DNA of 64,000 bases from an uncultured Gammaproteobacteria bacterium (GTDB taxonomy: Bacteria; Pseudomonadota; Gammaproteobacteria; HK1), in assembly GCA_947258715.1 (NCBI GenBank), contig CAMYJH010000012.1, positions 124,001-188,000 on the forward strand, read 5' to 3'. Below are positions 1-64,000 of the stretch, piece after piece. Numbering within the stretch: the stretch's first letter is position 1; every line of letters starts with the position of its first letter. A program made the translations under genes and the position numbers. The notes below the pieces were generated by a model that saw only the letters and a list, made by a program, of their open reading frames with translations, was not told the origin of the DNA and did no database searches.

Positions 1-992
1 TCGCCGCGGTAGCGCTTTACCGCTGTATCGGTGCGCTTCCCGGTGCCCTTGGCGAGGCGGTCGATGGCGCCGGCGCGGAGGATGAAGAGGCGCCAGTTTT
101 GCGGACCGTTTCGTTCCAGCGCGCGCTCCAGCGCCGACTGGTGCCTTCGCCAGACGGCGAATTTGCCCATGGCGAGGACCGCGTCCAGGGACTCACCGGC
201 GTCAACGCGCAACGCAATCTGATGGGCGCTGCGCAGCATCCAGGCCACCGGGCCCAGGACCTGCAGCGGATCGAGTCCTTCATCTTTCAGCGCCATCGTG
301 ATACGAACCGCCCGCGTCGCGTCTCCTTCCAGCACGCAGTCGACCAGGTCGAAGGCGCCGAAGCGCGCGCTGTCCGTGATGCTCGCCAGCACGTCTTCTA
401 CTTCCAGAGCCCGGTCTCCGTAGAGCAGCTTGAGCTTGTCGAGCTCCTGGGCGCAGGCCAGCAGGTTGCCTTCGCTTCGCTCGGCGATCAACCGGCAGGC
501 ATCGTTAGAAAGTTCTACCCCGGCCGCCAAGGCCCGCTGCGCGACCCATCCGGGCAGGCGTTTTGCATTTACCGGCCATACCTGAATGATGGCGCCGGCG
601 GCATCGATGGCTTTCAGCCACGCGGCTGAAAAGCCGCGCTTGTCAATTCTAGGCGCGCTGACGAGCAGAAGATGGTCGGGGTTTGGCGCCTCCACCGCAG
701 CTTTAATCGCTTCCACGCCCTGCTTGTCCGGCTTGGCGGTGGACAATCGCAGATCGATTACGCGCCGTTCGGCAAATAGTGAAAGACTCTCGCCCAGCTG
801 CTTAAGCGTGCTCCAATCGAAGCGCGCATCGGCATGGAGCACGACTCGGTCGGTGAAACCTTCCGCCCGTGCCGCCGTGCGTAGCTGGTCGAGACACTCC
901 TGAAGCTGAAGCGGCTCGTCGCCGCTGACTAGATAAACCGGCGCGAGCCCGCGCTCCAGGCTGCGTTTGAGTTGATCGGGCCGAAATCGCAC
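1..992 (-). CDS. holA: DNA polymerase III delta subunit (partial, 3' end outside window)
   Basis: HolA is the clamp-loader subunit that opens the beta sliding clamp. Reading the minus strand from a GTG at 992 gives about 330 residues with no stop before the window edge, so the C-terminus is missing. The N-terminus (FRPDQLKRSLERGLAPVYLV then SGDEPL) is the standard HolA opening, and the rest follows the family (GNLLACAQELDKLKLLYGD; ARFGAFDLVDCVLEGD; GPVAWMLRSAHQIALRV). The gene lies 18 bp after lptE on the same strand, the usual leuS-lptE-holA order of beta- and gammaproteobacteria. The GTG start fits the family N-terminus. Family seen directly; function by family knowledge. Confidence 0.93.
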   Translation of the reverse strand, partial: MRFRPDQLKRSLERGLAPVYLVSGDEPLQLQECLDQLRTAARAEGFTDRVVLHADARFDWSTLKQLGESLSLFAERRVIDLRLSTAKPDKQGVEAIKAAVEAPNPDHLLLVSAPRIDKRGFSAAWLKAIDAAGAIIQVWPVNAKRLPGWVAQRALAAGVELSNDACRLIAERSEGNLLACAQELDKLKLLYGDRALEVEDVLASITDSARFGAFDLVDCVLEGDATRAVRITMALKDEGLDPLQVLGPVAWMLRSAHQIALRVDAGESLDAVLAMGKFAVWRRHQSALERALERNGPQNWRLFILRAGAIDRLAKGTGKRTDTAVKRYRG

Positions 993-1010
993 GGATCGCT
1001 TAAATGCGTG

Positions 1011-1514
1011 TCAGCGCTTGAGCGCGACCTCGATTCTGCGCATCAGCTGGCGCGCGGCGTCGCGGCGCATCTCGTCGCGCAGCAAGTCTTCTTCTCTGCT
1101 GCTGCCGATCACGGCTTCCGGATCGAACACGTAACTTCTGAGCAGGTTCACCGTGCCATTCTCGATTGCCGTCGGGCTGTCGCTGCGGCTAACCCGGTAG
1201 TCGAAGGTGTATGCGAGCTCGAATTCCCGCTCTTTGCCGCTGGCGGGGTCGACCGAGAGCACTCGCCGGCTGAATCGTTCGCTGCTGACCGTGATGCTGG
1301 CGTCGGCTTCGGCGATGCTGGTAGAAGCGCGGACGCCGCCGCTTTCTAGCAGCGCAAGTATGTCATCGCGCAGCTGGGTGGGTGCCGCCACGTGAACCGC
1401 GCGAATGTCCTCCGGTAGATCCAGCACGCCGCGGAGCTTAAAACCGCAAGCGGCGAGCAAAAGCGCCGCTGCCAGAAGCGGGGTGAACACGATGAATTTG
1501 CGCGCGCGCTTCAC
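1011..1514 (-). CDS. lptE: LPS-assembly lipoprotein LptE
   Basis: LptE is the outer-membrane lipoprotein that plugs LptD and helps insert lipopolysaccharide into the outer leaflet. The 167-residue product has a lipoprotein signal (LLAAALLLAACGF, lipidated Cys at about residue 22) followed by the typical FKLRGVLDLPEDIRAVHV segment. Start is GTG at 1514. It sits 21 bp downstream of leuS and 18 bp upstream of holA, a conserved arrangement, so the three genes are probably co-transcribed. Length is normal for the family. Confidence 0.93.
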   Translation of the reverse strand: MKRARKFIVFTPLLAAALLLAACGFKLRGVLDLPEDIRAVHVAAPTQLRDDILALLESGGVRASTSIAEADASITVSSERFSRRVLSVDPASGKEREFELAYTFDYRVSRSDSPTAIENGTVNLLRSYVFDPEAVIGSSREEDLLRDEMRRDAARQLMRRIEVALKR

Positions 1515-1535
1515 GCCCTTGGCTTTCGCGGTTTC

Positions 1536-4124
1536 TCAGACCACTACGTTGACCAGCTTCCCTGGCACCACGATGAGCTTGCGGATGGCTTTGCCCTCGA
1601 CAAATCGCTGCACGTTAGGATTCTCCAGCGCTTCGCTCTCTATGGTTTCGCGATCCGCTGACTTGCTCACCTGAATGTGACCGCGAAGTTTACCGTTCAC
1701 CTGCACTACCAGGTCGATGGCGTCGCGCTCCATGGCGGCATCTTCGGCCACCGGCCAGCCTTCGTCGATGATCGCGGTGTCGTGACCGAGCTCCCGCCAG
1801 AGCACGTGAGATGCGTGGGGTACGATTGGCGCCAGTAGTAGCACTACGGCATCGAGCCCTTCTCGCATGATGGCGCGTCCCGTCGGCGAGACATCGTCGC
1901 TTTTGGCCATTGCATTGACCAGCTCCATTACCGCGGCGATAGCTGTATTGAAGGTGTAGCGTCGGCCGACGTCATCGCTGACCTTGGCGATAGTCTCGTG
2001 GATCTTTCTTCTCAATTCCCGCTGCTCGTCGTCCAGGGCGTCGGCGTCGACTTTCCCCGGCATTTTTTCCTTGACCTGCGCGTGGACGAGTTTCCACAAC
2101 TTCTTCAAGAATCGGAACGCGCCTTCCACCGCCGCGTCGGACCACTCGAGCTTCTGGTCCGGCGGCGAGGTGAACATCATGTACAGTCTCACCGTGTCCG
2201 CGCCGTAGCGGTCGACCATGGCCTGCGGGTCGACGCCATTGTTCTTTGATTTCGACATCTTCTCGATTCGCCCAACCGCCACCGGCTTGCCGTCGCTCTT
2301 CAATTTCGCGCCGGTCACTTTGCCCTTGCCGTCGTAGGTCATTTCCACGTCCGCGGGGGCGAAGTAAGCCGTCTTGCCTTTCTTTTCCCGGTAGAAAGTC
2401 TCTGCTACGACCATCCCTTGGGTGAGCAGGTTGGTGAACGGTTCGTCGCTGTCCACCAGCCCTGCATCGCGCATCAGCTTGTGGAAGAATCGCGCGTAAA
2501 GAAGATGCAAAACGGCGTGCTCGATGCCGCCTACGTACTGGTCCACTGGCAGCCAGTAGTTGGCGCGCGTATCCAGCATGTGCTTGTCGTCATCGGGACA
2601 GGCGAAGCGGGCGTAGTACCAAGAGGACTCGACAAAGGTGTCGAGGGTGTCGGTCTCGCGCTGGGCTCTGCCGCCGCATTTAGGGCAGTTCGTGTCTAAA
2701 AACTCCGGCATGCGCGCCAGCGGCGAGCCGTGGCCCACGTGGGCGACGTCTTCGGGCAGCACCACTGGAAGATCGCTTTCCGGCACCGGCACCTCGCCGC
2801 ATTTTTTGCAATGCACGATGGGCACCGGGCAGCCCCAATAGCGCTGGCGCGAAATGCCCCAATCGCGCAACCGGTACCGGACCGTGCGCTTACCGACAGC
2901 ACGAGCTTCGACCCATTCTCCGAGGCGATCGAAAGCGTCTTTGAACGATAGCCCGCTGAAATCGCCGGAGTTCACCGTGAGGATGTCGTAGCTGACGAAT
3001 GGTTCCTGCTGCACGTCGATCTCACCGCCGTCCGGCGGGGTTACCACTTCTCGGATCTCTAGGCCGTGTTCGCGGGCGAACTCGTGGTCGCGAAAGTCGT
3101 GCCCGGGCACGCCCATAATGGCTCCGGTGCCGTAGCCCATGAGCACGTAGTTGGCGGCGAAGATGGGTATGGCCTCGCCGTTCAACGGATTGATGGCGCT
3201 GCGGCCGATAGGAATGCCGCGCTTTTCCATGGTCTCCATTTCGGCTTCGGAGGTCCCGCCCCGGCGGCATTCATCGATAAAAGCCGCGAGCTCAGGATTT
3301 GCCCGGGCGGCTTCCAGGGCAAGTGGATGGGCGGCGGCCACCGCCATAAAGGTGACACCGAAGAGCGTGTCCGGCCGGGTGGTGTAAATGCGCAGCGGCT
3401 CGTTGCTGCCTTCGACCGGAAAGTCCATCTCCAGACCCTCGGAGCGCCCAATCCAGTCCCGCTGCATCTTGCGCACTTCGTCCGGCCATCCCTCCAGGTT
3501 GTCGATCTCGGACAGCAGCTCCTCAGCATAGTCGGTAATCTTCAAAAACCAGTGGGGGATCTCGCGGCGCTCTACCAGCGCGCCGGAACGCCAACCGCGG
3601 CCCTCGCTGTCCACCTGCTCGTTGGCGAGCACGGTCTGTTCCACCGGGTCCCAGTTGACCTCCGCCATGCGCTTGTACATCAACCCCTTCTCGAACAGCT
3701 TGGTCAGCAGCCACTGCTCCCAGCGATAGTATTCTGGCCGGCAGGTGGCGAGCTCGCGCTCCCAGTCGTAGGCAAAGCCCATCCGCTTGAGCTGGGTGCG
3801 CATGTAGTCGATGTTCTCGTAGGTCCACTTGGCAGCGGGGACTTTGTTTTGAATCGCGGCGTTTTCCGCCGGCAGCCCGAAGGCGTCCCAGCCCATGGGC
3901 TGGAGCACATTCTTTCCCCGCATGCGCTGGTAGCGGCTGATGACGTCGCCGATGGTGTAGTTGCGCACGTGTCCCATGTGCAGGCGGCCGCTGGGATAGG
4001 GAAACATGGAGAGGCAGTAGAACTTCTCCTTGTCCGGGTCTTCGACCACACGGAACGAGCCGTTTTGATCCCAGAACTGTTGGGCCTCGGTCTCGACCTG
4101 GTCCGGGAAATAGCGTTCTTCCAT
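1536..4124 (-). CDS. leuS: Leucyl-tRNA synthetase
   Basis: Class I aminoacyl-tRNA synthetase that charges tRNA-Leu in the cytoplasm. At 862 residues it is full length (E. coli about 860). The HIGH motif is HMGH at residues 49-52 inside [14 protein letters not shown], and the KMSKS loop ([14 protein letters not shown]) lies near residue 620. The editing domain ([16 protein letters not shown]) is present between them, and zinc-type CxxC pairs are visible ([16 protein letters not shown]). First gene of the leuS-lptE-holA run; start ATG at 4124. Confidence 0.97.
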
Positions 4125-4184
4125 TGGGCTGGGTTTGGCGCCGTTAAAAGTCCAAGGATACCGGCGCCTTATGGGCTTAGGCCA

Positions 4185-4289
4185 GTGACGCGTGACGCGT
4201 AATGCGTGATGCGAAGGGGCTCCCGGTACCCTGGCGGGCCTGAACGGCCCATCGCGTCACGCGTCACCCATCACGCGTCACGAGTTATC
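4185..4289. repeat. Heptamer repeat array A (inverted pair)
   Basis: Two arms of degenerate 7-base units. The left arm (4185-4212) reads gtgacgc gtgacgc gtaatgc gtgatgc. The right arm (4254-4288) reads gcgtcac gcgtcac ccatcac gcgtcac gagttat. The arms are inverted copies of the unit GTGANNN / NNNTCAC, separated by a GC-rich spacer of about 40 bp. The fourth right-arm unit (4275-4281) contains the stop codon of the reductase gene read on the minus strand (tca at 4278-4280). The same unit recurs at 18799-18851 and 19953-20040. Confidence 0.8.
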
Positions 4290-5309
4290 GTGGCCCGTCG
4301 CGTAGGCGTGTTCGAAGGAGTCGGAGTGCATGTGAAGGGGGTCTAGACCGCGGGCGGCAAAGGTGTCACGCCCGGAGCTAACCATGACCGGTGGTCCGCT
4401 CATGTAAACGCCAAAACCCGAAAGATCTGGGAAATCTTCGAGCACCGCCTCGTGGACGAAGCCGGTACGCCCGTTCCAGCCATCCTCTGGCAGCGGTTCG
4501 GACAGCACGGGAACGTAGTGGAGGTTCTGGTGTTTATCCGCCCAGCGGCTCGCCGTCTCGTGCAGGTAAAGGTCGCGGCGTGAACGTACTCCCCAGTAAA
4601 GGTGCATTGGCTGGGGGTAACCTTCGTTCAGCGCGTCCTCGATGATGCTTTTGATGGGCGCGAAGCCGGTGCCGCCGGCCATCAGAATCACCGGCAGCTT
4701 GTCTTTCTTTCGCAGGTAAAAGCTGCCCAGGGGGCCGCGCAGGCGCAGTAGCGACTTTTCCTTCAGACTCTGGAATACGTAGCCGGAAAAAGTGCCTCCA
4801 GGAACGTGCCGGATCTGCAATTCCAGATGTTCATCGTCGTGGGGCGGGTTGGCGAGGGAAAAGGCACGGCGCCTTCCGTCGCGCATCACGATGTCCACGT
4901 ACTGCCCGGCGAGAAACTGGAGCCGTTCCGATTGCGGCAGCTTCAACTGCAGCTGCATCACGTCGTGGGCCAGCTGGCGCTTAGCAGCGACGCGACAGGG
5001 AAGCATTCGCACTACAATGTCGCCAGCGCCGGATATCTCCTCCACGTCGATGCGCATATCCGACTGCGGCCGGGCCTGGCAAAACAGCGCGAATCCCTGG
5101 GCAAGGTCCAAAGGCGTGAGGGCTTTGGGTGTGCCTGAGGGATAACGCACGTCGCCGTGGACGATTTTTCCCTTGCACGACCGGCAGACGCCGTTGCGAC
5201 AGCCGTAGGGCAGGGCAAGCCCCTGGCGAAGCGCGGCGTCCAGCACGCTCTCGCCATTTTCCACCTGAAAGGCGTGTCCGCTGGACGTGATTTCAACCTT
5301 GAACGGCAT
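4278..5309 (-). CDS. Ferredoxin-flavin NAD(P)H oxidoreductase, CDP-6-deoxy-glucoseen reductase type
   Basis: A 343-residue electron-transfer protein with an N-terminal plant-type 2Fe-2S ferredoxin domain (about 1-95) fused to an FAD-binding and NAD(P)-binding reductase module (about 100-343). Cluster cysteines are in YGCRNGVCRSCKGKI and a distal FCQA. The flavin site is RRAFSLAN and the nucleotide site is ILMAGGTGFAPIKSIIEDAL. The layout matches proteins annotated AscD/CDP-6-deoxy-delta-3,4-glucoseen reductase in betaproteobacteria. No sugar-biosynthesis neighbours are present, so the real partner is unknown; phenol-hydroxylase or methane-monooxygenase reductases share the same layout. The last codons run into a heptamer repeat that supplies the stop. 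Confidence 0.85.
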   Translation of the reverse strand: MPFKVEITSSGHAFQVENGESVLDAALRQGLALPYGCRNGVCRSCKGKIVHGDVRYPSGTPKALTPLDLAQGFALFCQARPQSDMRIDVEEISGAGDIVVRMLPCRVAAKRQLAHDVMQLQLKLPQSERLQFLAGQYVDIVMRDGRRRAFSLANPPHDDEHLELQIRHVPGGTFSGYVFQSLKEKSLLRLRGPLGSFYLRKKDKLPVILMAGGTGFAPIKSIIEDALNEGYPQPMHLYWGVRSRRDLYLHETASRWADKHQNLHYVPVLSEPLPEDGWNGRTGFVHEAVLEDFPDLSGFGVYMSGPPVMVSSGRDTFAARGLDPLHMHSDSFEHAYATGHDNS

Positions 5310-5421
5310 AAAGCGGTTCGGCGCAAAAAACGCGGACGTTACCAGATTTTTGCAGCACAGGTAAAAACTACGCGCGCGCTCCGGGGACCCGGAGTCGCTC
5401 GCCCCGAATAGGCTCTTGGGA

Positions 5422-6084
5422 TCAGGCGGGGAGGCTATGTTTGCTGTTGAGCCAGCGGATCAGCGGTCTCCAAAGCTCGAGATCGTATTCCGCCCTGGAT
5501 GGCGCGATCTCGAAAATGCTCAAGCCCCTTTCGGCCGCGTTGACGTAATTCTGGGTGTTTCTCAACATGGCAACGTAAGGCATCTTTCGCCCGTCGGGAA
5601 GTTTGAGCGAATCGAGATATTCCTCAATCTCCCAGCGCCCCGGGGAGTTCTCCCGCACCCTGTTGGCGACGGTGGCGATACGCACCTTGTTTTTCAATAC
5701 CCGACCCGCATCCAGAACTTCTTCCAGAAAGCGCTCCGCAGCGTTGAGGTCGATGGTGGAGGGGATCACGGGAATAATCGCGGTGCGGGCGCGGCTCAAC
5801 AAATCCTCGAGCTGCTTACCGTGGCTGGCCGCTGGCGCGTCCATGATCACATAATCCATCCCCCTAGGCACCGTGGCTGCGCGCTTGGTCCCGTCAATTG
5901 GCATGATTTCGGGGCGGTCCTCCGGACGATCCTGCAGCCAGTCGATGGCCGACTTCTGGCGGTCGAAGTCCACCAGCGCCACCTTCTTGCCCTCAATGGC
6001 GTAATGCGCCGCAATGTTGCACGCCAAAGTGGTCTTTCCACTGCCGCCTTTGGAATTGATCACGATGATTGTGCGCGCAGCCAT
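5422..6084 (-). CDS. ParA/MinD-type P-loop ATPase (orphan)
   Basis: A 220-residue deviant Walker A ATPase. Lys12 and Lys17 lie in the SKGGSGKTTLACNIAAHYA loop, Walker A' is in KVALVDFDRQKSAIDWL, and a Walker B-like segment is YVIMDAPAA. This is the family that positions DNA, proteins or complexes on membrane or nucleoid surfaces. I chose ATG 6084 because AGGAGAG lies just upstream; a longer frame to 6186 adds 34 residues of non-family sequence. There is no parB partner and no chromosome-partition context, so it is an orphan whose cargo cannot be inferred. Neighbours on both sides are unrelated. Confidence 0.85.
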   Translation of the reverse strand: MAARTIIVINSKGGSGKTTLACNIAAHYAIEGKKVALVDFDRQKSAIDWLQDRPEDRPEIMPIDGTKRAATVPRGMDYVIMDAPAASHGKQLEDLLSRARTAIIPVIPSTIDLNAAERFLEEVLDAGRVLKNKVRIATVANRVRENSPGRWEIEEYLDSLKLPDGRKMPYVAMLRNTQNYVNAAERGLSIFEIAPSRAEYDLELWRPLIRWLNSKHSLPA

Positions 6085-6299
6085 GAGACTCTCCTTTCGC
6101 GTTGCGAAAAACTCGCGTCGGTGGTTTTGTAACGAAGCCTTGCCGGGACAGGCCCGGCAGACGGATCCAATCGTCCGGACGTTCAAGCCGCTGGGTACGG
6201 CGGCGCCGCCGTTTATTATTTGGTTCGCTTATCGCGGGGGAGTATACAGGCGAGATTGAATGACTGCGACAGGAGCGTGCGCCGATCGTCGAAGCAAAT

Positions 6300-8279
6300 T
6301 CACTGGATTCCGAATGCGGCGACGGCGCGATTCAATATGCGCGCGTCGCCGCCTTCGCGAGCGTAGCGTATGGAAACGTACATATCGGTAATGCGCGACA
6401 CCTGTAGCGCAAGGTCCGGTCGCGTGCGAATCACTCGCTTGGCAAAATCCAACGGACCCTCGCCCTGGGCGCGTTCGAGTCCCGCACGGGCAAGTTTGTT
6501 TTGAAATTTCCGATAGGCGCGTATTGCCGGGTCGCGCGTCCGCGGGCGCCGGGAGAGTAACAATGAGGTGCCCGCAAGCAACGCCAGCACGCAGAAGATG
6601 AGCCAGACAGCGAGTCGGGTGAAGTCAGTGGCGTCGATGCCGAACTGGTTGAGCAGCCGGCGCTGGCGTTCGGGACCGTAGCCCAGTACCCATTCGTTCC
6701 AGGCGTTGTTCAGCGCCTCCAGGCTGTGGCGCAGGCTGCGCCAGGCCCTGCGTACAGGCTCGCTGGGCTGAAGATTGAGCGCGCCCGGTCCAAGGGTTCG
6801 GGGAATAGCCGCTTCCATGCCCGACTCAATACGTGCCGGTGCCACCGCGCCGGTGGGGTCAACCCGCACCCAGCCTTCCACTTCCCCCAGCCAGACCTCG
6901 GACCAGGCGTGGGCGTCGCGTTGGCGAACGGTGAGAAAATTACCCAGTTCGTTCAGTTCGCCGCCCTGATATCCGGTGACCACTCGCGCCGGCACCCCGG
7001 CTGCGCGCATGAGCACGGTGAAGGCGCTGGCGAAATTCTCGCAGAAGCCCTGGCGGGTCTCGAACAGAAACTCGTCCACGTTGTCCCGCGTCAACAGCGG
7101 GGGCGTGAGGGTGTAAACGAAGGGCTGGTCGCGGAAATACTCAAGCGCATGCTCGACTATGGCGCGGGGATGGGCAAGCTCGCGGCGCCACTTTAGCGCC
7201 AATTCCCGCGCCCTGGGGTGGGTACCTGCCGCGAGCTCGAGGCCCTCGGTCAATTCACCCCGGGAGATCCACGGGATCTGGTAATCGGTGTAAGAGCGCA
7301 CCCGGTAACGCATACGATTTCGCACCCGCTTCACCGACCGAAGCTCGAACTCGGCACTCATGGTTGCCATGCGAGGGATCGTTGCCGGCAGCTCGAGGGC
7401 GAAAAGCCAGCGGCGCTGGTGGGGCTCGATGGTGATCACGTAATCCACCGGCGACCCGCGGCGGGCGAAATCAATGGGCTTGGAACGGCGAAAGGACTCG
7501 CCCGCGGTCCAAGTGCGTCCGTCGGTCTTCCACAACACCGGGCCGCGCCAGTAGAGCTCTCTATTGTCGGGAATTTCTCCGTCGAAGCGCACCCTGAAAG
7601 CGACTTCGTCGGAGAGGCTCAAGCCGCTGATGTCTCCCGGCGTCATGGTGTTGCTCAGGCCCGACCTGGCGCTGAACGCGTCTTTGGGCAGACCCCAAAG
7701 CGGGCCAGAGATCCGGGGAAAGAGCAAAAATGCGACCAGCATCACCGGGACCGCCTGCAGCAGAATTACCGCCGCGAGCCTGAGCTGCCGCTGCGGTACC
7801 AGCGCTGAAGGTTCGGTGCTAATGGCGACCAGCGAACCGATGAGCACGGCAACTACCACCAACATATAAAGACCGGTGGGAATGGACTCGGAATAGAGAA
7901 AGTTGGTCACCACCAAGAAAAAGCCGAGGAAGACAACCACATAGGCGTCACGCAGGACGCGGCTTTCGGCGATCTTCATTCCGGCGAGCACCGCCAGCAT
8001 GGCGACGCCGGCGTCGCGCCCGGTGAGAGTTCCGTAGCTCAAGTACACGCCGGCAAGCGTAGCCAGGACGACGGCCCCCATGATGTAACGGTGAGGCAAC
8101 GGCTTGCCGGTCTTCACCGCATAAAGCCGCCAGCCGGCGAGCACCAGGAACAGCACGCTGATCCACGCCGGCATGCGTGGCGCATGGGGCACCAACACCA
8201 GCAACAAACTCAGGCTCAGCCACACCATGCGCTCGAAGCTTAAATGCCAGCCTCGGGTTTCGAGCTCGGCGCTTGTCAC
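6300..8279 (-). CDS. Membrane transglutaminase-like protein (TgpA/DUF3488 type)
   Basis: A 659-residue inner-membrane protein: a cluster of N-terminal transmembrane helices (about 15-195), a periplasmic transglutaminase-like domain, and one more helix near residue 555 followed by a short cytoplasmic tail. The papain-like triad is visible as Cys in RQGFCENFASAFTVLMRA, His in RDAHAWSEVWL and Asp in WVRVDPTG. The start is GTG 8279, which overlaps the DUF58 stop as GTGA. A longer frame to 8321 would overlap that gene more. It forms the usual MoxR-DUF58-TgpA cassette. P. aeruginosa TgpA is important for viability; the substrate is not known. Confidence 0.9.
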   Translation of the reverse strand: MTSAELETRGWHLSFERMVWLSLSLLLVLVPHAPRMPAWISVLFLVLAGWRLYAVKTGKPLPHRYIMGAVVLATLAGVYLSYGTLTGRDAGVAMLAVLAGMKIAESRVLRDAYVVVFLGFFLVVTNFLYSESIPTGLYMLVVVAVLIGSLVAISTEPSALVPQRQLRLAAVILLQAVPVMLVAFLLFPRISGPLWGLPKDAFSARSGLSNTMTPGDISGLSLSDEVAFRVRFDGEIPDNRELYWRGPVLWKTDGRTWTAGESFRRSKPIDFARRGSPVDYVITIEPHQRRWLFALELPATIPRMATMSAEFELRSVKRVRNRMRYRVRSYTDYQIPWISRGELTEGLELAAGTHPRARELALKWRRELAHPRAIVEHALEYFRDQPFVYTLTPPLLTRDNVDEFLFETRQGFCENFASAFTVLMRAAGVPARVVTGYQGGELNELGNFLTVRQRDAHAWSEVWLGEVEGWVRVDPTGAVAPARIESGMEAAIPRTLGPGALNLQPSEPVRRAWRSLRHSLEALNNAWNEWVLGYGPERQRRLLNQFGIDATDFTRLAVWLIFCVLALLAGTSLLLSRRPRTRDPAIRAYRKFQNKLARAGLERAQGEGPLDFAKRVIRTRPDLALQVSRITDMYVSIRYAREGGDARILNRAVAAFGIQ

Positions 8280-9286
8280 GAGCGCGCTCCGGAACTGAAA
8301 AGCGCCAGCGCCTTGAGGCAAGCGTGGCGGTGGACCTCACCGTCGCCGGGGGGGATTTCAGCGCCCGGCAGCGAAAGTGCGTAACGAAATCCAGCGCCGT
8401 CGGCGTCCAGGACCCAGCGGCAAAGCTGTGACAGTCGGGCTTCGGTGCGGGTCGAATTCACGTCTTCGAAGCGCAACAACAGTTCGCCCGCGTTGGCACC
8501 GCTGAAGAGTTTGACCGGCAACCCCTGTTCTCGGGCCACTGCTTTCCAGTGGATCTGGCGCGGCGAGTCACCCGGGACGTAGTCACGAAAACCCGCGAAG
8601 TCGTCCCGGCCGTCGCCCCGCAGGCCGTTTTCGCGGGTGCCTGCGGCCGCCCTGGCAGGCAGCGCCTGGCGGCCTTCTGGACGCGGGTAGACCAGGCACT
8701 CGGCGCCGATCTTCAGCGGACACCAGGCGCGGAACAGGCCGAATGGAAAGCGGGTGGAAAAGACCAGGTCGCCGAGGGGCTGGAAGCCCCGCCTGATTGC
8801 CGGGGCCTCGATCACCTCCCGGGCCACTGCATCTGCGGCGAGATCGGTGTGATGTACACCGTCCAGCTTGTCGCTCGCGTCGGGGTCGTAGCGATAGCGG
8901 ACATTCAGCGCATAACGGGCGGCCTGGCCGCGGTTGTCGATGCTGAGATAAAAGCGCGCCGTGCTTCCGGCGAAAGCCGGTTTCGGCGCCGATACGCCGA
9001 GCTTGAGCCCAGCGAGATTCCGGTTTGCGTGCAGCATGGAAACCAGCGCCACGCTGGCGAGGAGGAAGGTGAGCACGTAGGCCAGACCGTTGTTGTAGTT
9101 AATTGCGCCGAGCAGCATCGCGCCCAAGGCCAGGGTGAAGGCGTAGCCATAACGCGTGGGCAGAATGTAAACGCGGTTAGGCTTGGGGCCGAGGGCATAG
9201 AGGCCCGGCGGGCGGGTGCTGGCGGAAGTGGCGTCAGCCGGCCCCGGGATCTCCGCGGCGGCCCGGACGGACCGCGCCGTGTTCAC
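8276..9286 (-). CDS. DUF58 family membrane-anchored protein
   Basis: A 336-residue protein with two adjacent transmembrane helices near residues 45-85 (YGYAFTLALGAMLLGAINYN, then a second) and a C-terminal DUF58 region with the family signature RDYVPGDSPRQIHWKAVARE. DUF58 proteins are encoded with MoxR ATPases and are thought to be their clients or adaptors. The start GTG 9286 overlaps the MoxR stop as GTGA, and its own stop overlaps the next start, so all three genes look translationally coupled. Confidence 0.9.
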   Translation of the reverse strand: MNTARSVRAAAEIPGPADATSASTRPPGLYALGPKPNRVYILPTRYGYAFTLALGAMLLGAINYNNGLAYVLTFLLASVALVSMLHANRNLAGLKLGVSAPKPAFAGSTARFYLSIDNRGQAARYALNVRYRYDPDASDKLDGVHHTDLAADAVAREVIEAPAIRRGFQPLGDLVFSTRFPFGLFRAWCPLKIGAECLVYPRPEGRQALPARAAAGTRENGLRGDGRDDFAGFRDYVPGDSPRQIHWKAVAREQGLPVKLFSGANAGELLLRFEDVNSTRTEARLSQLCRWVLDADGAGFRYALSLPGAEIPPGDGEVHRHACLKALALFSSGARS

Positions 9287-10245
9287 GGCACATCCACTTC
9301 CTGAACGATTTGTTCAGCTACATTGTCGCCGGCGGGGGGGCTGTCCACCACCGGGCTCAGTCGGTGACTGACCACGCCAGAGAGCACCGCCTGCACGTCT
9401 TCCGGCACCACGTGGGCACGTCCGGCCATAAATGCCCAGGCCTGACTTGCGCGAACAAGGGCGATGCCGGCGCGGGGCGAAAGTCCCAGCTCGTAATGCG
9501 GCGCGTTGCGGGTATAGCTGACGATGGCCTGGACGTAGGCAACCAGCGCGTCGGAAACGTGCACTTTCGAGGCCAAGACTTGGGCCCGTATCAAATCCTC
9601 AGGGGTGAGGCAGGGCGCGAGATCGTTCAGGTGCTCGCGCCGGTCACGGCCCTTGAGCAGAGCGCGTTCGGCATTCGCGTCCGGGTACCCGATGTCGATG
9701 CGCATGAGAAAGCGATCCAGCTGCGATTCGGGCAGCGGGAAAGTCCCCACCTGGCGCACGGGATTCTGCGTTGCGATGACGAAGAATGGCGCCGGCAGGG
9801 GACGTGTCTCTCCGTCCTGTGTGACCTGGTACTCCTCCATGGCCTCGAGCAGCGCGCTCTGGGTCTTGGGCGTGGCTCGATTGACCTCGTCGGCGAGCAC
9901 CAGCTGGGAAAATATTGGGCCGGGATGAAAGCGAAAGGCGCCGGTTTCGCGCTCGTACACCGAGGCTCCGAGTATGTCTGCCGGAAGCAGGTCGCTGGTG
10001 AACTGTACGCGCTGGAATTCGAGACCGAGCAGCCGCGCCAGCGCTTGGGCGAGTAAAGTCTTACCGACGCCGGGCACATCCTCGATAAGCAAGTGGCCGC
10101 GCGCCGCCATGCTCGCCAGGGCCAGCCGTATGGCGTGCTTCTTTCCGAGGACAATCTCGCTCGCGTCCTCGATGGCGTCGTTGAGCGCGCGCACGAGCTC
10201 GTTGTCGCCGCTGATACGCGCTTCGCTGCTTTGAAATGCCGTCAC
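9283..10245 (-). CDS. MoxR-family AAA+ ATPase
   Basis: AAA+ ATPase of the MoxR group, which acts as a chaperone or activator of partner proteins. Walker A is LLIEDVPGVGKTLLAQALA, Walker B is LVLADEVNRATPKTQSALLE, and sensor 1 is FFVIATQNPV. With GTG 10245 as start the product has 320 residues, the usual size. The frame is open to a GTG at 10314, which would add 23 residues with no family resemblance, so the start is uncertain. First gene of the coupled MoxR-DUF58-transglutaminase cassette. Confidence 0.9.
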   Translation of the reverse strand: MTAFQSSEARISGDNELVRALNDAIEDASEIVLGKKHAIRLALASMAARGHLLIEDVPGVGKTLLAQALARLLGLEFQRVQFTSDLLPADILGASVYERETGAFRFHPGPIFSQLVLADEVNRATPKTQSALLEAMEEYQVTQDGETRPLPAPFFVIATQNPVRQVGTFPLPESQLDRFLMRIDIGYPDANAERALLKGRDRREHLNDLAPCLTPEDLIRAQVLASKVHVSDALVAYVQAIVSYTRNAPHYELGLSPRAGIALVRASQAWAFMAGRAHVVPEDVQAVLSGVVSHRLSPVVDSPPAGDNVAEQIVQEVDVP

Positions 10246-10424
10246 GGGGTGTTCTGTTTTCCGCTCTTTTGCCGCCGCCTGCAGGCAAAGTATAGATGCC
10301 GTCCGCGGGCGCACACTGAGACCGGTGCCGCATTTGGGAGGCGTCCCTGATTGAGCATGGACAACCCCCGAGGGTTCATGCGGACGTTATAATCCGCCGC
10401 CTTTCATAGTCGACGACGATTTTC

Positions 10425-11432
10425 GTGCTAGAGATTCTTCATCATCCGCCCGATGGGCTCCTGGAGCGGGACGCTTCGCGGGTCCACGAGGTGTTGGAGG
10501 GCCCGACCCTGATACATATAGCCGGGCGGAAGCGCCGTCCGCTTTACGTTTCGGTGCTTCTCCACGGCAACGAAACCACTGGCTGGGAGACCGTCCGCGC
10601 GCTGCTGAAGCGACATCTCGGGGGCGAGCTGCCGCGAAGCTTGTCGCTCTTTATCGGCAACGTTAAGGCGGCGAAAGAGAACCTCCGCTCTCTGGACGGG
10701 CAGCCGGACTACAACCGCGTCTGGAGCGGCGGCCATGGGCCCGAGTACGCCATGGCCGCTCGGGTCATCGAGGAAATGCGTGCCCTCGACCCCGTTGCCT
10801 GTATCGATGTCCACAACACTTCGGGAACCAACCCACACCACGCCTGTGTGAACCTAATGGATCCCGCACACTTGGCGCTCGCCAGCCGCTTTGGTCATTT
10901 CGTCGTTTTTGCGGATAAGCCGCCGACCGTAGAAACGCGCGCTTTCGGCGAGTTCTGTCCTGCCGTCGTCATCGAGTGCGGTATGCCCGACCGACCGGGT
11001 GGTGTGGAGCACGCGCTGGCGTACCTGGAAGACGCGCTGGCGCGGGACGGTCTCGACCAGGTGCACCTGCATCCCGGCGATATCGATTTGTTTCACACGG
11101 CGGCGGTAGTGGAAATCCCGGAGGAGGTGTCGTTTGGCTTCGGAGACGGCTCGGATTTCGACCTGCTGCCTGATCTCGACCAGCTCAATTTCAACGAGCT
11201 GCCCGCGGGCACCATACTCGGTAAAGTCAGGCCAAACAGCAACGCGCGACTGCGTGTCACCGGTTCCAGCGATCGCGATCTTTACGGGCGTTATTTCACC
11301 GTGGACGAGGGTCGAATGGTGACCGCGGTCCCTGTGATGCCGGCGCTCATCAGCACCGACGCGCGCATCGTGCGTCAGGATTGCCTCTGCTATCTGATGG
11401 AACGCATACGCGTTCCCGAGGATCCGCCATAA
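10425..11432 (+). CDS. Succinylglutamate desuccinylase/aspartoacylase-type zinc deacylase (M14 family)
   Basis: A 335-residue zinc hydrolase. The zinc-binding motif is visible as His-Gly-Asn-Glu in VSVLLHGNETTGWETVRALL, and the third ligand is probably His in ACIDVHNTSGTNPHHACVN. The catalytic acid is a Glu, most likely in FCPAVVIECGMPDRPGG. The family removes N-acyl groups from amino acids or cleaves peptide bonds. There is no arginine-succinyltransferase (ast) context, so the substrate is open. The start is a GTG about 110 bp from the divergent MoxR gene. It is monocistronic and convergent with mscS. Confidence 0.85.
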   Translation: MLEILHHPPDGLLERDASRVHEVLEGPTLIHIAGRKRRPLYVSVLLHGNETTGWETVRALLKRHLGGELPRSLSLFIGNVKAAKENLRSLDGQPDYNRVWSGGHGPEYAMAARVIEEMRALDPVACIDVHNTSGTNPHHACVNLMDPAHLALASRFGHFVVFADKPPTVETRAFGEFCPAVVIECGMPDRPGGVEHALAYLEDALARDGLDQVHLHPGDIDLFHTAAVVEIPEEVSFGFGDGSDFDLLPDLDQLNFNELPAGTILGKVRPNSNARLRVTGSSDRDLYGRYFTVDEGRMVTAVPVMPALISTDARIVRQDCLCYLMERIRVPEDPP

Positions 11433-11499
11433 CTACGCCGCCGCGCACGAGGCACCCTCCGTGACGATGCGCTGTTGCTGACATTCCGCTCCCGATCTA

Positions 11500-12618
11500 T
11501 CACGCCGCCTGCGCTTCCATGCTCTGCGGCGCTGATATTCCCTCCGGCACGTGAATCGTGCGTGTGGGGAAGGCAATCTCCGCGCCGTGTTGATCGATGA
11601 TCTCGAACACCTTAAAAAGCACGTCCTGCTTCACCGCGTGATACTCGGCCCACGCTGTGGTCTTGGTCATGCAGTAGATGAAGAAATCCAGCGACGACGC
11701 GCCGAAGGCGTTGAAGTTCACCATAAGGGTCTTGTTAGTATCGATACCGGGATGATTCCCGATCATCTGTTTGACCTCTTTCAAGATGTCCTCCATCTTC
11801 GAGGCATCGTCGTAGCGAACGCCGATGGTCTCGTAGATGCGCCGATTGTGCATGCGAGAAGGGTTCTGCACCGCGATGCTGGTGAAAGTGGCGTTGGGTA
11901 CATAAAGGGGCCGGCTGTCGAAAGCGCGGATCACCGTCAGGCGCCAGCCGATCTTTTCCACCGTGCCCTCGATATCCCGGTCGGGTGAGCGCACCCAGTC
12001 GCCCACTGCGAAAGGCCGGTCCATGTAAACCATGAGTCCGCCAAAGAAGTTCGCCAACATCTCGCGCGCTGCAAGGCCAACGGCCAGACCTCCGATGCCG
12101 CCGAAAGCGAGCACACCGGAGACGCTGTAACCGAGCGTTTGCAACGCCACCAGCGCCGCGGTGATGATGACCGACAGGCGCAGCAGTTTTCCGATAGCGT
12201 CGAGAGTCGTGCGGTCGTATGTCTCTCCCCTGGCCTCCTTGCTAGCGGCGATGTTGTTTTCGGCCCGCTGGATGAAGCGAGTCAGGAACCAGGCCATGCA
12301 GGCGATTACGCCGACGTCGCGAATCGGCCACACCGCTTCAAAAATCGCCGCGGGCTTGACGTCCTGAATAATCTTTACGGCGAAGGCAAGGCCGACAATC
12401 CAGATGAGCACCGTCAGCGGCCGGTCGATGGAGCCGACCAGCGCATCATCCCAGGGGTTGGGGGTCCTTCGAACTCTCGCGCCTAAGCGCTTGACGATGC
12501 GCCTTTGAACGAAATTCACCACCAGGGTGAGAAAGACGATGATGAACACTTCCGCGACCCAGGCCTCGACACCGAGAGACATGAGCATCGAATTCAAGAG
12601 TTGTATTGCGCTTTCCAT
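11500..12618 (-). CDS. MscS-family mechanosensitive channel
   Basis: A 372-residue inner-membrane channel that releases solutes on hypo-osmotic shock. Four to five hydrophobic helices occupy roughly residues 15-175. The pore-lining helix is rich in Gly/Ala (VLAFGGIGGLAVGLAAREML), followed by the beta-domain signature DRPFAVGDWVR and IEGTVEKIGWRLTVIRAFD, then VPNATFTSIAVQNPSRM. Size and N-terminal helices resemble YbdG/YnaI-type rather than minimal MscS. The ATG at 12618 has an AAGGA box nearby. Confidence 0.92.
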   Translation of the reverse strand: MESAIQLLNSMLMSLGVEAWVAEVFIIVFLTLVVNFVQRRIVKRLGARVRRTPNPWDDALVGSIDRPLTVLIWIVGLAFAVKIIQDVKPAAIFEAVWPIRDVGVIACMAWFLTRFIQRAENNIAASKEARGETYDRTTLDAIGKLLRLSVIITAALVALQTLGYSVSGVLAFGGIGGLAVGLAAREMLANFFGGLMVYMDRPFAVGDWVRSPDRDIEGTVEKIGWRLTVIRAFDSRPLYVPNATFTSIAVQNPSRMHNRRIYETIGVRYDDASKMEDILKEVKQMIGNHPGIDTNKTLMVNFNAFGASSLDFFIYCMTKTTAWAEYHAVKQDVLFKVFEIIDQHGAEIAFPTRTIHVPEGISAPQSMEAQAA

Positions 12619-12773
12619 GGTGAGAATCCTTACGGTTAAAACGAAGTTCTGGTTCGATCAGAGAGAACCTATTATTATGCCAACGCGTGTTGGCGATCTA
12701 AAAAAACCCGCTAAGGAATTGCGATGGCCGCGCTCGATTCACCGCCGATACAACGCGCGGCGCTTTAAATACT

Positions 12774-13991
12774 ATGCCTCGACCGCTTGAATCCCTGCGC
12801 GTGCTCGACCTGACTCGGGCGCTGTCCGGCCCATTCTGCAGTATGATTCTCGGTGACCTCGGCGCCGACGTGATCAAGGTCGAGCCCACGCCTGATGGGG
12901 AAATGATTCGCGCATGGGGCCCGTTTCACGACGGCGACGGCGTTTTCTATCTAAGCGTGAACCGAAACAAGCGCAGCCTCGCCATCGACTTTCGCAATCC
13001 AAAAGGACTCGAGCTGCTGCATCGCATCGCCTGCAAATCGGACGTACTGGTCGAGAACTTCAAACCGGGCACGACGGACAAGCTCGGGATTGCCTACGAC
13101 AGACTCAAATCGAAGAATCCGCGGCTCATCTACGCCTCCATCACCGGCTTCGGCAGAGACGGACCCTACGGCAGCTGGCCGGGATTCGATCAGGTTGCTC
13201 AAGGGATGTCGGGGCTCATGAGCATCACCGGCCCCCGCGACGGTGAAGCGACTCGGGTGGGGGTGCCCATAGGCGATCTGGTCGCCGGCATGTGGCTCGC
13301 CATCGGCATCAATGCAGCGCTCGTCCAGCGTCACCAAACCGGCGCCGGCCAGCGGGTGGATACCTCCCTGCTGGCGAGTTTGGTGGGCATGCTTTGCGTT
13401 CAGGGCCAGCGTTTCTTAAGCATTGAGGACGTTCCGCAGCGCGCTGGCAACGATCATCCGGTTATCTTTCCCTACGGTACCTTTACCGCCGCCGACGGCA
13501 TGCTCAATCTTGGAGCGGCCACGCCGGGTATGTGGGTCAAGGTGTGCGAGCTGCTCGGTCTCGAGCATCTCAAAGATCATCCGGACTACGCGGATAACAC
13601 CGCCCGGGCAACGAACCGCGACGCGCTTCGAGAAATCATGAACCAGCGTCTCTCCACCCGAAGCGCTATCGAGTGGACAAAGGAGTTCATCGACGCGGGA
13701 GTGCCGGCAGGCCCTGTATACACCATGGATCAGGTGTTCGATGATCCTCAGGTAAAACACTTGGGGCTGGCCGAAGAAGTAAACCACCCGGTGATTGGCA
13801 CCCTGCGTCAGCTTTCCAATCCCCTGCGTATGGAAAATATCGGTAACGAAACGGTGAAGGTCCACCCACCGCTGCTCGGAGAACACAGTGAAGTCGTTCT
13901 GCGAGAACTCGACATCGGCGACGACGAGATTGCCGCGCTAATCAAGGACGGAGTGGTCATGGTGAGCGACGCAGGGAAGGAGTCCGCGTGA
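12774..13991 (+). CDS. Family III CoA-transferase (CaiB/BaiF)
   Basis: A 405-residue CoA-transferase that moves CoA between carboxylic acids through an aspartyl-CoA intermediate. The N-terminus (ESLRVLDLTRALSGPFCSMI then LGDLGADVIKVEP) and the catalytic Asp region (VGVPIGDLVAGMWLAIGINA) are typical. It is the first gene of a tight operon: its stop overlaps the VOC gene start by 4 bp (GTGA). Together with the enoyl-CoA hydratase-like gene it probably activates and degrades an organic acid; the sequence does not tell which one. It is one of three paralogues in the window. Confidence 0.9.
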   Translation: MPRPLESLRVLDLTRALSGPFCSMILGDLGADVIKVEPTPDGEMIRAWGPFHDGDGVFYLSVNRNKRSLAIDFRNPKGLELLHRIACKSDVLVENFKPGTTDKLGIAYDRLKSKNPRLIYASITGFGRDGPYGSWPGFDQVAQGMSGLMSITGPRDGEATRVGVPIGDLVAGMWLAIGINAALVQRHQTGAGQRVDTSLLASLVGMLCVQGQRFLSIEDVPQRAGNDHPVIFPYGTFTAADGMLNLGAATPGMWVKVCELLGLEHLKDHPDYADNTARATNRDALREIMNQRLSTRSAIEWTKEFIDAGVPAGPVYTMDQVFDDPQVKHLGLAEEVNHPVIGTLRQLSNPLRMENIGNETVKVHPPLLGEHSEVVLRELDIGDDEIAALIKDGVVMVSDAGKESA

Positions 13992-14929
13992 ACGTGCCGG
14001 AAGTGGCCTATGTCGCCGTCGCGGTAAGCGACGTTGCCGCGGCGTCGCGCGTATTCAACGGCGAACTGGGGTTGGCGAATAAAAGCGGATCGCTGGGCGA
14101 TGGCAGCGAGGTGCCGCTGTTCACCGTTGGCAGAACGGCCCTCGCGGTATTTGAGGCGGGTCATCCTTTTCTGGGCGCGGATTCGAGGCCCGGGGTGCAC
14201 CACATCGCAATTGCCGCGCCCGATCCGACGGCCTATCTGAAGGCAATCGATGTTCCTGCGGTGGATGGCGCATTATGCGAGGGAATTGACGGTGTGCGCC
14301 AGCTGGAACTCGGACTCGATGCGACCTGCGGCGTGCGCTTGCGCGTGTGCGAGCCGCTGGTCGTTGCCGTGGGGGGATCGCCCTATGTGGAACGTATCGA
14401 TCACCTGGGTGTAGCGTCATCCGACAACAATCGGGCCGCTGCGGTATTCAGCGGCAAGCTGGGCTGTCCGCTGGAGAGCACCCAGACCGATATGGAAGTG
14501 CAGATGGCCGTGGAGTCGTTTACCTCCGACAAGTACGGCGTGGTGTATCACAACCGACCCCCGCAGCCGATGGGGGGACTGCGCGTCAGCTTTCTCACCG
14601 CCGGCGATTTCGAGCTCGAGTTTCTTCAGCCCTTCGACCCCATGCCTGAGAACGCCGACCACTCCGGACCCCCGCCGAACCAGCCGGGAAATACCCGCGG
14701 CGACCGCGGTGCGATCGGCCGCTACATCCAACGTCGCGGCTCCGGGCTGCATCATATTGCGTTGAAAACCCCGAACATCAACCAGCTGTTGCCGGACCTG
14801 GCCAGAAAAGGACTTCGCATGATCGATTTTAAGGGCCGGCCGGGATCGCGCAGGGCGCTCATCGGCTTCGTGCATCCCGCTTCGCTGGGGGGATTATTGC
14901 TGCACTTCGTCGAGCGCGATGAGCTCTGA
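13988..14929 (+). CDS. Double VOC-domain protein with methylmalonyl-CoA epimerase-like half
   Basis: A 313-residue protein made of two vicinal-oxygen-chelate modules. The second half (about 135-310) resembles methylmalonyl-CoA epimerase: metal-ligand candidates are His in ERIDHLGVAS, Glu in FELEFLQP, His in GSGLHHIALKT and Glu near LLLHFVERDEL, with the epimerase-like tail GFVHPASLGG. The first half is more diverged. It sits between a CoA-transferase and an enoyl-CoA hydratase-like gene with overlaps on both sides, so a CoA-ester or keto-acid substrate is likely. An extradiol dioxygenase or glyoxalase role cannot be ruled out. Confidence 0.8.
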   Translation: MNVPEVAYVAVAVSDVAAASRVFNGELGLANKSGSLGDGSEVPLFTVGRTALAVFEAGHPFLGADSRPGVHHIAIAAPDPTAYLKAIDVPAVDGALCEGIDGVRQLELGLDATCGVRLRVCEPLVVAVGGSPYVERIDHLGVASSDNNRAAAVFSGKLGCPLESTQTDMEVQMAVESFTSDKYGVVYHNRPPQPMGGLRVSFLTAGDFELEFLQPFDPMPENADHSGPPPNQPGNTRGDRGAIGRYIQRRGSGLHHIALKTPNINQLLPDLARKGLRMIDFKGRPGSRRALIGFVHPASLGGLLLHFVERDEL

Positions 14930-15704
14930 CGTCCTCACCAGCGAGCGTCGTGGCGCGGCGCAGGTGATCACCATCACCCGCGAGCACGCGGGCAATTCCA
15001 TCAGCCGCGAGGTTACCGAGGCCTTTGAGCGGGCCATCGCGCCGCTAGAGAAAGACGCCACGCTGCGCGCGGTCATCGTGACCGGTTCAGGCGACCGTTT
15101 CTTCTGCTCCGGCGGCGACATCAAGCAGTACCGGGATTTGAAAACCCGCGAGCAGCTCAATAGGGCGTTCGCGCGACCGCGCAAACTTCTCGACCATCTG
15201 GAATCGCTTCCGGTGCCGGTGATCGCCGCCGTCAACGGCTATGCGCTGGGCGGCGGCGCCGAGCTGATGCTCGCCTGCGACATTCGTCTCGCTGCTCCCG
15301 AGGCCAAGATTGGTTTTCCCTACGTCAAGCTGAGTCTGATCCCCGGCTGGCACGGCATCGACCGCCTGGCGCAAAGCTGCGGTTACGGGGTCGCCATGCA
15401 CCTGCTGACCAGCGGCGAACCGGTAACGGCAGCTGATGCGAGGCGTCTTGGACTGATCAATGAAGTGGTGATTGACGCTCCGGTTCTGGACGCGGCCCTT
15501 GCCTTCACCGCCGGGCTCGAATCCGCGGCGCCGCTCTCGCTGGCCGCCACCAAACGGGTGTTGAGGAGCGCGTTCTCTGAATCCCGCGACGCGGCTCGTC
15601 AGATTGCCGAGCAGACCTTTGCCGATCTGTGGATGAGCAAGGACCACCGGGAGGCGGAAGCGGCGTTTGCGGAAAAAAGAAAGCCAAAATTCAGCGGCGA
15701 GTAA
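14919..15704 (+). CDS. Enoyl-CoA hydratase/isomerase-family protein
   Basis: A 261-residue crotonase-fold protein. The oxyanion-hole segments are present (FFCSGGDIKQYRDL and NGYALGGGAELMLACDIRLA). The two catalytic glutamates of true hydratases seem replaced: the position before VKLSLIPGW is Tyr, and the position in GVAMHLLTSGEPV is His. It may therefore be an isomerase, decarboxylase or hydrolase of the superfamily rather than a hydratase. It is the last gene of the CoA-transferase/VOC operon, overlapping the VOC gene by 11 bp. Confidence 0.85.
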   Translation: MSSDVLTSERRGAAQVITITREHAGNSISREVTEAFERAIAPLEKDATLRAVIVTGSGDRFFCSGGDIKQYRDLKTREQLNRAFARPRKLLDHLESLPVPVIAAVNGYALGGGAELMLACDIRLAAPEAKIGFPYVKLSLIPGWHGIDRLAQSCGYGVAMHLLTSGEPVTAADARRLGLINEVVIDAPVLDAALAFTAGLESAAPLSLAATKRVLRSAFSESRDAARQIAEQTFADLWMSKDHREAEAAFAEKRKPKFSGE

Positions 15705-16172
15705 TCCGCCTTTCACACCTGCGCATCGCATGGAGAAGTTGCCTAGTGCATTTCCGCTTCCCAGGCTGCGCAGAAACTCGCGCTTGTGTGAGTCGGTGGG
15801 AGAAAATTGGAAAAAGAGACTGTATTTTGAGCAGCTATCCCAAATTTTTTTCCCACTCAAGATCATCAGATGGCAGAAATATGCTGATCCGTCCCCCCGG
15901 CAGCGATCGACCGGACTTTTTTCGCAGCCTGTTTCGCCGCAATGGCGACCCGTGCGTTGATGCGATCGTGGCCTAGAGTCGCTGTCAGCATCGGCGTTTC
16001 CTGTAACAACGCGCCAGCGCGCGAAGCAATCAGGCCTGGCCATCGGGCACGGCGCCCTGTCGGCAGAAGTTCCTTTTTCCCCTCCCTCTTGGCCGCGTAG
16101 CGCCGACTACACTTTCCGGTGACCCCAAACGCGGCGGCCTTCCGTCGCGGCAGAACCGGAGAGGAAAGGGCC
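15705..16172. other. Intergenic region, no gene seen
   Basis: About 470 bp between the enoyl-CoA hydratase-like gene and the small lipoprotein. Open frames on both strands show no recognisable protein and no convincing ribosome-binding site. The promoter for the small lipoprotein presumably lies here, but I could not place it. Confidence 0.4.
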
Positions 16173-16379
16173 ATGAATCGCTTATATTTGCGCCTCACAT
16201 TGCTTCTCGCCCTAGGGCTGTTGTTGATTGGCTGCTCAAGCCAGGACGACGAAGGAGGAGTCAAGGAGCACGTTTGGAAAGACCAGGTCGAGGCCATCGA
16301 CAAGGCCCGCGAGGTTGAGAACGTGCTCAAGGATGCCGCTGGGAAGCAAAAGAAGGCGGCCCAGGACTCAGGCTATTGA
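16173..16379 (+). CDS. Small lipoprotein of unknown function
   Basis: A 68-residue protein with a lipoprotein signal peptide (LLLALGLLLIGCSSQDDEGG, Cys at about residue 20) and a charged helical remainder. ATG 16173 was chosen because GAGGAAAGGG lies just upstream and the signal peptide begins there; the frame is open further upstream. The mature part (about 48 residues, Lys/Glu-rich) has no recognisable domain. It is an anchored small periplasmic protein, perhaps on the outer membrane. Confidence 0.7.
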   Translation: MNRLYLRLTLLLALGLLLIGCSSQDDEGGVKEHVWKDQVEAIDKAREVENVLKDAAGKQKKAAQDSGY

Positions 16380-16527
16380 GATGCCCGAAGCGGCGCGCGA
16401 ACCACGCCTACGCTCTTGGTCACTGCTCGCTTGCGGGCGAATCCGCCAAAAATCCTTGCTTTAACCGGCGCCGCAACCTGGCGGCCAAGGTTGCTCTCAA
16501 AGGCGTCGTGAACCCTTACCCGGCCTG

Positions 16528-16555
16528 GAAAAAAACCGCCCGGCTCGCGGGCGGT
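16528..16555 (-). terminator. Rho-independent terminator (minus strand)
   Basis: An 8-bp perfect stem, accgcccg (16535-16542) with cgggcggt (16548-16555), closes a 5-base loop and is bordered on the low-coordinate side by a run of A, which reads as a U-tract on the minus strand. It is placed about 100 bp after the stop of the small gene at 16658-16882. Confidence 0.85.
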
Positions 16556-16657
16556 CAATACGGAAGAGAGGTAGGGATAGCCGCTTTGACGCATAGCCCG
16601 CTGCCGTGCGGCGGGCGGCAGCGGAATCGGGGCCTTGTGAGCCCCTCAGGGAAGTCC

Positions 16658-16882
16658 TTAGAGGCCGATGTCTCGCCGCATCGTCTCATCCAGGGAATGC
16701 AGCGAGTTGTCCGCCCGAGGGCCCATGACGTGACGGAGAGGGGCTTCGAAGATGCCGCGGATACTCGCCCCCGCTTCGCGGAGAAATTCCCGCACGGGCC
16801 CGGACCTGCGCTTGCCTGCCGTCTCGCTTACTTCGTGGGTTTCGAGAAAGTCTCGCTCTCTGCGAATCGTGTGCGTGGTCAT
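16658..16882 (-). CDS. Small protein with DUF1127-like C-terminus
   Basis: A 74-residue basic protein. Its end (LHSLDETMRRDIGL) resembles the end of the DUF1127/YjiS motif (LDDRLLRDIGL type) found in small regulatory and phosphate- or stress-linked proteins of proteobacteria. The rest (REFLREAGASIRGIFEAPLR) could form an amphipathic helix. AGGAAGGAAT lies about 10 bases upstream of the ATG, and a strong terminator follows about 100 bp downstream, which supports it as an expressed gene. It is divergent from the LysR gene. The DUF1127 link is inference from one short motif. Confidence 0.55.
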   Translation of the reverse strand: MTTHTIRRERDFLETHEVSETAGKRRSGPVREFLREAGASIRGIFEAPLRHVMGPRADNSLHSLDETMRRDIGL

Positions 16883-17030
16883 TTCAAGATTCCTTCCTAT
16901 TGAGTAAAATTCACTCTTATCTAGTACTTAATTCCTATGACATCGGCCTTATAGATCTAAGATAGTCAGGGATCTCCCTGCTCACAAACGATACTTTTTC
17001 AGTCAGGTGCTGAGAATTTTTCATCCGTAG

Positions 17031-17975
17031 ATGCGCCATCTCCCACCGCTGAACGCGATTCGGGCCTTTGAGGCCGCAGCCAGGCACCTGAGTTTCAACC
17101 AGGCGGCCCTGGAGCTGAACGTCACCGCCTCGGCGGTCAGTCACCAGGTCAAGACCCTGGAGGACTATTTCGGGGTGAAGCTTTTCAACCGCCTGCCTCG
17201 AAACGTCTCCCTGACCCCGGAGGGAAAGGACTACCTGCCGGCGGTGAGCGGCGCACTGGACCAGCTCGACAGCGCAAGCCGCAGGCTCGCCCGGCGTACC
17301 GCCGATGCGCCTTTGAACCTGGGCTGCGCGCCCACCTTCGCCGTGGGCTGGCTCATTCCCCACCTCTCTGATTTTCACGACGAATATCCCGAAATCGACG
17401 TGCGGCTGACCCTGACGCCGATCACCAGGCAAATCGATTTCGGCGCCTCGGATACCGACGTGGTGATTATGTACGGCACCTCGGGTTCATGGCCGAATCT
17501 GGTCATGCATCAGCTCATGGCGGAAGAACTGGTGCCGGTTTGCAGCCCCAGGCTGTTGCAAGAGCACCCGCTGGAAACCCCAAGCGATTTACGCAACGTA
17601 ACTCTGCTTCACTCCATTCCGCGCATGGGCCAATGGCGCAACTGGCTGCACATTGCCGGAGTCAAAGGGGTCGACCCCAAAAGGGGCCTTCGATTCCAGA
17701 CAACGCCGCTGGCGGTGAGCGCTGCGGTGGCCGGCGCCGGCGTTGCCATCGCCAACCGTCGCTTCGTCGAGACCGATCTGGATGCAGGACGTCTCATCGT
17801 TGCTTTTGAAATCGATCTGCCTAGCGACAGCGGTTATTTTCTTATCTACCCGAAAGAAAGCGGCGACGATCCGCGCGTCAGCGCATTTCGTGAATGGTTG
17901 CTCACGCGCCTTGCTGAGGAGATGCCGGAGCACGGCGATCCAATCCTGGAGGACACGCTACCTCCGGGGCGTTGA
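17031..17975 (+). CDS. LysR-family transcriptional regulator (GcvA-like)
   Basis: A 314-residue regulator with an N-terminal winged helix-turn-helix (LPPLNAIRAFEAAARHLSFN, then QAALELNVTASAVSHQVKTL) and a C-terminal effector-binding domain (about 90-300). The DNA-binding part is very close to the GcvA/AmpR subgroup. A GST gene follows 19 bp after its stop on the same strand and may be co-transcribed; the small gene at 16658 is divergent and may be its target. The effector is unknown. Confidence 0.9.
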   Translation: MRHLPPLNAIRAFEAAARHLSFNQAALELNVTASAVSHQVKTLEDYFGVKLFNRLPRNVSLTPEGKDYLPAVSGALDQLDSASRRLARRTADAPLNLGCAPTFAVGWLIPHLSDFHDEYPEIDVRLTLTPITRQIDFGASDTDVVIMYGTSGSWPNLVMHQLMAEELVPVCSPRLLQEHPLETPSDLRNVTLLHSIPRMGQWRNWLHIAGVKGVDPKRGLRFQTTPLAVSAAVAGAGVAIANRRFVETDLDAGRLIVAFEIDLPSDSGYFLIYPKESGDDPRVSAFREWLLTRLAEEMPEHGDPILEDTLPPGR

Positions 17976-17994
17976 CCGGATTGCGTAGTAGACG

Positions 17995-18591
17995 ATGAAA
18001 CTGTTCATCACCGTCAATTCGCCCTATGCGCGAATCGTCCGCGTGGCCGCGATAGAGATGGGGCTCGACAGCCGGATAGACATCGAGGTGGTGACGGTGC
18101 GGGATCCAAGAAGCGTTCTGCTCCCGCATAACCCCACGGGAAAGGTTCCGACCCTTCGGACCGATAGCGGAGAAATCCTCTCCGAGACGCGAATCATTCT
18201 CGAGCATCTCGATGCGCTACAGCCGGGAAATAAGTTGCTCGCTGCTAACAATGACCTCGTCGGTCGCGCGGAGGAGGGTCGCATCTTTGGCTGCCTGGAT
18301 GGCGTCTCTACCTGGGCGCGGGAATACAGGCGGCCGGAATCGAAGCGCTTTCAGTGGCTTATGGAAGTCGAGCATGCGCGCGCCGCGCGCTGTTTCGATT
18401 TTTTTGACAGGGATCAGGCACTACTGAACGACCGGATCCGCGTAGCGCAGATCGCGCTCGGCTGCAGCGTAGGTTTCACCGACGCGTTCCTGGACGATTT
18501 CGACTGGCGCGACGGCCGTCCAAACCTTTCTGCCTGGTACGACAACTTCCTCGATCGGCCGTCAATGCGATCGACGATGCCGAAAAGGTAG
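17995..18591 (+). CDS. Glutathione S-transferase family protein
   Basis: A 198-residue GST with an N-terminal thioredoxin fold (LFITVNSPYARIVRVAAIEM; cis-Pro loop NPTGKVPTLRTDSGEILSET) and an all-helical C-terminal domain. The layout resembles YibF-type bacterial GSTs. The possible catalytic Ser lies in VNSPYARIV. It is placed 19 bp after a LysR gene. A role in detoxification or thiol chemistry is inferred from the family only. Confidence 0.85.
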   Translation: MKLFITVNSPYARIVRVAAIEMGLDSRIDIEVVTVRDPRSVLLPHNPTGKVPTLRTDSGEILSETRIILEHLDALQPGNKLLAANNDLVGRAEEGRIFGCLDGVSTWAREYRRPESKRFQWLMEVEHARAARCFDFFDRDQALLNDRIRVAQIALGCSVGFTDAFLDDFDWRDGRPNLSAWYDNFLDRPSMRSTMPKR

Positions 18592-18597
18592 ACGTAG

Positions 18598-18623
18598 GGC
18601 GCAATAGCGAAGCGTATTGCGCC
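18598..18623. repeat. Intergenic palindrome, GGCGCAATA hairpin
   Basis: A 9-bp stem (ggcgcaata with tattgcgcc) closes an 8-base loop immediately after the GST stop codon. The sequence has the form of the dispersed intergenic hairpins common in proteobacterial genomes. It lacks a T-run, so it is more likely a repeat or a 3'-end stabiliser than an intrinsic terminator. Confidence 0.55.
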
Positions 18624-18682
18624 GCTGTCGACCGACTCCGCTAAATACCACGCCATAAGCTGCACCGCGCGCAACGGATGAG

Positions 18683-18700
18683 AAAAAGCTTCGCTTTTTT
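18683..18700. terminator. Weak bidirectional terminator-like hairpin
   Basis: AAAAAGC (18683-18689) pairs with GCTTTTT (18693-18699) around a 3-base loop and ends in T. It lies between the convergent GST and AbrB-type genes. The stem is AT-rich, so strength is doubtful. Confidence 0.4.
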
Positions 18701-18710
18701 AATTCGTTTG

Positions 18711-18738
18711 ACTGGATTCCCGCTTTCGCGGGAATGAC
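18711..18738 (-). repeat. dRS3/REP-like palindromic repeat, copy 1
   Basis: A 28-bp element with the core ATTCCCGC-TTTC-GCGGGAAT. Its reverse complement differs at only two positions from the element at 20076-20103. The two copies lie in opposite orientation on either side of the AbrB-type gene. The core resembles the dRS3-type ATTCCC-N8-GGGAAT repeats known in Neisseria and related bacteria. Confidence 0.75.
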
Positions 18739-18798
18739 GCGGTACTCGTAGGGTGCGCCGCGGACACCGGTTTTGCCCCGAACGTTCGAACGGCGTAC

Positions 18799-18851
18799 TA
18801 ATCACGAATCACGAATTACAAATTACTTCTTACATGTCACATGTCACTCAC
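18799..18851. repeat. Heptamer repeat array B
   Basis: Seven consecutive 7-base units, each ending TCAC or TTAC: taatcac, gaatcac, gaattac, aaattac, ttcttac, atgtcac, atgtcac. The last unit (18841-18847) contains the stop codon of the AbrB-type gene on the minus strand (tca at 18844-18846). It is the same unit family as the arrays at 4185-4289 and 19953-20040; only one arm is present here. Confidence 0.75.
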
Positions 18852-19935
18852 TTTTCTTTACCCTCACCCCCAGCGCTTTGAACACCAGCGGCGCGGCGAT
18901 GACGATCATGCCGATGCGCGCCACGTGATGCGTGGCCACGAACGCAGTCTCGATGCCCAGCGAGAGCGCGATCAGGCTCATTTCCGCCAGACCGCCCGGC
19001 GAGAAGGCGAGCACGATGGGCGCCATCGCCAGACCGGAGATGGGCGACAGCACTAGCGCGAACGACACCGTGGTCGCCAACATCACCGCGGTCGCGCCAA
19101 CGGAAGCGGCAATGGTCTTCAGCACCCGCTCCAAGGGAACCCCGGAAAATCTCGCGCCCACCGAGGATCCCACCACCACCTGAGCAATGGCGACGATCTC
19201 CCACGGCGGTGCGGAGCTTGTTAGCCCGGCGATGTGCACCCCGGCACTCGCCATCATGGGTCCGACGATTTTGTAGGCGGGCAGCCGAAGGAGCCTGCCG
19301 AACAACACCCCGATCACCGCGCAGGTCACGAGTATGCCGATGTCGACCAGGGAAGTGCCTGCAATGGAGGGCCCCACCGCCGTAGTGATCGCTCGCTCAC
19401 CGTCGGTGTACCGAAACCAGAAAGGGATCACCATCACCACTAGCAGCACCCGGGCGCCGTGCACCAGGGCGATGGTGCGCTCGTCGCCGCCCATGGCGCT
19501 GCCGGCAATGACCATCTCGTTGAGACCGCCAGGCGTTGCGGAGAAAAAGGCGGTCACCGGGTCGTATCTAAGGAAGCGGGTGAAGTACAGATAAAGCAAC
19601 CCGGTCAGCACTACGATGTAGAGCGCAAGACTTAGCATGGTGACCGGCCATTGGGAGGCCTTATCCACCACCTCCGGGGTGAAGGTGCTGCCCAGCAGCA
19701 CCCCCAGCACGCTCACCATCACCGAGCGCAGCATCCCGGGCACCTGGAGCTTTACTCCGGAGAGCGAGGCGATGGTGCAGATCACCATCGCCCCCATCAT
19801 CCAGGCCAGCGGCATCTGGAAGTAAAAGAAGATTGCCCCACCCACCGCGCCGATGGCGAGAGTCTTGTAGAGCCTTAGCGGCGGGAGCTTTAACGAGCCG
19901 GTTTGTTTCAGAGCATTGGGCTTAAAGTCGTTCAA
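18844..19935 (-). CDS. AbrB-type polytopic membrane protein
   Basis: A 363-residue membrane protein with about ten hydrophobic helices arranged as two similar halves, as in the AbrB duplication family (PF05145). Typical segments are YFQMPLAWMMGAMVICTIAS, FFSATPGGLNEMVIAGSA and, in the second half, VLAFSPGGLAEMSLIALSLG; the paired PGG(L)NEM/PGGLAEM motifs show the duplication. Some members are annotated as ammonia monooxygenase, but transport or regulation is more likely. The start is TTG 19935, and no ATG is available nearby. The gene is framed by heptamer arrays and by inverted copies of a 28-bp repeat. Confidence 0.85.
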   Translation of the reverse strand: MNDFKPNALKQTGSLKLPPLRLYKTLAIGAVGGAIFFYFQMPLAWMMGAMVICTIASLSGVKLQVPGMLRSVMVSVLGVLLGSTFTPEVVDKASQWPVTMLSLALYIVVLTGLLYLYFTRFLRYDPVTAFFSATPGGLNEMVIAGSAMGGDERTIALVHGARVLLVVMVIPFWFRYTDGERAITTAVGPSIAGTSLVDIGILVTCAVIGVLFGRLLRLPAYKIVGPMMASAGVHIAGLTSSAPPWEIVAIAQVVVGSSVGARFSGVPLERVLKTIAASVGATAVMLATTVSFALVLSPISGLAMAPIVLAFSPGGLAEMSLIALSLGIETAFVATHHVARIGMIVIAAPLVFKALGVRVKKSE

Positions 19936-19952
19936 TGGCGTCCGTGCCTGGT

Positions 19953-20040
19953 TGGTATGTCGTATTTCGTCTTTCGTGTGTCATTTATCGGGGCGATTAG
20001 TCCACTCCGGAGCCGCTCATCACGAATCGCCAATCACCTA
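19953..20040. repeat. Heptamer repeat array C (inverted pair, degenerate)
   Basis: The left arm near 19961-19988 has 7-base spacing (gtatttc, gtctttc, gtgtgtc, atttatc). The right arm near 20017-20037 reads tcatcac, gaatcgc, caatcac. A spacer of about 28 bp separates them. It lies just upstream of the AbrB-type start codon. It is more degenerate than arrays A and B, so the boundaries are approximate. Confidence 0.55.
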
Positions 20041-20075
20041 CCGGTCCAGGTCGTGCCGTGTTCGAAAGGAACGTC

Positions 20076-20103
20076 GTCGTTCCCGCGGAAGCGGGAATCC
20101 AGT
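20076..20103 (+). repeat. dRS3/REP-like palindromic repeat, copy 2
   Basis: A 28-bp element with the core TTCCCGC-GGAA-GCGGGAA. It differs at two positions from the reverse complement of the copy at 18711-18738. It lies 14 bp beyond the stop of the small membrane-protein gene at 20117. Confidence 0.75.
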
Positions 20104-20116
20104 AAAACACAAGTGT

Positions 20117-20365
20117 TTAGTATTTTGTCTCGTGTGTTTTTTGTTCTTCCTCTTTCTTCTCGAATTGTTCCATCACGTAATCGTAATATTCGGGCGTGCT
20201 CACTTCTTCACCAGTCTCGGCCCTTCGAATGAAGTAAACACCGAGAGCGACGAGCGCAATGACCACCAGCCCCCACCACCCTGAGCCCCCAATTAGCAAT
20301 TTCAACGGAATGACGGCGACAAAAAGAAGGCCAAAGCCTGCCGGTCTTTTCAGATCTTTTGACAT
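20117..20365 (-). CDS. Small two-helix membrane protein, unknown function
   Basis: An 82-residue protein with two transmembrane segments (GFGLLFVAVIPLKLLIG and GWWGLVVIALVALGVYFI) and a charged C-terminal tail containing YYDYVMEQFEKKEEE. ATG 20365 has a GAAAG stretch upstream. No known domain was recognised. It lies alone between the AbrB-type gene and the HpaB-family gene on the same strand. Confidence 0.6.
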   Translation of the reverse strand: MSKDLKRPAGFGLLFVAVIPLKLLIGGSGWWGLVVIALVALGVYFIRRAETGEEVSTPEYYDYVMEQFEKKEEEQKTHETKY

Positions 20366-20454
20366 TCAACTTTCGTTGACTTGATTGACGCAGGTAGTGC
20401 TACAAGCAACATCAGTCGATCACGATCGCAATGGTGTGCACGGCGCATCCTAAA

Positions 20455-22005
20455 TCAATCACCCGTTCCCGCGATCTTTCGAACACCCGGCACCACCGGT
20501 GCTTCTGGCGGCGTGCAGCCGGCGTCGCAGCACTGGCCGGGTTGCTCCGATTCCGCCGGGTTTTCGCTCAAGGCCCCGCGGCTCATGAGCCGCTCCACAA
20601 GATCCTGGCGCTCCACGATGGGATAGCGCCGGTGGATCTCGCGCTTCATCGCTTCCGGCGATCCGCCGCCGTGCAGGCTGATGGTGGACATCCAGCCGCC
20701 GGAATAAGATGCCGTGATGTCCTCGATGAAGCGCGCCACCTGCGCCCGCTTTGCATACGGCACGTCGGGCCGCGCCTGCAAAACGGCTGCCAGATCGGCG
20801 CTGGTTTCGGGATTGTGATCCTCGTCTGGCGAAGGCAGCGTCACCACCAGCCCGCCGGAGACCGTATGCGCTAGGCGATGCATGTCGTAGATCTTGGTGG
20901 CGAGCAGGAGCTTGCCGATATTCGAGTACACGGGCTCCGGCTCCACGTTCCCTGCCGGGTCCCTGATGCCATATACCGAGGCTGCGACACCGCAGGCATA
21001 GAAGCTTTCCACCGTCGTGATGAGTTCAACCATGGTGTCACGCAGGTTGGAATTCCTTTTCATGCAGAGCCCATTGGCCTCAATCATCAGCGCGCCCGCA
21101 CCGATCAGCAGATCGCCGAATCCCGCCCGCGCGCCGATGCAGGTATGACGGTGATGGGTGGCGTAAGACTTGGTCAGGAACTCGGAATGCTCCCACTCGC
21201 CGCAAAGAAACACCCGCTCCCAGGGAACGAATACGTTGTCGAACATGCATACGCCGGTGGACTGCCCGTACTTGCCGCTGAAGACGGCGCCGCTCTCGCC
21301 CGGACGTCCGGCCGGACGGGCAACGATGGTGAGGCCCTTGGCATCCAGCGGCAGCGCGCAGCACACGGCGAAATCCTTGTCATCTTCCGTCATCGCGCGT
21401 CCCGGCATCACCAGCAGCTCATGAACGTAAGGCGCCGAAGTGACGATGGCCTTGGTACCGGATATGACGATTCCGTCCGCTCGCCGTTCCACCACGTGTA
21501 CGTAGGCGTCTGGGTTCGGCTGGGCGTGGGGCCGCAGTGACCGGTCGCCCTTAGCATCCGTCATCGCCATGCCCACGGTAAGGTCTCTATCCTGCACTCC
21601 GTGCATGTACTCGATGAAGCGCGGGTGGTACTCGGTAGCGTGGTCTTCGTCGATGCGGAAAGTCGCCTGGAATACAGCGTTGAAGCCGTCCATTACCAGG
21701 TAACGCATGGCGCAGCCGGTCTCCTGGCAGACGAGACGCACATACTCGAGTTTGGCAAGAAGGTCGGATGTGTTGCGGTTGATGTGCAGGAATCGGTTCA
21801 CCTGCTTGCCGCTGGTATGCTGCTCGGCGAGCGCGAGTTGTTCGTACTTGGGATTGAGCGCGTAGTCGTAACTAACGCCAATGGCGTTGATACCGGGACG
21901 CAGCATCTCGTCTTCGGCAATACTCTCCACCTTACGCCCGTTGACGAATACGGTGGGTCTTAGAGCCCGCAGGGATTCGCGGTACTCGATGGCGGACATC
22001 AGCAT
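20455..22005 (-). CDS. HpaB / 4-hydroxybutyryl-CoA dehydratase-family flavoprotein
   Basis: A 516-residue flavoprotein of the family that contains 4-hydroxyphenylacetate 3-monooxygenase (HpaB) and 4-hydroxybutyryl-CoA dehydratase (AbfD). Family segments include RYLVMDGFNAVFQ, ISGTKAIVTSAPYVHELLV and SGKYGQSTGVCMFDNVFVPW. By my alignment from memory the [4Fe-4S] ligands of the dehydratase are not all kept: only one Cys matches near GCAMRY, and HRHTCIGARAGFGD has Ala where a Cys is expected. A flavin-dependent monooxygenase role is therefore more likely. No HpaC-type reductase is nearby. GGAG lies just upstream of ATG 22005. Confidence 0.8.
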   Translation of the reverse strand: MLMSAIEYRESLRALRPTVFVNGRKVESIAEDEMLRPGINAIGVSYDYALNPKYEQLALAEQHTSGKQVNRFLHINRNTSDLLAKLEYVRLVCQETGCAMRYLVMDGFNAVFQATFRIDEDHATEYHPRFIEYMHGVQDRDLTVGMAMTDAKGDRSLRPHAQPNPDAYVHVVERRADGIVISGTKAIVTSAPYVHELLVMPGRAMTEDDKDFAVCCALPLDAKGLTIVARPAGRPGESGAVFSGKYGQSTGVCMFDNVFVPWERVFLCGEWEHSEFLTKSYATHHRHTCIGARAGFGDLLIGAGALMIEANGLCMKRNSNLRDTMVELITTVESFYACGVAASVYGIRDPAGNVEPEPVYSNIGKLLLATKIYDMHRLAHTVSGGLVVTLPSPDEDHNPETSADLAAVLQARPDVPYAKRAQVARFIEDITASYSGGWMSTISLHGGGSPEAMKREIHRRYPIVERQDLVERLMSRGALSENPAESEQPGQCCDAGCTPPEAPVVPGVRKIAGTGD

Positions 22006-22280
22006 TTCATTGCTCCGGGACGGCGGCAGCGCCGGCGCGAGTGCGGATTAGGCGCGTGAGTATATAACAATTAGGAAATACGGCTCCGCTCGCGCCGCGC
22101 CTGAAAAACGAGCTTCCAACCCGGACGGCATTTTCCGTTTTGCAGATTATTCCTCCGCGCCAACTATCCTTTCGTCTGTTAGCAGGGTGCAGACGCGGGA
22201 ACATCGCGCGCTACAATGCCGCGGCAAAGTTTCGCGGTACCGAGGACAAGCGTTAAAGATTGGCTTGGAGGACGACGCTC

Positions 22281-23648
22281 ATGCATACCGACACCGCGCT
22301 GCGGCCATGGGAAGCGCTAAAAGCGCTGGCCGAAGCTGGAGACGCCAAGCGGCTGGAAAAATACATGTCGGCCATAGGGCCGAGCGAAGCCTTCAGGGCG
22401 CTGCTTCGCCTGACCAAGGAGGAGCAGGAGCGGGTGCTGACGACTCTGCCACCGGTTGAAGCCGCCGACCTCATCGAAGAAATCCCAGAAGAGCACGCCG
22501 CGGACATCATCGAGCAGATGGATGCCAAAGCCGCGGCCTCCATTCTCAACGAGATGGAGAGCGACGAGCAGGCGGACGTGCTTGCGGAAATGGAAGAGAA
22601 AGACGCCGCCGCCATCGTCGCCGAGATGGATCCGGAAGAAGCTGCCGACGTGGTAGAGCTGATTCGCTACCCGCATTTTTCCGCCGGTGGCCTGATGATG
22701 ACGGAGTACTCCGCCTACCTTGAGAACATAACCGTGGGCGAAGCGCTTGACGACCTGAGCGCGCGGGTTGCCGAGGAGGCTGTCGGACAGGAGGCACACG
22801 TTTACGTGGTTTCGCCGTCGGGCGCGCTGGTTGGCGTATTGGATCTGCGCGACTTGGTGCTCAGCGCGCGCACTACGCCGCTCGCCGATGTTCTCAAGTC
22901 GCCGCTTTACGTTGGCGCGGAAACTGACCTCGACGATCTGGAAGAATTTTTCGACCGCCACGACTTCCACGCCGTTCCGGTAGTAGATGCGCACCAACGC
23001 CTTATCGGCATGGTGCGCCGTTCCGCAGTTGAGGAGGCGCTGACCGAGCGCGCCGACCAGGATTTCCTCAAGTCACAGGGTATCATTGGGGGTGACGAGA
23101 TCCGCACCATGCCGGTCTTGACCCGCGCGAGGCGTCGGCTCTCGTGGCTCAGCCTCAATATAGTGCTCAATGTCATCGCCGCAAGCGTTATAGCTTTTTA
23201 CGAAGACACCTTGAGGGCGGCGATCGCACTGGCCGTGTTCCTGCCCATCGTCTCCGACATGAGCGGCTGCTCGGGCAACCAGGCTGTTGCAGTCAGCATG
23301 CGCGAGCTGTCGCTGGGTGTGGTTAAACCTTTTGAAGCGTTGCGCGTCTGGCTGCAGGAGGTGTCCGTCGGAATCATCAACGGCACAGTGCTCGGTTGTT
23401 TGATCGCAGGCGCCGCTTGGGCCTGGAAAGGCAACCCGTATCTGGGCCTGGTGGTAGGCGGCGCCCTCGCCGTGAATACGGTGGTGGCGGTCTCCATTGG
23501 CGGCACCGTGCCACTGCTGTTGAAGCGCATGAACGTGGACCCGGCCGTTGCCTCGGGGCCGATTCTCACCACCGTTACCGATATGTGCGGCTTTTTCTTG
23601 GTACTCGGCTTCGCCACCATAATGTTGTCCCACGTCGCCATGCCTTGA
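22281..23648 (+). CDS. mgtE: Magnesium transporter MgtE
   Basis: A 455-residue Mg2+ channel/transporter with an N-terminal MgtE_N superhelical domain (about 1-125, acidic repeats such as EEIPEEHAADIIEQMDAKAA), a CBS pair (about 130-255, HVYVVSPSGALVGVLDLRDL and FHAVPVVDAHQRLIGMV) and a C-terminal membrane domain with five helices (LPIVSDMSGCSGNQAVAVSM is the signature). I chose ATG 22281 because GGAGG lies 8-9 bases upstream; a TTG at 22260 would add seven residues. The Mg-sensing N and CBS domains gate the pore in the family. Confidence 0.95.
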   Translation: MHTDTALRPWEALKALAEAGDAKRLEKYMSAIGPSEAFRALLRLTKEEQERVLTTLPPVEAADLIEEIPEEHAADIIEQMDAKAAASILNEMESDEQADVLAEMEEKDAAAIVAEMDPEEAADVVELIRYPHFSAGGLMMTEYSAYLENITVGEALDDLSARVAEEAVGQEAHVYVVSPSGALVGVLDLRDLVLSARTTPLADVLKSPLYVGAETDLDDLEEFFDRHDFHAVPVVDAHQRLIGMVRRSAVEEALTERADQDFLKSQGIIGGDEIRTMPVLTRARRRLSWLSLNIVLNVIAASVIAFYEDTLRAAIALAVFLPIVSDMSGCSGNQAVAVSMRELSLGVVKPFEALRVWLQEVSVGIINGTVLGCLIAGAAWAWKGNPYLGLVVGGALAVNTVVAVSIGGTVPLLLKRMNVDPAVASGPILTTVTDMCGFFLVLGFATIMLSHVAMP

Positions 23649-23774
23649 GGGAGTCCCGATTGGGTGCGAGCTTAAGAAGGAGAGGCCGTCCGCGAGTTCT
23701 GATTCAGGGGGCGGTACCGCTCAACCGCGAATATTGAGGAGCGTATCGAACTCTGAATTGCCGCCGGTCCCGGC

Positions 23775-24020
23775 GTGAACGCCAAATTCAAACAGCGCTT
23801 CGGAGCTGCCGTGCGCACTGCGCTTTCCGTCCGGCCAGATCCCTGGCAAAAATCGCCGCCCGATTGGCTCGCGCTTTTCATTCTCTTGGATCAGTGCCCG
23901 CGTAACATTCGTCCTGGCACGATTGAGGCCTACTCAGGCGATGAAAAGGCGTGCGTCTTCCCGCCGGACCCTATTGGTCGCAAAGCGGATCCCGCCTCTC
24001 CATTCTCGAGTGCCGCTTAA
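23775..24020 (+). pseudogene. DUF924-family remnant
   Basis: An 81-codon frame from a GTG right after an in-frame TGA. Residues 1-50 (VNAKFKQRFGAAVRTAL; PPDWLALFILLDQCPRNIRP then GTIEAY) match the central part of DUF924 proteins (LALILLLDQFPRNIFRGT type), but these are normally about 180-200 residues. The N-terminal third is missing and the sequence loses resemblance after residue 55, so this is a fragment, not a functional gene. It follows mgtE by 126 bp. Confidence 0.6.
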
Positions 24021-24337
24021 TTCAGATACCGCTGCAGCGCGCCGAGACTGGTGACGGGCGGCGACGTTATGTGTAGATGTGTAAAACGTTTTTGGGCGAA
24101 CGCCCTGATGGGCCGTGTACTCGCATAATACGTCCTTTCGTTCCGGCTAGAATGCTCCACGACATCATCCTACGCTGCGAGTGGTGTCCGCATTGGAAAG
24201 AGATCCTCGGTCGAGGGCGCCCACCCGCAGAGATCAATTATCTTCGGGCGCCCGCGGCGGCATATCGCAGCAAGAGCTAAAGGGTTGCCGCAGATATGTG
24301 AAGTTGGGTTGTCATCCGTCCCCGTGCGGGGTGGATC
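24021..24337. other. Intergenic region, no gene seen
   Basis: About 320 bp between the DUF924 remnant and the convergent diguanylate cyclase. A 67-codon plus-strand frame (24077-24280) has no recognisable content. The 5' part may be decayed DUF924 sequence. Confidence 0.35.
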
Positions 24338-25393
24338 TCAGACGCTTTCCGCGATTACGCAATTGCGCCCCTGGTGCTTGGCCTTATAGAGGCAGACATC
24401 GGCGACAGAGACCAACCTCTCGCCGTCGGCCGTCTTTCCGTCGAGCGACGAAACACCAATACTCACTGTCACCTTTCGCAGCGGCCATTCCGCTGACTCG
24501 ATGGCTTTCCGTATACGTTCCGCGGTCTTCACGCAGCCATCCTTATCGGTACTGGGCAGCAACACGGCAAATTCCTCGCCACCGTAGCGGCACTCGAAAT
24601 CGTTTTCCCGCTTGTTGGCGCGTATCAAACTGGAAATGCGAACCAGCGCGTCGTCACCCGCCGGATGGCCGTGGGTGTCGTTATACTCTTTGAAGGCATC
24701 GGCATCGATAAACAGCAACCCGATGGGTTCAGCGCTCCGGCGGACGCGGGCAATCTCTTCACCCAGACGGCGCTCAAACGCCGCGCGATTCCAAAGACCC
24801 GTCAGAGCATCCGTTAAGCTGCGGCGCTCTAGGTCCCGATTCAATGCTTCGAGCTCAGCGCGATATTTGTCGAGCTGGTCGAGTGCTCGACGTAGCTCCA
24901 GCTGCCTTATGACCTGGCGACCCAGCGCGCGCAGCGCCAGCACCTCTGCGTCCCCCAGCTGGCGCGGAACGCGATCGATGACGCAAAGCGTGCCGAGGGC
25001 GTGACCGCTTTCGGTCCTTAGTGGAACGCCGGCATAGAAACGGATATTCGGATCGCCGGTGACGAGGGGATTGTGCCGGAAACGCTCGTCGGTGGAGGCG
25101 TCCGGAATGACCAGAGTCTCGTCTGGATTGAGAATCGCGTAAGCGCAAAATGCCTGGTCACGGGGAGTCTCTGAGGCGTTCAGCCCGACTTTCGATTTGA
25201 ACCATTGCCGGTTTTCGTCAACCAGGCTCATCACCGAAATCGGCGTGCCGCAGACATAACTGGCGAGCAGAGTAATATCGTCGTATGCGCTCTCCGCTTC
25301 GGTGTCGAGAATCCGAAGCTCGCGCAAAGCTTGGAGCCTCTCCTGCTCGTTGGGAGGGAGCGGCGCTCCTTTGTTGTTCGCTGAAGTCCTCAT
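24338..25393 (-). CDS. GAF-GGDEF diguanylate cyclase
   Basis: A 351-residue enzyme making cyclic di-GMP from two GTP. The N-terminal GAF domain (about 25-170; SYVCGTPISVMSLVDENRQW, FYAGVPLRTESGHALGTLCV) is the sensor. A short coiled coil (about 165-195) links to a GGDEF domain with an active signature CRYGGEEFAVLLP. An RxxD inhibitory site (REND) lies at the expected spacing upstream, so product feedback is likely. The frame starts near 25393; no membrane segments. It is a cytoplasmic single gene, convergent with the mgtE side. Confidence 0.93.
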   Translation of the reverse strand: MRTSANNKGAPLPPNEQERLQALRELRILDTEAESAYDDITLLASYVCGTPISVMSLVDENRQWFKSKVGLNASETPRDQAFCAYAILNPDETLVIPDASTDERFRHNPLVTGDPNIRFYAGVPLRTESGHALGTLCVIDRVPRQLGDAEVLALRALGRQVIRQLELRRALDQLDKYRAELEALNRDLERRSLTDALTGLWNRAAFERRLGEEIARVRRSAEPIGLLFIDADAFKEYNDTHGHPAGDDALVRISSLIRANKRENDFECRYGGEEFAVLLPSTDKDGCVKTAERIRKAIESAEWPLRKVTVSIGVSSLDGKTADGERLVSVADVCLYKAKHQGRNCVIAESV

Positions 25394-25548
25394 TTGACTG
25401 GCGGCATCTCGATCACGCTCTCCAGGGCCCTAATAGGAGCCTTCCGGATTAAGCCGCGCCGCCGGCGTTTTGGGCGATTAGTTATCTGCATTACACTGCG
25501 CGATCGCGGCCGCAATGAGAAGTAAAGTCTGAAAGGGACAAAAACGCA

Positions 25549-26754
25549 ATGAGCCACAAGCCACCACCGCTCGAAGGCATCCGCATTCTCGATATCGCCA
25601 CCTTCATCGCTGCGCCCTTCGCTGCCACATGCCTATCGGAATTCGGTGCAGAGGTCATCAAGATCGAAAAGCCGGACATACCCGACTATCTGCGCCAGCT
25701 CGGTACGCCCAGCGACGCTGGCGACACTTATTGGTGGCTCAACGACGCGCGCAACAAGAAATGCATCACCCTTGATCTCAAAACTGCAAAAGGCGCAGAC
25801 ATTTTTCGAAGACTGGTGGTGAAGTCCGACGTGGTGGTGGAGAACTTTCGCCCGGGCACGCTTGAGAGGTGGGGTTTGGGATTCGATGCGTTGAAGGATG
25901 TCAACAGAAAGCTCGTCATGCTTCGGGTCTCGGCCTACGGCCAGGAAGGGCCAAAGAGTCATCTCCCCGGATTTGCCCGCATCGCCCAGGCCTACGCAGG
26001 GCTCTCTTACATCACCGGCACGCCCGACACGCCTCCGCTAATTGCCGGGTCCACCACGCTCGCGGATTACTTGTCCGGACTCTACGGCGCATACGGGATC
26101 CTGCTCGCGCTCAGATCGGCGGACCAGACCGGTGAGGGGCAATACATCGACATCGGACTGCACGACGGGATTTTCAGGTTCTTAGACGAAATCGCCGCGG
26201 TCTACGACAAGACCGGTCAGGTGCGCGAGCGCACCGGCACCGAGACCTACAACTCGTGCCCTCACAGCCACTATCCCACCAAGGACGGCAAGTGGGTGGC
26301 CATTGCCTGCACCAACGACAAGATGTTCGAGCGCCTGGCTAGAGTGTTGGATCAGCCTGAGCTTGCCGATCGCGGCAATTTTGGTCTCAAAAAGAGTCGC
26401 CTCGCCAACCGCAACCAGGTCAATGGGATCATCGCCGACTGGACCTCGAGCTACGACCGCGAAGAGGTGATCCGGCGCTGCTCCGAAGGCGACGTCCCCT
26501 GCGGCCCCATCTGCTCCATCGAGGACATCTTCAACGAAGAGCAGTTCTGGGTCCGGAATACCCTTACCCGAGTGCAGGATGAGCGCTTAGGGGACCTCGC
26601 CGTCCAGGGCCCCATGCCGAGGCTGTCTGGGACGCCGGGGGTGATAAAGCACCTGGGCACGACGCCGGGAAGGCACAATCAGGAAATCTTTGAGGGATTG
26701 CTGGACATTTCCGACACAGAGCTTGAGCGTTTAAAAGGGGAAGGGGTGGTCTAG
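25549..26754 (+). CDS. Family III CoA-transferase (second copy)
   Basis: A 401-residue paralogue of the enzymes at 12774 and 59248. The N-terminus EGIRILDIATFIAAPFAATC and the catalytic Asp region STTLADYLSGLYGAYGILLA are present. It stands alone: upstream is a divergent diguanylate cyclase, downstream an unrelated methyltransferase. The acyl substrate cannot be read from context. Confidence 0.9.
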   Translation: MSHKPPPLEGIRILDIATFIAAPFAATCLSEFGAEVIKIEKPDIPDYLRQLGTPSDAGDTYWWLNDARNKKCITLDLKTAKGADIFRRLVVKSDVVVENFRPGTLERWGLGFDALKDVNRKLVMLRVSAYGQEGPKSHLPGFARIAQAYAGLSYITGTPDTPPLIAGSTTLADYLSGLYGAYGILLALRSADQTGEGQYIDIGLHDGIFRFLDEIAAVYDKTGQVRERTGTETYNSCPHSHYPTKDGKWVAIACTNDKMFERLARVLDQPELADRGNFGLKKSRLANRNQVNGIIADWTSSYDREEVIRRCSEGDVPCGPICSIEDIFNEEQFWVRNTLTRVQDERLGDLAVQGPMPRLSGTPGVIKHLGTTPGRHNQEIFEGLLDISDTELERLKGEGVV

Positions 26755-26839
26755 CTATTGGATTCTCGGTGATTATTGGCCTATCCCTCATTTATTTGCC
26801 CGTCGTCGGTGTAGTCGAATCAAATAGCCCGAGTAGCCG

Positions 26840-27799
26840 ATGGAAATCATCGCCAAAGTTATCGAGGCAGGGAGAGACGGCGCAAAGTATGTAGTTCGAA
26901 ACATCTTCAGAGCAATCGCGTCATTCCCTTGGTCAAGACGATTGTTGAACGCGGCGTATCTAAAGCTAAATTCCTCCCAGAAGGCTCTTTTTCATCAAGC
27001 TTTCGCAAAGACCTTTAGGAATAGCAACATTCAAGGAAGAGATGGAAACTGGAAGGTGGTTTTCGGTAACAGAAACATTCTAATGCCTTTGAGTTCCGAC
27101 AATTTCTGGCTCGATTGGGATAACGCCGTTTCCATAGTCGGCCATGATATTGAAGTAAAACAGACGTACGAATCACTCATCGGTTTGCCATCTGAGATGC
27201 CAGAACTATTCATTGATATTGGTGCCAACTACGGAACGCATTCTCTACTGTTTCTTGTTCATGGCGTGCAGACCATTACGTTCGAGCCAAATACGTCATG
27301 CCATGAATATTTCAGACAAATATGCAGACTTAATCAGGTGACTCCGAACTTGGAGCCGGTGGCGCTTGGGGAAGAAGAGGCGCAGGTAGACTTTTCTTAT
27401 CCGAAACGCGAAACATGGCTTGGGTCCACGAAGGCTGAGATTATAAACAAACTGGGTGGATCTGAAGACCTGGTAACCGAGAAAGTTAAACAAAAAACCC
27501 TCGATGATTTCTTTCCTAAGATCAAGAATAAGCGAACGCTGATAAAAGTGGATACAGAAGGTAATGAGCTTTCGGTACTCAAGGGTGCAAGAAAGACCTT
27601 ACAGCGGGTCAGGCCGAGGGTCATATTTGAATGTTGGGATGAAGATGTAAAAACCGGGATATTCGATCTGTTGACTGCTCAAATTTACACAATATACGCT
27701 TTGCCCTGGAGCCCGAAGCAAGATGCTGAGCCGCTGGACTCTCGCCAGTTCCTGGCCAGTTCATCAACGAATTTTCTTGCGGTCCCCGCTGGAGATTAG
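26840..27799 (+). CDS. FkbM-family methyltransferase
   Basis: A 319-residue SAM-dependent methyltransferase. The SAM-binding motif is PELFIDIGANYGTHSLLFLV, with later family motifs TITFEPNTSCHEYFRQICRL, ALGEEEAQVDFSYPKRETWL and TLIKVDTEGNELSVLKGARK. Members methylate hydroxyl groups of sugars, polysaccharides or other small molecules. The gene is visibly richer in A/T than its neighbours and uses AT-ending codons freely, which suggests recent transfer. There is no glycan cluster around it. The start ATG 26840 is plausible but lacks a strong ribosome-binding site. Confidence 0.85.
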   Translation: MEIIAKVIEAGRDGAKYVVRNIFRAIASFPWSRRLLNAAYLKLNSSQKALFHQAFAKTFRNSNIQGRDGNWKVVFGNRNILMPLSSDNFWLDWDNAVSIVGHDIEVKQTYESLIGLPSEMPELFIDIGANYGTHSLLFLVHGVQTITFEPNTSCHEYFRQICRLNQVTPNLEPVALGEEEAQVDFSYPKRETWLGSTKAEIINKLGGSEDLVTEKVKQKTLDDFFPKIKNKRTLIKVDTEGNELSVLKGARKTLQRVRPRVIFECWDEDVKTGIFDLLTAQIYTIYALPWSPKQDAEPLDSRQFLASSSTNFLAVPAGD

Positions 27800-27913
27800 T
27801 AATTCGAAAAGAGCCCACGGACCCGAGCATCGCAGGAGCTTACTCCCGCCCGTTGATTTAGTGTTTGATGTCCGGGATCTTCAAGCATCCCCAATGACGC
27901 AGCGGAGAACCGT

Positions 27914-28361
27914 ATGTTGTCCATTGATCAACTGATTTTTGCCTTGATGCGTATCGCGGCGCTTGGTTGTGGCTTGGTGGCCGGAATTGTTTTTGCCTTC
28001 TCCACCTTCGTGATGAAGGCGCTTTCCCGTCTTCCCGGCGGCTGGAGAATCGCCGGCATGCAGTCCATCAACGTTGCTGTTCTGAACCGATGGTTTATGA
28101 CGACGTTTTTTGGGCCTGATGGTATCTTTGGTTCAATGGCACGATCCGCGCGCCATATGCTTTCTGATCGCCAGCATGCTTTACCTGACCGGCGCCCTGG
28201 TGGTGACGATCGTGTGCAATATACCCAGGAACAATACGCTCGCAGCTTTCACGCCAACCGATGCGAAGAGCGCGGATACTTGGGCCGGCCACGTCGCTGG
28301 CCGGACGGCCTGGAACCATGTTCGTACCAAAGCGTCGTTCAGCGTCGCTCTCGTTTTTTAG
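27914..28361 (+). pseudogene. DUF1772-family membrane protein, frameshifted
   Basis: The N-terminal part (about 65 residues from 27914; GLVAGIVFAFSTFVMKALSR, MQSINVAVLNRWFMTTFFG) matches DUF1772 (anthrone oxygenase-like) membrane proteins. The continuation (LVQWHDPRAICFLIASMLYL, TGALVVTIVCNIPRNNTLAA, AGRTAWNHVRTKAS) lies in the next frame. The two halves join at a run of six T at 28106-28111; removing one T restores a continuous frame of about 148 residues, the normal family size. This is either a real recent frameshift or a homopolymer sequencing error. Confidence 0.75.
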
Positions 28362-28500
28362 TCGGGCAAGGTAGGGGATATTCGGCTTCGCGATACTGGT
28401 GCGCGTTCAAACTTAAAGCGGTGTCGTTGAGGACAGCCGATAGTCTGGAAAAATCGACGCCCAGTCTTCTATGACTGGAAGCGCGAGGGGAGGCAGTGTC

Positions 28501-28740
28501 ATGGTTGAGTTGCGCAAAGACGTGCAGTGTGAAGGTGTTAAACTTGGAGTAATTGCCAGGAAGATAGAAGAAGACGAATGGGAGCTGTCCATAGAGAACG
28601 AGTTCGGGATTAGGTCGATATGGGTCGAATCGTTCCCCACGGCCCGAACGGCGCTGGATGCGGGAGTCGAGGCAATTGAATCAGAAGGCGTCGAGTCTTT
28701 TACCGATCAAGTAGGCAACGAAATCCTGTTTCAGGATTAG
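28501..28740 (+). CDS. Small acidic protein of unknown function
   Basis: A 79-residue acidic protein. ATG 28501 follows GGGGAGG at a spacing of about 7, so I prefer it to the upstream start at 28471. The sequence (VIARKIEEDEWELSIENEFG, SFPTARTALDAGVEAIESEG) looks like a compact alpha/beta fold with an N-terminal beta-hairpin. I recognise no named domain. It lies between the frameshifted DUF1772 gene and an acetyltransferase. Confidence 0.6.
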   Translation: MVELRKDVQCEGVKLGVIARKIEEDEWELSIENEFGIRSIWVESFPTARTALDAGVEAIESEGVESFTDQVGNEILFQD

Positions 28741-28774
28741 GAGTTCCTAACACGCTCTCGTTTAGCTCGACAGA

Positions 28775-29323
28775 ATGGCGATGACCTTCCGCGTCGAAAT
28801 CTCCGCTCGGGGCCATGGAAGGACCTCCGATTGGGAGGCTTCGAAAATAGCGGCGTGGCGCCGGGAGCTCTTTGCCGAAGATCAGAACGTTATCGATGCT
28901 TTCATCTGGCAAGACAAAGACGGTATGGGTTTCGATATCCAGACGTACAGCGGCGAGGAGCTTGTCGGATTTGCGCATGTGTTTGCACGCGTAGGACAAC
29001 TCGATGACTCTGCGTTTTTGATGGGCTGCCTCGGCAGTGTGATGACGGCGAAGACACATCAGGGAAAGGGAGTCGGGACCACTACAGTCAGAACGGCCGG
29101 TGACGTCATTCTCAAGAACCTGGGGGCGGATTTGGGCGTTTTGGTCTGCAAATCGGCATTGGTGCCGTTCTATGAGCGGCTTGACTGGCGCCAGATGTCG
29201 ACCCCAGTTGTGATTGAGCAGCCTGAAGGGCAAATCGAGTGGCCGCACGAGTCGATGGTGCTGTTGGGAAAAAATCCGCAATCGGTGCCCAAGAAATTAG
29301 ATCTGTGTGGGTTGCCATTCTGA
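28775..29323 (+). CDS. GNAT-family acetyltransferase (AAC(2')-like)
   Basis: A 182-residue GNAT protein. The acetyl-CoA loop is visible in GSVMTAKTHQGKGVGTTTVR (the Q-G-K-G-V-G segment), followed by LGVLVCKSALVPFYERLDWR, the usual C-terminal motif B. The order resembles aminoglycoside 2'-N-acetyltransferases and related small-molecule acetylases, but substrate specificity cannot be read. The start has little ribosome-binding-site support; a second ATG lies 6 bp downstream. Confidence 0.75.
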   Translation: MAMTFRVEISARGHGRTSDWEASKIAAWRRELFAEDQNVIDAFIWQDKDGMGFDIQTYSGEELVGFAHVFARVGQLDDSAFLMGCLGSVMTAKTHQGKGVGTTTVRTAGDVILKNLGADLGVLVCKSALVPFYERLDWRQMSTPVVIEQPEGQIEWPHESMVLLGKNPQSVPKKLDLCGLPF

Positions 29324-29450
29324 GTTTGGAGCCCAGAGGAACATTCAGCAGCCGCAGGTTACCGAGCGGCGCAACTGATGTGCTAAATCGGTAGTAAAGC
29401 ACTCTCAAATCGGGATATCTCTAATGAAAAATGGCTTTAGGAGTTACGCC

Positions 29451-30509
29451 ATGAACGGATGTTCAAACTTTCGAAAGCGGGGCGTCGGTTTTATTTTCGC
29501 GATTCTCTGTGTTCCTGTGCTCGCGGCAAACGACACACCGCTGACTGAAAGATGGGCGCCTTCGGAGTGGGGCCCAGACGACAAGGCGGGCGCCGTCAAC
29601 CGCACCACGCCGGCACTGGTTCTCAAGGCCGTGAAGCTGGTAAAGCGCGGCAAGGTCGCGACCCTGGGAAAGGTTTACCAGCAGGATGCGCCCGCGTTCG
29701 GGTCGCGCGGCTGGCGCATGACCATACCGGGCCTACCGACCGGCGGACCCTTCGGGGAACAGGAACTGGTTTATAACGATGACTATCTTGCCACGGAAAT
29801 CGGCCAGATCGGCACCCAGTTCGATGGCCCCGGCCACATCGGCGTAATTACGTCGAAGGGCGCGTACTTCTACAACGGCCGTTTCGCGGAGAATCCTGAC
29901 GTCACCACGTATGGCCTGGGCCCGCTGGGCGTTGAGCACGTTGCAGAGATCGGATTCGTTTGCCGCGGCGTGCTCCTGGATGCGGTGGCGCTGCGCGGCG
30001 GCCAGCTGCCGATTCCCAAGGCTAAAGACCTGTCAGATCCAGGTATCGTCACCGACGAAGACGTGAGAGCGATGGTGAAAAAGCAGGGCATCGATCCCAT
30101 TGGAGAGGGCGACTGCGTGTTTCTATACACCGGCCACGGCAACATCTGGCACCCGACGAAATGGGATACCTTTGACGCGGCCGAAAAGCAAAAGCGCATT
30201 GCCCAGTTCAACGCCGGCTCACCCGGTTTTGGAACTTCCGCTTGCGACTATCTCGCCTCGCGGAAGATCATACTCTGGGGTTCCGACACTTTCGCTTCCG
30301 AGGCTGTTGGGCCAGGCTTTGGCGGAGAGTCTGATCAGCCCTTTGAGTGTCACATCATCATGATGACCAAACGCGGCATCTGGAACATTGAGAATCTCGA
30401 TTTATCACAGCTCGTTGCCGATAAGGCGTACGAATTCCTGTTCGTCTGGTCGCCGCTCAAGATGAAGGGCGCAACTGGATCGCCTGGAAACCCAGTTGCG
30501 CTCTACTGA
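29451..30509 (+). CDS. Secreted cyclase/kynurenine formamidase-family metal hydrolase
   Basis: A 352-residue protein with an N-terminal signal peptide (GVGFIFAILCVPVLAANDTP). ATG 29451 was chosen because AGGAG lies 7 bases upstream; the frame opens at 29424. The cyclase-family signature HxGTHxDxxxH appears as QIGTQFDGPGH, with Gln at the two N-terminal His positions. Other family parts are present (GVLLDAVALRGG, GDCVFLYTGHGNIWH). Members hydrolyse amides or lactones such as N-formylkynurenine or isatin. The Gln changes make metal binding uncertain, although a whole subfamily may share them. Confidence 0.8.
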   Translation: MNGCSNFRKRGVGFIFAILCVPVLAANDTPLTERWAPSEWGPDDKAGAVNRTTPALVLKAVKLVKRGKVATLGKVYQQDAPAFGSRGWRMTIPGLPTGGPFGEQELVYNDDYLATEIGQIGTQFDGPGHIGVITSKGAYFYNGRFAENPDVTTYGLGPLGVEHVAEIGFVCRGVLLDAVALRGGQLPIPKAKDLSDPGIVTDEDVRAMVKKQGIDPIGEGDCVFLYTGHGNIWHPTKWDTFDAAEKQKRIAQFNAGSPGFGTSACDYLASRKIILWGSDTFASEAVGPGFGGESDQPFECHIIMMTKRGIWNIENLDLSQLVADKAYEFLFVWSPLKMKGATGSPGNPVALY

Positions 30510-30579
30510 AAGATAGAAATGAAATTCTGACACCGGTTGGACTGGCTGATATCACCAGTAGGTCAAGGCGAGCTATTCA

Positions 30580-32331
30580 TCAGGTCGCCATCGGTTGACT
30601 GCCGTTCAGCCTGCGCGTCACCCATTGCATGACGTAGCCTCGAGGTTGGTCGGCGCCGGTGATTAAATAATTGAGCGTGTACTCATTATTCAGAGTAGCC
30701 TCCAGAAGATGAAGATCCTTGTCGTGGCCACAGAGCAGGATTTGGTCGCCGTTGCTCAGTCTGTGGTTTCGATCCGGCATCACGCGGATATCGTCCCCAC
30801 TTCGCACTACCAGGGCGACACAGGCAAGTCGTTGCTCCCGCTCGTTCGGATTTCTGAATATATCCCGAAGCGTGACCTCGCCCGCGGTTTCGATAACGCT
30901 ATGGACCGCTGGAGCGGATTGGTCATCGATGTGAATCGTCCACAGCCTCGGAACAGCATTGCTGCCAACGTTCTCTCGGAGTTCTTCAAATACTTGCCGC
31001 AGAAATCCGTCGTCGCCGTCGATTCGGGAGGCGCGCACGCGTTCAAAAAAAGGTTTGAGCAGCGGGGCGATTAGTTCAAAAAGGATGCGCCGCGCACTGA
31101 CCAAGTTTGGCTGCATAATCAGTTGAGCACCGGCAACGCTGAACAGACGCTCGTTCATGTGGAGCTCCTGGCGGACGATCATGAAGATATTCGGGTTTAG
31201 CGCCCGGGCGTTTAGCAGGATGCTCAAGTTATAGGCGTCGTCGTCGGTTCCCGCGACGATGCCCGTCGCTTGCGCGATTCCAGCCTCTCTGAGCGTTGTC
31301 TGGCTTGCGCGAGAGCGGAAGAAATTGGGGAGGCTGTCGTCGGTTTGTAAAATTCCCGGATCAATGATGGTGGTCTCGATGCGAAGGTTTTCCAGCGCCT
31401 GCTGAATGCGCCGACCCATGCGACCGTAGCCGCAGAGTATCCACTTGCCCCGGGGAAGTTTCGGGACGGCGTCGAGATTGGCACCCTTGTCTCCCACCAA
31501 CCAACGGTTGAGCACGTAAATGCTCGGATTGTCGATAGTGGCGCCCAGGTAACGCGCGTAAGTCTGAAACGGATCGACAATGTGTACGTCGCTGCCGAGC
31601 GTCGCGATGGCCTCCTCGTGCGCCTCCGAGGTGGATTGGGTAATCACCTGAACCGCCGGGTTCAGAAGTCTCGCGGACACCGCGATTTTGAGGTTGACTT
31701 CTTCATCGCCGGTAAGCGCCACGATGGCTTTGCAGTTTGGCCGCATCAGGCCGGCATCGGTCAGGACCACCGGGACCCGCGCGTTGGCGCATATTCCGGG
31801 CATGGCGACGCGGTAGTCGCGAAGCTGGAGCGCACTGATTCGGTCTATATCTTTGTCGATGACTACCGCGGTCACGCCCGCGTCGCTGAGTCCCCGCGCC
31901 AGCAGGCTACCTGTATTCCCGAAGCCGCACAGGATGACGAACGGCTCTCGGATCCGAGCAACGAATCGCGCGAAGTGGCGCTCCGCAAGCGCGTAGCGGA
32001 AATGCGGGTTCTGCAGTAGCCTGATGATTGAGCCCACGGCGTACAGCCACGCTACCACGCCGGCGTAAAGAGAAATGATGCTCCACATGCGCTGCGCATC
32101 ACTGAAGCTGTACGGTATCTCCCCGAATCCTGTGGTGGTCGCCGTGTAGGTGAGAAAGTAGAAAGCATGAAAGAAGCTGAGGGGCTCGGGTTTTCCCTCC
32201 ACGTTGACACCTGGGATCACCACCCATCCCACCATGGAGATTGCGTATACCGATACCAGAACCAGTATCGGTTTTCGCATGTAGCGCAACACGATGAAGG
32301 TCACGCGATGTGGGTCGGTGCTGTACGGCAT
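30580..32331 (-). CDS. Potassium channel with two RCK (TrkA-N/TrkA-C) modules
   Basis: A 583-residue inner-membrane channel protein. Two N-terminal helices flank a pore loop (TYTATTTGFGEIPYSF; the selectivity filter reads TGFGE instead of the usual TVGYGD). Two Rossmann RCK domains follow (ILCGFGNTGSLLARGLSDAG near 135-155 and ILCGYGRMGRRIQQALENLR near 300-320), then TrkA-C-like regions (VVRSGDDIRVMPDRNHRLSN). It probably gates K+ flow in response to NAD(H) or ligands. The start has GGAGG 8 bases upstream of ATG 32331. A small membrane protein is encoded 84 bp upstream on the same strand. Confidence 0.88.
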   Translation of the reverse strand: MPYSTDPHRVTFIVLRYMRKPILVLVSVYAISMVGWVVIPGVNVEGKPEPLSFFHAFYFLTYTATTTGFGEIPYSFSDAQRMWSIISLYAGVVAWLYAVGSIIRLLQNPHFRYALAERHFARFVARIREPFVILCGFGNTGSLLARGLSDAGVTAVVIDKDIDRISALQLRDYRVAMPGICANARVPVVLTDAGLMRPNCKAIVALTGDEEVNLKIAVSARLLNPAVQVITQSTSEAHEEAIATLGSDVHIVDPFQTYARYLGATIDNPSIYVLNRWLVGDKGANLDAVPKLPRGKWILCGYGRMGRRIQQALENLRIETTIIDPGILQTDDSLPNFFRSRASQTTLREAGIAQATGIVAGTDDDAYNLSILLNARALNPNIFMIVRQELHMNERLFSVAGAQLIMQPNLVSARRILFELIAPLLKPFFERVRASRIDGDDGFLRQVFEELRENVGSNAVPRLWTIHIDDQSAPAVHSVIETAGEVTLRDIFRNPNEREQRLACVALVVRSGDDIRVMPDRNHRLSNGDQILLCGHDKDLHLLEATLNNEYTLNYLITGADQPRGYVMQWVTRRLNGSQPMAT

Positions 32332-32415
32332 TGCAATTACCTCCAGGTTGTCGCGGGCTGGGTATGACGCGCAGCGAAACTAGACGGCAGTGGCGGGTTC
32401 GGGCCCTGGGATCGG

Positions 32416-32799
32416 CTAACGGCGAAGCATCAGCGTTTCGCCGACCACCGTGGCCACCGATACGATGTTGGCGACCAGGGCACCACCCGCGAGCGAGACG
32501 ATGATCGCCATCGTGCTCGCTACCATCCCCGCATCCGAGACGTGGACCGCGAATGTCCAGATGATGGCGGCCGCGATGAGCAGGATATCCGCCACCAGAC
32601 TGGTCGCAAGCAGCAACGCGCCGATCTGCGAGCGATCGCCGAGCTTGAGACCGGTTGCGATGATGTTCACGACCACCACGAGAAAAAAGGTAATCACATC
32701 GTGATGCGCTGGCTCGTCGATCCTGCCGATGAAGAAGGAAAGATTCAGGCTGAGCGCGAGGATGACGAAGAACCCGAAGATGACTTTTTCGAGATTCAT
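32416..32799 (-). CDS. Small four-helix membrane protein (DUF6394-like)
   Basis: A 127-residue protein with four hydrophobic helices (VIFGFFVILALSLNLSFFIG, DVITFFLVVVVNIIATGLKL, ALLLATSLVADILLIAAAII, ASTMAIIVSLAGGALVANIV). ATG 32799 follows a GAGGGG box; the longer frame to 32835 adds twelve non-hydrophobic residues. The opening MNLEKVIFGFF resembles DUF6394 proteins, recalled from memory. Its position just upstream of a K+ channel on the same strand suggests the two are expressed together and may work together. Confidence 0.7.
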   Translation of the reverse strand: MNLEKVIFGFFVILALSLNLSFFIGRIDEPAHHDVITFFLVVVVNIIATGLKLGDRSQIGALLLATSLVADILLIAAAIIWTFAVHVSDAGMVASTMAIIVSLAGGALVANIVSVATVVGETLMLRR

Positions 32800-33041
32800 A
32801 GCTATGCCCCTCGTGACCGCGCGGCACCAGAGCATAATCCAATTTTGACCGACAAAGTAGCTGCTTGACGTAAGGGCCAGCGAGTGTCTAATGCCGGTAA
32901 TTATCCGACCACGGCAGTTGCGTGTATTCGGAAGACGGTATACTAGTCAAAATCCAGGCTACACTTGAAAGTGCGCCGTAAATTCACGATTGTGTAAACT
33001 GCTGTCGGAATTCCGATTTTCCGCATCATCTGCCCTGAACG

Positions 33042-33524
33042 ATGTCCGATCCGATCGAAATTCGACTGGCGACCGTATCCGATGCCGCGATATTGGCGGT
33101 GATGTCGAGAGACCTGATTGAACTCGGGTTGGGATGGTCGTGGACTCGGTCGCGGATTGCTCGACACGTTCAATCTCCAGGCAGTGTCGTAGTAGTGGCG
33201 CGTTGCCGAAGCCGAACAATTGCTTTCGCGATCATGAGATTCGGCGAAGAAGAAGCTCACCTGGATCTTCTCGCTGTCCGACCGAAGTATCGTCGAGCCG
33301 GGGTGGGTCGGCGACTCATGGAATGGCTGGAAAAGTCCGCCGTTGTGGCGGGGATCTCGGTGATTTACCTAGAAGTTCGCGAGAACAACAAACAGGCGCA
33401 GGCGTTCTACCGGAAGCTTGGTTACTGCCGGGTTACCCGACTGCCTGGATACTACCTGGGTCGGGAATCAGCCATAAGCATGGGCAGGGATCTTTGGTCC
33501 CCGGCTCTAAGCACGGCCACCTAA
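33042..33524 (+). CDS. GNAT-family acetyltransferase (RimI-like)
   Basis: A 160-residue GNAT protein. The acetyl-CoA motif is LAVRPKYRRAGVGRRLMEWL, motif B is VIYLEVRENNKQAQAFYRKL, then GYCRVTRLPGYYLGRESAI. These are the usual features of RimI-type N-terminal acetyltransferases, though many relatives acetylate other substrates. It is a single gene, divergent from the small membrane protein. The start is not strongly supported by a ribosome-binding site. Confidence 0.82.
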   Translation: MSDPIEIRLATVSDAAILAVMSRDLIELGLGWSWTRSRIARHVQSPGSVVVVARCRSRTIAFAIMRFGEEEAHLDLLAVRPKYRRAGVGRRLMEWLEKSAVVAGISVIYLEVRENNKQAQAFYRKLGYCRVTRLPGYYLGRESAISMGRDLWSPALSTAT

Positions 33525-33616
33525 GAACGGCGGAGACGCGTTCAGAAATCCAAGCGTTATTGGCTCAAGAGCCAACCGAGCGGCTTGGCTTCAAGTCTAT
33601 AATTCGTTCTGAGTTT

Positions 33617-33856
33617 TTAAGCCGAACCGATCGCGTCATACAATCGGCTCAACTCCGCCTCGAGGGTATTCTCGCGCATGTTTTCGCCAGCACGCCCGTA
33701 CCAATATCTCGCGTTGCTCAAGTCACCCTCGACTCTGTGTAGGTAGGCATGGATCAGACAGGACATGCGATCAGAGTGGCGTTGAACCAACTGATGGGCC
33801 TGGTCCCACTTTCCGGCCTTCGCAAGATCTAATGCTTTAAGATGATCGCATGCCAT
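33617..33856 (-). CDS. Conserved small protein with HAYLHR-EGD-NA-YWY motif
   Basis: A 79-residue protein. The helical sequence LDLAKAGKWDQAHQLVQRH, then LIHAYLHRVEGDLSNARYWY matches a widespread unnamed family of small proteins (HAYLHRxEGDxxNAxYWYxRAG), probably a TPR-like helical pair. ATG 33856 follows a GAGGGG box; a longer frame runs into the gltA region and is not needed. It is placed 76 bp downstream of gltA on the same strand. Confidence 0.65.
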   Translation of the reverse strand: MACDHLKALDLAKAGKWDQAHQLVQRHSDRMSCLIHAYLHRVEGDLSNARYWYGRAGENMRENTLEAELSRLYDAIGSA

Positions 33857-33932
33857 TTTTCCCCTCGGTTGTTTGATCTTTAGTTTAGACGCACTGATTG
33901 ACTCCGATGCGCAAGCCAAGGCTGTCCCTGGG

Positions 33933-35219
33933 TTATCGCTTCTCCAACGGGACATAGCTACGCAAGGTCGGCCCAACGTAGATTTGCCGCGGCCGGTCAA
34001 TGCGTGAATCTGGATTTGTACGCACCTCCCGCCAGTGGGCGATCCAGCCGGGCAGCCGGCCGATGGCGAACATGACGGTAAACATATTGATCGGAATGCC
34101 GATGGCGCTCATGATGATGCCGCTGTAGAAATCCACGTTGGGATAGAGCTTCCGCTCCAGGAAATAGTCGTCGCGAAGTGCAATCTCCTCGAGTTCAAGT
34201 GCAAGCTCCAACAGGGGATTGTTGACGCCAAGCTCTCTCAGCACTGCGTGGCAGGCCGTCTTGATAATCTTCGCGCGCGGGTCGAAGTTCTTGTAGACGC
34301 GGTGGCCGAAGCCCATCAGGCGAACACCCGAATCCTTACGCTTCACCTTTGCTACCAGGCTTTCGACGCTTTCGCCGCTTTGCTGTAGCTTAGAAAGCAT
34401 GTCGACCACCGCCGCATTGGCCCCACCATGCAGCGGTCCCCAAAGGGCGCATACGCCCGCAGATATGGAGGCATAGAGGCTTGCCCGGCTGGAGCCCACC
34501 ATGCGCACCGTGGAGGTGGAGCAATTCTGCTCGTGGTCGGCATGTAGAATGAGCAGCGTGTCCAGGGCCTTCACCACCTCCGATGGGGGTTCGTAAGGGT
34601 CGAAGGGCAGTGAGAACATCATGTGCAGGAAGTTCGCGGTGTAGCGCAGATCCGAGCGCGGGTAGTTAATGGGCTTTCCGATTGATTTGCGAAAGCTGGC
34701 CGCGGCGATGGTGCGGATCTTGCTCATGATGCGTGCCGCCGCCTCCATGAGCTTGTCGTCCTCTTCCGGCTGCCGCAGCTCCGGCTGGAAGCAGCCCGCC
34801 GCGTTCACCATAGCAGAGAGGATGGCCATCGGCGCTGCAGTGGGCGGGAAGCCGTCGAAATGATGACGCATGTCCTCGTGGATGAACTGGTGGCGCGTCA
34901 GCAGGCGCCGGTACTCGGTAAGCTGTGCCTCGGTGGGCAGCTCGCCGAAGATCAGCAGGTAGGCGGTTTCGACGAAAGTAGACTTCTCCGCCAGCTTCTC
35001 GATGGGATAGCCGCGGTAACGAAGGACGCCCTGCTCTCCGTCGATGAACGTGATGTGGCTCTGACAGGCGCCTGTGTTGCCGTAGCCGTCATCCAGGGTG
35101 ACGAGCCCGGTGTTACCTCGAAGCGAGCGGATGTCAACAGCCCGTTCGTTTTCCGAACCTGTGATGATGGGAAGCTCGATGGTTTTGTCGTCGTAGCGCA
35201 ACTTTGCCGATTGGGACAT
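33933..35219 (-). CDS. gltA: Citrate synthase, type II
   Basis: Condenses acetyl-CoA and oxaloacetate to citrate, the first step of the TCA cycle. The 428-residue product (E. coli 427) begins at ATG 35219, with GGAG about 7-9 bases upstream; the frame is open to 35327 but that part is not family-like. Catalytic His residues are in LWGPLHGGANAAVV and LMGFGHRVYKNFDPRAK, and the Asp lies in the PNVDFYSGIIM segment. N-terminal sequence and length indicate the NADH-sensitive hexameric type. No other TCA genes are adjacent. Confidence 0.96.
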   Translation of the reverse strand: MSQSAKLRYDDKTIELPIITGSENERAVDIRSLRGNTGLVTLDDGYGNTGACQSHITFIDGEQGVLRYRGYPIEKLAEKSTFVETAYLLIFGELPTEAQLTEYRRLLTRHQFIHEDMRHHFDGFPPTAAPMAILSAMVNAAGCFQPELRQPEEDDKLMEAAARIMSKIRTIAAASFRKSIGKPINYPRSDLRYTANFLHMMFSLPFDPYEPPSEVVKALDTLLILHADHEQNCSTSTVRMVGSSRASLYASISAGVCALWGPLHGGANAAVVDMLSKLQQSGESVESLVAKVKRKDSGVRLMGFGHRVYKNFDPRAKIIKTACHAVLRELGVNNPLLELALELEEIALRDDYFLERKLYPNVDFYSGIIMSAIGIPINMFTVMFAIGRLPGWIAHWREVRTNPDSRIDRPRQIYVGPTLRSYVPLEKR

Positions 35220-35465
35220 GGGATTGCTCCGGTTAAGGGCTTTGGGCAACGGGTGGGGCCGCACGGTCGCATATTTAATTGGGGGGCTCAAATATCCGAA
35301 AGGCCTCGCGGCATTCAGAGCCCTCACTGGCCGCGCCAGTCCTGCCTGAAGTGGATCAGGGGATCAAGCTCTGGTAGCACTAGATTGACCCGTGATTAAA
35401 ATTCTGGTGAAAGTGCTGCGGTACAGTTGCTTACGATCCAGCCAAGGTTTAGTAAACGGATCGGC

Positions 35466-36662
35466 ATGTTTAAGCCAGGGGAAATGAAGACGCATGAGCC
35501 CGTGGCCGTTTTTGCCCTCGGGTTTCGTCCGTTCTTTCTCGGGGCCTCGGCGCTCGCTGTCGTCACCATGGGGCTTTGGTTGGGCGTGCACCGCTTCCAT
35601 CTGCCGATCAGCTTCACCAGATTGTCGCCCTCGCTTTGGCACGCCCATGAGCTGATATTTGGCTACGCTCTCGCCGTCATCGCCGGCTTCCTGCTCACGG
35701 CGGTGAAGAACTGGACCGGTATTCCGACCCCCATTGGGGGGAGACTGTGCGCGATTTTTTTGCTCTGGGCGGCAGCGCGCATCGCTTTTTTCTTTGGCGA
35801 CGCGCTCCTCGAAATTGCGGTCATCGCCGATCTTGTCTTCATCGCGGCGCTATGCGTCAGCGTTGGGATGCCTATATTTAGAACCAAGCAATGGCGTCAG
35901 CTGCCAATATTTTTTAAGCTGCTTTTGATCGGCGTGGGCAACATCCTTTTTTACGCCGGAGCGCTCGGCCTCCTGGACCAGGGGGTCCGCTGGGGGATCT
36001 ATTCCGGCCTCTATCTGGTCCTTGGGCTGATTCTGACCATGGGCCGGCGGGTGATCCCGGACTTCATTCAGCGCGGCGTTGGCTATCCGGTGGAACTCAA
36101 GAACCGCCGCTGGCTGGACCTATGCAGCATGGCGCTGTTCGTCATGTTTTTCATTCTCGATACGTTTACCCCCTTCAAATTGGTCGCCGGCTGGCTCGCT
36201 CTGGGGCTATTCGCGCTTCACTGCATTCGGGCGCTCGGCTGGCACAGCTACGGGATTTGGACCAAGCCACTGCTGTGGGGTCTTTACCTAGCGTATCTGT
36301 TTCTCGTCCTGGGCTTTGGACTTTACGCGTTGAGCACCTTAACGACCATCGGCGCCTATTTTCTTGCTATTCATACTTTTGCTGTAGGTGGCATTGGCCT
36401 GGTTACGATCAGCATGATGGGACGGGTCTCACTCGGCCACACGGGCCGGGACGTGCATTCTCCGCCGAAAATGCTGACTTGGGCGCTCTTCCTAACGGCC
36501 TTTGCTTCTTTCGTCCGCGTGTTGATCCCAATGGTCGATCAGCATCACTATCCGACTTGGATTATGTTGTCGGCAGTCCTGTGGATTCTCGGCTTCATGC
36601 TGTTCGCATACATCTATCTTCCGATCCTGACCCGCTCACGGGTGGACGGTTTACCCGGCTGA
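35466..36662 (+). CDS. nnrS: NnrS-family heme/copper membrane protein
   Basis: A polytopic inner-membrane protein of about 398 residues and some twelve helices. Family signatures are VFALGFRPFFLGASALAVV, LWHAHELIFGYALAVIAGFL, LTAVKNWTGIPTP and IHTFAVGGIGLVTISMMGRV; conserved His residues in these are the likely heme/copper ligands. NnrS genes are induced by NO through NnrR/FNR-type regulators and help relieve nitrosative stress. Start is uncertain: ATG 35466 was chosen, and ATG 35484 is possible. It sits at the edge of the stress-type region of the window. Confidence 0.88.
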   Translation: MFKPGEMKTHEPVAVFALGFRPFFLGASALAVVTMGLWLGVHRFHLPISFTRLSPSLWHAHELIFGYALAVIAGFLLTAVKNWTGIPTPIGGRLCAIFLLWAAARIAFFFGDALLEIAVIADLVFIAALCVSVGMPIFRTKQWRQLPIFFKLLLIGVGNILFYAGALGLLDQGVRWGIYSGLYLVLGLILTMGRRVIPDFIQRGVGYPVELKNRRWLDLCSMALFVMFFILDTFTPFKLVAGWLALGLFALHCIRALGWHSYGIWTKPLLWGLYLAYLFLVLGFGLYALSTLTTIGAYFLAIHTFAVGGIGLVTISMMGRVSLGHTGRDVHSPPKMLTWALFLTAFASFVRVLIPMVDQHHYPTWIMLSAVLWILGFMLFAYIYLPILTRSRVDGLPG

Positions 36663-36752
36663 GGCTTTTGGAAGGTAAGAGATAATGGCAGTCGAACGAA
36701 CGAATTAAATCTGGCCGACTGGCTGCATAAACCAATATTAGGAGAGAGTGCG

Positions 36753-37115
36753 ATGGCCTTGTCATGGTTGACGGTGGCAGCGAAAACGATTCCATGGGGC
36801 AGCATAGTCAGGCGGGCTCCGGACATCATCGACGCGGCGAGCAGCCTGCTGGCAAAGCGGGAAGCTAAACGGACCGCAGAAAACGCTGCTACCCAAGCGG
36901 AAACCCAGTTGATTGATATTCGCTCGCGTCTGAATGATTTAGAGAATCGTGATCAGGAGACCGCGAAGGTGGTAAATCAGATCGCTCAACAGACGCAAGA
37001 TATTTCCATTGGAATGCAGGTGCTGGCTGCAAAAGTTCGGCTGCTAACGGTTCTGTTCGGAGCGACCTTGATAATTTCTGCAATTGCGATCGCAACTGCA
37101 ATCTCCAGCCAATAG
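36753..37115 (+). CDS. Coiled-coil protein with C-terminal membrane anchor, unknown function
   Basis: A 120-residue protein. Residues about 35-85 form a predicted coiled coil (ETQLIDIRSRLNDLENRDQE, QQTQDI), and a single C-terminal transmembrane helix follows (LLTVLFGATLIISAIAIATA). It is a tail-anchored type protein with its N-terminal domain in the cytoplasm. GGAGAG precedes ATG 36753. I recognise no named family. It lies between nnrS and the CMD-family gene. Confidence 0.65.
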   Translation: MALSWLTVAAKTIPWGSIVRRAPDIIDAASSLLAKREAKRTAENAATQAETQLIDIRSRLNDLENRDQETAKVVNQIAQQTQDISIGMQVLAAKVRLLTVLFGATLIISAIAIATAISSQ

Positions 37116-37186
37116 TCCACCCAGACCGGTCGCGCCTCTACGCCGCGCCTGCTCTACGTACTTTCGACTCGGCGAGTACCGTCCTT

Positions 37187-37558
37187 TCAGGCGATCTGAT
37201 TCTGTTTGCTCCGATAGAGTTCGACACCCTTATGCACTTCCGAGATGTAGGTCATCGCGGGTCCACCGCCCATCAACATCGCTACCTTGCAGACATCATT
37301 GATTTCGGCGTCCGTCGCGCCAGCGTCTAGGCACTTCTGCACGTGGACCCCAACGCAATACTTGCACTGGACGGTGATGCTCATGCCGAGCGCTATCAGC
37401 TCTTTGGTTTTCGAGTCTAGGGCGGAGGGTTTCAGGCTGGCATCGACAAAGTTTGCCCACGCACGCCAAGTATCAGGAGACGCTTCGCGCATTCTGCGAA
37501 TGCCATGCTTCAGATCTTCCATGGTATCAGGCATGTCACCTTCGTAATGTACGCTCAT
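37187..37558 (-). CDS. Carboxymuconolactone decarboxylase-family (AhpD-like) protein
   Basis: A 123-residue CMD-family protein with a redox CxxC (VQCKYCVGVHVQKCLDAGAT), as in AhpD-like peroxidases/disulfide reductases, and a typical tail VAMLMGGGPAMTYISEVHKG. A thiol-based antioxidant role is more likely than carboxymuconolactone decarboxylation. It is convergent with the coiled-coil gene and close to other stress-type genes. Confidence 0.85.
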   Translation of the reverse strand: MSVHYEGDMPDTMEDLKHGIRRMREASPDTWRAWANFVDASLKPSALDSKTKELIALGMSITVQCKYCVGVHVQKCLDAGATDAEINDVCKVAMLMGGGPAMTYISEVHKGVELYRSKQNQIA

Positions 37559-37659
37559 TTCCGATTTCCAACTTAGTTGTTTATTGACTGACTTGACCGA
37601 CGGACCCCCTGCTTTCAGAACAGGGGCAAGCAGGGGATCCTGCCTGCTGATCCTTGTTT

Positions 37660-38271
37660 CTATCCGCGCATCATGTGATGGCCGTGATGATGGCCCATTC
37701 CTCGTGGACCCGGTCCGTAGTCTCCGTTCCCCGGCCCGTACGGGCCTTTTCGAAGCTGATCTCGCTGCTCATCCGTCAGGATCGCACGCTGGCGGTTGTG
37801 CGCATCGATCGTGGCCTCAATCATCCGCCGTCTGAGGTCGAATATTCTTCCATATACCGCGCCGATCTTTTTGGCATCCGGCATCTCATCTGCGTACAGC
37901 TCGAACAGTTCTTCCTGCCTATCGAGAATCTCGCCCTGCAAGGCCCAGTTTTGTTTGCGCAACTCCGACTGAATTCGGGCGATCTGCTTTCGCTGCTCGC
38001 GACTCATGTCGAGCCCGTACATTGGGCCACGCATCATCCTTGAGCCCATGCCGTAGCCGCCCATCATACCGTTGCCCATGCCGTAGCCACCCATCATCCC
38101 GCAGCCCGGGCAATACTCGTTCGTGCCGTTGGGCTCCATGCCATATCCCATTCCGTAGCCCGGATCCTGGTACTCGATATCGTCACCGTGGGCAAAGACA
38201 GCACTTGTCACAACGGCCGCGACAGCAAATACTGCGGCTAGCAACCCCGCGAAAAAATACTTGCTTCTCAT
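37660..38271 (-). CDS. Periplasmic Spy/ZraP-like protein with GYGM repeats and His-rich tail
   Basis: A 203-residue secreted protein: signal peptide (FFAGLLAAVFAVAAVVTSAV, cleavage near FAHG), a low-complexity Gly/Tyr/Met segment (about 38-85; repeats such as MGGYGMGNGMMGGYGMG with a CPGC pair), then a helical heavy-metal-sensor domain (about 85-170, LDMSREQRKQIARIQSELRK; LTDEQRDQLRK is the LTxxQ motif). The C-terminus is rich in Gly/Pro/His (MGHHHGHHMMRG). The Met/His/Cys content points to metal binding as well as chaperone activity. An FNR-type promoter precedes it. Confidence 0.8.
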   Translation of the reverse strand: MRSKYFFAGLLAAVFAVAAVVTSAVFAHGDDIEYQDPGYGMGYGMEPNGTNEYCPGCGMMGGYGMGNGMMGGYGMGSRMMRGPMYGLDMSREQRKQIARIQSELRKQNWALQGEILDRQEELFELYADEMPDAKKIGAVYGRIFDLRRRMIEATIDAHNRQRAILTDEQRDQLRKGPYGPGNGDYGPGPRGMGHHHGHHMMRG

Positions 38272-38318
38272 AGAAATCCTCCAGTCCGAATTCGACCTGG
38301 ATCTGTATCGTTGACTTC

Positions 38319-38359
38319 AATATAAGCTGGGTCCTGGGGGGGTCGTTGACCCAGATCAA
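38319..38359 (-). promoter_or_regulatory. FNR/ANR-dependent class II promoter of the Spy/ZraP-like gene
   Basis: An FNR-type box, TTGATCTGGGTCAA on the minus strand (38346-38359; TTGAC CCAG ATCAA on plus), matches the TTGAT-N4-ATCAA consensus at nine of ten fixed positions. A -10 hexamer TATATT (38324 to 38319) would place transcription start near 38312, which puts the box centre at about -41.5, the class II position. The leader to the start codon at 38271 is then about 40 bases. The same box might also affect the divergent gene at 38399. Confidence 0.6.
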
Positions 38360-38398
38360 CGAGCCATTAGACTCTGTCTGAACAAGGGAACAAGGCAG

Positions 38399-38827
38399 AT
38401 GGCGAAAAAATCGGTAACCAAGAAGTCGTCGAAGAAGAAGATCATCCCTGGGGCCAAGAAAAAGGCGCCGAAAGGTGGTCCTCGAAAAAAGCCGGTTACG
38501 CGAAAAAGGCGGGCGCCTTTGAGAAAAGGCGAAAAAGCGCCACTCGGTTACCTTCAGAGCACGGGCGGACTGCTGATCCCGGCGAAGGTGGGCGAGGAGG
38601 TGACTCCGGTGCCGCCTTCGAAAATTCGGTCCGGGCTCTCGAAGGCCCAGGACGAGATCAAAAAGCTTATGGAAGCGCTGAGCGAGCTCACCGAGGGCTA
38701 TGCCGTTTCGGAAATAGAGCTGGCGGCGAGTTTCAACGCGGACGGTAAGTTTCTCGGCATCGGCGTTGGAGGGGCCACCACAATCAAGGTGCGCTTTCGC
38801 CCGGATGAGAATGGCGGATCCAGTTAG
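38399..38827 (+). CDS. Lys-rich tail fused to Trypco1 (CU044_2847)-like domain
   Basis: A 142-residue protein. Residues 1-50 are a Lys/Arg/Pro-rich tail (KKSVTKKSSKKKIIPGAKKK and onward) like the tails of bacterial histone H1-like proteins. Residues about 72-136 form a compact domain with a helix (SGLSKAQDEIKKLMEALSEL) and the strand pattern SEIELAASFNADGKFLGIGV, then TTIKVRF. The latter looks like the Trypco1/CU044_2847 domain found next to trypsin-like and conflict-system genes in actinobacteria. The domain call is inference from pattern. No trypsin or NTPase gene is adjacent. Confidence 0.6.
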   Translation: MAKKSVTKKSSKKKIIPGAKKKAPKGGPRKKPVTRKRRAPLRKGEKAPLGYLQSTGGLLIPAKVGEEVTPVPPSKIRSGLSKAQDEIKKLMEALSELTEGYAVSEIELAASFNADGKFLGIGVGGATTIKVRFRPDENGGSS

Positions 38828-39052
38828 GGAAAGCTTCTACTGGATTCCCGTTGTCGTTTTGATGGAGATATGGCATCGCGATCATCACGATTTTCCGCGA
38901 TCTCTGAACCTCGCTTAATCGAGGAGAGGTTTCGAAGAGATGGCAACATGAGACATTATGCTGAAGTTTTGGAAGGGGTGATCTAAGCAAAAAGAAGGCT
39001 CTTGGGAGATAAACCGGCTGCGGAACCCATCAAATCTCCAGCTAAGATTTCA

Positions 39053-39553
39053 ATGCTCAGTGTCCATCGGCCTGGTCCCCAAAGGTTGACCATATCGCAG
39101 CGTCCAACCGGAGCCGTGGTGCGTCTGATTATCTGGCTTGGTGTCGTGGTCATCTTTTACCTGGTGGCGCTTCGTAGCGGGGTACCGAGCGGAGAACGCT
39201 GGCTGGTAGATGGACCTACGGCATTGCACGAATGGCTGCTGCTGCTTTTTCCACTTTTTCTACTTCCCTATTTACCCAGTCTGATTCGGGCACTGCGTGG
39301 ATTCGACGAGCTGACCTTCGACGGCAGATCGAGGATGCTTTCGGGGGAAGCGCGGCTGGCGGTCGCGTTCGCGGACGTTGAGGACCTTCAACTGCGAACG
39401 GTTCACGGAAGCTGCGAAGAGTATCGCCTCGACGCAGTTCTTAAAGACGGTCGAAGGATCGAACTATTCGAAACCGAGGCGTCGGCCGCGGTCGAGTCTC
39501 TGGCGGAGGAAGTCTCCGAGCTGTTGGGCGTTGCATTAACCCGGAAGGCTTGA
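39053..39553 (+). CDS. Membrane protein with C-terminal PH-like region
   Basis: About 166 residues from ATG 39053 (a TTG at 39002 with AAGAAGG upstream would add 17). Two transmembrane helices (VVRLIIWLGVVVIFYLVALR and LLLLFPLFLLPYLPSLI) are followed by a beta-rich soluble part with FDELTFDGRSRMLSGEARLA, VEDLQLRTVHGSCEEYRLDA, DGRRIELFETEA, resembling bacterial PH-like membrane proteins. Function unknown. The start is uncertain. Confidence 0.6.
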   Translation: MLSVHRPGPQRLTISQRPTGAVVRLIIWLGVVVIFYLVALRSGVPSGERWLVDGPTALHEWLLLLFPLFLLPYLPSLIRALRGFDELTFDGRSRMLSGEARLAVAFADVEDLQLRTVHGSCEEYRLDAVLKDGRRIELFETEASAAVESLAEEVSELLGVALTRKA

Positions 39554-39838
39554 AGCCGGTCCCCTTGGGTCGTAGGTCACTGTTTTCAGTTGTCCCGCGC
39601 AAAGATCGATCCGACGGCCAAGCCGTCGCATCAAACACTTGGATTGTTTTTTAACAATTTTTCAATATTTTCTCTAAGTGAATGATTTGATTTGGGATCG
39701 CGGATTTCGCCGGACCATTTCCTGCACATTTGAATGCCGCTGCATTTTAATGCCTATTTGATTTTTTCCTCGAATAGGGGAATCATTCCCGAACGCACGT
39801 GACGTGATGTTTAGCCGATGCGATAGGGAGACAGGCTC

Positions 39839-40768
39839 ATGAAAACCATAAAAATTTGGGTCGGCATCCTTCTGATGCCGCTAATTCTCGCCGGCTGCTC
39901 CGGCCTTCCGTACAGCAAGCCCGTGTGCGCCGTGGCGGGCGCTCTGGTAGGCGGTGCAGCGGCAGGACTTGCCGCCGACGACGACGAAGCCGAGTGGGCC
40001 CTAGGGGGCGCGGCCGCCGGCGCGGTCATCGGCTACCTCGCTTGTGGAGAGAAGATGCCGGCTGACTCCGATGGCGACGGCGTCATCGACAGCAAAGATA
40101 GTTGTCCGGGAACGCCTGCCGGCATGGCCGTGGATTCGACAGGTTGCCCCATCGATAAAGATAGCGACGGCGACGGCGTGCCGGACAGCCTTGATCGTTG
40201 TCCCAACACTGCCCGCGGCACTCCGGTAGATGCTTCCGGCTGCCCTCTGGACAGTGATGGCGACGGCGTCATCGACAGTCTCGATCGCTGCCCGGGAACG
40301 CCAAAAGGCGTTCGGGTGGATGGCCGCGGATGTCCGCGGGACTCCGATGGCGACGGCGTTGCCGACAACAGGGATCAGTGTCCGGATACCCCACGGGGAG
40401 AAAAGGTCAACGATGTCGGCTGCCACGTCGTGTTCCGTCTGGAAGGCGTGAACTTTGCGACTAACAGTGCTCAACTTACCGGCGAAGCGATGAGCCGGCT
40501 CGAGCGCGCGGTGGAGCTGCTGAGTGCGAATCCGAGCATGACGGTTCGGGTAGAAGGCCATACCGATAGCCGGGGCGCGGCCTCGTACAACCAGCAGCTT
40601 TCGCAGAAGCGTGCCGAGTCGGTTGTCAATCACCTGGTCGGCCGAGGTATCAGCCGCAATCGCATGCAGCCGCTAGGCCGGGGAGAAGATTCCCCGATTG
40701 CGAGCAACGAGACGTCCCAGGGTCGGGCACAGAATCGTCGCGTGGAGTTCGTGCTTACCGGTCAGTAA
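39839..40768 (+). CDS. OmpA-family lipoprotein with thrombospondin type-3 repeats
   Basis: A 309-residue outer-membrane lipoprotein. The lipobox is LMPLILAGCSG (Cys20), followed by a glycine-zipper-like hydrophobic stretch (VAGALVGGAAAGLAAD). About four calcium-binding TSP3 repeats (DSDGDGV-x-DxxDxCPxT) occupy roughly residues 72-195. The C-terminal OmpA domain (about 200-309) carries the peptidoglycan-binding motif VEGHTDSRGAASYNQQLSQK, RAESVVNHL and GQGRAQNRRVEF-type end. It ties the outer membrane to peptidoglycan. GGGAG precedes the ATG; an AT-rich region lies upstream. Confidence 0.93.
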   Translation: MKTIKIWVGILLMPLILAGCSGLPYSKPVCAVAGALVGGAAAGLAADDDEAEWALGGAAAGAVIGYLACGEKMPADSDGDGVIDSKDSCPGTPAGMAVDSTGCPIDKDSDGDGVPDSLDRCPNTARGTPVDASGCPLDSDGDGVIDSLDRCPGTPKGVRVDGRGCPRDSDGDGVADNRDQCPDTPRGEKVNDVGCHVVFRLEGVNFATNSAQLTGEAMSRLERAVELLSANPSMTVRVEGHTDSRGAASYNQQLSQKRAESVVNHLVGRGISRNRMQPLGRGEDSPIASNETSQGRAQNRRVEFVLTGQ

Positions 40769-40784
40769 GTTTTTGATCCTGAAC

Positions 40785-40830
40785 AAGGGGTCGGCGCCAT
40801 CGGACCCGTTCCGTGGTTCCGGCCCCTTTA
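40785..40830 (+). terminator. Terminator-like hairpin after the OmpA gene
   Basis: AAGGGGTCGG (40785-40794) pairs with CCGGCCCCTT (40819-40828), a 10-bp stem with one G-U pair, around a 24-base loop, followed by TTATTT-rich sequence. It lies 17 bp after the OmpA stop. Confidence 0.6.
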
Positions 40831-40869
40831 TTTCTCATCTGGGGAAGCTGTAACTGGCGCAAAAGAGAA

Positions 40870-40908
40870 GGGCCGAAGCCCCTAGACTAGGTCCAAGGAC
40901 TCCGGCCC
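40870..40908 (-). terminator. Terminator-like hairpin for the small gene at 40924
   Basis: On the minus strand GGGCCGGAG pairs with CTTCGGCCC (one G-U pair), followed by a T-rich stretch (TTCTCTTTTG). It lies 15 bp downstream of the stop of the 67-residue gene. Confidence 0.6.
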
Positions 40909-40923
40909 CGTTTGTCTCGAATT

Positions 40924-41127
40924 TCACTCGTGGCGTTGCCAATAGGCGTAGCCTGCCGGGGTGAGCTCACCATCGGAAGAAACGAAGCCCCGTTCCATGG
41001 CGTCTCTCAACACGAGATGATCGCGCGGGTGGCTGAGGTAGAGCGAACGGTCACCGTAGTGCTGGCTCAGCAGTCGCACCAGGGCGCGCTCGGACGCATC
41101 CAGTTTGATGTTCGTGATCGTCGCCAT
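40924..41127 (-). CDS. Small protein of unknown function
   Basis: A 67-residue protein (MATITNIKLDASERALVRLL; GFVSSDGELTPAGYAYWQRH). The segment LTPAGYAYW resembles the end of winged-helix domains (LTPxG), so a small DNA-binding fold is possible. A GAAAGAGAG stretch precedes the ATG and a terminator-like hairpin follows the stop, which supports it as a gene. The wHTH idea is inference. Confidence 0.5.
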   Translation of the reverse strand: MATITNIKLDASERALVRLLSQHYGDRSLYLSHPRDHLVLRDAMERGFVSSDGELTPAGYAYWQRHE

Positions 41128-41941
41128 CTCTCTTTCCAGTGGGGCCGTTGCCCGAAAGCCTTTGCTGGAATAGCTACAAGCAACCCATGTGCCAGAAGAA
41201 ATTGCCGACGCGGATCTGTAGAGCGATTTGTGAACCAGTAGTCAAAGAAAGCCTGCTTTGATGGTCGCGGCAAGTTTGGGACCAATTCCCGGCTGGAGAA
41301 ATAAAATCAATTATTTCAGCGTCTTATGCTTCATCTCACAGGCGGGCAGAGTAAGATTCCTGTCCATGTTAAAAAACCCAAGGTGCTGTCATTGTCGGAT
41401 CGAATATGCGGATTCGGTGCCTGTTGCGCGAGATTGCGCATAATTTGCTGAAAAACCGCAGGCCCCCGCGGGGTAAAATTTGGGACTGGATCACAGTTTG
41501 GCGTCATCCGTGTCGCCATGCGGCAAACCGGGTGCGGTGTTAGTGCCCTAGAAAGCGAGCTGGATTATCAGCCTTCGACTGCAGTCGCCGCCCCGTGAAC
41601 AGACCGAAGGACCAGGAGCGCTGGAGAAAAGGCTGAAGAAGCTTCTCGCGATTGTTTTCGTCATTGCCGGAATGGTGATGCTTTGGCAGGGGACCAGGAT
41701 CATCTAGCTGGGGCTCGTCTCTCCGATCATCGGCCTGCTGGTTCTGGTGAGGCCGGATGGTAACGGCCAGACTGACCCTGCGGCACTGTCCGAATATGAA
41801 AACCTCAGCCACGCTCACCCGTCGCGAAACACGACACGCAGCGATTTCTTGTGCTCCGAGCGAAGGCGGGGGCGCGGGTGATGGCGGCGCCGTCTGACGC
41901 ACGCAGGGCGGCGCATGCCACATAGCAATCAGGGGACGCGC
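41128..41941. other. Intergenic region with possible decayed membrane ORF
   Basis: About 810 bp with no convincing gene. On the plus strand near 41625-41760 a frame encodes two hydrophobic stretches (LLAIVFVIAGMVMLWQGTRI and LGLVSPIIGLLVLVRPDG) separated by an in-frame TAG at about 41707 and lacking a clear start, so it looks like a broken two-helix membrane protein gene. The opposite-strand 127-codon frame (41540-41923) has no family-like content. Confidence 0.4.
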
Positions 41942-42334
41942 ATGAGCACCAAGCGAAGAATAACCCTCGAGCTACTCGAGGCTATCCAGGACGCCTTCAA
42001 CCGGCACGACGTGGAAGGGATCCTTGCCTACTTCGCCGAGGATTGTGAATGGCTGATGGCGAGAGGTCCGGACCCGTGGGAGGCCAGGCGCATAAAGGGC
42101 AAGGCCGACATCGGCGCGGTCCTCGCCGCGCGTTATGCCGTGATCCCGGACATGCGCTGGGTAGATATGCAGCACTTCATCTCTGAGGACGAAACCCGCG
42201 CCTGCTCCGAGTGGACGGTCAAGGGCACGCCGAAGGATGGACCGCCCATCGACTGGATGGGCTGCGATATTTGGACGTTCAAGGACGGCATGGTGACGAA
42301 GAAGGACACCTACTGGAAATTCATCGAAACCTGA
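41942..42334 (+). CDS. SnoaL/NTF2-like protein
   Basis: A 130-residue cone-fold protein. Typical NTF2/SnoaL features are AIQDAFNRHDVEGILAYFAE, DCEWLMARGPDPWEARRIKG, VKGTPKDGPPIDWMGCDIW and a C-terminal DGMVTKKDTYWKF. Members are small isomerases/hydrolases or ligand-binding proteins. ATG 41942 follows GGGGAC closely; the frame is open to 41915. The pocket residue assignment cannot be made from sequence alone. Confidence 0.8.
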   Translation: MSTKRRITLELLEAIQDAFNRHDVEGILAYFAEDCEWLMARGPDPWEARRIKGKADIGAVLAARYAVIPDMRWVDMQHFISEDETRACSEWTVKGTPKDGPPIDWMGCDIWTFKDGMVTKKDTYWKFIET

Positions 42335-42602
42335 CCGCGGGCAAGCCTGGAGAAGAACAAATCATGTGCCAGGAGGCAGCGTCCACTACTGCTACCGGCG
42401 CTTGGTAACCGTTCGAATATTGCATTGATTTCGCTGAAGCTTACGGCATCTTCCGAACTCGACCTGCCCCAGACAGGAGCAAGACTTCTGTCGGCATCCC
42501 CCGGCCAGGGGCCCGATGGTGTAACTCTCTCGATGCCGGCCCGCGAGCGCACTTTTAGCTCTACTGATGGATCATAAGACGCCACCTTACTCAGGGAATG
42601 CA
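42335..42602. other. Intergenic region, no gene seen
   Basis: About 270 bp between the NTF2-like gene and the FNR-type promoter of the LonB-like gene. I see no family-like frame on either strand and no clear hairpin terminator. Confidence 0.35.
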
Positions 42603-42645
42603 TTGATCATGATCATTATCCTCCACGCCCGTAAGAGCCGATAAT
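42603..42645 (+). promoter_or_regulatory. FNR/ANR-dependent class II promoter of the LonB-like protease gene
   Basis: An FNR-type box TTGATCATGATCAT (42603-42616) matches TTGAT-N4-ATCAA with one change. A -10 hexamer GATAAT (42640-42645) would set the transcription start near 42652, so the box centre (42609.5) is at about -41.5/-42.5, the class II position. The leader to ATG 42656 would be very short, so ATG 42668 could be the real start. The architecture is the same as at 38319-38359. Confidence 0.6.
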
Positions 42646-42655
42646 TGGGTCGAAC

Positions 42656-45100
42656 ATGAGCCCGTCTATGAAACCGCTTCAACGTGCCGATCTCTATCAC
42701 GGCTGCGATCCGGAAACGCTCGGCTTTCGGACCACGGACGATCTCGAGGACTTTGAAGGTCTCATCGGACAGCAGCGCGCGGTCGAGGCAATCGAGTTTG
42801 GCACCAATATTAACCGCTTCGGTTACAACGTCTTCGTGTTCGGCCCCCCCGGTGCCGGCAAACACACTTTGCTGCGTCATCATTTGAAAGACAGCGCCGC
42901 CGCACTTCCAGTGCCGGACGATTGGTGCTACATCAATAACTTTTCTGTGCCTCATAAGCCGCGGGCAATCTCTCTACCGCCGGGAAGAGCGCGACAGTTG
43001 CGGGACGATATGGAACGGCTTATTGGCGACCTAAAGGCTGCTATTCCCGCGGTTTTCGAGAGTGAAGAGTACACCGCCAGGCGCCAGGCGCTCGAAGACG
43101 AGTTCAAAGAATATCAAGAGTCGGAGTTCAATGCGTTGCGGGAGCGCGCGAACGAGCAGGGCGTTGCCTTAATCCATACCCCGCAGGGATTCGCGCTGGC
43201 TTCGATGGAAGATGGGCAGGTGGTTAGTCGGGAAGATTTCAGCAAATGGCCCGAGGACAAACGGAAAGAGGCGCGAGCACGGATACAGAATCTCGAAGGC
43301 CAGCTGCAAGAGACCATGCGCAAAGTTCCTCAGTGGGAGCGAGATCACAGGGAAAAATTGCGGGAGTTGAACTCCGAAGTTACTCGTTATGCCATTGGGC
43401 ACTACATGAATGAGCTTCGCTCGCGCTACGACTCTCTGTCGCAGGTGCTCGCATATTTCGAGGATGTCGAAAAAGATTTACTAGAAAACTACGATGACTT
43501 TTTGCTCGCGCGCGAAGCCGACTCGCCGCAAATGGCGGTCGCGATAGCAGTCAAGAACCAGCTTGGAGGTCCGCCGTCATTTAGACGCTTCCAGGTCAAC
43601 ATAATTGCAGACCGCACTGGATCCGATAGCGCACCGGTGATCCATGAAGACATGCCGAAACACGCAACCATGTTCGGGCGCATCGAGCACCTTGCGCAGT
43701 TCGGCGCCTTGACCACCGATTTCAATCTTATCAAGCCCGGGGTGTTGCACGAGGTGAATGGCGGCTTCGTTGTAGTGGATGCCCGCAAGTTGCTCACTCA
43801 GCCGTTTGTTTGGGAAGAACTCAAGCGCGCACTGCATTCGCGGGAGATTCGGATACAGGGACTTTACGAAGCTATGGGCCTCCCAAGCACGGTTTCGCTT
43901 GATCCCGAGCCGATCCCGCTGAACGTAAAGGTTCTAATGGTGGGCGAGCCGATGATTTACTACTTGCTAAGCTCACTCGACCCCGAATTTAAGACCTTGT
44001 TCAAGGTTGCCGCGGATTTCGACTATGACACCGCACGGAGCGACGAGAACACTGAACTTTATTCTCGCCTTATTGGCCGATTGGCGCGGCAGCAGGAACT
44101 CAGGCCATTTGACGCCGCTGCGGTTGCGCGGGTGATTGAACACGCCTCGCGCCTTGCGGCCGACGGGGAGAAGCTGACGCTGCGCGTTGGACTCATTGAC
44201 GATCTTCTCACGGAAGCAGACTACTGGGCCGAAAGGAACGCACAAGGCGTCATCGGTCCTAATGAGGTGCAGAAGGCGATTGATGCGGCCACGCGGCGGC
44301 AGGATCGTCTGCGTGAGCGCAGTCTGGAGCAGATCCGTCGAGGTAACGTCATCATAGATACAGATGGGGCGGTTGCGGGCCAGGTCAATGCGCTGAGCGT
44401 GGTTTCGCTCGGGGACTTTTCATTTGGAAAGCCGAGCCGCATTACTGCGCGGGTGCGGCTTGGCCAGGGTAAGCTGGTGGATATCGAGCGCGAGGTCGAG
44501 CTCGGTGGCCCTTTGCACTCAAAAGGAGTCCTCATCCTTGCGGGATATCTCGGCGAGGCATACGCGCGGAGATTTCCGCTATCGCTGTCGGCGAGCCTGG
44601 TGTTTGAACAATCCTACGCAGGCGTCGACGGTGACAGCGCTTCGTCGAGCGAACTTTACGCCCTGATTTCAGCCATTTCTGGAGTACCAATTAAACAGTG
44701 TTTCGCTGTAACGGGTTCGGTCAATCAGCGCGGGCAAGTGCAACCTGTCGGGGGAATCAACGAAAAAATCGAGGGGTTCTTCGATCTATGCTGCGCGCGT
44801 GGTCTGACTGGAGAGCACGGCGTACTGATTCCGGCGGCGAACGTGAAACACCTGATGCTTCGCGGAGACATCGTCGAAGCGGCCGGTCGCGGTGAGTTTC
44901 ATGTCTACGCGGTCGAGACCATTGACCAGGGCATCGAGCTTCTCACCGGACGGCCAGCTGGAGAAGCGGATGAGGAAGGCGTTTTTCCCGAAGGGAGTGT
45001 GAATTTTCTGGTGCAGAATCAACTTGCCGAATTCGCGAGACTCGCTAAGGCGGCAACCGCCGGTAGCTATAACAATGGCAGTGACAAAAGCCTCGACTGA
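42656..45100 (+). CDS. LonB-like ATP-dependent protease (AAA_32/Lon family)
   Basis: An 814-residue cytoplasmic protease that couples ATP hydrolysis to protein degradation. Walker A is VFGPPGAGKHTLLRHHL (about residues 62-75), with an inserted long helical/coiled region (about 120-270) and a Walker B-like VNGGFVVVDARKLL. The proteolytic dyad is Ser661 in DGDSASSSELYA and Lys704 in PVGGINEKIEGFFD. It belongs to the Lon-like group with an N-terminal AAA_32 domain, not to canonical LonA. The start at 42656 is uncertain (ATG 42668 also possible). Its 3' end overlaps uspA, so the two are co-expressed. Confidence 0.9.
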   Translation: MSPSMKPLQRADLYHGCDPETLGFRTTDDLEDFEGLIGQQRAVEAIEFGTNINRFGYNVFVFGPPGAGKHTLLRHHLKDSAAALPVPDDWCYINNFSVPHKPRAISLPPGRARQLRDDMERLIGDLKAAIPAVFESEEYTARRQALEDEFKEYQESEFNALRERANEQGVALIHTPQGFALASMEDGQVVSREDFSKWPEDKRKEARARIQNLEGQLQETMRKVPQWERDHREKLRELNSEVTRYAIGHYMNELRSRYDSLSQVLAYFEDVEKDLLENYDDFLLAREADSPQMAVAIAVKNQLGGPPSFRRFQVNIIADRTGSDSAPVIHEDMPKHATMFGRIEHLAQFGALTTDFNLIKPGVLHEVNGGFVVVDARKLLTQPFVWEELKRALHSREIRIQGLYEAMGLPSTVSLDPEPIPLNVKVLMVGEPMIYYLLSSLDPEFKTLFKVAADFDYDTARSDENTELYSRLIGRLARQQELRPFDAAAVARVIEHASRLAADGEKLTLRVGLIDDLLTEADYWAERNAQGVIGPNEVQKAIDAATRRQDRLRERSLEQIRRGNVIIDTDGAVAGQVNALSVVSLGDFSFGKPSRITARVRLGQGKLVDIEREVELGGPLHSKGVLILAGYLGEAYARRFPLSLSASLVFEQSYAGVDGDSASSSELYALISAISGVPIKQCFAVTGSVNQRGQVQPVGGINEKIEGFFDLCCARGLTGEHGVLIPAANVKHLMLRGDIVEAAGRGEFHVYAVETIDQGIELLTGRPAGEADEEGVFPEGSVNFLVQNQLAEFARLAKAATAGSYNNGSDKSLD

Positions 45101-45935
45101 AGCAAAGTTTGCCTTACGCCGTATCGTTGTGGCGATGGATACGTCGGTGCATGCCCGGGCCGCAGCAGAGGCCGCCGTAACTCTGGCGGTTCGCTTCAAA
45201 GCGGTGCTCGAAGGCCTCTTCGTTGAAGACGTAAACCTCATCAATTTAGCGGAACATCCCTTGAGCCGCTTGGTCAATTTTCCGTCAGGTAAAGGCAGTT
45301 CCTTGGATCGCAGAGCTCTGGAACGCCATATAAAGAGCGAGTGCGCGCGCGCGCAACGAACGCTCGAGCTGATGGCAACTCGCCTTGAATTGCGGCCGGC
45401 ATTCAGGATTCTACGCGGCCGTGTCGAGTCAGAAATCGTTACCGCGGCTTCAGAGGCCGATCTTCTCGTCGTGGGTTTGACGGGCCGCGGCAGGCTTTCC
45501 CGGGGGCGACCGGGCTCCGTGGCGCTGGCTGCGGTAGAGCGAGCGCCTCGGTCGGTGCTGGTGTATCGGACCGGCGTGTCGTCAAGCGGTACCCCCCTGG
45601 TTTGTTTTGACGGGTCCGATAGCGGGATTAAGGCGCTCGACGCAGCGACAAGTCTGCAGCGCGAAATCAGTCATGATATTCGCGTCGTTTTGGTTCCGAC
45701 TGAAAATGTCTCGATAAAAGCGCTTCGCGAGGAAGCTGAAACATTTCTTGCAACTCGGGGGCTGAAGGCCACGTTGGTGGACTGTTCGCCTCAAACGACA
45801 CAACGATTGTGTCAGCTTGCAGCGATTTCCGATACCAACGGTATCGTGATTGGAGCCGAGAATCCGATGTTGAGAGGAGAAGGCCTCAAGCAAATGTTGT
45901 CCGACGCCGCCTGCCCAATTCTTGTCGTGCGCTGA
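45075..45935 (+). CDS. Universal stress protein, tandem UspA
   Basis: A 286-residue protein with two UspA domains. The first carries RRIVVAMDTSVHARAAAEAA and an ATP-loop-like VGLTGRGRLSRGRPGSVALA; the second has VCFDGSDSGIKALDAATSLQ and ends IGAENPMLRGEGLKQMLSDA, then CPILVVR. Usp proteins accumulate in starvation, low oxygen and oxidative stress. The start ATG 45075 lies inside the LonB-like gene (stop 45100), a 26-bp overlap in another frame. It is expected to share the FNR-type promoter upstream of the protease. Confidence 0.88.
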   Translation: MAVTKASTEAKFALRRIVVAMDTSVHARAAAEAAVTLAVRFKAVLEGLFVEDVNLINLAEHPLSRLVNFPSGKGSSLDRRALERHIKSECARAQRTLELMATRLELRPAFRILRGRVESEIVTAASEADLLVVGLTGRGRLSRGRPGSVALAAVERAPRSVLVYRTGVSSSGTPLVCFDGSDSGIKALDAATSLQREISHDIRVVLVPTENVSIKALREEAETFLATRGLKATLVDCSPQTTQRLCQLAAISDTNGIVIGAENPMLRGEGLKQMLSDAACPILVVR

Positions 45936-46054
45936 ACGCAACAATTTGGTTCTCTAGCTGATTGCGGCCAATTCGAGTGAGCGCCAAGGGCGCTTGAATC
46001 GACAAACATAACACTTGGGAATCTGCCCGAGTCCTAAGCGACTTCTTCGATCGA

Positions 46055-47059
46055 ATGCGCCAAAGCAGGCTCATTTTCATCGTGTTGATCGCTGTCGTTG
46101 CGGCGGCGGTCATCCTTTTCCGCCAGCTGATTGTCATGGATATGCCGGATCAATCGTATCGGGGCCCGCTGGAGCCGCTGTCACCAGCTCAAGCTGCTCT
46201 GGCGAACCGCTTAGAACGGCACGTGACGGCTCTTGCGGCCGAAATTGGTGAACGCAACCTTTTTCGGCAGGGAACGCTGGGGCGCGCTTTTCGGCACATA
46301 GAGCAAAGTCTTATCGCCGCTGGCCTACCGACAGTGCCTCAGGACTTCGAGGTCGGCGTACATACGGTGAGTAATATCGAGGCGATGATCCCTGGGAAGA
46401 GTCCGGAAGCAGCGGTCGTCGTGGTCGGTGCCCATTACGACTCGGTTCAGGGTTCGCCGGGGGCCAACGACAACGCCTCGGGCGTTGCCGCGCTGCTGGA
46501 GATCGGGCGCGCGCTCCAGGGACACAGCTTCAAGCGCGGCATACGCCTTGTGGCTTTCGTCAACGAAGAGGCACCGTTCTCTTACACCGAGTCCATGGGA
46601 AGCGTGCGCTACGCCCAGCGCCTTATGCAACAGCGTCAGACTGTGGCGGCGATGGTGTCGCTGGAGACTGTCGGCTTTTACACCGACGATCCCGGCAGCC
46701 AGCGCTACCCGTTTCCTCTGAGCTACTTCTATCCCGACACTGGTAACTTCATCGCTTTCGTCGGCAATCCCGCATCCAAGGCCCAGGTGCGCAGAATGGT
46801 GCGCGCATTTCGCGAGAATGCTCGCTTTCCCTCGGAGGGCCTCGCCGCGCCGGAGCGGATCGCCGGCGTTAGCTGGTCGGATCACTGGGCATTCTGGCGT
46901 CATGGCCTGCCGGCGGTTATGGTGACGGACACGGCGCTCTACCGCTATCACGAATACCACACGTCCAAAGATATGCCCCGCATCATTGCATACGATCGCT
47001 TGGCGCGAGTCGTCGAGGGGCTTATCGCCGTGATCGTCGATCTCGCTGACGGCGATTGA
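46055..47059 (+). CDS. M28-family metallopeptidase, membrane-anchored
   Basis: A 334-residue zinc peptidase. The N-terminal segment (LIFIVLIAVVAAAVILFRQL) is a signal anchor, so the catalytic domain is periplasmic. Zinc ligands typical of M28 are visible: VVVVGAHYDSVQGSPGANDN (His and Asp), RLVAFVNEEAPFSYTESMG (the Glu pair) and a later SDHWAFW with FWRHGLPAVMVTDTALYRYH. The family contains aminopeptidases and, more rarely, glutaminyl cyclases. It is monocistronic. A hairpin AGCGCC-AAG-GGCGCT lies upstream near 45980. Confidence 0.85.
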   Translation: MRQSRLIFIVLIAVVAAAVILFRQLIVMDMPDQSYRGPLEPLSPAQAALANRLERHVTALAAEIGERNLFRQGTLGRAFRHIEQSLIAAGLPTVPQDFEVGVHTVSNIEAMIPGKSPEAAVVVVGAHYDSVQGSPGANDNASGVAALLEIGRALQGHSFKRGIRLVAFVNEEAPFSYTESMGSVRYAQRLMQQRQTVAAMVSLETVGFYTDDPGSQRYPFPLSYFYPDTGNFIAFVGNPASKAQVRRMVRAFRENARFPSEGLAAPERIAGVSWSDHWAFWRHGLPAVMVTDTALYRYHEYHTSKDMPRIIAYDRLARVVEGLIAVIVDLADGD

Positions 47060-47205
47060 AATTAGCGTCGGTCACGTGCGGAGATACAACCGCGGTCAGT
47101 GATGACTGCTAAGCAAGAACAGATTTATGAAAATCGGCAACCGCAGGCTTTGATTATTTGGCTGTCTACTGAACGATTGTGTAATCAACTTAAGGAGGAT
47201 ATTTG

Positions 47206-47505
47206 ATGGCGTCTTCGAGCGATACTTTGCACGTGCCCCGAGAGCGACTGAGCGAAGGAACACTAGCAATGCACTACGCTATCGTTTCACTGATGGAAGA
47301 GCTTGAGGCGGTGGACTGGTATCAACAGCGCGCAGACGACTGCGAGGACGAAGAGCTGAAGCAGATCCTGCTGCACAATATGCGCGAGGAGATGGAGCAT
47401 GCTTCCATGGTGCTGGAGTGGATTCGGCGAAACAGCAAGGACTTCGCCGCGCAAATGGACGAAATCCTATATAAAAAGGGTGATATCGTGCACCACGAGC
47501 ATTGA
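47206..47505 (+). CDS. Encapsulated-ferritin-like (EncFtn) protein without targeting tail
   Basis: A 99-residue ferritin-like protein. With ATG 47206 (AAGGAGG, about 7 bases upstream), the residues known for R. rubrum EncFtn fall at the same numbers: Glu31, Glu32, Glu34, Trp38, Tyr39 in SLMEELEAVDWYQQR and Glu62, His65 in REEMEHASM. EncFtn oxidises Fe(II) as an annular decamer inside an encapsulin nanocompartment. Here the chain stops at HHEH, just where the linker and encapsulin-targeting peptide begin in the known proteins, and no encapsulin gene is in this window. It may work free in the cytoplasm, or deliver iron elsewhere. Neighbours are M28 and the VWA pair. Confidence 0.9.
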   Translation: MASSSDTLHVPRERLSEGTLAMHYAIVSLMEELEAVDWYQQRADDCEDEELKQILLHNMREEMEHASMVLEWIRRNSKDFAAQMDEILYKKGDIVHHEH

Positions 47506-47527
47506 GCGCCTAAGTATCCTATCGGCG

Positions 47528-47564
47528 AAAAAAATGCGGCCGGGGTTAATGACCCCGGCCGCAT
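47528..47564 (-). terminator. Strong Rho-independent terminator
   Basis: A 13-bp stem (atgcggccggggt, 47534-47546, with accccggccgcat, 47552-47564) closes a 5-base loop. A run of A at 47528-47533 reads as a U-tract on the minus strand, so it ends the VWA/membrane operon. Its stem may also stop plus-strand transcripts of the EncFtn-like gene (stop at 47505). Confidence 0.88.
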
Positions 47565-47597
47565 GAACGCTGTTGGCGTGCGTGGTAAGCGCCCTTG

Positions 47598-48272
47598 TCA
47601 GTTGACCAGAATTCGCTCCAGGCGGTCCATGTCGTTGATCACAGTCCACCGGCCTCCGCCTTCCTCGACCCGCGTCTGCCAGTCTTCTAGGCGAGTCAGG
47701 TATTTACGCGGATCGACGTTGTCGGCCCGCAGCTTGGTCACGTTGAGCGCCGTGACGCTGAAGCCGGCGAGCTGCAGCGGGATGTCGCGCACGTAGCCCT
47801 TGGGCAGATCCTCTTCCAGATCCGAATAAATCAAAACGTCCTTGATGCCGGTACTCTTCTCGTTCAGGTACTCGATCGCCTGAAGGACGCCGCCGGTGAT
47901 ATCAGTATGCTGGGCCGGTCTCACCGCTCGGACGAACTGGTTAATCATTTCCCTGAATCGACGCTTCTGTTTATTCGCGATGCTGGGCCGGTCGTCGAAG
48001 GTCATCTTGGCGATAATGTCCTTTTCGCTGAAGCTGCCAGTGTCGATGCGGCCAACGGCAAAGGAATCGCCTGGTTCAAGCCTCACGAGAATGACGTTTA
48101 TCAGCTGTTGAGCCTTTTCGAGCTCTTTGGCGTAGGTGCCAGAGGTATCGATAAGGAGATAAACGCCGCGATTGTTCGGCATTGCCTCGCCGCTACAGCC
48201 GCCGATGAGGACGGCCACGAATAGCGAAACTGCAAATATGGTTACTCGTTTCATTACGAATACCCTCTTCAT
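47598..48272 (-). CDS. VWA-domain lipoprotein
   Basis: A 224-residue secreted lipoprotein with a signal peptide and lipobox (FAVSLFVAVLIGGCSGEA, Cys near residue 23) and a von Willebrand A domain (about 30-200). The MIDAS metal site is nearly canonical: GVYLLIDTSGTYAKEL (D-x-S-x-T instead of D-x-S-x-S), AQHTDITGGVLQAIEYL (Thr) and VLIYSDLEEDLPKG (Asp). VWA proteins bind partner proteins through a metal ion. Its start overlaps the stop of the membrane-protein gene as ATGA, so translation is coupled. The target is probably periplasmic; the partner is likely the product of the upstream gene. Confidence 0.8.
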   Translation of the reverse strand: MKRVFVMKRVTIFAVSLFVAVLIGGCSGEAMPNNRGVYLLIDTSGTYAKELEKAQQLINVILVRLEPGDSFAVGRIDTGSFSEKDIIAKMTFDDRPSIANKQKRRFREMINQFVRAVRPAQHTDITGGVLQAIEYLNEKSTGIKDVLIYSDLEEDLPKGYVRDIPLQLAGFSVTALNVTKLRADNVDPRKYLTRLEDWQTRVEEGGGRWTVINDMDRLERILVN

Positions 48273-49735
48273 CGTGCGATGATTTGTGTTGGTTCCTCGT
48301 CGCCAATTACGTCGATCGAACCTGGACTGACCTTTTTCTTCCGCTCCCCATTCGACTTGACCATCCGTTCCATCGAGAGCGGAATGAAGATGAGCAGGTC
48401 GTAGACGTCGCGAAGAACGCTGCCGGCATGCCGTGATACGTTGCCCATGAGCCGCAATATATAAGCAAGCGACCTTAGCAACACCGCCGCCGTGAGCCCC
48501 AGGACAGTCCGCATCGCGTGGACGAACGACTCCAAAGGAATCGCCACGAAAACCAGCGCGAACGGGAGTATGAATCCCAAGCACATCTGGGCCGCGGTGG
48601 TAATCCACGAGAAGTCTCCGACCACGCTGCCGATAGCGTCACCCCGCAGAATTGCGCTGGTGGCGAGCTCGTCCTCGAGAAGCATTTCTCGCATGAAAGC
48701 GAGCCCCGCCTCGACGCTGGCAAGAATGAATAGGATGGAGAACGTGATCCAAACCATACGCATGCGCACAACGTCCTTCAGCGCGCCGATTACGGGAAAT
48801 AATCTGGTGATGCGCAGAGACTCCATGAGAAACAAGCCCATGGAGATCTCCACCAGGATAACGACCAGTGCCGCCACGTCGGCCATCTGAAAACCGGCCA
48901 CCAAGGTTTGCCCGCCAACCATCTCGGCCATGGGCCGGGCGATAAGGCTGAAGTTGATCGCCGCACCTCCGACCGCTACAGCCAGCACGAACGCCGAGAT
49001 GAAGAACTGGTTCAGCGCAGAGGAAGACAGGACGCGAAGGGCGCGATCGCTCTTCGCCAGAATTTCTTTGTAATCCTCGATATGCTTGGCAATGATCTCG
49101 GAGCGCTCGAGCAGACTGTTGATGTGCTTGTCGACTTCATCGAGGCGCCGCTGGATGTTTCGCCAGTAGGGGACGAGGTTTTTCAGCAAGCCATGTCGCT
49201 CAGCGCTGGCCTTGCGGTACTCGAGGAGAGCCTTATCGTGCGCCTTAACGAGGGACTTGTGAATGTCCTCGAGGATCTCGACGACCATCGGATCGCTCTT
49301 TGAAGGCAGCTTGGCGACCGACTGGACCGCCTGGGTCCATGCCAGCGGTGAAGGTGGAATCTCTCCGGTTTGCCTGTAGTCTTCTTCGATCTTTTCGAGG
49401 GTCTCACTGATCTTGCGGTGCAGTGACGGATATTCAGCCAGGTCGCGGCGCACCGTCGCGTCCATGCGCTCGATCTCGCGCTCGATGATGCGTTCCGCCG
49501 CGTCCCGTCCGTGGCTGAGCAAAACCGTGCGGTTTCTTTCGCCAAGCCGGCGCTCCGCGTACAACACGGAAACGGCGGAAATTCTAAAGGCGTTGTGGAG
49601 CACACGCGTGGACGACCTGATTGCCTGATGCATCGGCGTGCGGGCAAGGTACAGGCCCACCGTCAGCGCCAGGAACCAGATGAGTCCCGAAACCACTGGA
49701 TCCGGTGTAATCATGAAAATGTCATACAGAGACAT
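48269..49735 (-). CDS. Coiled-coil multi-pass membrane protein, unknown family
   Basis: A 488-residue protein: one N-terminal helix (PDPVVSGLIWFLALTVGLYL), a long helical cytoplasmic-type segment (about 40-230; ERIIEREIERMDATVRRDLA, KHINSLLERSEIIAKHIEDY), then four to five membrane helices (FFISAFVLAVAVGGAAINFS, AALVVILVEISMGLFLMES, VWITFSILFILASVEAGLAF, MCLGFILPFALVFVAIPLES) and a short polar tail. AGGGGAT precedes ATG 49735. I recognise no named family. It forms a coupled pair with the VWA lipoprotein, so the two probably act together at the envelope. Confidence 0.75.
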   Translation of the reverse strand: MSLYDIFMITPDPVVSGLIWFLALTVGLYLARTPMHQAIRSSTRVLHNAFRISAVSVLYAERRLGERNRTVLLSHGRDAAERIIEREIERMDATVRRDLAEYPSLHRKISETLEKIEEDYRQTGEIPPSPLAWTQAVQSVAKLPSKSDPMVVEILEDIHKSLVKAHDKALLEYRKASAERHGLLKNLVPYWRNIQRRLDEVDKHINSLLERSEIIAKHIEDYKEILAKSDRALRVLSSSALNQFFISAFVLAVAVGGAAINFSLIARPMAEMVGGQTLVAGFQMADVAALVVILVEISMGLFLMESLRITRLFPVIGALKDVVRMRMVWITFSILFILASVEAGLAFMREMLLEDELATSAILRGDAIGSVVGDFSWITTAAQMCLGFILPFALVFVAIPLESFVHAMRTVLGLTAAVLLRSLAYILRLMGNVSRHAGSVLRDVYDLLIFIPLSMERMVKSNGERKKKVSPGSIDVIGDEEPTQIIAR

Positions 49736-50032
49736 CGTTGTATCCCCTTTTTGTGAGGTTGCTTCCGGCAACCCAGCGGCTGGCTTTAAAGATCAGTTGG
49801 CCGGCGCGAGCCCGTAATCCCCCGCTTACTGGGCAGGAACGCGCAGGTGTCTGAATTAAATGTAGAAGGTGATCTGGGAAGTATCTGCGACTCAGCTAAC
49901 AAAATGGGAACAAAACTCAGCGCAGGGCTGGCAGCATGTCGACGCGCCTGGAGTATATGTAATTTTCCGGAAATGTTCGGTAATAAAAATCTACAGATTA
50001 AAACCTTTGTTTCTAGGCTGGCGCCTCGGCGC

Positions 50033-50686
50033 TCAATCGAAGGCCCATTGTAGGCGGGCGCCGATCAAGTCCAATTCAGAGCGATAATCGCCCATGATGT
50101 CGTTGCCAATTCCGCCCGGCCGGTCAAAGGTCGTTTCGTTTACCCACAGGTGCTCGTAGCCGATGTCTAGCGATAGACGTTCTGAGTGACGGTACCGGGC
50201 GCCCAGGGAAAGCCAGATTTTATCCTTGAGCGGATCGCTTGGTTTCCTCGGTGACGGGTCCACCAGAGGCGCATGATCGTCCGACATGTTGATTCGTAGC
50301 GAAAACCCGTCGCTGGACTCTTGCTGCATTCCCGGAATCAGTCGTCGGGTGGTCTCCAAATCAAGCTGGTCATCATCGATCGCCCCATCGAGGGACTGAA
50401 AACTGATGTCGAGACTCATGGAATTCCTTGTGCTCAGGTCAAGATGAGTGAACTCTGCGATCCTTGCGGCCGTGTCCATGATCTGGTTGTAGAGGCTGGC
50501 GAATTTGAAAGACAAACTGCGGGGCACCTTCTCTTGGTCTTCGACCGGAGGCTGGCCGCGGAGACTGACGGGATCCCGGTATAAGAGCTCGGCGTCGATA
50601 TCGATGGCCGCGCGCGCCGGAACGGCCGCGACGAGTATCGCGCTCGTAACCGTGGCACAGAGCAATGACGCTATGCGATTTTGCAT
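50033..50686 (-). CDS. Short FadL/OmpP1-like outer-membrane protein
   Basis: A 217-residue protein with a Sec signal peptide (SLLCATVTSAILVAAVPARA). The C-terminal half (WLSLGARYRHSERLSLDIGY, HLWVNETTFDRPGGIG, GDYRSELDLIGARLQWAFD) matches the last strands of FadL-type hydrophobic-compound channels, ending in the aromatic residue pattern expected for barrel insertion. True FadL proteins are about 420 residues, so half of the barrel is missing. It is either a diverged short barrel or a relic that keeps a complete frame. The start could also be GTG 50695. Confidence 0.6.
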   Translation of the reverse strand: MQNRIASLLCATVTSAILVAAVPARAAIDIDAELLYRDPVSLRGQPPVEDQEKVPRSLSFKFASLYNQIMDTAARIAEFTHLDLSTRNSMSLDISFQSLDGAIDDDQLDLETTRRLIPGMQQESSDGFSLRINMSDDHAPLVDPSPRKPSDPLKDKIWLSLGARYRHSERLSLDIGYEHLWVNETTFDRPGGIGNDIMGDYRSELDLIGARLQWAFD

Positions 50687-50695
50687 GGTTCTCAC

Positions 50696-51063
50696 TCTTG
50701 AAACTAAATCCTCATCGGAACGGCACCGAATTTAAGTGTCCCGTCCCGCTTCGGATACCCGGGTCTTGTAGCCGCCGTGGCAAGAAGGTTATCGGCAGAA
50801 ACGCGTGAAAGTTGCGTCAGCGGTCTCAGTTTTTAGAAAGAAAAATGTTCGTTTGAGATTGCGCAAATTAAAGATCCGGATTGCCATTGCGAACGCGATT
50901 CTGGACCATGACAGCTCGACAGACTCTTGCTTCGGGCACCTTAAGTTGTGAATGAAGTAGTGGGGCCAGATCGGGTAATTCACCCAAAATTCAATTACCA
51001 TCGCTTTGTTGATCCGCATCGGGATTTTTTCCTAAGAAACTTACACAGGGAAAAGAGCATTCA
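50696..51063. other. Intergenic region, no gene seen
   Basis: About 370 bp between the short FadL-like gene and the NMT1-like gene. A minus-strand frame (50789-51019) encodes aromatic-rich sequence with no family resemblance and no ribosome-binding site. No clear terminator. Confidence 0.35.
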
Positions 51064-51951
51064 ATGAATGACATCTACATACAGTTCACTCGTTTTTCCG
51101 CTTTCTATAGTCCGCTCATCTCCACCATGTCCGGAAGATTCCTCGAAGAGGAGGGCCTTCGGCCCAGTCACTCGGTCGCGCCAGCGGGAAAGTCGGCCAT
51201 CGACTCTCTGCTGGACGGCAGCGCTCACGTGGTGCAGTCGGCCCTGTCTCAAGGACTGACATCATTGGAGAAAGGGCAGGCGCCTTCCGCCATTCATTTC
51301 GCCCAGATAAACGAGAAAGACGGATTCTTTCTCACCGGCCGTGAGCCGGACTCGGATTTCCGCTGGGAAAAGCTCCGCGGCAAGAAAGTTCTGGTTGATC
51401 ACGGCGGTCAGCCACTCGCCATGTTCAAGTTTGCATGCCATAAAGCGGGTCTCGATTACGACGCTATCGACAGCATCGATGCCGGCAACGGTGCGGCGAT
51501 GGATAAGGCATTCCGCGAGGGTCGTGGTGATTACATCCACCAACAGGGGCCGGCACCTCAGCAGCTGGAGCACGACGGCATTGGTTACGTAGTCGCTTCC
51601 GTTGGCGAAGTCATCGGTCCCTGCGGTTTCTCTAGCCTTGCGGCGACAAGAGAGTGGCTTGATAGCGATATGGCGAAAGCGTTCATGCGCGCATATAGAA
51701 AGACGCGAAAGTACATCAACGAAACACCAGCGAGAGAAATCGCCGAAGCCGAGGCCGGTTTCTTTCCCCAAACGCCAAAGGCGGTCCTTACGGAGACTAT
51801 CGCGGCTTATCAAACGCTCGGCTGTTGGACGCCGCACGTGGAGATTACGAAGGCCGCCTACGAAGTGACTTTGGACGTGTTCGAGCACGTTGGCCGGCTA
51901 AAGACCCGGCACCCCTACGAAGCAGTCTGCGCCAGCCCGCCCGGCGTTTGA
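51064..51951 (+). CDS. NMT1/THI5-like periplasmic-type binding protein without signal peptide
   Basis: A 295-residue protein of the NMT1/THI5-like solute-binding fold. Typical segments are FSAFYSPLISTMSGRFLEEE, LRGKKVLVDHGGQPLAMFKF, IDAGNGAAMDKAFREGRGDY and GPCGFSSLAATREWLDSDMA. Proteins of this type usually carry a signal peptide and feed an ABC importer, but here the chain starts directly in the fold (MNDIYIQFTRF) and no permease or ATPase genes are nearby. It is followed by an MFS transporter and an enolase-superfamily gene on the same strand. It may be a cytosolic enzyme or binder. Confidence 0.75.
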   Translation: MNDIYIQFTRFSAFYSPLISTMSGRFLEEEGLRPSHSVAPAGKSAIDSLLDGSAHVVQSALSQGLTSLEKGQAPSAIHFAQINEKDGFFLTGREPDSDFRWEKLRGKKVLVDHGGQPLAMFKFACHKAGLDYDAIDSIDAGNGAAMDKAFREGRGDYIHQQGPAPQQLEHDGIGYVVASVGEVIGPCGFSSLAATREWLDSDMAKAFMRAYRKTRKYINETPAREIAEAEAGFFPQTPKAVLTETIAAYQTLGCWTPHVEITKAAYEVTLDVFEHVGRLKTRHPYEAVCASPPGV

Positions 51952-52056
51952 TGGGAGCGGGGTGGTACGCAACCGGCGTTAGCGGGTCAGTGCAAGTGGT
52001 ATCTGATCGGCCTGAGTTTTAATCTCTGAGCTCATCCTTGCGGGAAGGGGAGCCCC

Positions 52057-53262
52057 ATGCCGGTTATATGGCCGCTGACGGTCATGATGCTGGTGCAGGC
52101 GATGACCACGCTGGCCGTGGTGACGGTGCCGGTGCTTGCTCCGGTGCTGTCGTCAGACCTCGGCATCGATTCGGCCTTAATCGGTATCTATCAGTCGTCC
52201 GTATTTGCCGGGGCAACGGTTCTGACGCTTTTCAGCGGCTCGCTGGTGCGGCGTCATGGAGGCGTGCGGGTCAATCAGATAAGCCTGGTCATTGCCTTGG
52301 CTGCTTTGCTGGTGGCGCTGGACGGCAGACCCGAAACCCTGCTTATCTGCGCGTTGGGCGTCGGCATGGGCTACGGGCTGGCCACGCCGGGCGCGAGCCA
52401 TGTCCTGGCCCGCGTGTCTCCAGTCGCGCGACGTGGGCTCGTGTTCTCGTTAAAACAGAGCGCCGTGCCGGTGGGTGGGCTTATCGCGGGGTTGCTCATT
52501 CCGCCGGTGTCGGAAGCTTTTGGCTGGCGCACGGCCCTGATTACGGTTGCGGCCATCATCGCATTCGCCATTATTGCCGTGCAGCCGCTTCGCGCCAGAC
52601 TCGACGATGATCGCGATGCTAACTACCAAGTCTCCGCCGCTGCCCCGTGGCAGTCCATAGTATTGGTTCTTCGCACGCCCGCGCTCCGGCCCGTTGCCGT
52701 AGTGGCCTTCACATTCGGCGCTATCCAGCTCTGCTTGTTTGCATTTCTCGTCACCTTTCTGGTCGAAAGGGTGGCGCTGACGCTGGTCGTGGCGGGCACG
52801 GTGTTTGCAGTAATGCAGGGTGCAGGCGTGGTGGCGCGAATCTTCTGGGGGTGGCTGAGCGACCGCGCAGCGAGCTCGCGCACGCTGCTTGCCATCATCG
52901 GTATCGGTATCGTCGTGAGCACTATGACGGCTAACGAGATGGGTCCGGGCTGGCCGCTGTTCGCGGTCACTTTGGTATCGGCGGTGATCGGTGCCACCGC
53001 CGTCGGCTGGAACGGCATCTATCTTGCCGAAGTCGCGCGCGTCGTTCCCCAAGAGCGCGTCGGCGCCGCTACCGGTGGCGTCCTCATGTTTACGTTTCTA
53101 GGTATTGTTGCCGGTCCGTCGACCTTTGGCATGCTGGTGCAGTACACCGGCCAGTACACGGCGGGATTTGCGCTGATGAACGTTCTGGTGGCGATCGCGG
53201 TGCTGATGCTGTTATTCGGAAAAGACCAGGTCGCGATGAAGACTGCTGATGAAGAAGATTAA
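52057..53262 (+). CDS. Major facilitator superfamily transporter
   Basis: A 401-residue transporter with about twelve helices. MFS-type loops are visible (LFSGSLVRRHGGVRVNQISL after helix 2, WGWLSDRAASSRTLLAIIGI after helix 8). GGGGAG precedes ATG 52057. The stop overlaps the start of the enolase-superfamily gene by 14 bp, so the transporter probably carries the substrate or product of that enzyme. The nature of the solute cannot be read. Confidence 0.88.
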   Translation: MPVIWPLTVMMLVQAMTTLAVVTVPVLAPVLSSDLGIDSALIGIYQSSVFAGATVLTLFSGSLVRRHGGVRVNQISLVIALAALLVALDGRPETLLICALGVGMGYGLATPGASHVLARVSPVARRGLVFSLKQSAVPVGGLIAGLLIPPVSEAFGWRTALITVAAIIAFAIIAVQPLRARLDDDRDANYQVSAAAPWQSIVLVLRTPALRPVAVVAFTFGAIQLCLFAFLVTFLVERVALTLVVAGTVFAVMQGAGVVARIFWGWLSDRAASSRTLLAIIGIGIVVSTMTANEMGPGWPLFAVTLVSAVIGATAVGWNGIYLAEVARVVPQERVGAATGGVLMFTFLGIVAGPSTFGMLVQYTGQYTAGFALMNVLVAIAVLMLLFGKDQVAMKTADEED

Positions 53263-54370
53263 AAGCATAGAAAGCATAAGGGTATCCGTGCCTTTCGAAA
53301 CCGGAGGCGCTAGGCAGGGAATGCGTCCAGGTCTCACGCCGTGGATGAAGATGGAGTCTTTGATGCTGCGGGTAGAGACCGACGACGGGATCAGCGGCTG
53401 GGGTGAAGGGTTCGGGCACTTCGTCAATCCAGCCACCGAGGCAGCGTTGCAGACGCAGGTCGGTCCTTGGTTTCTCGGCCGGGATCCAAGCGACATCCAT
53501 TCTCTTATGGATCTTGCTCACCGCTCCTTCTTCGGCTTCGGCCGTCACGGTCCGGTGATGTACGCGCTCTCGGCCGTCGATATTGCGCTTTGGGATCTGG
53601 CTGCGAAGCGTTCCGGGCAGCCGCTGTTCCGTATGCTCGGCGGATCTCATGGCGAGCTCCGGCGCTACGCCAGTCTCATGCGATACGGCGGCGATGCCGA
53701 GGCTATCGCAGCGAACTGTGTTCGGGCGCGAGATGCGGGCTTTAGCATGATCAAGCTGCACGAGAGGGAAATTCCGGCGTTCCTGGCGGCGCGGGAAAGC
53801 GTCGAACCGGAGGTTCAGATCACGCTGGATGTGAACTGCCCTTGGTCTGTGAAGGAGGCGCGAGGGGTGGTGCGGTCGATACGCGAAGAGAATTTTCACT
53901 GGCTAGAGGAGCCGGTCTGGCCGCCGGACGATTTTGAAGGGCTGGCTGTGGTGCGCGAGGAAGGTATGGCCATCGCCGCGGGAGAAAACGTGCACACTGT
54001 GCACGAGCTTAAGCGCTGTCTCGAAGCGGGCGCGGTGGACGTTGCTCAGCCGAGCGTGGCTAAGGTCGGGGGCATCACGCCAATGCGCCGGATGATCGAT
54101 CTGGCGCATTCGTTCGGGGTACGCGTCGTTCCCCACAGCTTCTACTGGGGCCCCGGCTATCTCGCCACCGCGCATGTGATCGCAGCCATGCCCGAACCGG
54201 CGCTGCTGGAAACCACCTTCGTCAGCTTTGAGATTCCGCCACATCCGCTCATGGACCCGATGCAGCCGACCCTTGTCCTGTCCGAATCTGCGGGACTAGG
54301 CTTTGAACCGGACTGGCAGGCGCTTGAACCCCTCGTCGTTAATCGACAGCGGGTGACAGCACGCCAGTAA
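53249..54370 (+). CDS. Mandelate racemase/muconate lactonizing enzyme-family protein
   Basis: A 373-residue enolase-superfamily enzyme that abstracts a proton alpha to a carboxylate. Metal ligands are Asp in VQITLDVNCPWS, Glu in FHWLEEPVWPPDD and Glu in GMAIAAGENVHTV. On one side of the active site the KxK motif appears as KLH (FSMIKLHE); on the other side His lies in VRVVPHSFYWGPG. Sugar-acid dehydratases and amino-acid epimerases share this layout. It is coupled to the MFS gene and close to an NMT1-like protein, so all three form a small catabolic cluster. Confidence 0.88.
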   Translation: MKKIKSIESIRVSVPFETGGARQGMRPGLTPWMKMESLMLRVETDDGISGWGEGFGHFVNPATEAALQTQVGPWFLGRDPSDIHSLMDLAHRSFFGFGRHGPVMYALSAVDIALWDLAAKRSGQPLFRMLGGSHGELRRYASLMRYGGDAEAIAANCVRARDAGFSMIKLHEREIPAFLAARESVEPEVQITLDVNCPWSVKEARGVVRSIREENFHWLEEPVWPPDDFEGLAVVREEGMAIAAGENVHTVHELKRCLEAGAVDVAQPSVAKVGGITPMRRMIDLAHSFGVRVVPHSFYWGPGYLATAHVIAAMPEPALLETTFVSFEIPPHPLMDPMQPTLVLSESAGLGFEPDWQALEPLVVNRQRVTARQ

Positions 54371-54497
54371 ATCACCCTGAGCAGGACCGTGTTCGCGCCG
54401 GGCGGAGGTAGGTTCATGCCGTGTTCAGCTTTTTCGAGTTATGCTCTTGTGCTCATTAGACGGAAGGTTCGCTCGAATGGGTGGCCAGGAGCGGAAC

Positions 54498-55019
54498 ATG
54501 ATGGCCTACAACGACGGCGTTGATGGCGCCCAGACGATGATCTCGCATAAGAAATGGCGCACTCTGTGGCTCGTGGCAGTCACGGGCTGCCTTCTGCTCA
54601 TACCGCCGGTGTCGCGCAGCGCTCAGGAACTCAGGAGCTATGCCATCGTGCACGATGACGCAACGCTAGAGGTAGCCGGCCGGCGATTACGCCTATACGG
54701 CATTTTCATTCCCGAGACGGAACGTGTGTGCGAACAGCGAATTCGGCCCGTTCGCTGCGGCTCCCGGGCGGTTCGGGCGCTGCGCTTCAAAGTGCGGGGT
54801 TTTGTCAGCTGCCGTCTGGGCGGCAAATTCGATGACGGCACCATTGCCGCGTATTGTCGTGTCGGTGAGCAGGATCTGGGCAAATACCTGATTGGCCGAG
54901 GTTGGGCCGTCGCTCAACCGAATGCCCCTTTTGCGTATCATGTGAGCGAGCGTATTGCGCGCCACAGGGGATTCGGTGTGTGGGGATTCAACATCGACCG
55001 AACGGTATCCGAGCCCTGA
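54498..55019 (+). CDS. Secreted SNase-like protein with altered active site
   Basis: A 173-residue protein with a signal peptide (WRTLWLVAVTGCLLLIPPVS) and a staphylococcal-nuclease (OB) fold: DDATLEVAGRRLRLYGIFIP, VRCGSRAVRALRFKVRGFVS, EQDLGKYLIGRGWAVAQPN. Start ATG 54498 follows AGGAG. Compared with micrococcal nuclease, the first Arg and the Glu (RLRLYGIFIPE) are kept, but the Asp before TPE is Phe and the second catalytic Arg (in the DKYGR turn) appears as Thr in DDGTIAAYC. It may lack nuclease activity and act as a binding module. Confidence 0.78.
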   Translation: MMAYNDGVDGAQTMISHKKWRTLWLVAVTGCLLLIPPVSRSAQELRSYAIVHDDATLEVAGRRLRLYGIFIPETERVCEQRIRPVRCGSRAVRALRFKVRGFVSCRLGGKFDDGTIAAYCRVGEQDLGKYLIGRGWAVAQPNAPFAYHVSERIARHRGFGVWGFNIDRTVSEP

Positions 55020-55104
55020 AGCTGCCAGCACCGCGCCGCAAACACGCTGCGGCGCTCGCCGCAGGCGCCTGGAGCGCGAGTTCGTTCAGCCAAAGGATCA
55101 AGGC

Positions 55105-55437
55105 GTGGCGGAATACCTCGCCTCGGTTTCATGGCAGCGCGGTGGCCAAGATTTCCTGGACGGCAGATATAGCCGCGGCCACGTACGGAAATTAAGCGGT
55201 GGTGCAGAAACCCCGGCGACGCCGTCTCTTCATGGGGTACCCGCGCCCATCTCCGTCGATGAATACGTGGATCCGGAGGAAGCGTTCGTAGCTTCGCTTT
55301 CAAGCTGCCGCATGCTGTTCTTTCTTCAGCTCGCGTGCAATGCCGGATTTGTCGTGGTCAACTAGCTTGATGAAGCCGTGGGAATAATAGCCAAGAATGA
55401 AGTAGGCAGGGTGGCCATGATCAAAGTCACCAATATA
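55105..55437 (+). pseudogene. OsmC-family gene copy, interrupted and truncated
   Basis: From GTG 55105 the frame (YLASVSWQRGGQDFLDGRYS, SVDEYVDPEEAFVASLSSCR) is closely similar to the intact OsmC gene at 56288. An in-frame TAG occurs at 55363-55365, after VVVN where the intact copy reads VVEEYVDEAVG. Beyond it the frame continues the homology (LDEAVGIIAKNE, AMIKVTNI) and then stops matching at the SDR gene. The CHM of the intact copy is CRM here. It is a decayed tandem duplicate separated from the intact copy by one SDR gene. Confidence 0.8.
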
Positions 55438-55450
55438 AGGAGCAATCGAA

Positions 55451-56224
55451 GTGTTTAGTCTGGATTTAGAGCGCAAGGTCGCCGTCATTACCGGCGCAAG
55501 TGACGGGCTGGGGCGTGCGGTGGCGGAGCGGCTCGCCGGCGAAGGCGCGAAGGTTGCCATCTGCGCGAGGCGCAAAGATCGCCTCGAGGAAACGGCGCGA
55601 GACATCGAGGCTCGCACTGGTGGGGAGGTGTTCGCTCAAGCGGCGGATGTCACCAAAACCACGGACATTGACGCCTTCATCGAGTCCGTGGTTGCGCGCT
55701 TCGGCGGCGTAGATATCTTGCTCAACAACGCCGGCACCTCCGCCGCGGCGCCGTTCCAAGACGTTGATGACGACCTGTGGCAAGCGGACATCGAACTTAA
55801 GCTGCTGGCGGCGGTGCGTATGTGCCGGCGCGTGATTCCGCTGATGCGCGAGCGTGGCGGCGGTCGCATCGTCAATATCACGACCGTCGGAGGCAAAGCC
55901 CCGGAGCCTAGGCGTCTTCCGACCAGCGTCACCCGGGCCGCGGGGATAAATTTAACCAAGTCTCTTGCCGGAGAATATGCATCCGACAATATTCTGGTAA
56001 ACACCATCTGTATCGGTAAAGTGAAAAGCGCACAATGGGAGCGTCGCGCGGTGGACGGCAATGTGGACGCTGTTTACGCCAATATGAGCAAGAACATTCC
56101 CCTGGGGCGCATGGGGGAATCCGCGGAGTTTGCCGATCTGGTTGCATTTTTGGTCTCGGCCCGCGCAGCATATATCACCGGCACGGCCATCAACTTTGAC
56201 GGTGGATTATCGGCGGTGGTATGA
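55451..56224 (+). CDS. SDR-family oxidoreductase
   Basis: A 257-residue short-chain dehydrogenase/reductase. The NAD(P) loop is VAVITGASDGLGRAVAERLA, the NNAG motif is DILLNNAGTSAAAPF, and the C-terminus YITGTAINFDGGLSAVV is standard. The catalytic Tyr-x-x-x-Lys is not obvious: the region after NITTVGGKAPEPRRLPTSVT reads TRAAGINLTKSL, so the Tyr may be replaced by Val/Thr. GTG 55451 follows AAGGAG at the right spacing. It sits between a decayed OsmC copy and the intact OsmC gene. Confidence 0.86.
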   Translation: MFSLDLERKVAVITGASDGLGRAVAERLAGEGAKVAICARRKDRLEETARDIEARTGGEVFAQAADVTKTTDIDAFIESVVARFGGVDILLNNAGTSAAAPFQDVDDDLWQADIELKLLAAVRMCRRVIPLMRERGGGRIVNITTVGGKAPEPRRLPTSVTRAAGINLTKSLAGEYASDNILVNTICIGKVKSAQWERRAVDGNVDAVYANMSKNIPLGRMGESAEFADLVAFLVSARAAYITGTAINFDGGLSAVV

Positions 56225-56287
56225 GTGATTCTCCACTTGGGACCCGCATCTGAGGCATGGGAAGACTGATTTTTCAAGGAGCAGAGG

Positions 56288-56749
56288 GTGTCGAAATATT
56301 TCGCCACGGTTTCATGGCAGCGCAACGGTCAAAAATTCCTCGACGGAAAATACAGTCGCGGTCACACTTGGAAATTCGACGCCGGAGCCGAGATTCCGGC
56401 CTCATCTTCTCCCCACGTCGTTCCCGTTCCGATGTCCGTCGAAGAATACGTCGATCCAGAAGAAGCTTTCATCGCGTCTCTTTCAAGCTGCCACATGCTC
56501 TTTTTCTTGCATCTTGCTTGTAAAGCGAAACTCGTGGTAGAGGAATACGTCGACGAGGCCGTCGGGATCATGGGGAAGAATGAGGAGCGCAGGCACGCGA
56601 TCACGAAAGTCACACTTCGTCCTAGGACCGTTTTCTCAGAAGCGACACAAGCGAGTCACGATCAGCTGCAGGAACTTCATGACCAGGCTCACGAGCTTTG
56701 CTTCATCGCCAACTCAGTGAAGACGGAAATCACCACCGAGATCACCTGA
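56288..56749 (+). CDS. OsmC-family peroxiredoxin
   Basis: A 153-residue OsmC/Ohr-type thiol peroxidase that reduces organic hydroperoxides. The peroxidatic Cys is in LSSCHMLFFL, the resolving Cys in DQAHELCFIANSVKTEI, and the N-terminal part FATVSWQRNGQKFLDGKYSR is typical of the subfamily with an OsmC-like start. GTG 56288 has AAGGAGCAGAGG upstream. A decayed duplicate lies at 55105. It is expected to be induced by oxidative or osmotic stress. Confidence 0.88.
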   Translation: MSKYFATVSWQRNGQKFLDGKYSRGHTWKFDAGAEIPASSSPHVVPVPMSVEEYVDPEEAFIASLSSCHMLFFLHLACKAKLVVEEYVDEAVGIMGKNEERRHAITKVTLRPRTVFSEATQASHDQLQELHDQAHELCFIANSVKTEITTEIT

Positions 56750-56783
56750 GCACCTCACCCGGTGCATCGCGGACCAGGCCAGA

Positions 56784-57167
56784 TCAGGCCTCTTCCCGCG
56801 TGGCAAAGTTCGCCGGGGAGACGATTTCCAGCACCTCGAAGTCCGCGGAGTGCTCGATCTCGCGGTGAAGAATCTTCGGCGGCTGAAGCACGCAGTCCCC
56901 GGGGTTGATCACGTGTACACCGTAACCTTCATACTCGAACTTGGCCCATCCGTTCAGCACGTAGATCATTTGGAAACTGCAGTCATGCCGGTGCCACACG
57001 CCGGTAGTGTTGTCTCCTTCCCTCGCGCGAATCACATGGGCGACAAAGTCTCCCTTGCTCGCGTCCTGAATGCCGAGATTCCGGTATTCAAAATACGTTC
57101 TCAAACCGTTCGAAACGAAGCGGGCCTTGTGTGCCTCGTCGTGGATAAAGTCATAGGTCTTTGCCAT
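56784..57167 (-). CDS. Cupin-domain protein
   Basis: A 127-residue single-domain cupin. Metal-binding motifs are GVWHRHDCSFQMIYVLNGWA (His-His-Gln in motif 1) and, in motif 2, VINPGDCVLQPPKILHREIE (His). It may be a small dioxygenase, isomerase or binding protein. ATG 57167 was preferred (GGAG six bases upstream); the frame opens at 57179. It is convergent with OsmC and 40 bp after the HAD gene on the same strand. Confidence 0.82.
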   Translation of the reverse strand: MAKTYDFIHDEAHKARFVSNGLRTYFEYRNLGIQDASKGDFVAHVIRAREGDNTTGVWHRHDCSFQMIYVLNGWAKFEYEGYGVHVINPGDCVLQPPKILHREIEHSADFEVLEIVSPANFATREEA

Positions 57168-57207
57168 TTCGTTCTCCATTATCGTGCTTCTGCGCGCGAT
57201 TCAAGGC

Positions 57208-57969
57208 TCAGGCTGCGTCAAGGACCCAGCCTACGGCGGCGTTTATATCAGCTAAGACTTCAGCGCCCGGCCGCGTGATCTTCGATTCGTCACCGGGCTG
57301 GTACTTACCAGTTCGAACCAGAATGCCTCTGATCCCCGCTTCCAGAGCTCCATCGACATCTGCAAGCACATCATCACCGACCATCACGGTCTCCTCCGGA
57401 CTGCAGCCCAAAGCTTCTACGGCAGCCTGAAAGAAGTCCGCGGACGGTTTGCCAAGAATCGCGGCCTTCTCTCCGGACGCGTACTCAAGTGCGGCGACAA
57501 AGGGTCCGATATCGAGGCTTAATCCACCGTTCTCTCGAAAATAGTGGTTGTTTCCCATGGCAAGAAAGGCGGCTCCCTCCATGAGCAGGCGAAACGCGCG
57601 GTTCAAATTGGCGTAGTTGAAATCGTCGCCAGCATCCCCCAAAAGCACGGCGTCCGGTGAGGCAGTGACCAGATCGGCGAACTCCGGCCGCAGAGCAGGG
57701 TGTATAAGCAGGTAGGGAGAGAGCTCGTGCTTGAGCAGATAGGATCTGGCCGCGCGCGGCGCTGTTATTAGCTCGTCATCTCTGATCTCGAAGCCCATCT
57801 TTCTTAGCCTCTCAAGAATCCCCTCAGCGGGAAGCCGTGTCACGTTGGTGACAAAGCGCACCGCGATCCCGCTTTGACGCAGTGTTTCGAGCGAGGCGGG
57901 CGCGCCCTCGACCGCCTTACTGCCCACGTAAAGTACGCCGCTCAGGTCGAAGAGAACGCCGCGAATCAT
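57208..57969 (-). CDS. HAD-superfamily IIA phosphatase (LHPP-like)
   Basis: A 253-residue HAD phosphatase. The nucleophile is Asp8 in GVLFDLSGVLYVG (the DxSG form typical of LHPP/HAD-IIA), motif II is VRFVTNVTR, the Lys is in GEKAAILGKPSADFFQAAVE, and motif III/IV is VMVGDDVLADVDGALEAGIR. LHPP-type enzymes act on phospholysine, phosphohistidine or pyrophosphate. The start is ATG 57969; the frame is open to 58050. It is divergent from the host-attachment-family gene. Confidence 0.86.
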   Translation of the reverse strand: MIRGVLFDLSGVLYVGSKAVEGAPASLETLRQSGIAVRFVTNVTRLPAEGILERLRKMGFEIRDDELITAPRAARSYLLKHELSPYLLIHPALRPEFADLVTASPDAVLLGDAGDDFNYANLNRAFRLLMEGAAFLAMGNNHYFRENGGLSLDIGPFVAALEYASGEKAAILGKPSADFFQAAVEALGCSPEETVMVGDDVLADVDGALEAGIRGILVRTGKYQPGDESKITRPGAEVLADINAAVGWVLDAA

Positions 57970-58119
57970 GAGAATTAGCCGGCTAATTGAATCGTCATGA
58001 AGAGGTCTGTCAGATATATTAACCAACCTGGCGCCGGGGGGGTGATCCATTGGCCGGCACTCGCCGAGCGCTTGGTAACAGGCTGTTCAGTAGCCGACAG
58101 GTCGGCTTCGAGGAAAAAG

Positions 58120-58584
58120 ATGGCAACAGACAAGTACTGGGTAGTGGTTGCTGAGAGCAGCCACGCTCGCATCTTCCGCTGCAATAGACCCGGCGCTGCG
58201 CTCGAGGAGGAGACTGCGCTTGTGCATCCCGAGAGTCGCTTGCATGCCCAGGACATCCACAGCGATGTTCCCGGCCGCGCCTTCGACAGCGGAGGGGAAG
58301 GGCGCCACGCCATGTCGCCGGACACCGATCCGAAGCGTCACGAGGCAGAGGTTTTTGCCCGTGAGCTGATTGCGCACATCGAAAGCGCGCGCACCAGCAC
58401 CAAGTTCGAGGAGCTCATTATCGCTGCGTCTCCGGCGTTCCTGGGGCTTTTACGGGAACGCATGAGCAGCGCTTTACGCCAGCGGGTCATTCACACGCTC
58501 TCGAAAAATCTGCTTCATGAAAACAAAGCGACAATTACCAGGCAGCTGGGTCCGACGAAAAGAGGCGTGGGGAGAAAGAGATGA
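58120..58584 (+). CDS. Host-attachment-family (baeRF-like) protein
   Basis: A 154-residue protein of the 'host attachment protein' family named from plant-associated bacteria, with a fold related to eRF1 and ribosome-associated proteins. Typical segments are DKYWVVVAESSHARIFRCNR, EAEVFARELIAHIESARTST and FEELIIAASPAFLGLLRERM. ATG 58120 follows GAGGAAAAAG; the frame opens at 57997. Function is not settled; relatives occur in stress or translation contexts. A small membrane gene follows on the same strand. Confidence 0.8.
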   Translation: MATDKYWVVVAESSHARIFRCNRPGAALEEETALVHPESRLHAQDIHSDVPGRAFDSGGEGRHAMSPDTDPKRHEAEVFARELIAHIESARTSTKFEELIIAASPAFLGLLRERMSSALRQRVIHTLSKNLLHENKATITRQLGPTKRGVGRKR

Positions 58585-58615
58585 TGCGGTTGCCTGCTCG
58601 GCTCAGCGCTTCCGG

Positions 58616-58798
58616 GTGACCGATCAGAAAAAACATAGACGTCTGGGTTACTGCATTGCTCTCATTGGAGGGCTCGTAATGCTGACGGCGAGCGGCGTTA
58701 TGCCGGTGGACGACGAGGATCTGCACTCACCCAATGGGATATTGTTACTCTGTGGGATTGTATTTCTGGCCGGCGGAATCGCCATCGCATTTTTTTGA
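58616..58798 (+). CDS. Small two-helix membrane protein
   Basis: A 60-residue protein from GTG 58616, with two hydrophobic helices (GYCIALIGGLVMLTASGVM and GILLLCGIVFLAGGIAIAFF). The longer frame from 58517 would overlap the host-attachment gene. The stop overlaps a TTG that begins the next frame (TTGA at 58795-58798), which suggests coupling to the small gene that follows. No known family. Confidence 0.5.
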   Translation: MTDQKKHRRLGYCIALIGGLVMLTASGVMPVDDEDLHSPNGILLLCGIVFLAGGIAIAFF

Positions 58799-59048
58799 AC
58801 AGGCGTCTGAAAATATCGATGGTTGTGATCATTCTTGTTTCGTTTCTTATTATAGGACCGTGGATTACCTTCTTAGGCGACGCACGTCATTTCAGCGGTG
58901 GCATCCCCTTTGTCTCCGGGGAAACAACGTGGTCCTGGCGCGCATTGCTTTCGGCTTCGGTGCGCTGATTACGTTAGGGACGTTGCTGATGGCGCTGAGG
59001 GAGCTCTTTAGAGCCGATTCTTACTGGAATGACAATCCCCCTGAGTAG
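58795..59048 (+). pseudogene. Small membrane protein gene with a frameshift
   Basis: From TTG 58795 the frame encodes a helix (KISMVVIILVSFLIIGPWIT) and ends at 58968. The next frame, ending at 59048, encodes a second helix and tail (RIAFGFGALITLGTLLMAL, FRADSYWNDNPPE). Joining them near 58935-58945 by one inserted base restores an 84-residue two-helix protein. The case is weaker than for the DUF1772 gene because I recognise no family to compare with. Confidence 0.4.
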
Positions 59049-59247
59049 GGCGGAGAAGGCGTTAGACTCACGCCTTTCTTCCCGCTCCGGCGGCGCGAAC
59101 TGCTGACAGAAAACGATCTTCTCAACCTGGCGAAGCGGCCCTCATAAGCAAAATTCGGCGTGCAGCGTCCGATTATTGTCCCAATTCGGCTCGAAGCGCT
59201 GCTTGAGTTCCTTTACGATTGAAGCCCGCCTTTGAGGTACCGATCCG

Positions 59248-60456
59248 ATGACGGGTCCGCTCAGTGGATTCAAGATTGTCGATGTGAGCACGGTCATATC
59301 CGGGCCCCACGGCACCATGTTGCTGGCAGATCAAGGCGCTGATGTGATCAAGGTGGAGAATCCCAACGGCGGCGACCACACCCGAGAGCACCCCAACCGC
59401 CGTGGCGGTCTCGCCGCCAACTACCTCAATAACAACCGCAACAAGCGCTCGGTGGCGCTCAACCTCAAACACACTCGCGGGCTCGAAGCGCTTTTGCGTC
59501 TGGTTGAAGGTGCCGACGTATTGGTACAGAACTTTCGTCCTGGTGTAGCCGAGCGCATCGGCATCGACGAAGACGCCGTTCGAGAGTTCGCACCAGAGAT
59601 CATCTACGTCTCCATCAGCGGGTTCGGGGAGAGCGGACCTTACGTGTCGAAGCCGGTATACGATCCGCTGGTGCAGGCGGTCTCTGGTCTTACCACCATC
59701 CAGGCGGGTTCCAACGAGGCGAGACCGAGGCTGGTGCGCACCATCGTTCCAGACAAGCTCACCGCCATCGTGGCGTCACAAGCGATTACGGCGGCGCTGC
59801 TTTCCCGCGAGCGCGGCGGTAAAGGTCAGCACGTTCGTCTTTCCATGCTCGATGCGGTGGTCGCGTTCCTTTGGGGTTCGGATATGGGCAGCCAGACATT
59901 CATCGGTAACGAATTGCCGCAGGTGGAAGCCGCCAGCTTCATCGATCTCATCTACGAGACCACGGACGGCTACATCAGCGTTGCGGTGCAGACAGATCGG
60001 CAGTGGCAGGCGCTCACCCGGGCACTCAATTGCCCGCAGTGGCTCGAGGACGAACGCTTCGGGACCGCGGGCCTGCGACAGCAGAATATCGACGCGCGAT
60101 TGCAGTTGACGCAGGAGGTGCTGAAGACCAAGAGCGGCGGCGAGTGGCTGGAACGCCTGGAGGCGGAGGGCGTTCCCTGCGCGCCGGTGCTGACGCGAGG
60201 CCAGATGATTTCGCATCCGCAAGTGATTGAAAACGGTATCGTAATCGAGACCGAACACCCGGTGGCGGGGCGACTGCGGCAGGCTGGCGCCGCCGCGCGT
60301 TTCTCGCGAACACCCACGAGCATTCGGCGCGGCGCGCCGCGGCTTGGTGAGGATACTGCGTCGGTGCTCAGAGAGATCGGCTACTCGGATCGAGAAATCT
60401 ACGCGCTGGCGGAAGACGGCGCAATCGCTTTAATGGAGCAGGAAGTTGTTCAGTGA
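59248..60456 (+). CDS. Family III CoA-transferase (third copy)
   Basis: A 402-residue paralogue of the enzymes at 12774 and 25549. The N-terminus is FKIVDVSTVISGPHGTMLLA and the catalytic Asp region VRTIVPDKLTAIVASQAITA. GAGGT lies upstream of the ATG. It overlaps the following GST gene by 4 bp (GTGA) and heads an operon with GST and a 671-residue hydrolase-domain protein; the substrate is probably an organic acid, identity unknown. Confidence 0.9.
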   Translation: MTGPLSGFKIVDVSTVISGPHGTMLLADQGADVIKVENPNGGDHTREHPNRRGGLAANYLNNNRNKRSVALNLKHTRGLEALLRLVEGADVLVQNFRPGVAERIGIDEDAVREFAPEIIYVSISGFGESGPYVSKPVYDPLVQAVSGLTTIQAGSNEARPRLVRTIVPDKLTAIVASQAITAALLSRERGGKGQHVRLSMLDAVVAFLWGSDMGSQTFIGNELPQVEAASFIDLIYETTDGYISVAVQTDRQWQALTRALNCPQWLEDERFGTAGLRQQNIDARLQLTQEVLKTKSGGEWLERLEAEGVPCAPVLTRGQMISHPQVIENGIVIETEHPVAGRLRQAGAAARFSRTPTSIRRGAPRLGEDTASVLREIGYSDREIYALAEDGAIALMEQEVVQ

Positions 60457-61148
60457 TTGATTTTTACTACTGGCCGACGCCCAACGGATGGAAAGTCGCC
60501 ATCATGCTCGAGGAGTGCGGCCTCGAGTACCGGTTGATTCCGGTCAACATCAGAAAGGGAGATCAATTCGCTCCGGAATTCCTGGCCATCAGCCCCAACA
60601 ATCGTATGCCTGCCATCGTTGATCACGACGTCGGCGGCAGTCCCGTCTCGGTGTTCGAATCCGGGGCAATCCTGATATATCTCGCCGAAAAGGCCGGCCG
60701 CTTTATTCCCAGGGATCAAGCGGGCCGCAGGGAGTTGCTGGAATGGCTCTTCTGGCAGGTGGGTAACCTGGGTCCCATGGCCGGACAACTCAGTCACTTC
60801 GTGAATTACGCACAAGGCGAACATACATATTCACATTCGCGTTACTTGAATGAATATAACCGCTGCTTGGGTGTACTGGAGCGGCGTCTCGATGACCGCG
60901 AGTACATTCTTGGTGACTATTCGATCGCCGACATGGCATCCTGGCCGTGGGTGCTGATCGCTAAGGCTCTTGGTCAACCGCTGGACGAGTTCCCCAGCGT
61001 GTCCCGGTGGCGAAAGGCGGTGAAGGAGCGACCTGCGGTGCAGCGGGGCGTCGACCTGGGGAAGGACTTTCGCCGAGATACGCCGCCCAGTGATGAAGAG
61101 CGAGAGATTCTGTTCAATCAGAGAGCGCGCGTCGATCAGAAGAACTGA
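60453..61148 (+). CDS. Glutathione S-transferase, YfcG/YghU type
   Basis: A 231-residue GST of the nu-class type. The N-terminal fold is YYWPTPNGWKVAIMLEECGL with the Thr/Asn (TPNG) pair used by YfcG/YghU disulfide-bond reductases, followed by ISPNNRMPAIVDHD and VFESGAILIYLAEKAGRFIP. The C-terminal domain includes YILGDYSIADMASWPWV. GTG 60453 overlaps the CoA-transferase stop, so the genes are coupled. A role in reducing a glutathione adduct or disulfide is inferred. Confidence 0.88.
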   Translation: MIDFYYWPTPNGWKVAIMLEECGLEYRLIPVNIRKGDQFAPEFLAISPNNRMPAIVDHDVGGSPVSVFESGAILIYLAEKAGRFIPRDQAGRRELLEWLFWQVGNLGPMAGQLSHFVNYAQGEHTYSHSRYLNEYNRCLGVLERRLDDREYILGDYSIADMASWPWVLIAKALGQPLDEFPSVSRWRKAVKERPAVQRGVDLGKDFRRDTPPSDEEREILFNQRARVDQKN

Positions 61149-61176
61149 CTGCCACTCAGCATGAGTTCTGAGAGAG

Positions 61177-63192
61177 ATGAGCCGGATCGAAATCCGCATC
61201 AGTGAGCGCGCGCCGTTCGCCGGTGGCCACGCGTTCGAAGGGGCGGGTCCGTATGAGCGCCTCAAAGGCCGCATTCATTTTGGCGTCAGCCCCTTCGATC
61301 CCTTGTACGCGGATATCGTCGATTTGGATAAGGCGCCGAGAAACGCTGGTGGTTTGGTCGAGTGCGCTGCCGATGTATTCATTCTTTTCCCTATCGATCC
61401 CGCCAAGGGAAATCGACGGCTATTTTTCGACTACGGCAACCGTGGCAACAAGCGCTGTCTGCAGTATTTTTGCGACGCGCTTGGTTCCAACGATCCGCTC
61501 ACACTTGAACACGCCGGCAACGGCTTCCTGTTCCGCCGCGGCTACACGTTGGTTTGGGTTGCGTGGCAGGGCGATTTGCTGCCAGGCAGTGGGAGAATGA
61601 TCCTGAAAGTTCCGGTGGCGAGCGAAACTAACGGGCCCATTACCGGCCTCGTGCGTACGGAATTCATAACCTCGGAACCGGATTGCAACTGTTTTCCTCT
61701 GAGCGGCTTCGTTTCCACCCACAGCTATCCCACTGCCTTCATGGACACGCGCAAGGCGAAGCTGACGCGAAGGCGTTACGCAACCTCCGAGCGCGAAGGT
61801 ATTGCCGCGGACGCCTGGGCCTTCGCACGCGTCGAGCGGGGCGCCGGAATCGAGGTCCTGGGGCACGAAGTTGCGGTGGTGCCGTCACGTCAACATATTT
61901 ACCTGCCGACGGGTTTCGAGCCCGGGTGGATTTACGAAATCGTATATACGGCGCGGGATCCCCTAGTCCTGGGGCTGGGTAACGCGGTCGTGCGCGATGC
62001 GGTGAGTTTTTTCCGCTATGGCGACAAAGACGATGCTGGAAACGAGAACCCGCTTGCCTGTCGCGTAGACAAGGCCTACGCGTGGGGACGTTCGCAAACT
62101 GGCCGCGCCATCCGTGACTTCGTTTATCGCGGTTACAACGCGGGCACCGACGGACGCAAGGTTTTCGACGGCGTGATGCCGCATGTTTCCGGCTGCGGAC
62201 TGATGTGGATGAATCACCGTTTTGCCCGCGTGGTCAATCCCGCCGGCCAGCAGTACGAGGACCATCACAATATTGCCGATCGCTTTCCGTTTTCCTATGC
62301 CCAGAGCACCGATCACCTGACGGGAAAGACGGACGCCATCCTAAAGCGCCCGCAAAGTGACCCGTTGGTCATTCATACCCAGTCTTCCACCGAGTACTGG
62401 CAGCGGCGGGGATCTCTGGTGCATACCGATACTCAGGGCAAGGACCTGGAACAGCCGGAGAACGTTCGCTGTTACCTATGGGCAAGCTCGCAGCATCTGG
62501 CGGACCCGCTTTTGCAAAAGCCCACTAAAGCACCGTGCCAGAACTATCTCAACGTAGTGGCAACGTCGATGCTGTTTCGCGCCGTGCTAGAGGCCATGGA
62601 CCGCTGGGCCAGTGAAGGGGCTCCGCCGCCACCATCGCGCATTCCGCGCCGCGCCGACGGAACCCTTGTCAGCTTTGAGCAATGGCGGGAGCGATTTCCG
62701 AAAATCCCCGGACTCATGCTTCCCATCGCCGCTAACCGGCTGCCGCTCCTGGACTACGGTCCTGAGGCCGACAAGGGGCTCATCTCCCGGGAACCGCCGA
62801 AAGTGGTCGACGCCCAGGGCTACACAGTCCAGTTGCCGGCGCCGGACGAAGACGGAAACGACCGGGGCGGCGTGCTCGCGCCGATGGCCGCGGCGCCGCT
62901 GGGAACCTATACCGGCTGGAACCTGCGCGTTCGTGGGGTAGGCCACGGGGCCATGTACCTTTTCAACGGCAGCTACATACCTTTCCCGGAGACCCCGGAA
63001 GAGCGGGACGCCACCGGTGATCCCAGGCGCTCGATACTAAAGCGCTACGGTCACGGCGAAGGCTACATGCGCGCCATCGAGGCTGCCGCCAGAAAGCTGG
63101 TTGCTGAAGGATTCATGCTCGAGGAAGACGTGGCACGTTCGGTGGCCGCGGCGCGGAACTTCGGCCGGCCGCGCCACGACGTCAAGCTGTGA
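61177..63192 (+). CDS. Alpha/beta-hydrolase domain-containing protein (ABhydrolase_10 type)
   Basis: A 671-residue protein. The nucleophile elbow is Ser306 in YAWGRSQTGRAIRDFVYRGY. The N-terminal region (FAGGHAFEGAGPYERLKGRI) and the C-terminal segment (GTYTGWNLRVRGVGHGAMYL, SYIPFPETPEERDATGDPR) are typical of large alpha/beta-hydrolase-domain proteins found in degradation clusters. There is no signal peptide. GAGAG precedes ATG 61177. It follows the GST by 28 bp, so it probably belongs to the same operon. Confidence 0.84.
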   Translation: MSRIEIRISERAPFAGGHAFEGAGPYERLKGRIHFGVSPFDPLYADIVDLDKAPRNAGGLVECAADVFILFPIDPAKGNRRLFFDYGNRGNKRCLQYFCDALGSNDPLTLEHAGNGFLFRRGYTLVWVAWQGDLLPGSGRMILKVPVASETNGPITGLVRTEFITSEPDCNCFPLSGFVSTHSYPTAFMDTRKAKLTRRRYATSEREGIAADAWAFARVERGAGIEVLGHEVAVVPSRQHIYLPTGFEPGWIYEIVYTARDPLVLGLGNAVVRDAVSFFRYGDKDDAGNENPLACRVDKAYAWGRSQTGRAIRDFVYRGYNAGTDGRKVFDGVMPHVSGCGLMWMNHRFARVVNPAGQQYEDHHNIADRFPFSYAQSTDHLTGKTDAILKRPQSDPLVIHTQSSTEYWQRRGSLVHTDTQGKDLEQPENVRCYLWASSQHLADPLLQKPTKAPCQNYLNVVATSMLFRAVLEAMDRWASEGAPPPPSRIPRRADGTLVSFEQWRERFPKIPGLMLPIAANRLPLLDYGPEADKGLISREPPKVVDAQGYTVQLPAPDEDGNDRGGVLAPMAAAPLGTYTGWNLRVRGVGHGAMYLFNGSYIPFPETPEERDATGDPRRSILKRYGHGEGYMRAIEAAARKLVAEGFMLEEDVARSVAAARNFGRPRHDVKL

Positions 63193-63237
63193 TAAAAGCG
63201 GGGCGCTGCCTCGCATCCTTCGTCAATCCACAATCAC

Positions 63238-63333
63238 ATGAGCAAGTATCCCGGCTGGAATATTCCGCTACCGGCTGTCGCTGACCGCGGCGTTGATTCC
63301 AGAAGTTTCCCCGATCCGGTGCCGGTGAAATGA
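63238..63333 (+). CDS. Possible 31-residue coupled ORF
   Basis: A short frame (ATG 63238, product begins MSKYPGWNIPLPAVADRG) whose stop overlaps the start of the membrane-protein gene as ATGA. It may be a leader or the remains of a longer gene. No family resemblance and no clear ribosome-binding site. Confidence 0.3.
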   Translation: MSKYPGWNIPLPAVADRGVDSRSFPDPVPVK

Positions 63334-64000
63334 CTCAGCGGGGAATCGCAGGAGCTCTGCTAGCGTTCATGCTGGTGGCGTCCATCGCCAACGGCGTCGT
63401 CGCCGCGGTGCCGGCTTGGATCCCCGGCATGGCCGCTTGGACAGCCGCCGCGCTGCTGTGGGCCGACCTTTCGAGCGGACAGCGGCGGCAGTGCCTGATC
63501 TTAATCGCAGTGGGATTTGCCGGTATGGCAATTGGCCGCCTAGCCGGCGTCAGCGTCTACTACACCAGGCTTCTGCATGAAAACCAGGCGATCCTCGCGC
63601 TGATTGCCGGAGTGAGCTTCGTCCACATGGCGAGCCCAGCGGCGTCCCCTCATGACCTGGCCTCACCCAGGGGCGCGCAAGCATTTCTTCGCACTCTGCT
63701 CGGTCTCAATCTGCTCGCCGCCGCAATCAATATCACCGCGCTCATGCTCGTCAGTGACCACGTGTCCCGGTCGCGTCCGCTCGGCCGACTGGAAGCCTCC
63801 GCTTTCTCACGCGCCTTTTCCCTGGCCGTGCTCTATTCGCCCTTCATTGGTGGCATGGCGCTGGCACTCAATCAGGCACCTGAGGCGAGCCTTTCCAAAG
63901 TCGCAATGGTCGGATTGATACTAGCCGTCCTAGGGATCGGGTTCACCTTTGTCGTCGCCAAAAAACGCTGCGCCGAATCGCTGTCGGAATTTGCCGGCTA
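63330..64000 (+). CDS. Polytopic membrane protein (partial, 3' end outside window)
   Basis: About 223 residues visible from ATG 63330, with several hydrophobic helices (GALLAFMLVASIANGVVAAV, AAALLWADL, CLILIAVGFAGMAIGRLAGV, LLGLNLLAAAINITALMLVS, MVGLILAVLGIGFTFVVAKK). The layout suggests a transporter, but I do not recognise the family. It lies about 140 bp after the hydrolase gene and runs off the right edge. Confidence 0.65.
   Translation, partial: MTQRGIAGALLAFMLVASIANGVVAAVPAWIPGMAAWTAAALLWADLSSGQRRQCLILIAVGFAGMAIGRLAGVSVYYTRLLHENQAILALIAGVSFVHMASPAASPHDLASPRGAQAFLRTLLGLNLLAAAINITALMLVSDHVSRSRPLGRLEASAFSRAFSLAVLYSPFIGGMALALNQAPEASLSKVAMVGLILAVLGIGFTFVVAKKRCAESLSEFAG

What the first reader, a model, noticed from the sequence alone, without database searches (positions are those of the whole stretch)
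47206..47505. Stand-alone encapsulated-ferritin-like protein without a targeting tail or encapsulin
Seen: 99 residues with Glu31/Glu32/Glu34/Trp38/Tyr39 and Glu62/His65 at exactly the positions known for R. rubrum EncFtn, and a chain that ends at HHEH. Known: EncFtn is normally followed by an encapsulin-targeting peptide and an encapsulin gene, and it relies on the shell for iron storage. Inference: this version works without a compartment, as a free ferroxidase or an iron-delivery protein, or with a partner elsewhere in the genome. The strong ribosome-binding site and the following terminator argue against a random fragment.
Basis: partly seen in the sequence, partly recalled or inferred. Interest (0 to 1): 0.8.

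Follow-up and report, generated by a model that had tools for sequence, protein, structure and literature searches.

The report
Shell-free relative of encapsulated ferritin
This small gene encodes an iron-oxidising ring protein of the encapsulated-ferritin family that lacks the tag for entering a protein shell, in a genome with no detectable shell gene; such untagged forms turn out to be the commoner kind in this bacterial class and often sit beside peroxide-defence genes.

Summary
Window 47206-47505 (+) encodes a 99-residue EncFtn-family protein (PF22277, E 1.7e-36) with every R. rubrum ferroxidase, entry-site and exit-site residue at identical numbers, no targeting peptide, and no encapsulin (family 1 or 2A) detected in its 94.7%-complete gammaproteobacterial genome. 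The 'following terminator' faces the other strand and serves the convergent gene.

It is not a rarity. In 370 same-class genomes, 85 carry only untagged EncFtn and no encapsulin; all 21 encapsulin genomes carry a tagged (20) or shell-fused (1) EncFtn; six carry both kinds. Untagged members are a named but little-studied class (s-FLP; crystal structure 3k6c). A 2024 review left open whether they are encapsulated and proposed a putative targeting peptide; here that ending occurs mostly in genomes without a shell gene.

New here, as far as I could search: 24 of 91 untagged genes (0 of 22 tagged) lie beside DUF3501, in five inspected cases within rubrerythrin operons, and 135 of 155 untagged proteins end in a His-containing motif (0 of 30 tagged).

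Best reading: a free decameric ferroxidase coupled to peroxide defence. The function is inferred. The window's own copy is solitary, of a mainly alphaproteobacterial type, probably acquired horizontally.

The parts
47206..47505 (+). Untagged EncFtn (s-FLP type) gene, 99 aa
   Evidence: Translation; PF22277 1.7e-36; PDB relatives
47192..47198 (+). Ribosome-binding site AAGGAGG
   Evidence: Sequence
47296..47322 (+). Helix 2 metal and conserved residues E31, E32, E34, W38, Y39
   Evidence: Alignment A3: E31, E32, W38, Y39 invariant in 58 sequences; numbering check
47374..47400 (+). Helix 3 residues H57, E61, E62, E64, H65 (ferroxidase and exit sites)
   Evidence: Invariant in 58 sequences; roles from PMC5012862
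47473..47502 (+). C-terminal end KKGDIVHHEH: no targeting peptide, His-containing ending as in 135 of 155 untagged relatives
47534..47564 (-). Intrinsic terminator hairpin with T-tract on the minus strand, belonging to the convergent gene
47598..48254 (-). Convergent neighbour, about 218 aa, no Pfam match
46055..47059 (+). Upstream neighbour, M28 family peptidase, 147 bp before EncFtn

Best explanation
It is an untagged (s-FLP type) encapsulated-ferritin homologue that acts free in the cytosol. Subunits pair through the di-iron site and are expected to assemble, on binding Fe2+, into a ring of ten, as crystallised relatives do. Fe2+ enters past E31/E34, is oxidised at the E32/E62/H65 site with O2 or, more likely in vivo, H2O2, and leaves past H57/E61/E64. 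With no shell the ring cannot mineralise iron, so it would work catalytically or with small capacity: it lowers free Fe2+ and peroxide and leaves Fe3+ to another store (this genome also appears to have a bacterioferritin and two Dps). Shown here: sequence, metal ligands, predicted fold, absence of a detectable encapsulin, independence of untagged forms from shells across genomes, and the link of many untagged forms to peroxide-defence genes. Inferred: oligomer, activity, peroxide as oxidant, hand-over to other ferritins, and a role for the C-terminal His.
For: All metal-site residues conserved; fold; no encapsulin in own genome; tag and shell go together in 61 and 370 genomes, with untagged forms mostly in shell-less genomes; untagged but not tagged genes beside DUF3501, with rubrerythrin and Fe-S oxidoreductase where inspected; AhpC/TSA, glutathione reductase and FeoB among neighbours; isolated R. 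rubrum EncFtn is a ferroxidase that does not mineralise iron (PMC5012862); other ferritins present.
Against: No biochemistry on any untagged member was found. The window's own gene is not in a peroxide operon (DUF3501 is on contig 32). Most untagged genes (67 of 91) were not seen beside DUF3501. The neighbour enrichment has no scanned background set. Only 3 supported independent tag changes exist, too few for a significance test. The genome is 94.7% complete, so a missed shell gene is possible, and family 2B encapsulins were not searched.
Confidence: 0.62

Rival explanations
1. [quoted passage not shown]
For: Gene order rbr-RFO-encFtn-DUF3501 in four loci; RFO proposed as electron carrier for rubrerythrin (PMC5114695); peroxiredoxin neighbours.
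Against: Entry and exit sites of the iron path are kept intact; most untagged genes are not seen near RFO/DUF3501; no electron-transfer data.
Confidence: 0.2
2. It is an iron chaperone that supplies iron to rubrerythrin or other di-iron proteins.
For: Shared operon with rubrerythrin in several genomes; FeoB among neighbours; low iron capacity of isolated EncFtn (PMC5012862).
Against: Most untagged genes (67 of 91) were not seen beside DUF3501; no interaction data.
Confidence: 0.08
3. It is still cargo: the short His-containing end is an unrecognised targeting peptide for a shell that the searches missed.
For: PMC11202242 lists LFTD(E/N)KPIAHE as a putative targeting peptide; six genomes have both an untagged EncFtn and an encapsulin; the draft genome is incomplete.
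Against: 128 of 134 untagged rows come from genomes without encapsulin; in genomes with both forms, a separate tagged EncFtn is the one beside the shell gene; four of those untagged copies lie beside DUF3501 instead.
Confidence: 0.05

Closest known systems
s-FLP class of EncFtn, N. europaea NE0167 (PDB 3k6c)
   Same: About 95-99 residues, no targeting peptide, same half-bundle fold, His-containing end; the class forms decamers in crystals (PMC11202242)
   Different: The window protein is on the other side of a supported split (98), ends GDIVHHEH rather than KPIAHE, about 50% identical to 3k6c
Encapsulated ferritin of R. rubrum and H. ochraceum (5da5, 5n5f)
   Same: All ferroxidase, entry and exit residues and the fold
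   Different: Those carry a 20-40 residue tail with a targeting peptide and sit with an encapsulin gene; this has neither
Aerobic-type rubrerythrin operon (rbr-RFO-DUF3501; PMC5114695)
   Same: Untagged EncFtn is a fourth gene of this cluster in several relatives
   Different: The window's EncFtn is elsewhere in the genome; the cluster in this genome lacks it
Classical ferritin, bacterioferritin and Dps
   Same: Ferritin-superfamily di-iron proteins, present elsewhere in the same genome
   Different: They are single-chain four-helix bundles forming closed cages; this is a half-bundle whose relatives form an open ring; no PF00210 match

Membership tests
EncFtn-like family (PF22277) | Profile match over the curated cut-off | tested here: met
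   124.3 bits against cut-off 27
EncFtn-like family (PF22277) | E32, E62, H65, Y39 di-iron centre and E31/E34 entry site | tested here: met
   numbering from PMC5012862
EncFtn-like family (PF22277) | Two-long-helix monomer with a short third helix | tested here: met
   AlphaFold2 model and PDB comparison
EncFtn-like family (PF22277) | Decameric ring | not testable with these tools
   Only monomer prediction available; relatives are decamers (PMC5012862, PMC11202242)
EncFtn-like family (PF22277) | Ferroxidase activity | not testable with these tools
   Needs purified protein
Encapsulin cargo EncFtn (TIGR04535, FLP-TP) | Curated TIGR04535 cut-off (125 bits) | tested here: not met
   96.1 bits
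Encapsulin cargo EncFtn (TIGR04535, FLP-TP) | C-terminal targeting peptide | tested here: not met
   Chain ends GDIVHHEH; no targeting-peptide motif
Encapsulin cargo EncFtn (TIGR04535, FLP-TP) | Encapsulin shell gene in the genome | tested here: not met
   Family 1 none over cut-off, family 2A none; genome 94.7% complete; family 2B not searched
s-FLP class (PMC11202242) | Short FLP without long disordered C-terminus or targeting peptide, EXXH motif | tested here: met
   99 aa; E62-H65 EXXH; no tail
s-FLP class (PMC11202242) | LFTD(E/N)KPIAHE ending | tested here: not met
   Window ends LYKKGDIVHHEH; alpha-type ending
Aerobic-type rubrerythrin operon | Gene adjacent to rbr, RFO or DUF3501 | tested here: not met
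   Window copy is on contig 12, the operon on contig 32; met for 24 relatives
Classical ferritin/Dps/Bfr (PF00210) | PF00210 match | tested here: not met
   Not among Pfam matches up to E = 1

The most novel reading that the evidence does not exclude
Untagged EncFtn is a separate, shell-independent branch of ferritin biology: an open-ring ferroxidase that works with the rubrerythrin-RFO-DUF3501 system against peroxide, with its own His-containing C-terminal motif where the cargo forms have a targeting peptide, and it is the commoner form of the family in Gammaproteobacteria.
Probability: 0.5. Interest if true: 0.72.

Novelty: new member of a known kind. Interest (0 to 1): 0.52.

Why it matters
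EncFtn is known as a protein that must be inside an encapsulin to store iron (PMC5012862). The comparison here indicates that most members of the family in this class have no detectable shell to enter, and it speaks to a question left open in a 2024 review (PMC11202242). It also gives the untagged form a testable job: peroxide-linked iron oxidation next to rubrerythrin. This affects annotation, since the name 'encapsulated' misleads for most of these genes, and it gives a natural system for asking what an open-ring ferritin does without a compartment.

Tried and rejected
Better ferritin-family match: none (Coat_F and DUF2383 only at E about 0.04-0.05). Encapsulin elsewhere in the genome: none over cut-off. 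Conserved operon partner around the window-type (mostly alphaproteobacterial) untagged genes: none general; only lineage-limited MsrP-type neighbours; the most frequent apparent 'neighbours' are shadow ORFs of EncFtn itself. Common upstream regulatory motif: none seen by eye in the printed upstream regions. Known RNA element or sigma-70-like promoter near the gene: none. Contaminant contig: the tetranucleotide profile of the region lies within the range of other contigs of the genome, so no sign of it, although this test separates genomes only weakly. 16S taxonomy: no rRNA hit scored in the draft, replaced by RpoB; a first RpoB tree with wrong-frame rows was discarded. Phage or plasmid carriage: no phage match; only distant plasmid homologues. 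Syntenic site in relatives: the M28 neighbour has no close ortholog in the family members searched, so no empty site could be shown.

Full report
THE OBSERVATION. The ORF 47206-47505 (+) encodes 99 residues from an ATG preceded by AAGGAGG at 47192-47198. It matches Pfam EncFtn-like at 1.7e-36 (124 bits, cut-off 27). NCBI's encapsulin-cargo model TIGR04535 recognises it at 96 bits, below its cut-off of 125. E31, E32, E34, W38, Y39, H57, E61, E62, E64 and H65 stand at R. rubrum numbering, i.e. the di-iron centre, the entry site and the outer exit site defined in PMC5012862.

OWN GENOME. The window is contig 12, bases 124001-188000, of a 4.89 Mb, 94.7% complete draft. It holds one EncFtn, no encapsulin over cut-off (best 12.6 bits, cut-off 24.3) and no family 2A shell. 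It does hold what look by sequence like a bacterioferritin, two Dps beside LysR-type regulators (one also near a KatG-like catalase), and a rubrerythrin-RFO pair with DUF3501 on contig 32. RpoB places it with Gammaproteobacteria, yet its EncFtn is closest to proteins of Kiloniellales/Rhodospirillales (77-79% identity) and less like those of the near relatives sampled (at best 57-59%). Horizontal transfer is the simplest reading (inference); Marinobacter species share this type. Composition of the region gives no sign of a contaminant contig.

TAG AND SHELL ACROSS GENOMES. In 61 genomes chosen because they have EncFtn, encapsulin occurs in 10, and each of those has an EncFtn with a targeting-peptide tail; none of the other 51 has encapsulin. 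In 370 genomes of the window's class, 113 EncFtn loci were classified: 91 untagged and 22 tagged, the last counting one (G243) whose reading frame runs on into a truncated encapsulin. Encapsulin occurs in 21 genomes, always with a tagged or fused EncFtn; 85 genomes have only the untagged form; 6 have both. Over 165 rows: tag with shell 31, tag without shell 0, untagged with shell 6, untagged without shell 128. Counting independent changes on the tree leaves only 3 supported (7 in all), nearly always in agreement but too few for a significance claim.

THE UNTAGGED ENDS. 135 of 155 untagged proteins have a His in the last 7 residues, 0 of 30 tagged, while His makes up 1.7% of the preceding tail positions. 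The ends are KPIAHE-like in most gammaproteobacterial members and GDIAHH-like in the window's group. The review PMC11202242 lists LFTD(E/N)KPIAHE as a putative targeting peptide; here such ends occur mostly in genomes without a shell gene, so targeting is unlikely to be their main use. A metal-binding or docking role is my inference.

NEIGHBOURS. Around 39 untagged class loci the nearest genes include many of peroxide and thiol defence: DUF3501 (5), AhpC/TSA (4), Fe-S oxidoreductase of GlpC type (4), rubrerythrin (3), glutathione reductase, EgtB, and also FeoB; no background set was scanned. In four loci the order is rbr-RFO-encFtn-DUF3501 on one strand, and in a fifth rbr-RFO-DUF3501-peroxiredoxin-encFtn. 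Across the 370 genomes 24 of 91 untagged loci lie within 1 kb of DUF3501, all on the same strand, in 18 families, against 0 of 22 tagged loci; random placement of two genes in a 3 Mb genome would give about 0.1 (the last figure is my arithmetic, and the DUF3501 list was cut off by the tool, so 24 is a lower bound). Four of the six genomes with both forms (G030, G364, G285, G243) have the untagged copy beside DUF3501. The rubrerythrin-RFO-DUF3501 cluster is published (PMC5114695); I found no mention of EncFtn in it. Around the window-type genes there is no general partner; several Kiloniellaceae have a MsrP-type (Oxidored_molyb) gene downstream. The window's own neighbours are a LonB-like protease, a universal stress protein, an M28 peptidase and the convergent gene.

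HOW IT MOST LIKELY WORKS. Isolated R. rubrum EncFtn oxidises Fe2+ but holds only about 10-48 iron ions per ring and precipitates iron without its shell (PMC5012862). An untagged ring therefore should not be a store. The best-supported role is a free ferroxidase, probably using H2O2, that removes Fe2+ and peroxide together and leaves Fe3+ to Bfr, Dps or other partners. A rubrerythrin-like peroxidase fed by RFO is the main rival; iron delivery to rubrerythrin and hidden encapsulation are less likely.

KNOWN OR NEW. The class is known: 's-FLP', PDB 3k6c, whose encapsulation was called unclear in 2024 (PMC11202242). The window protein is one more member, in a second group separated from NE0167 by a supported split (98).

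Noticed in passing
   Followed up: yes
L258, L292, L293, L294, L264 (about 0.7-6.2 kb in each): Untagged EncFtn as a fourth gene of the rubrerythrin-RFO-DUF3501 operon, with a peroxiredoxin in L264.
   Followed up: yes
L254 (G243 contig 227): EncFtn whose reading frame continues into the C-terminal half of an encapsulin: a fusion or deletion product; the same genome also has an untagged EncFtn beside DUF3501.
   Followed up: partly
L178 (G406) and L210 (G133): Untagged EncFtn with a 20-residue Lys/Ala/Pro-rich tail (for example EKPAAKPKAAPKAKKPTPKSE) that resembles basic, DNA-binding-like tails; genomes without encapsulin.
   Followed up: no
L115 and L116 (G000 contigs 6 and 87): Two Dps-like genes in the window's genome, each beside a divergent LysR (OxyR-like) regulator, one also next to a KatG-like catalase-peroxidase.
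   Followed up: no
window 46055-47059: The M28 peptidase upstream has a 56%-identical paralogue on contig 7 of the same genome but no close ortholog in the family members searched.
   Followed up: partly
window 47598-48254 and 48269-49771 (-): Two adjacent minus-strand genes without Pfam match; the first looks like a lipoprotein with a von Willebrand-type DLSGT-like start (LLIDTSGT).
   Followed up: no
Plasmids CP069301.1, NZ_CP133114.1, NZ_CP044544.1, NZ_CP025114.1: Distant EncFtn homologues (34-40% identity) annotated as hypothetical proteins on Bradyrhizobium and Rhodopseudomonas plasmids.
   Followed up: no
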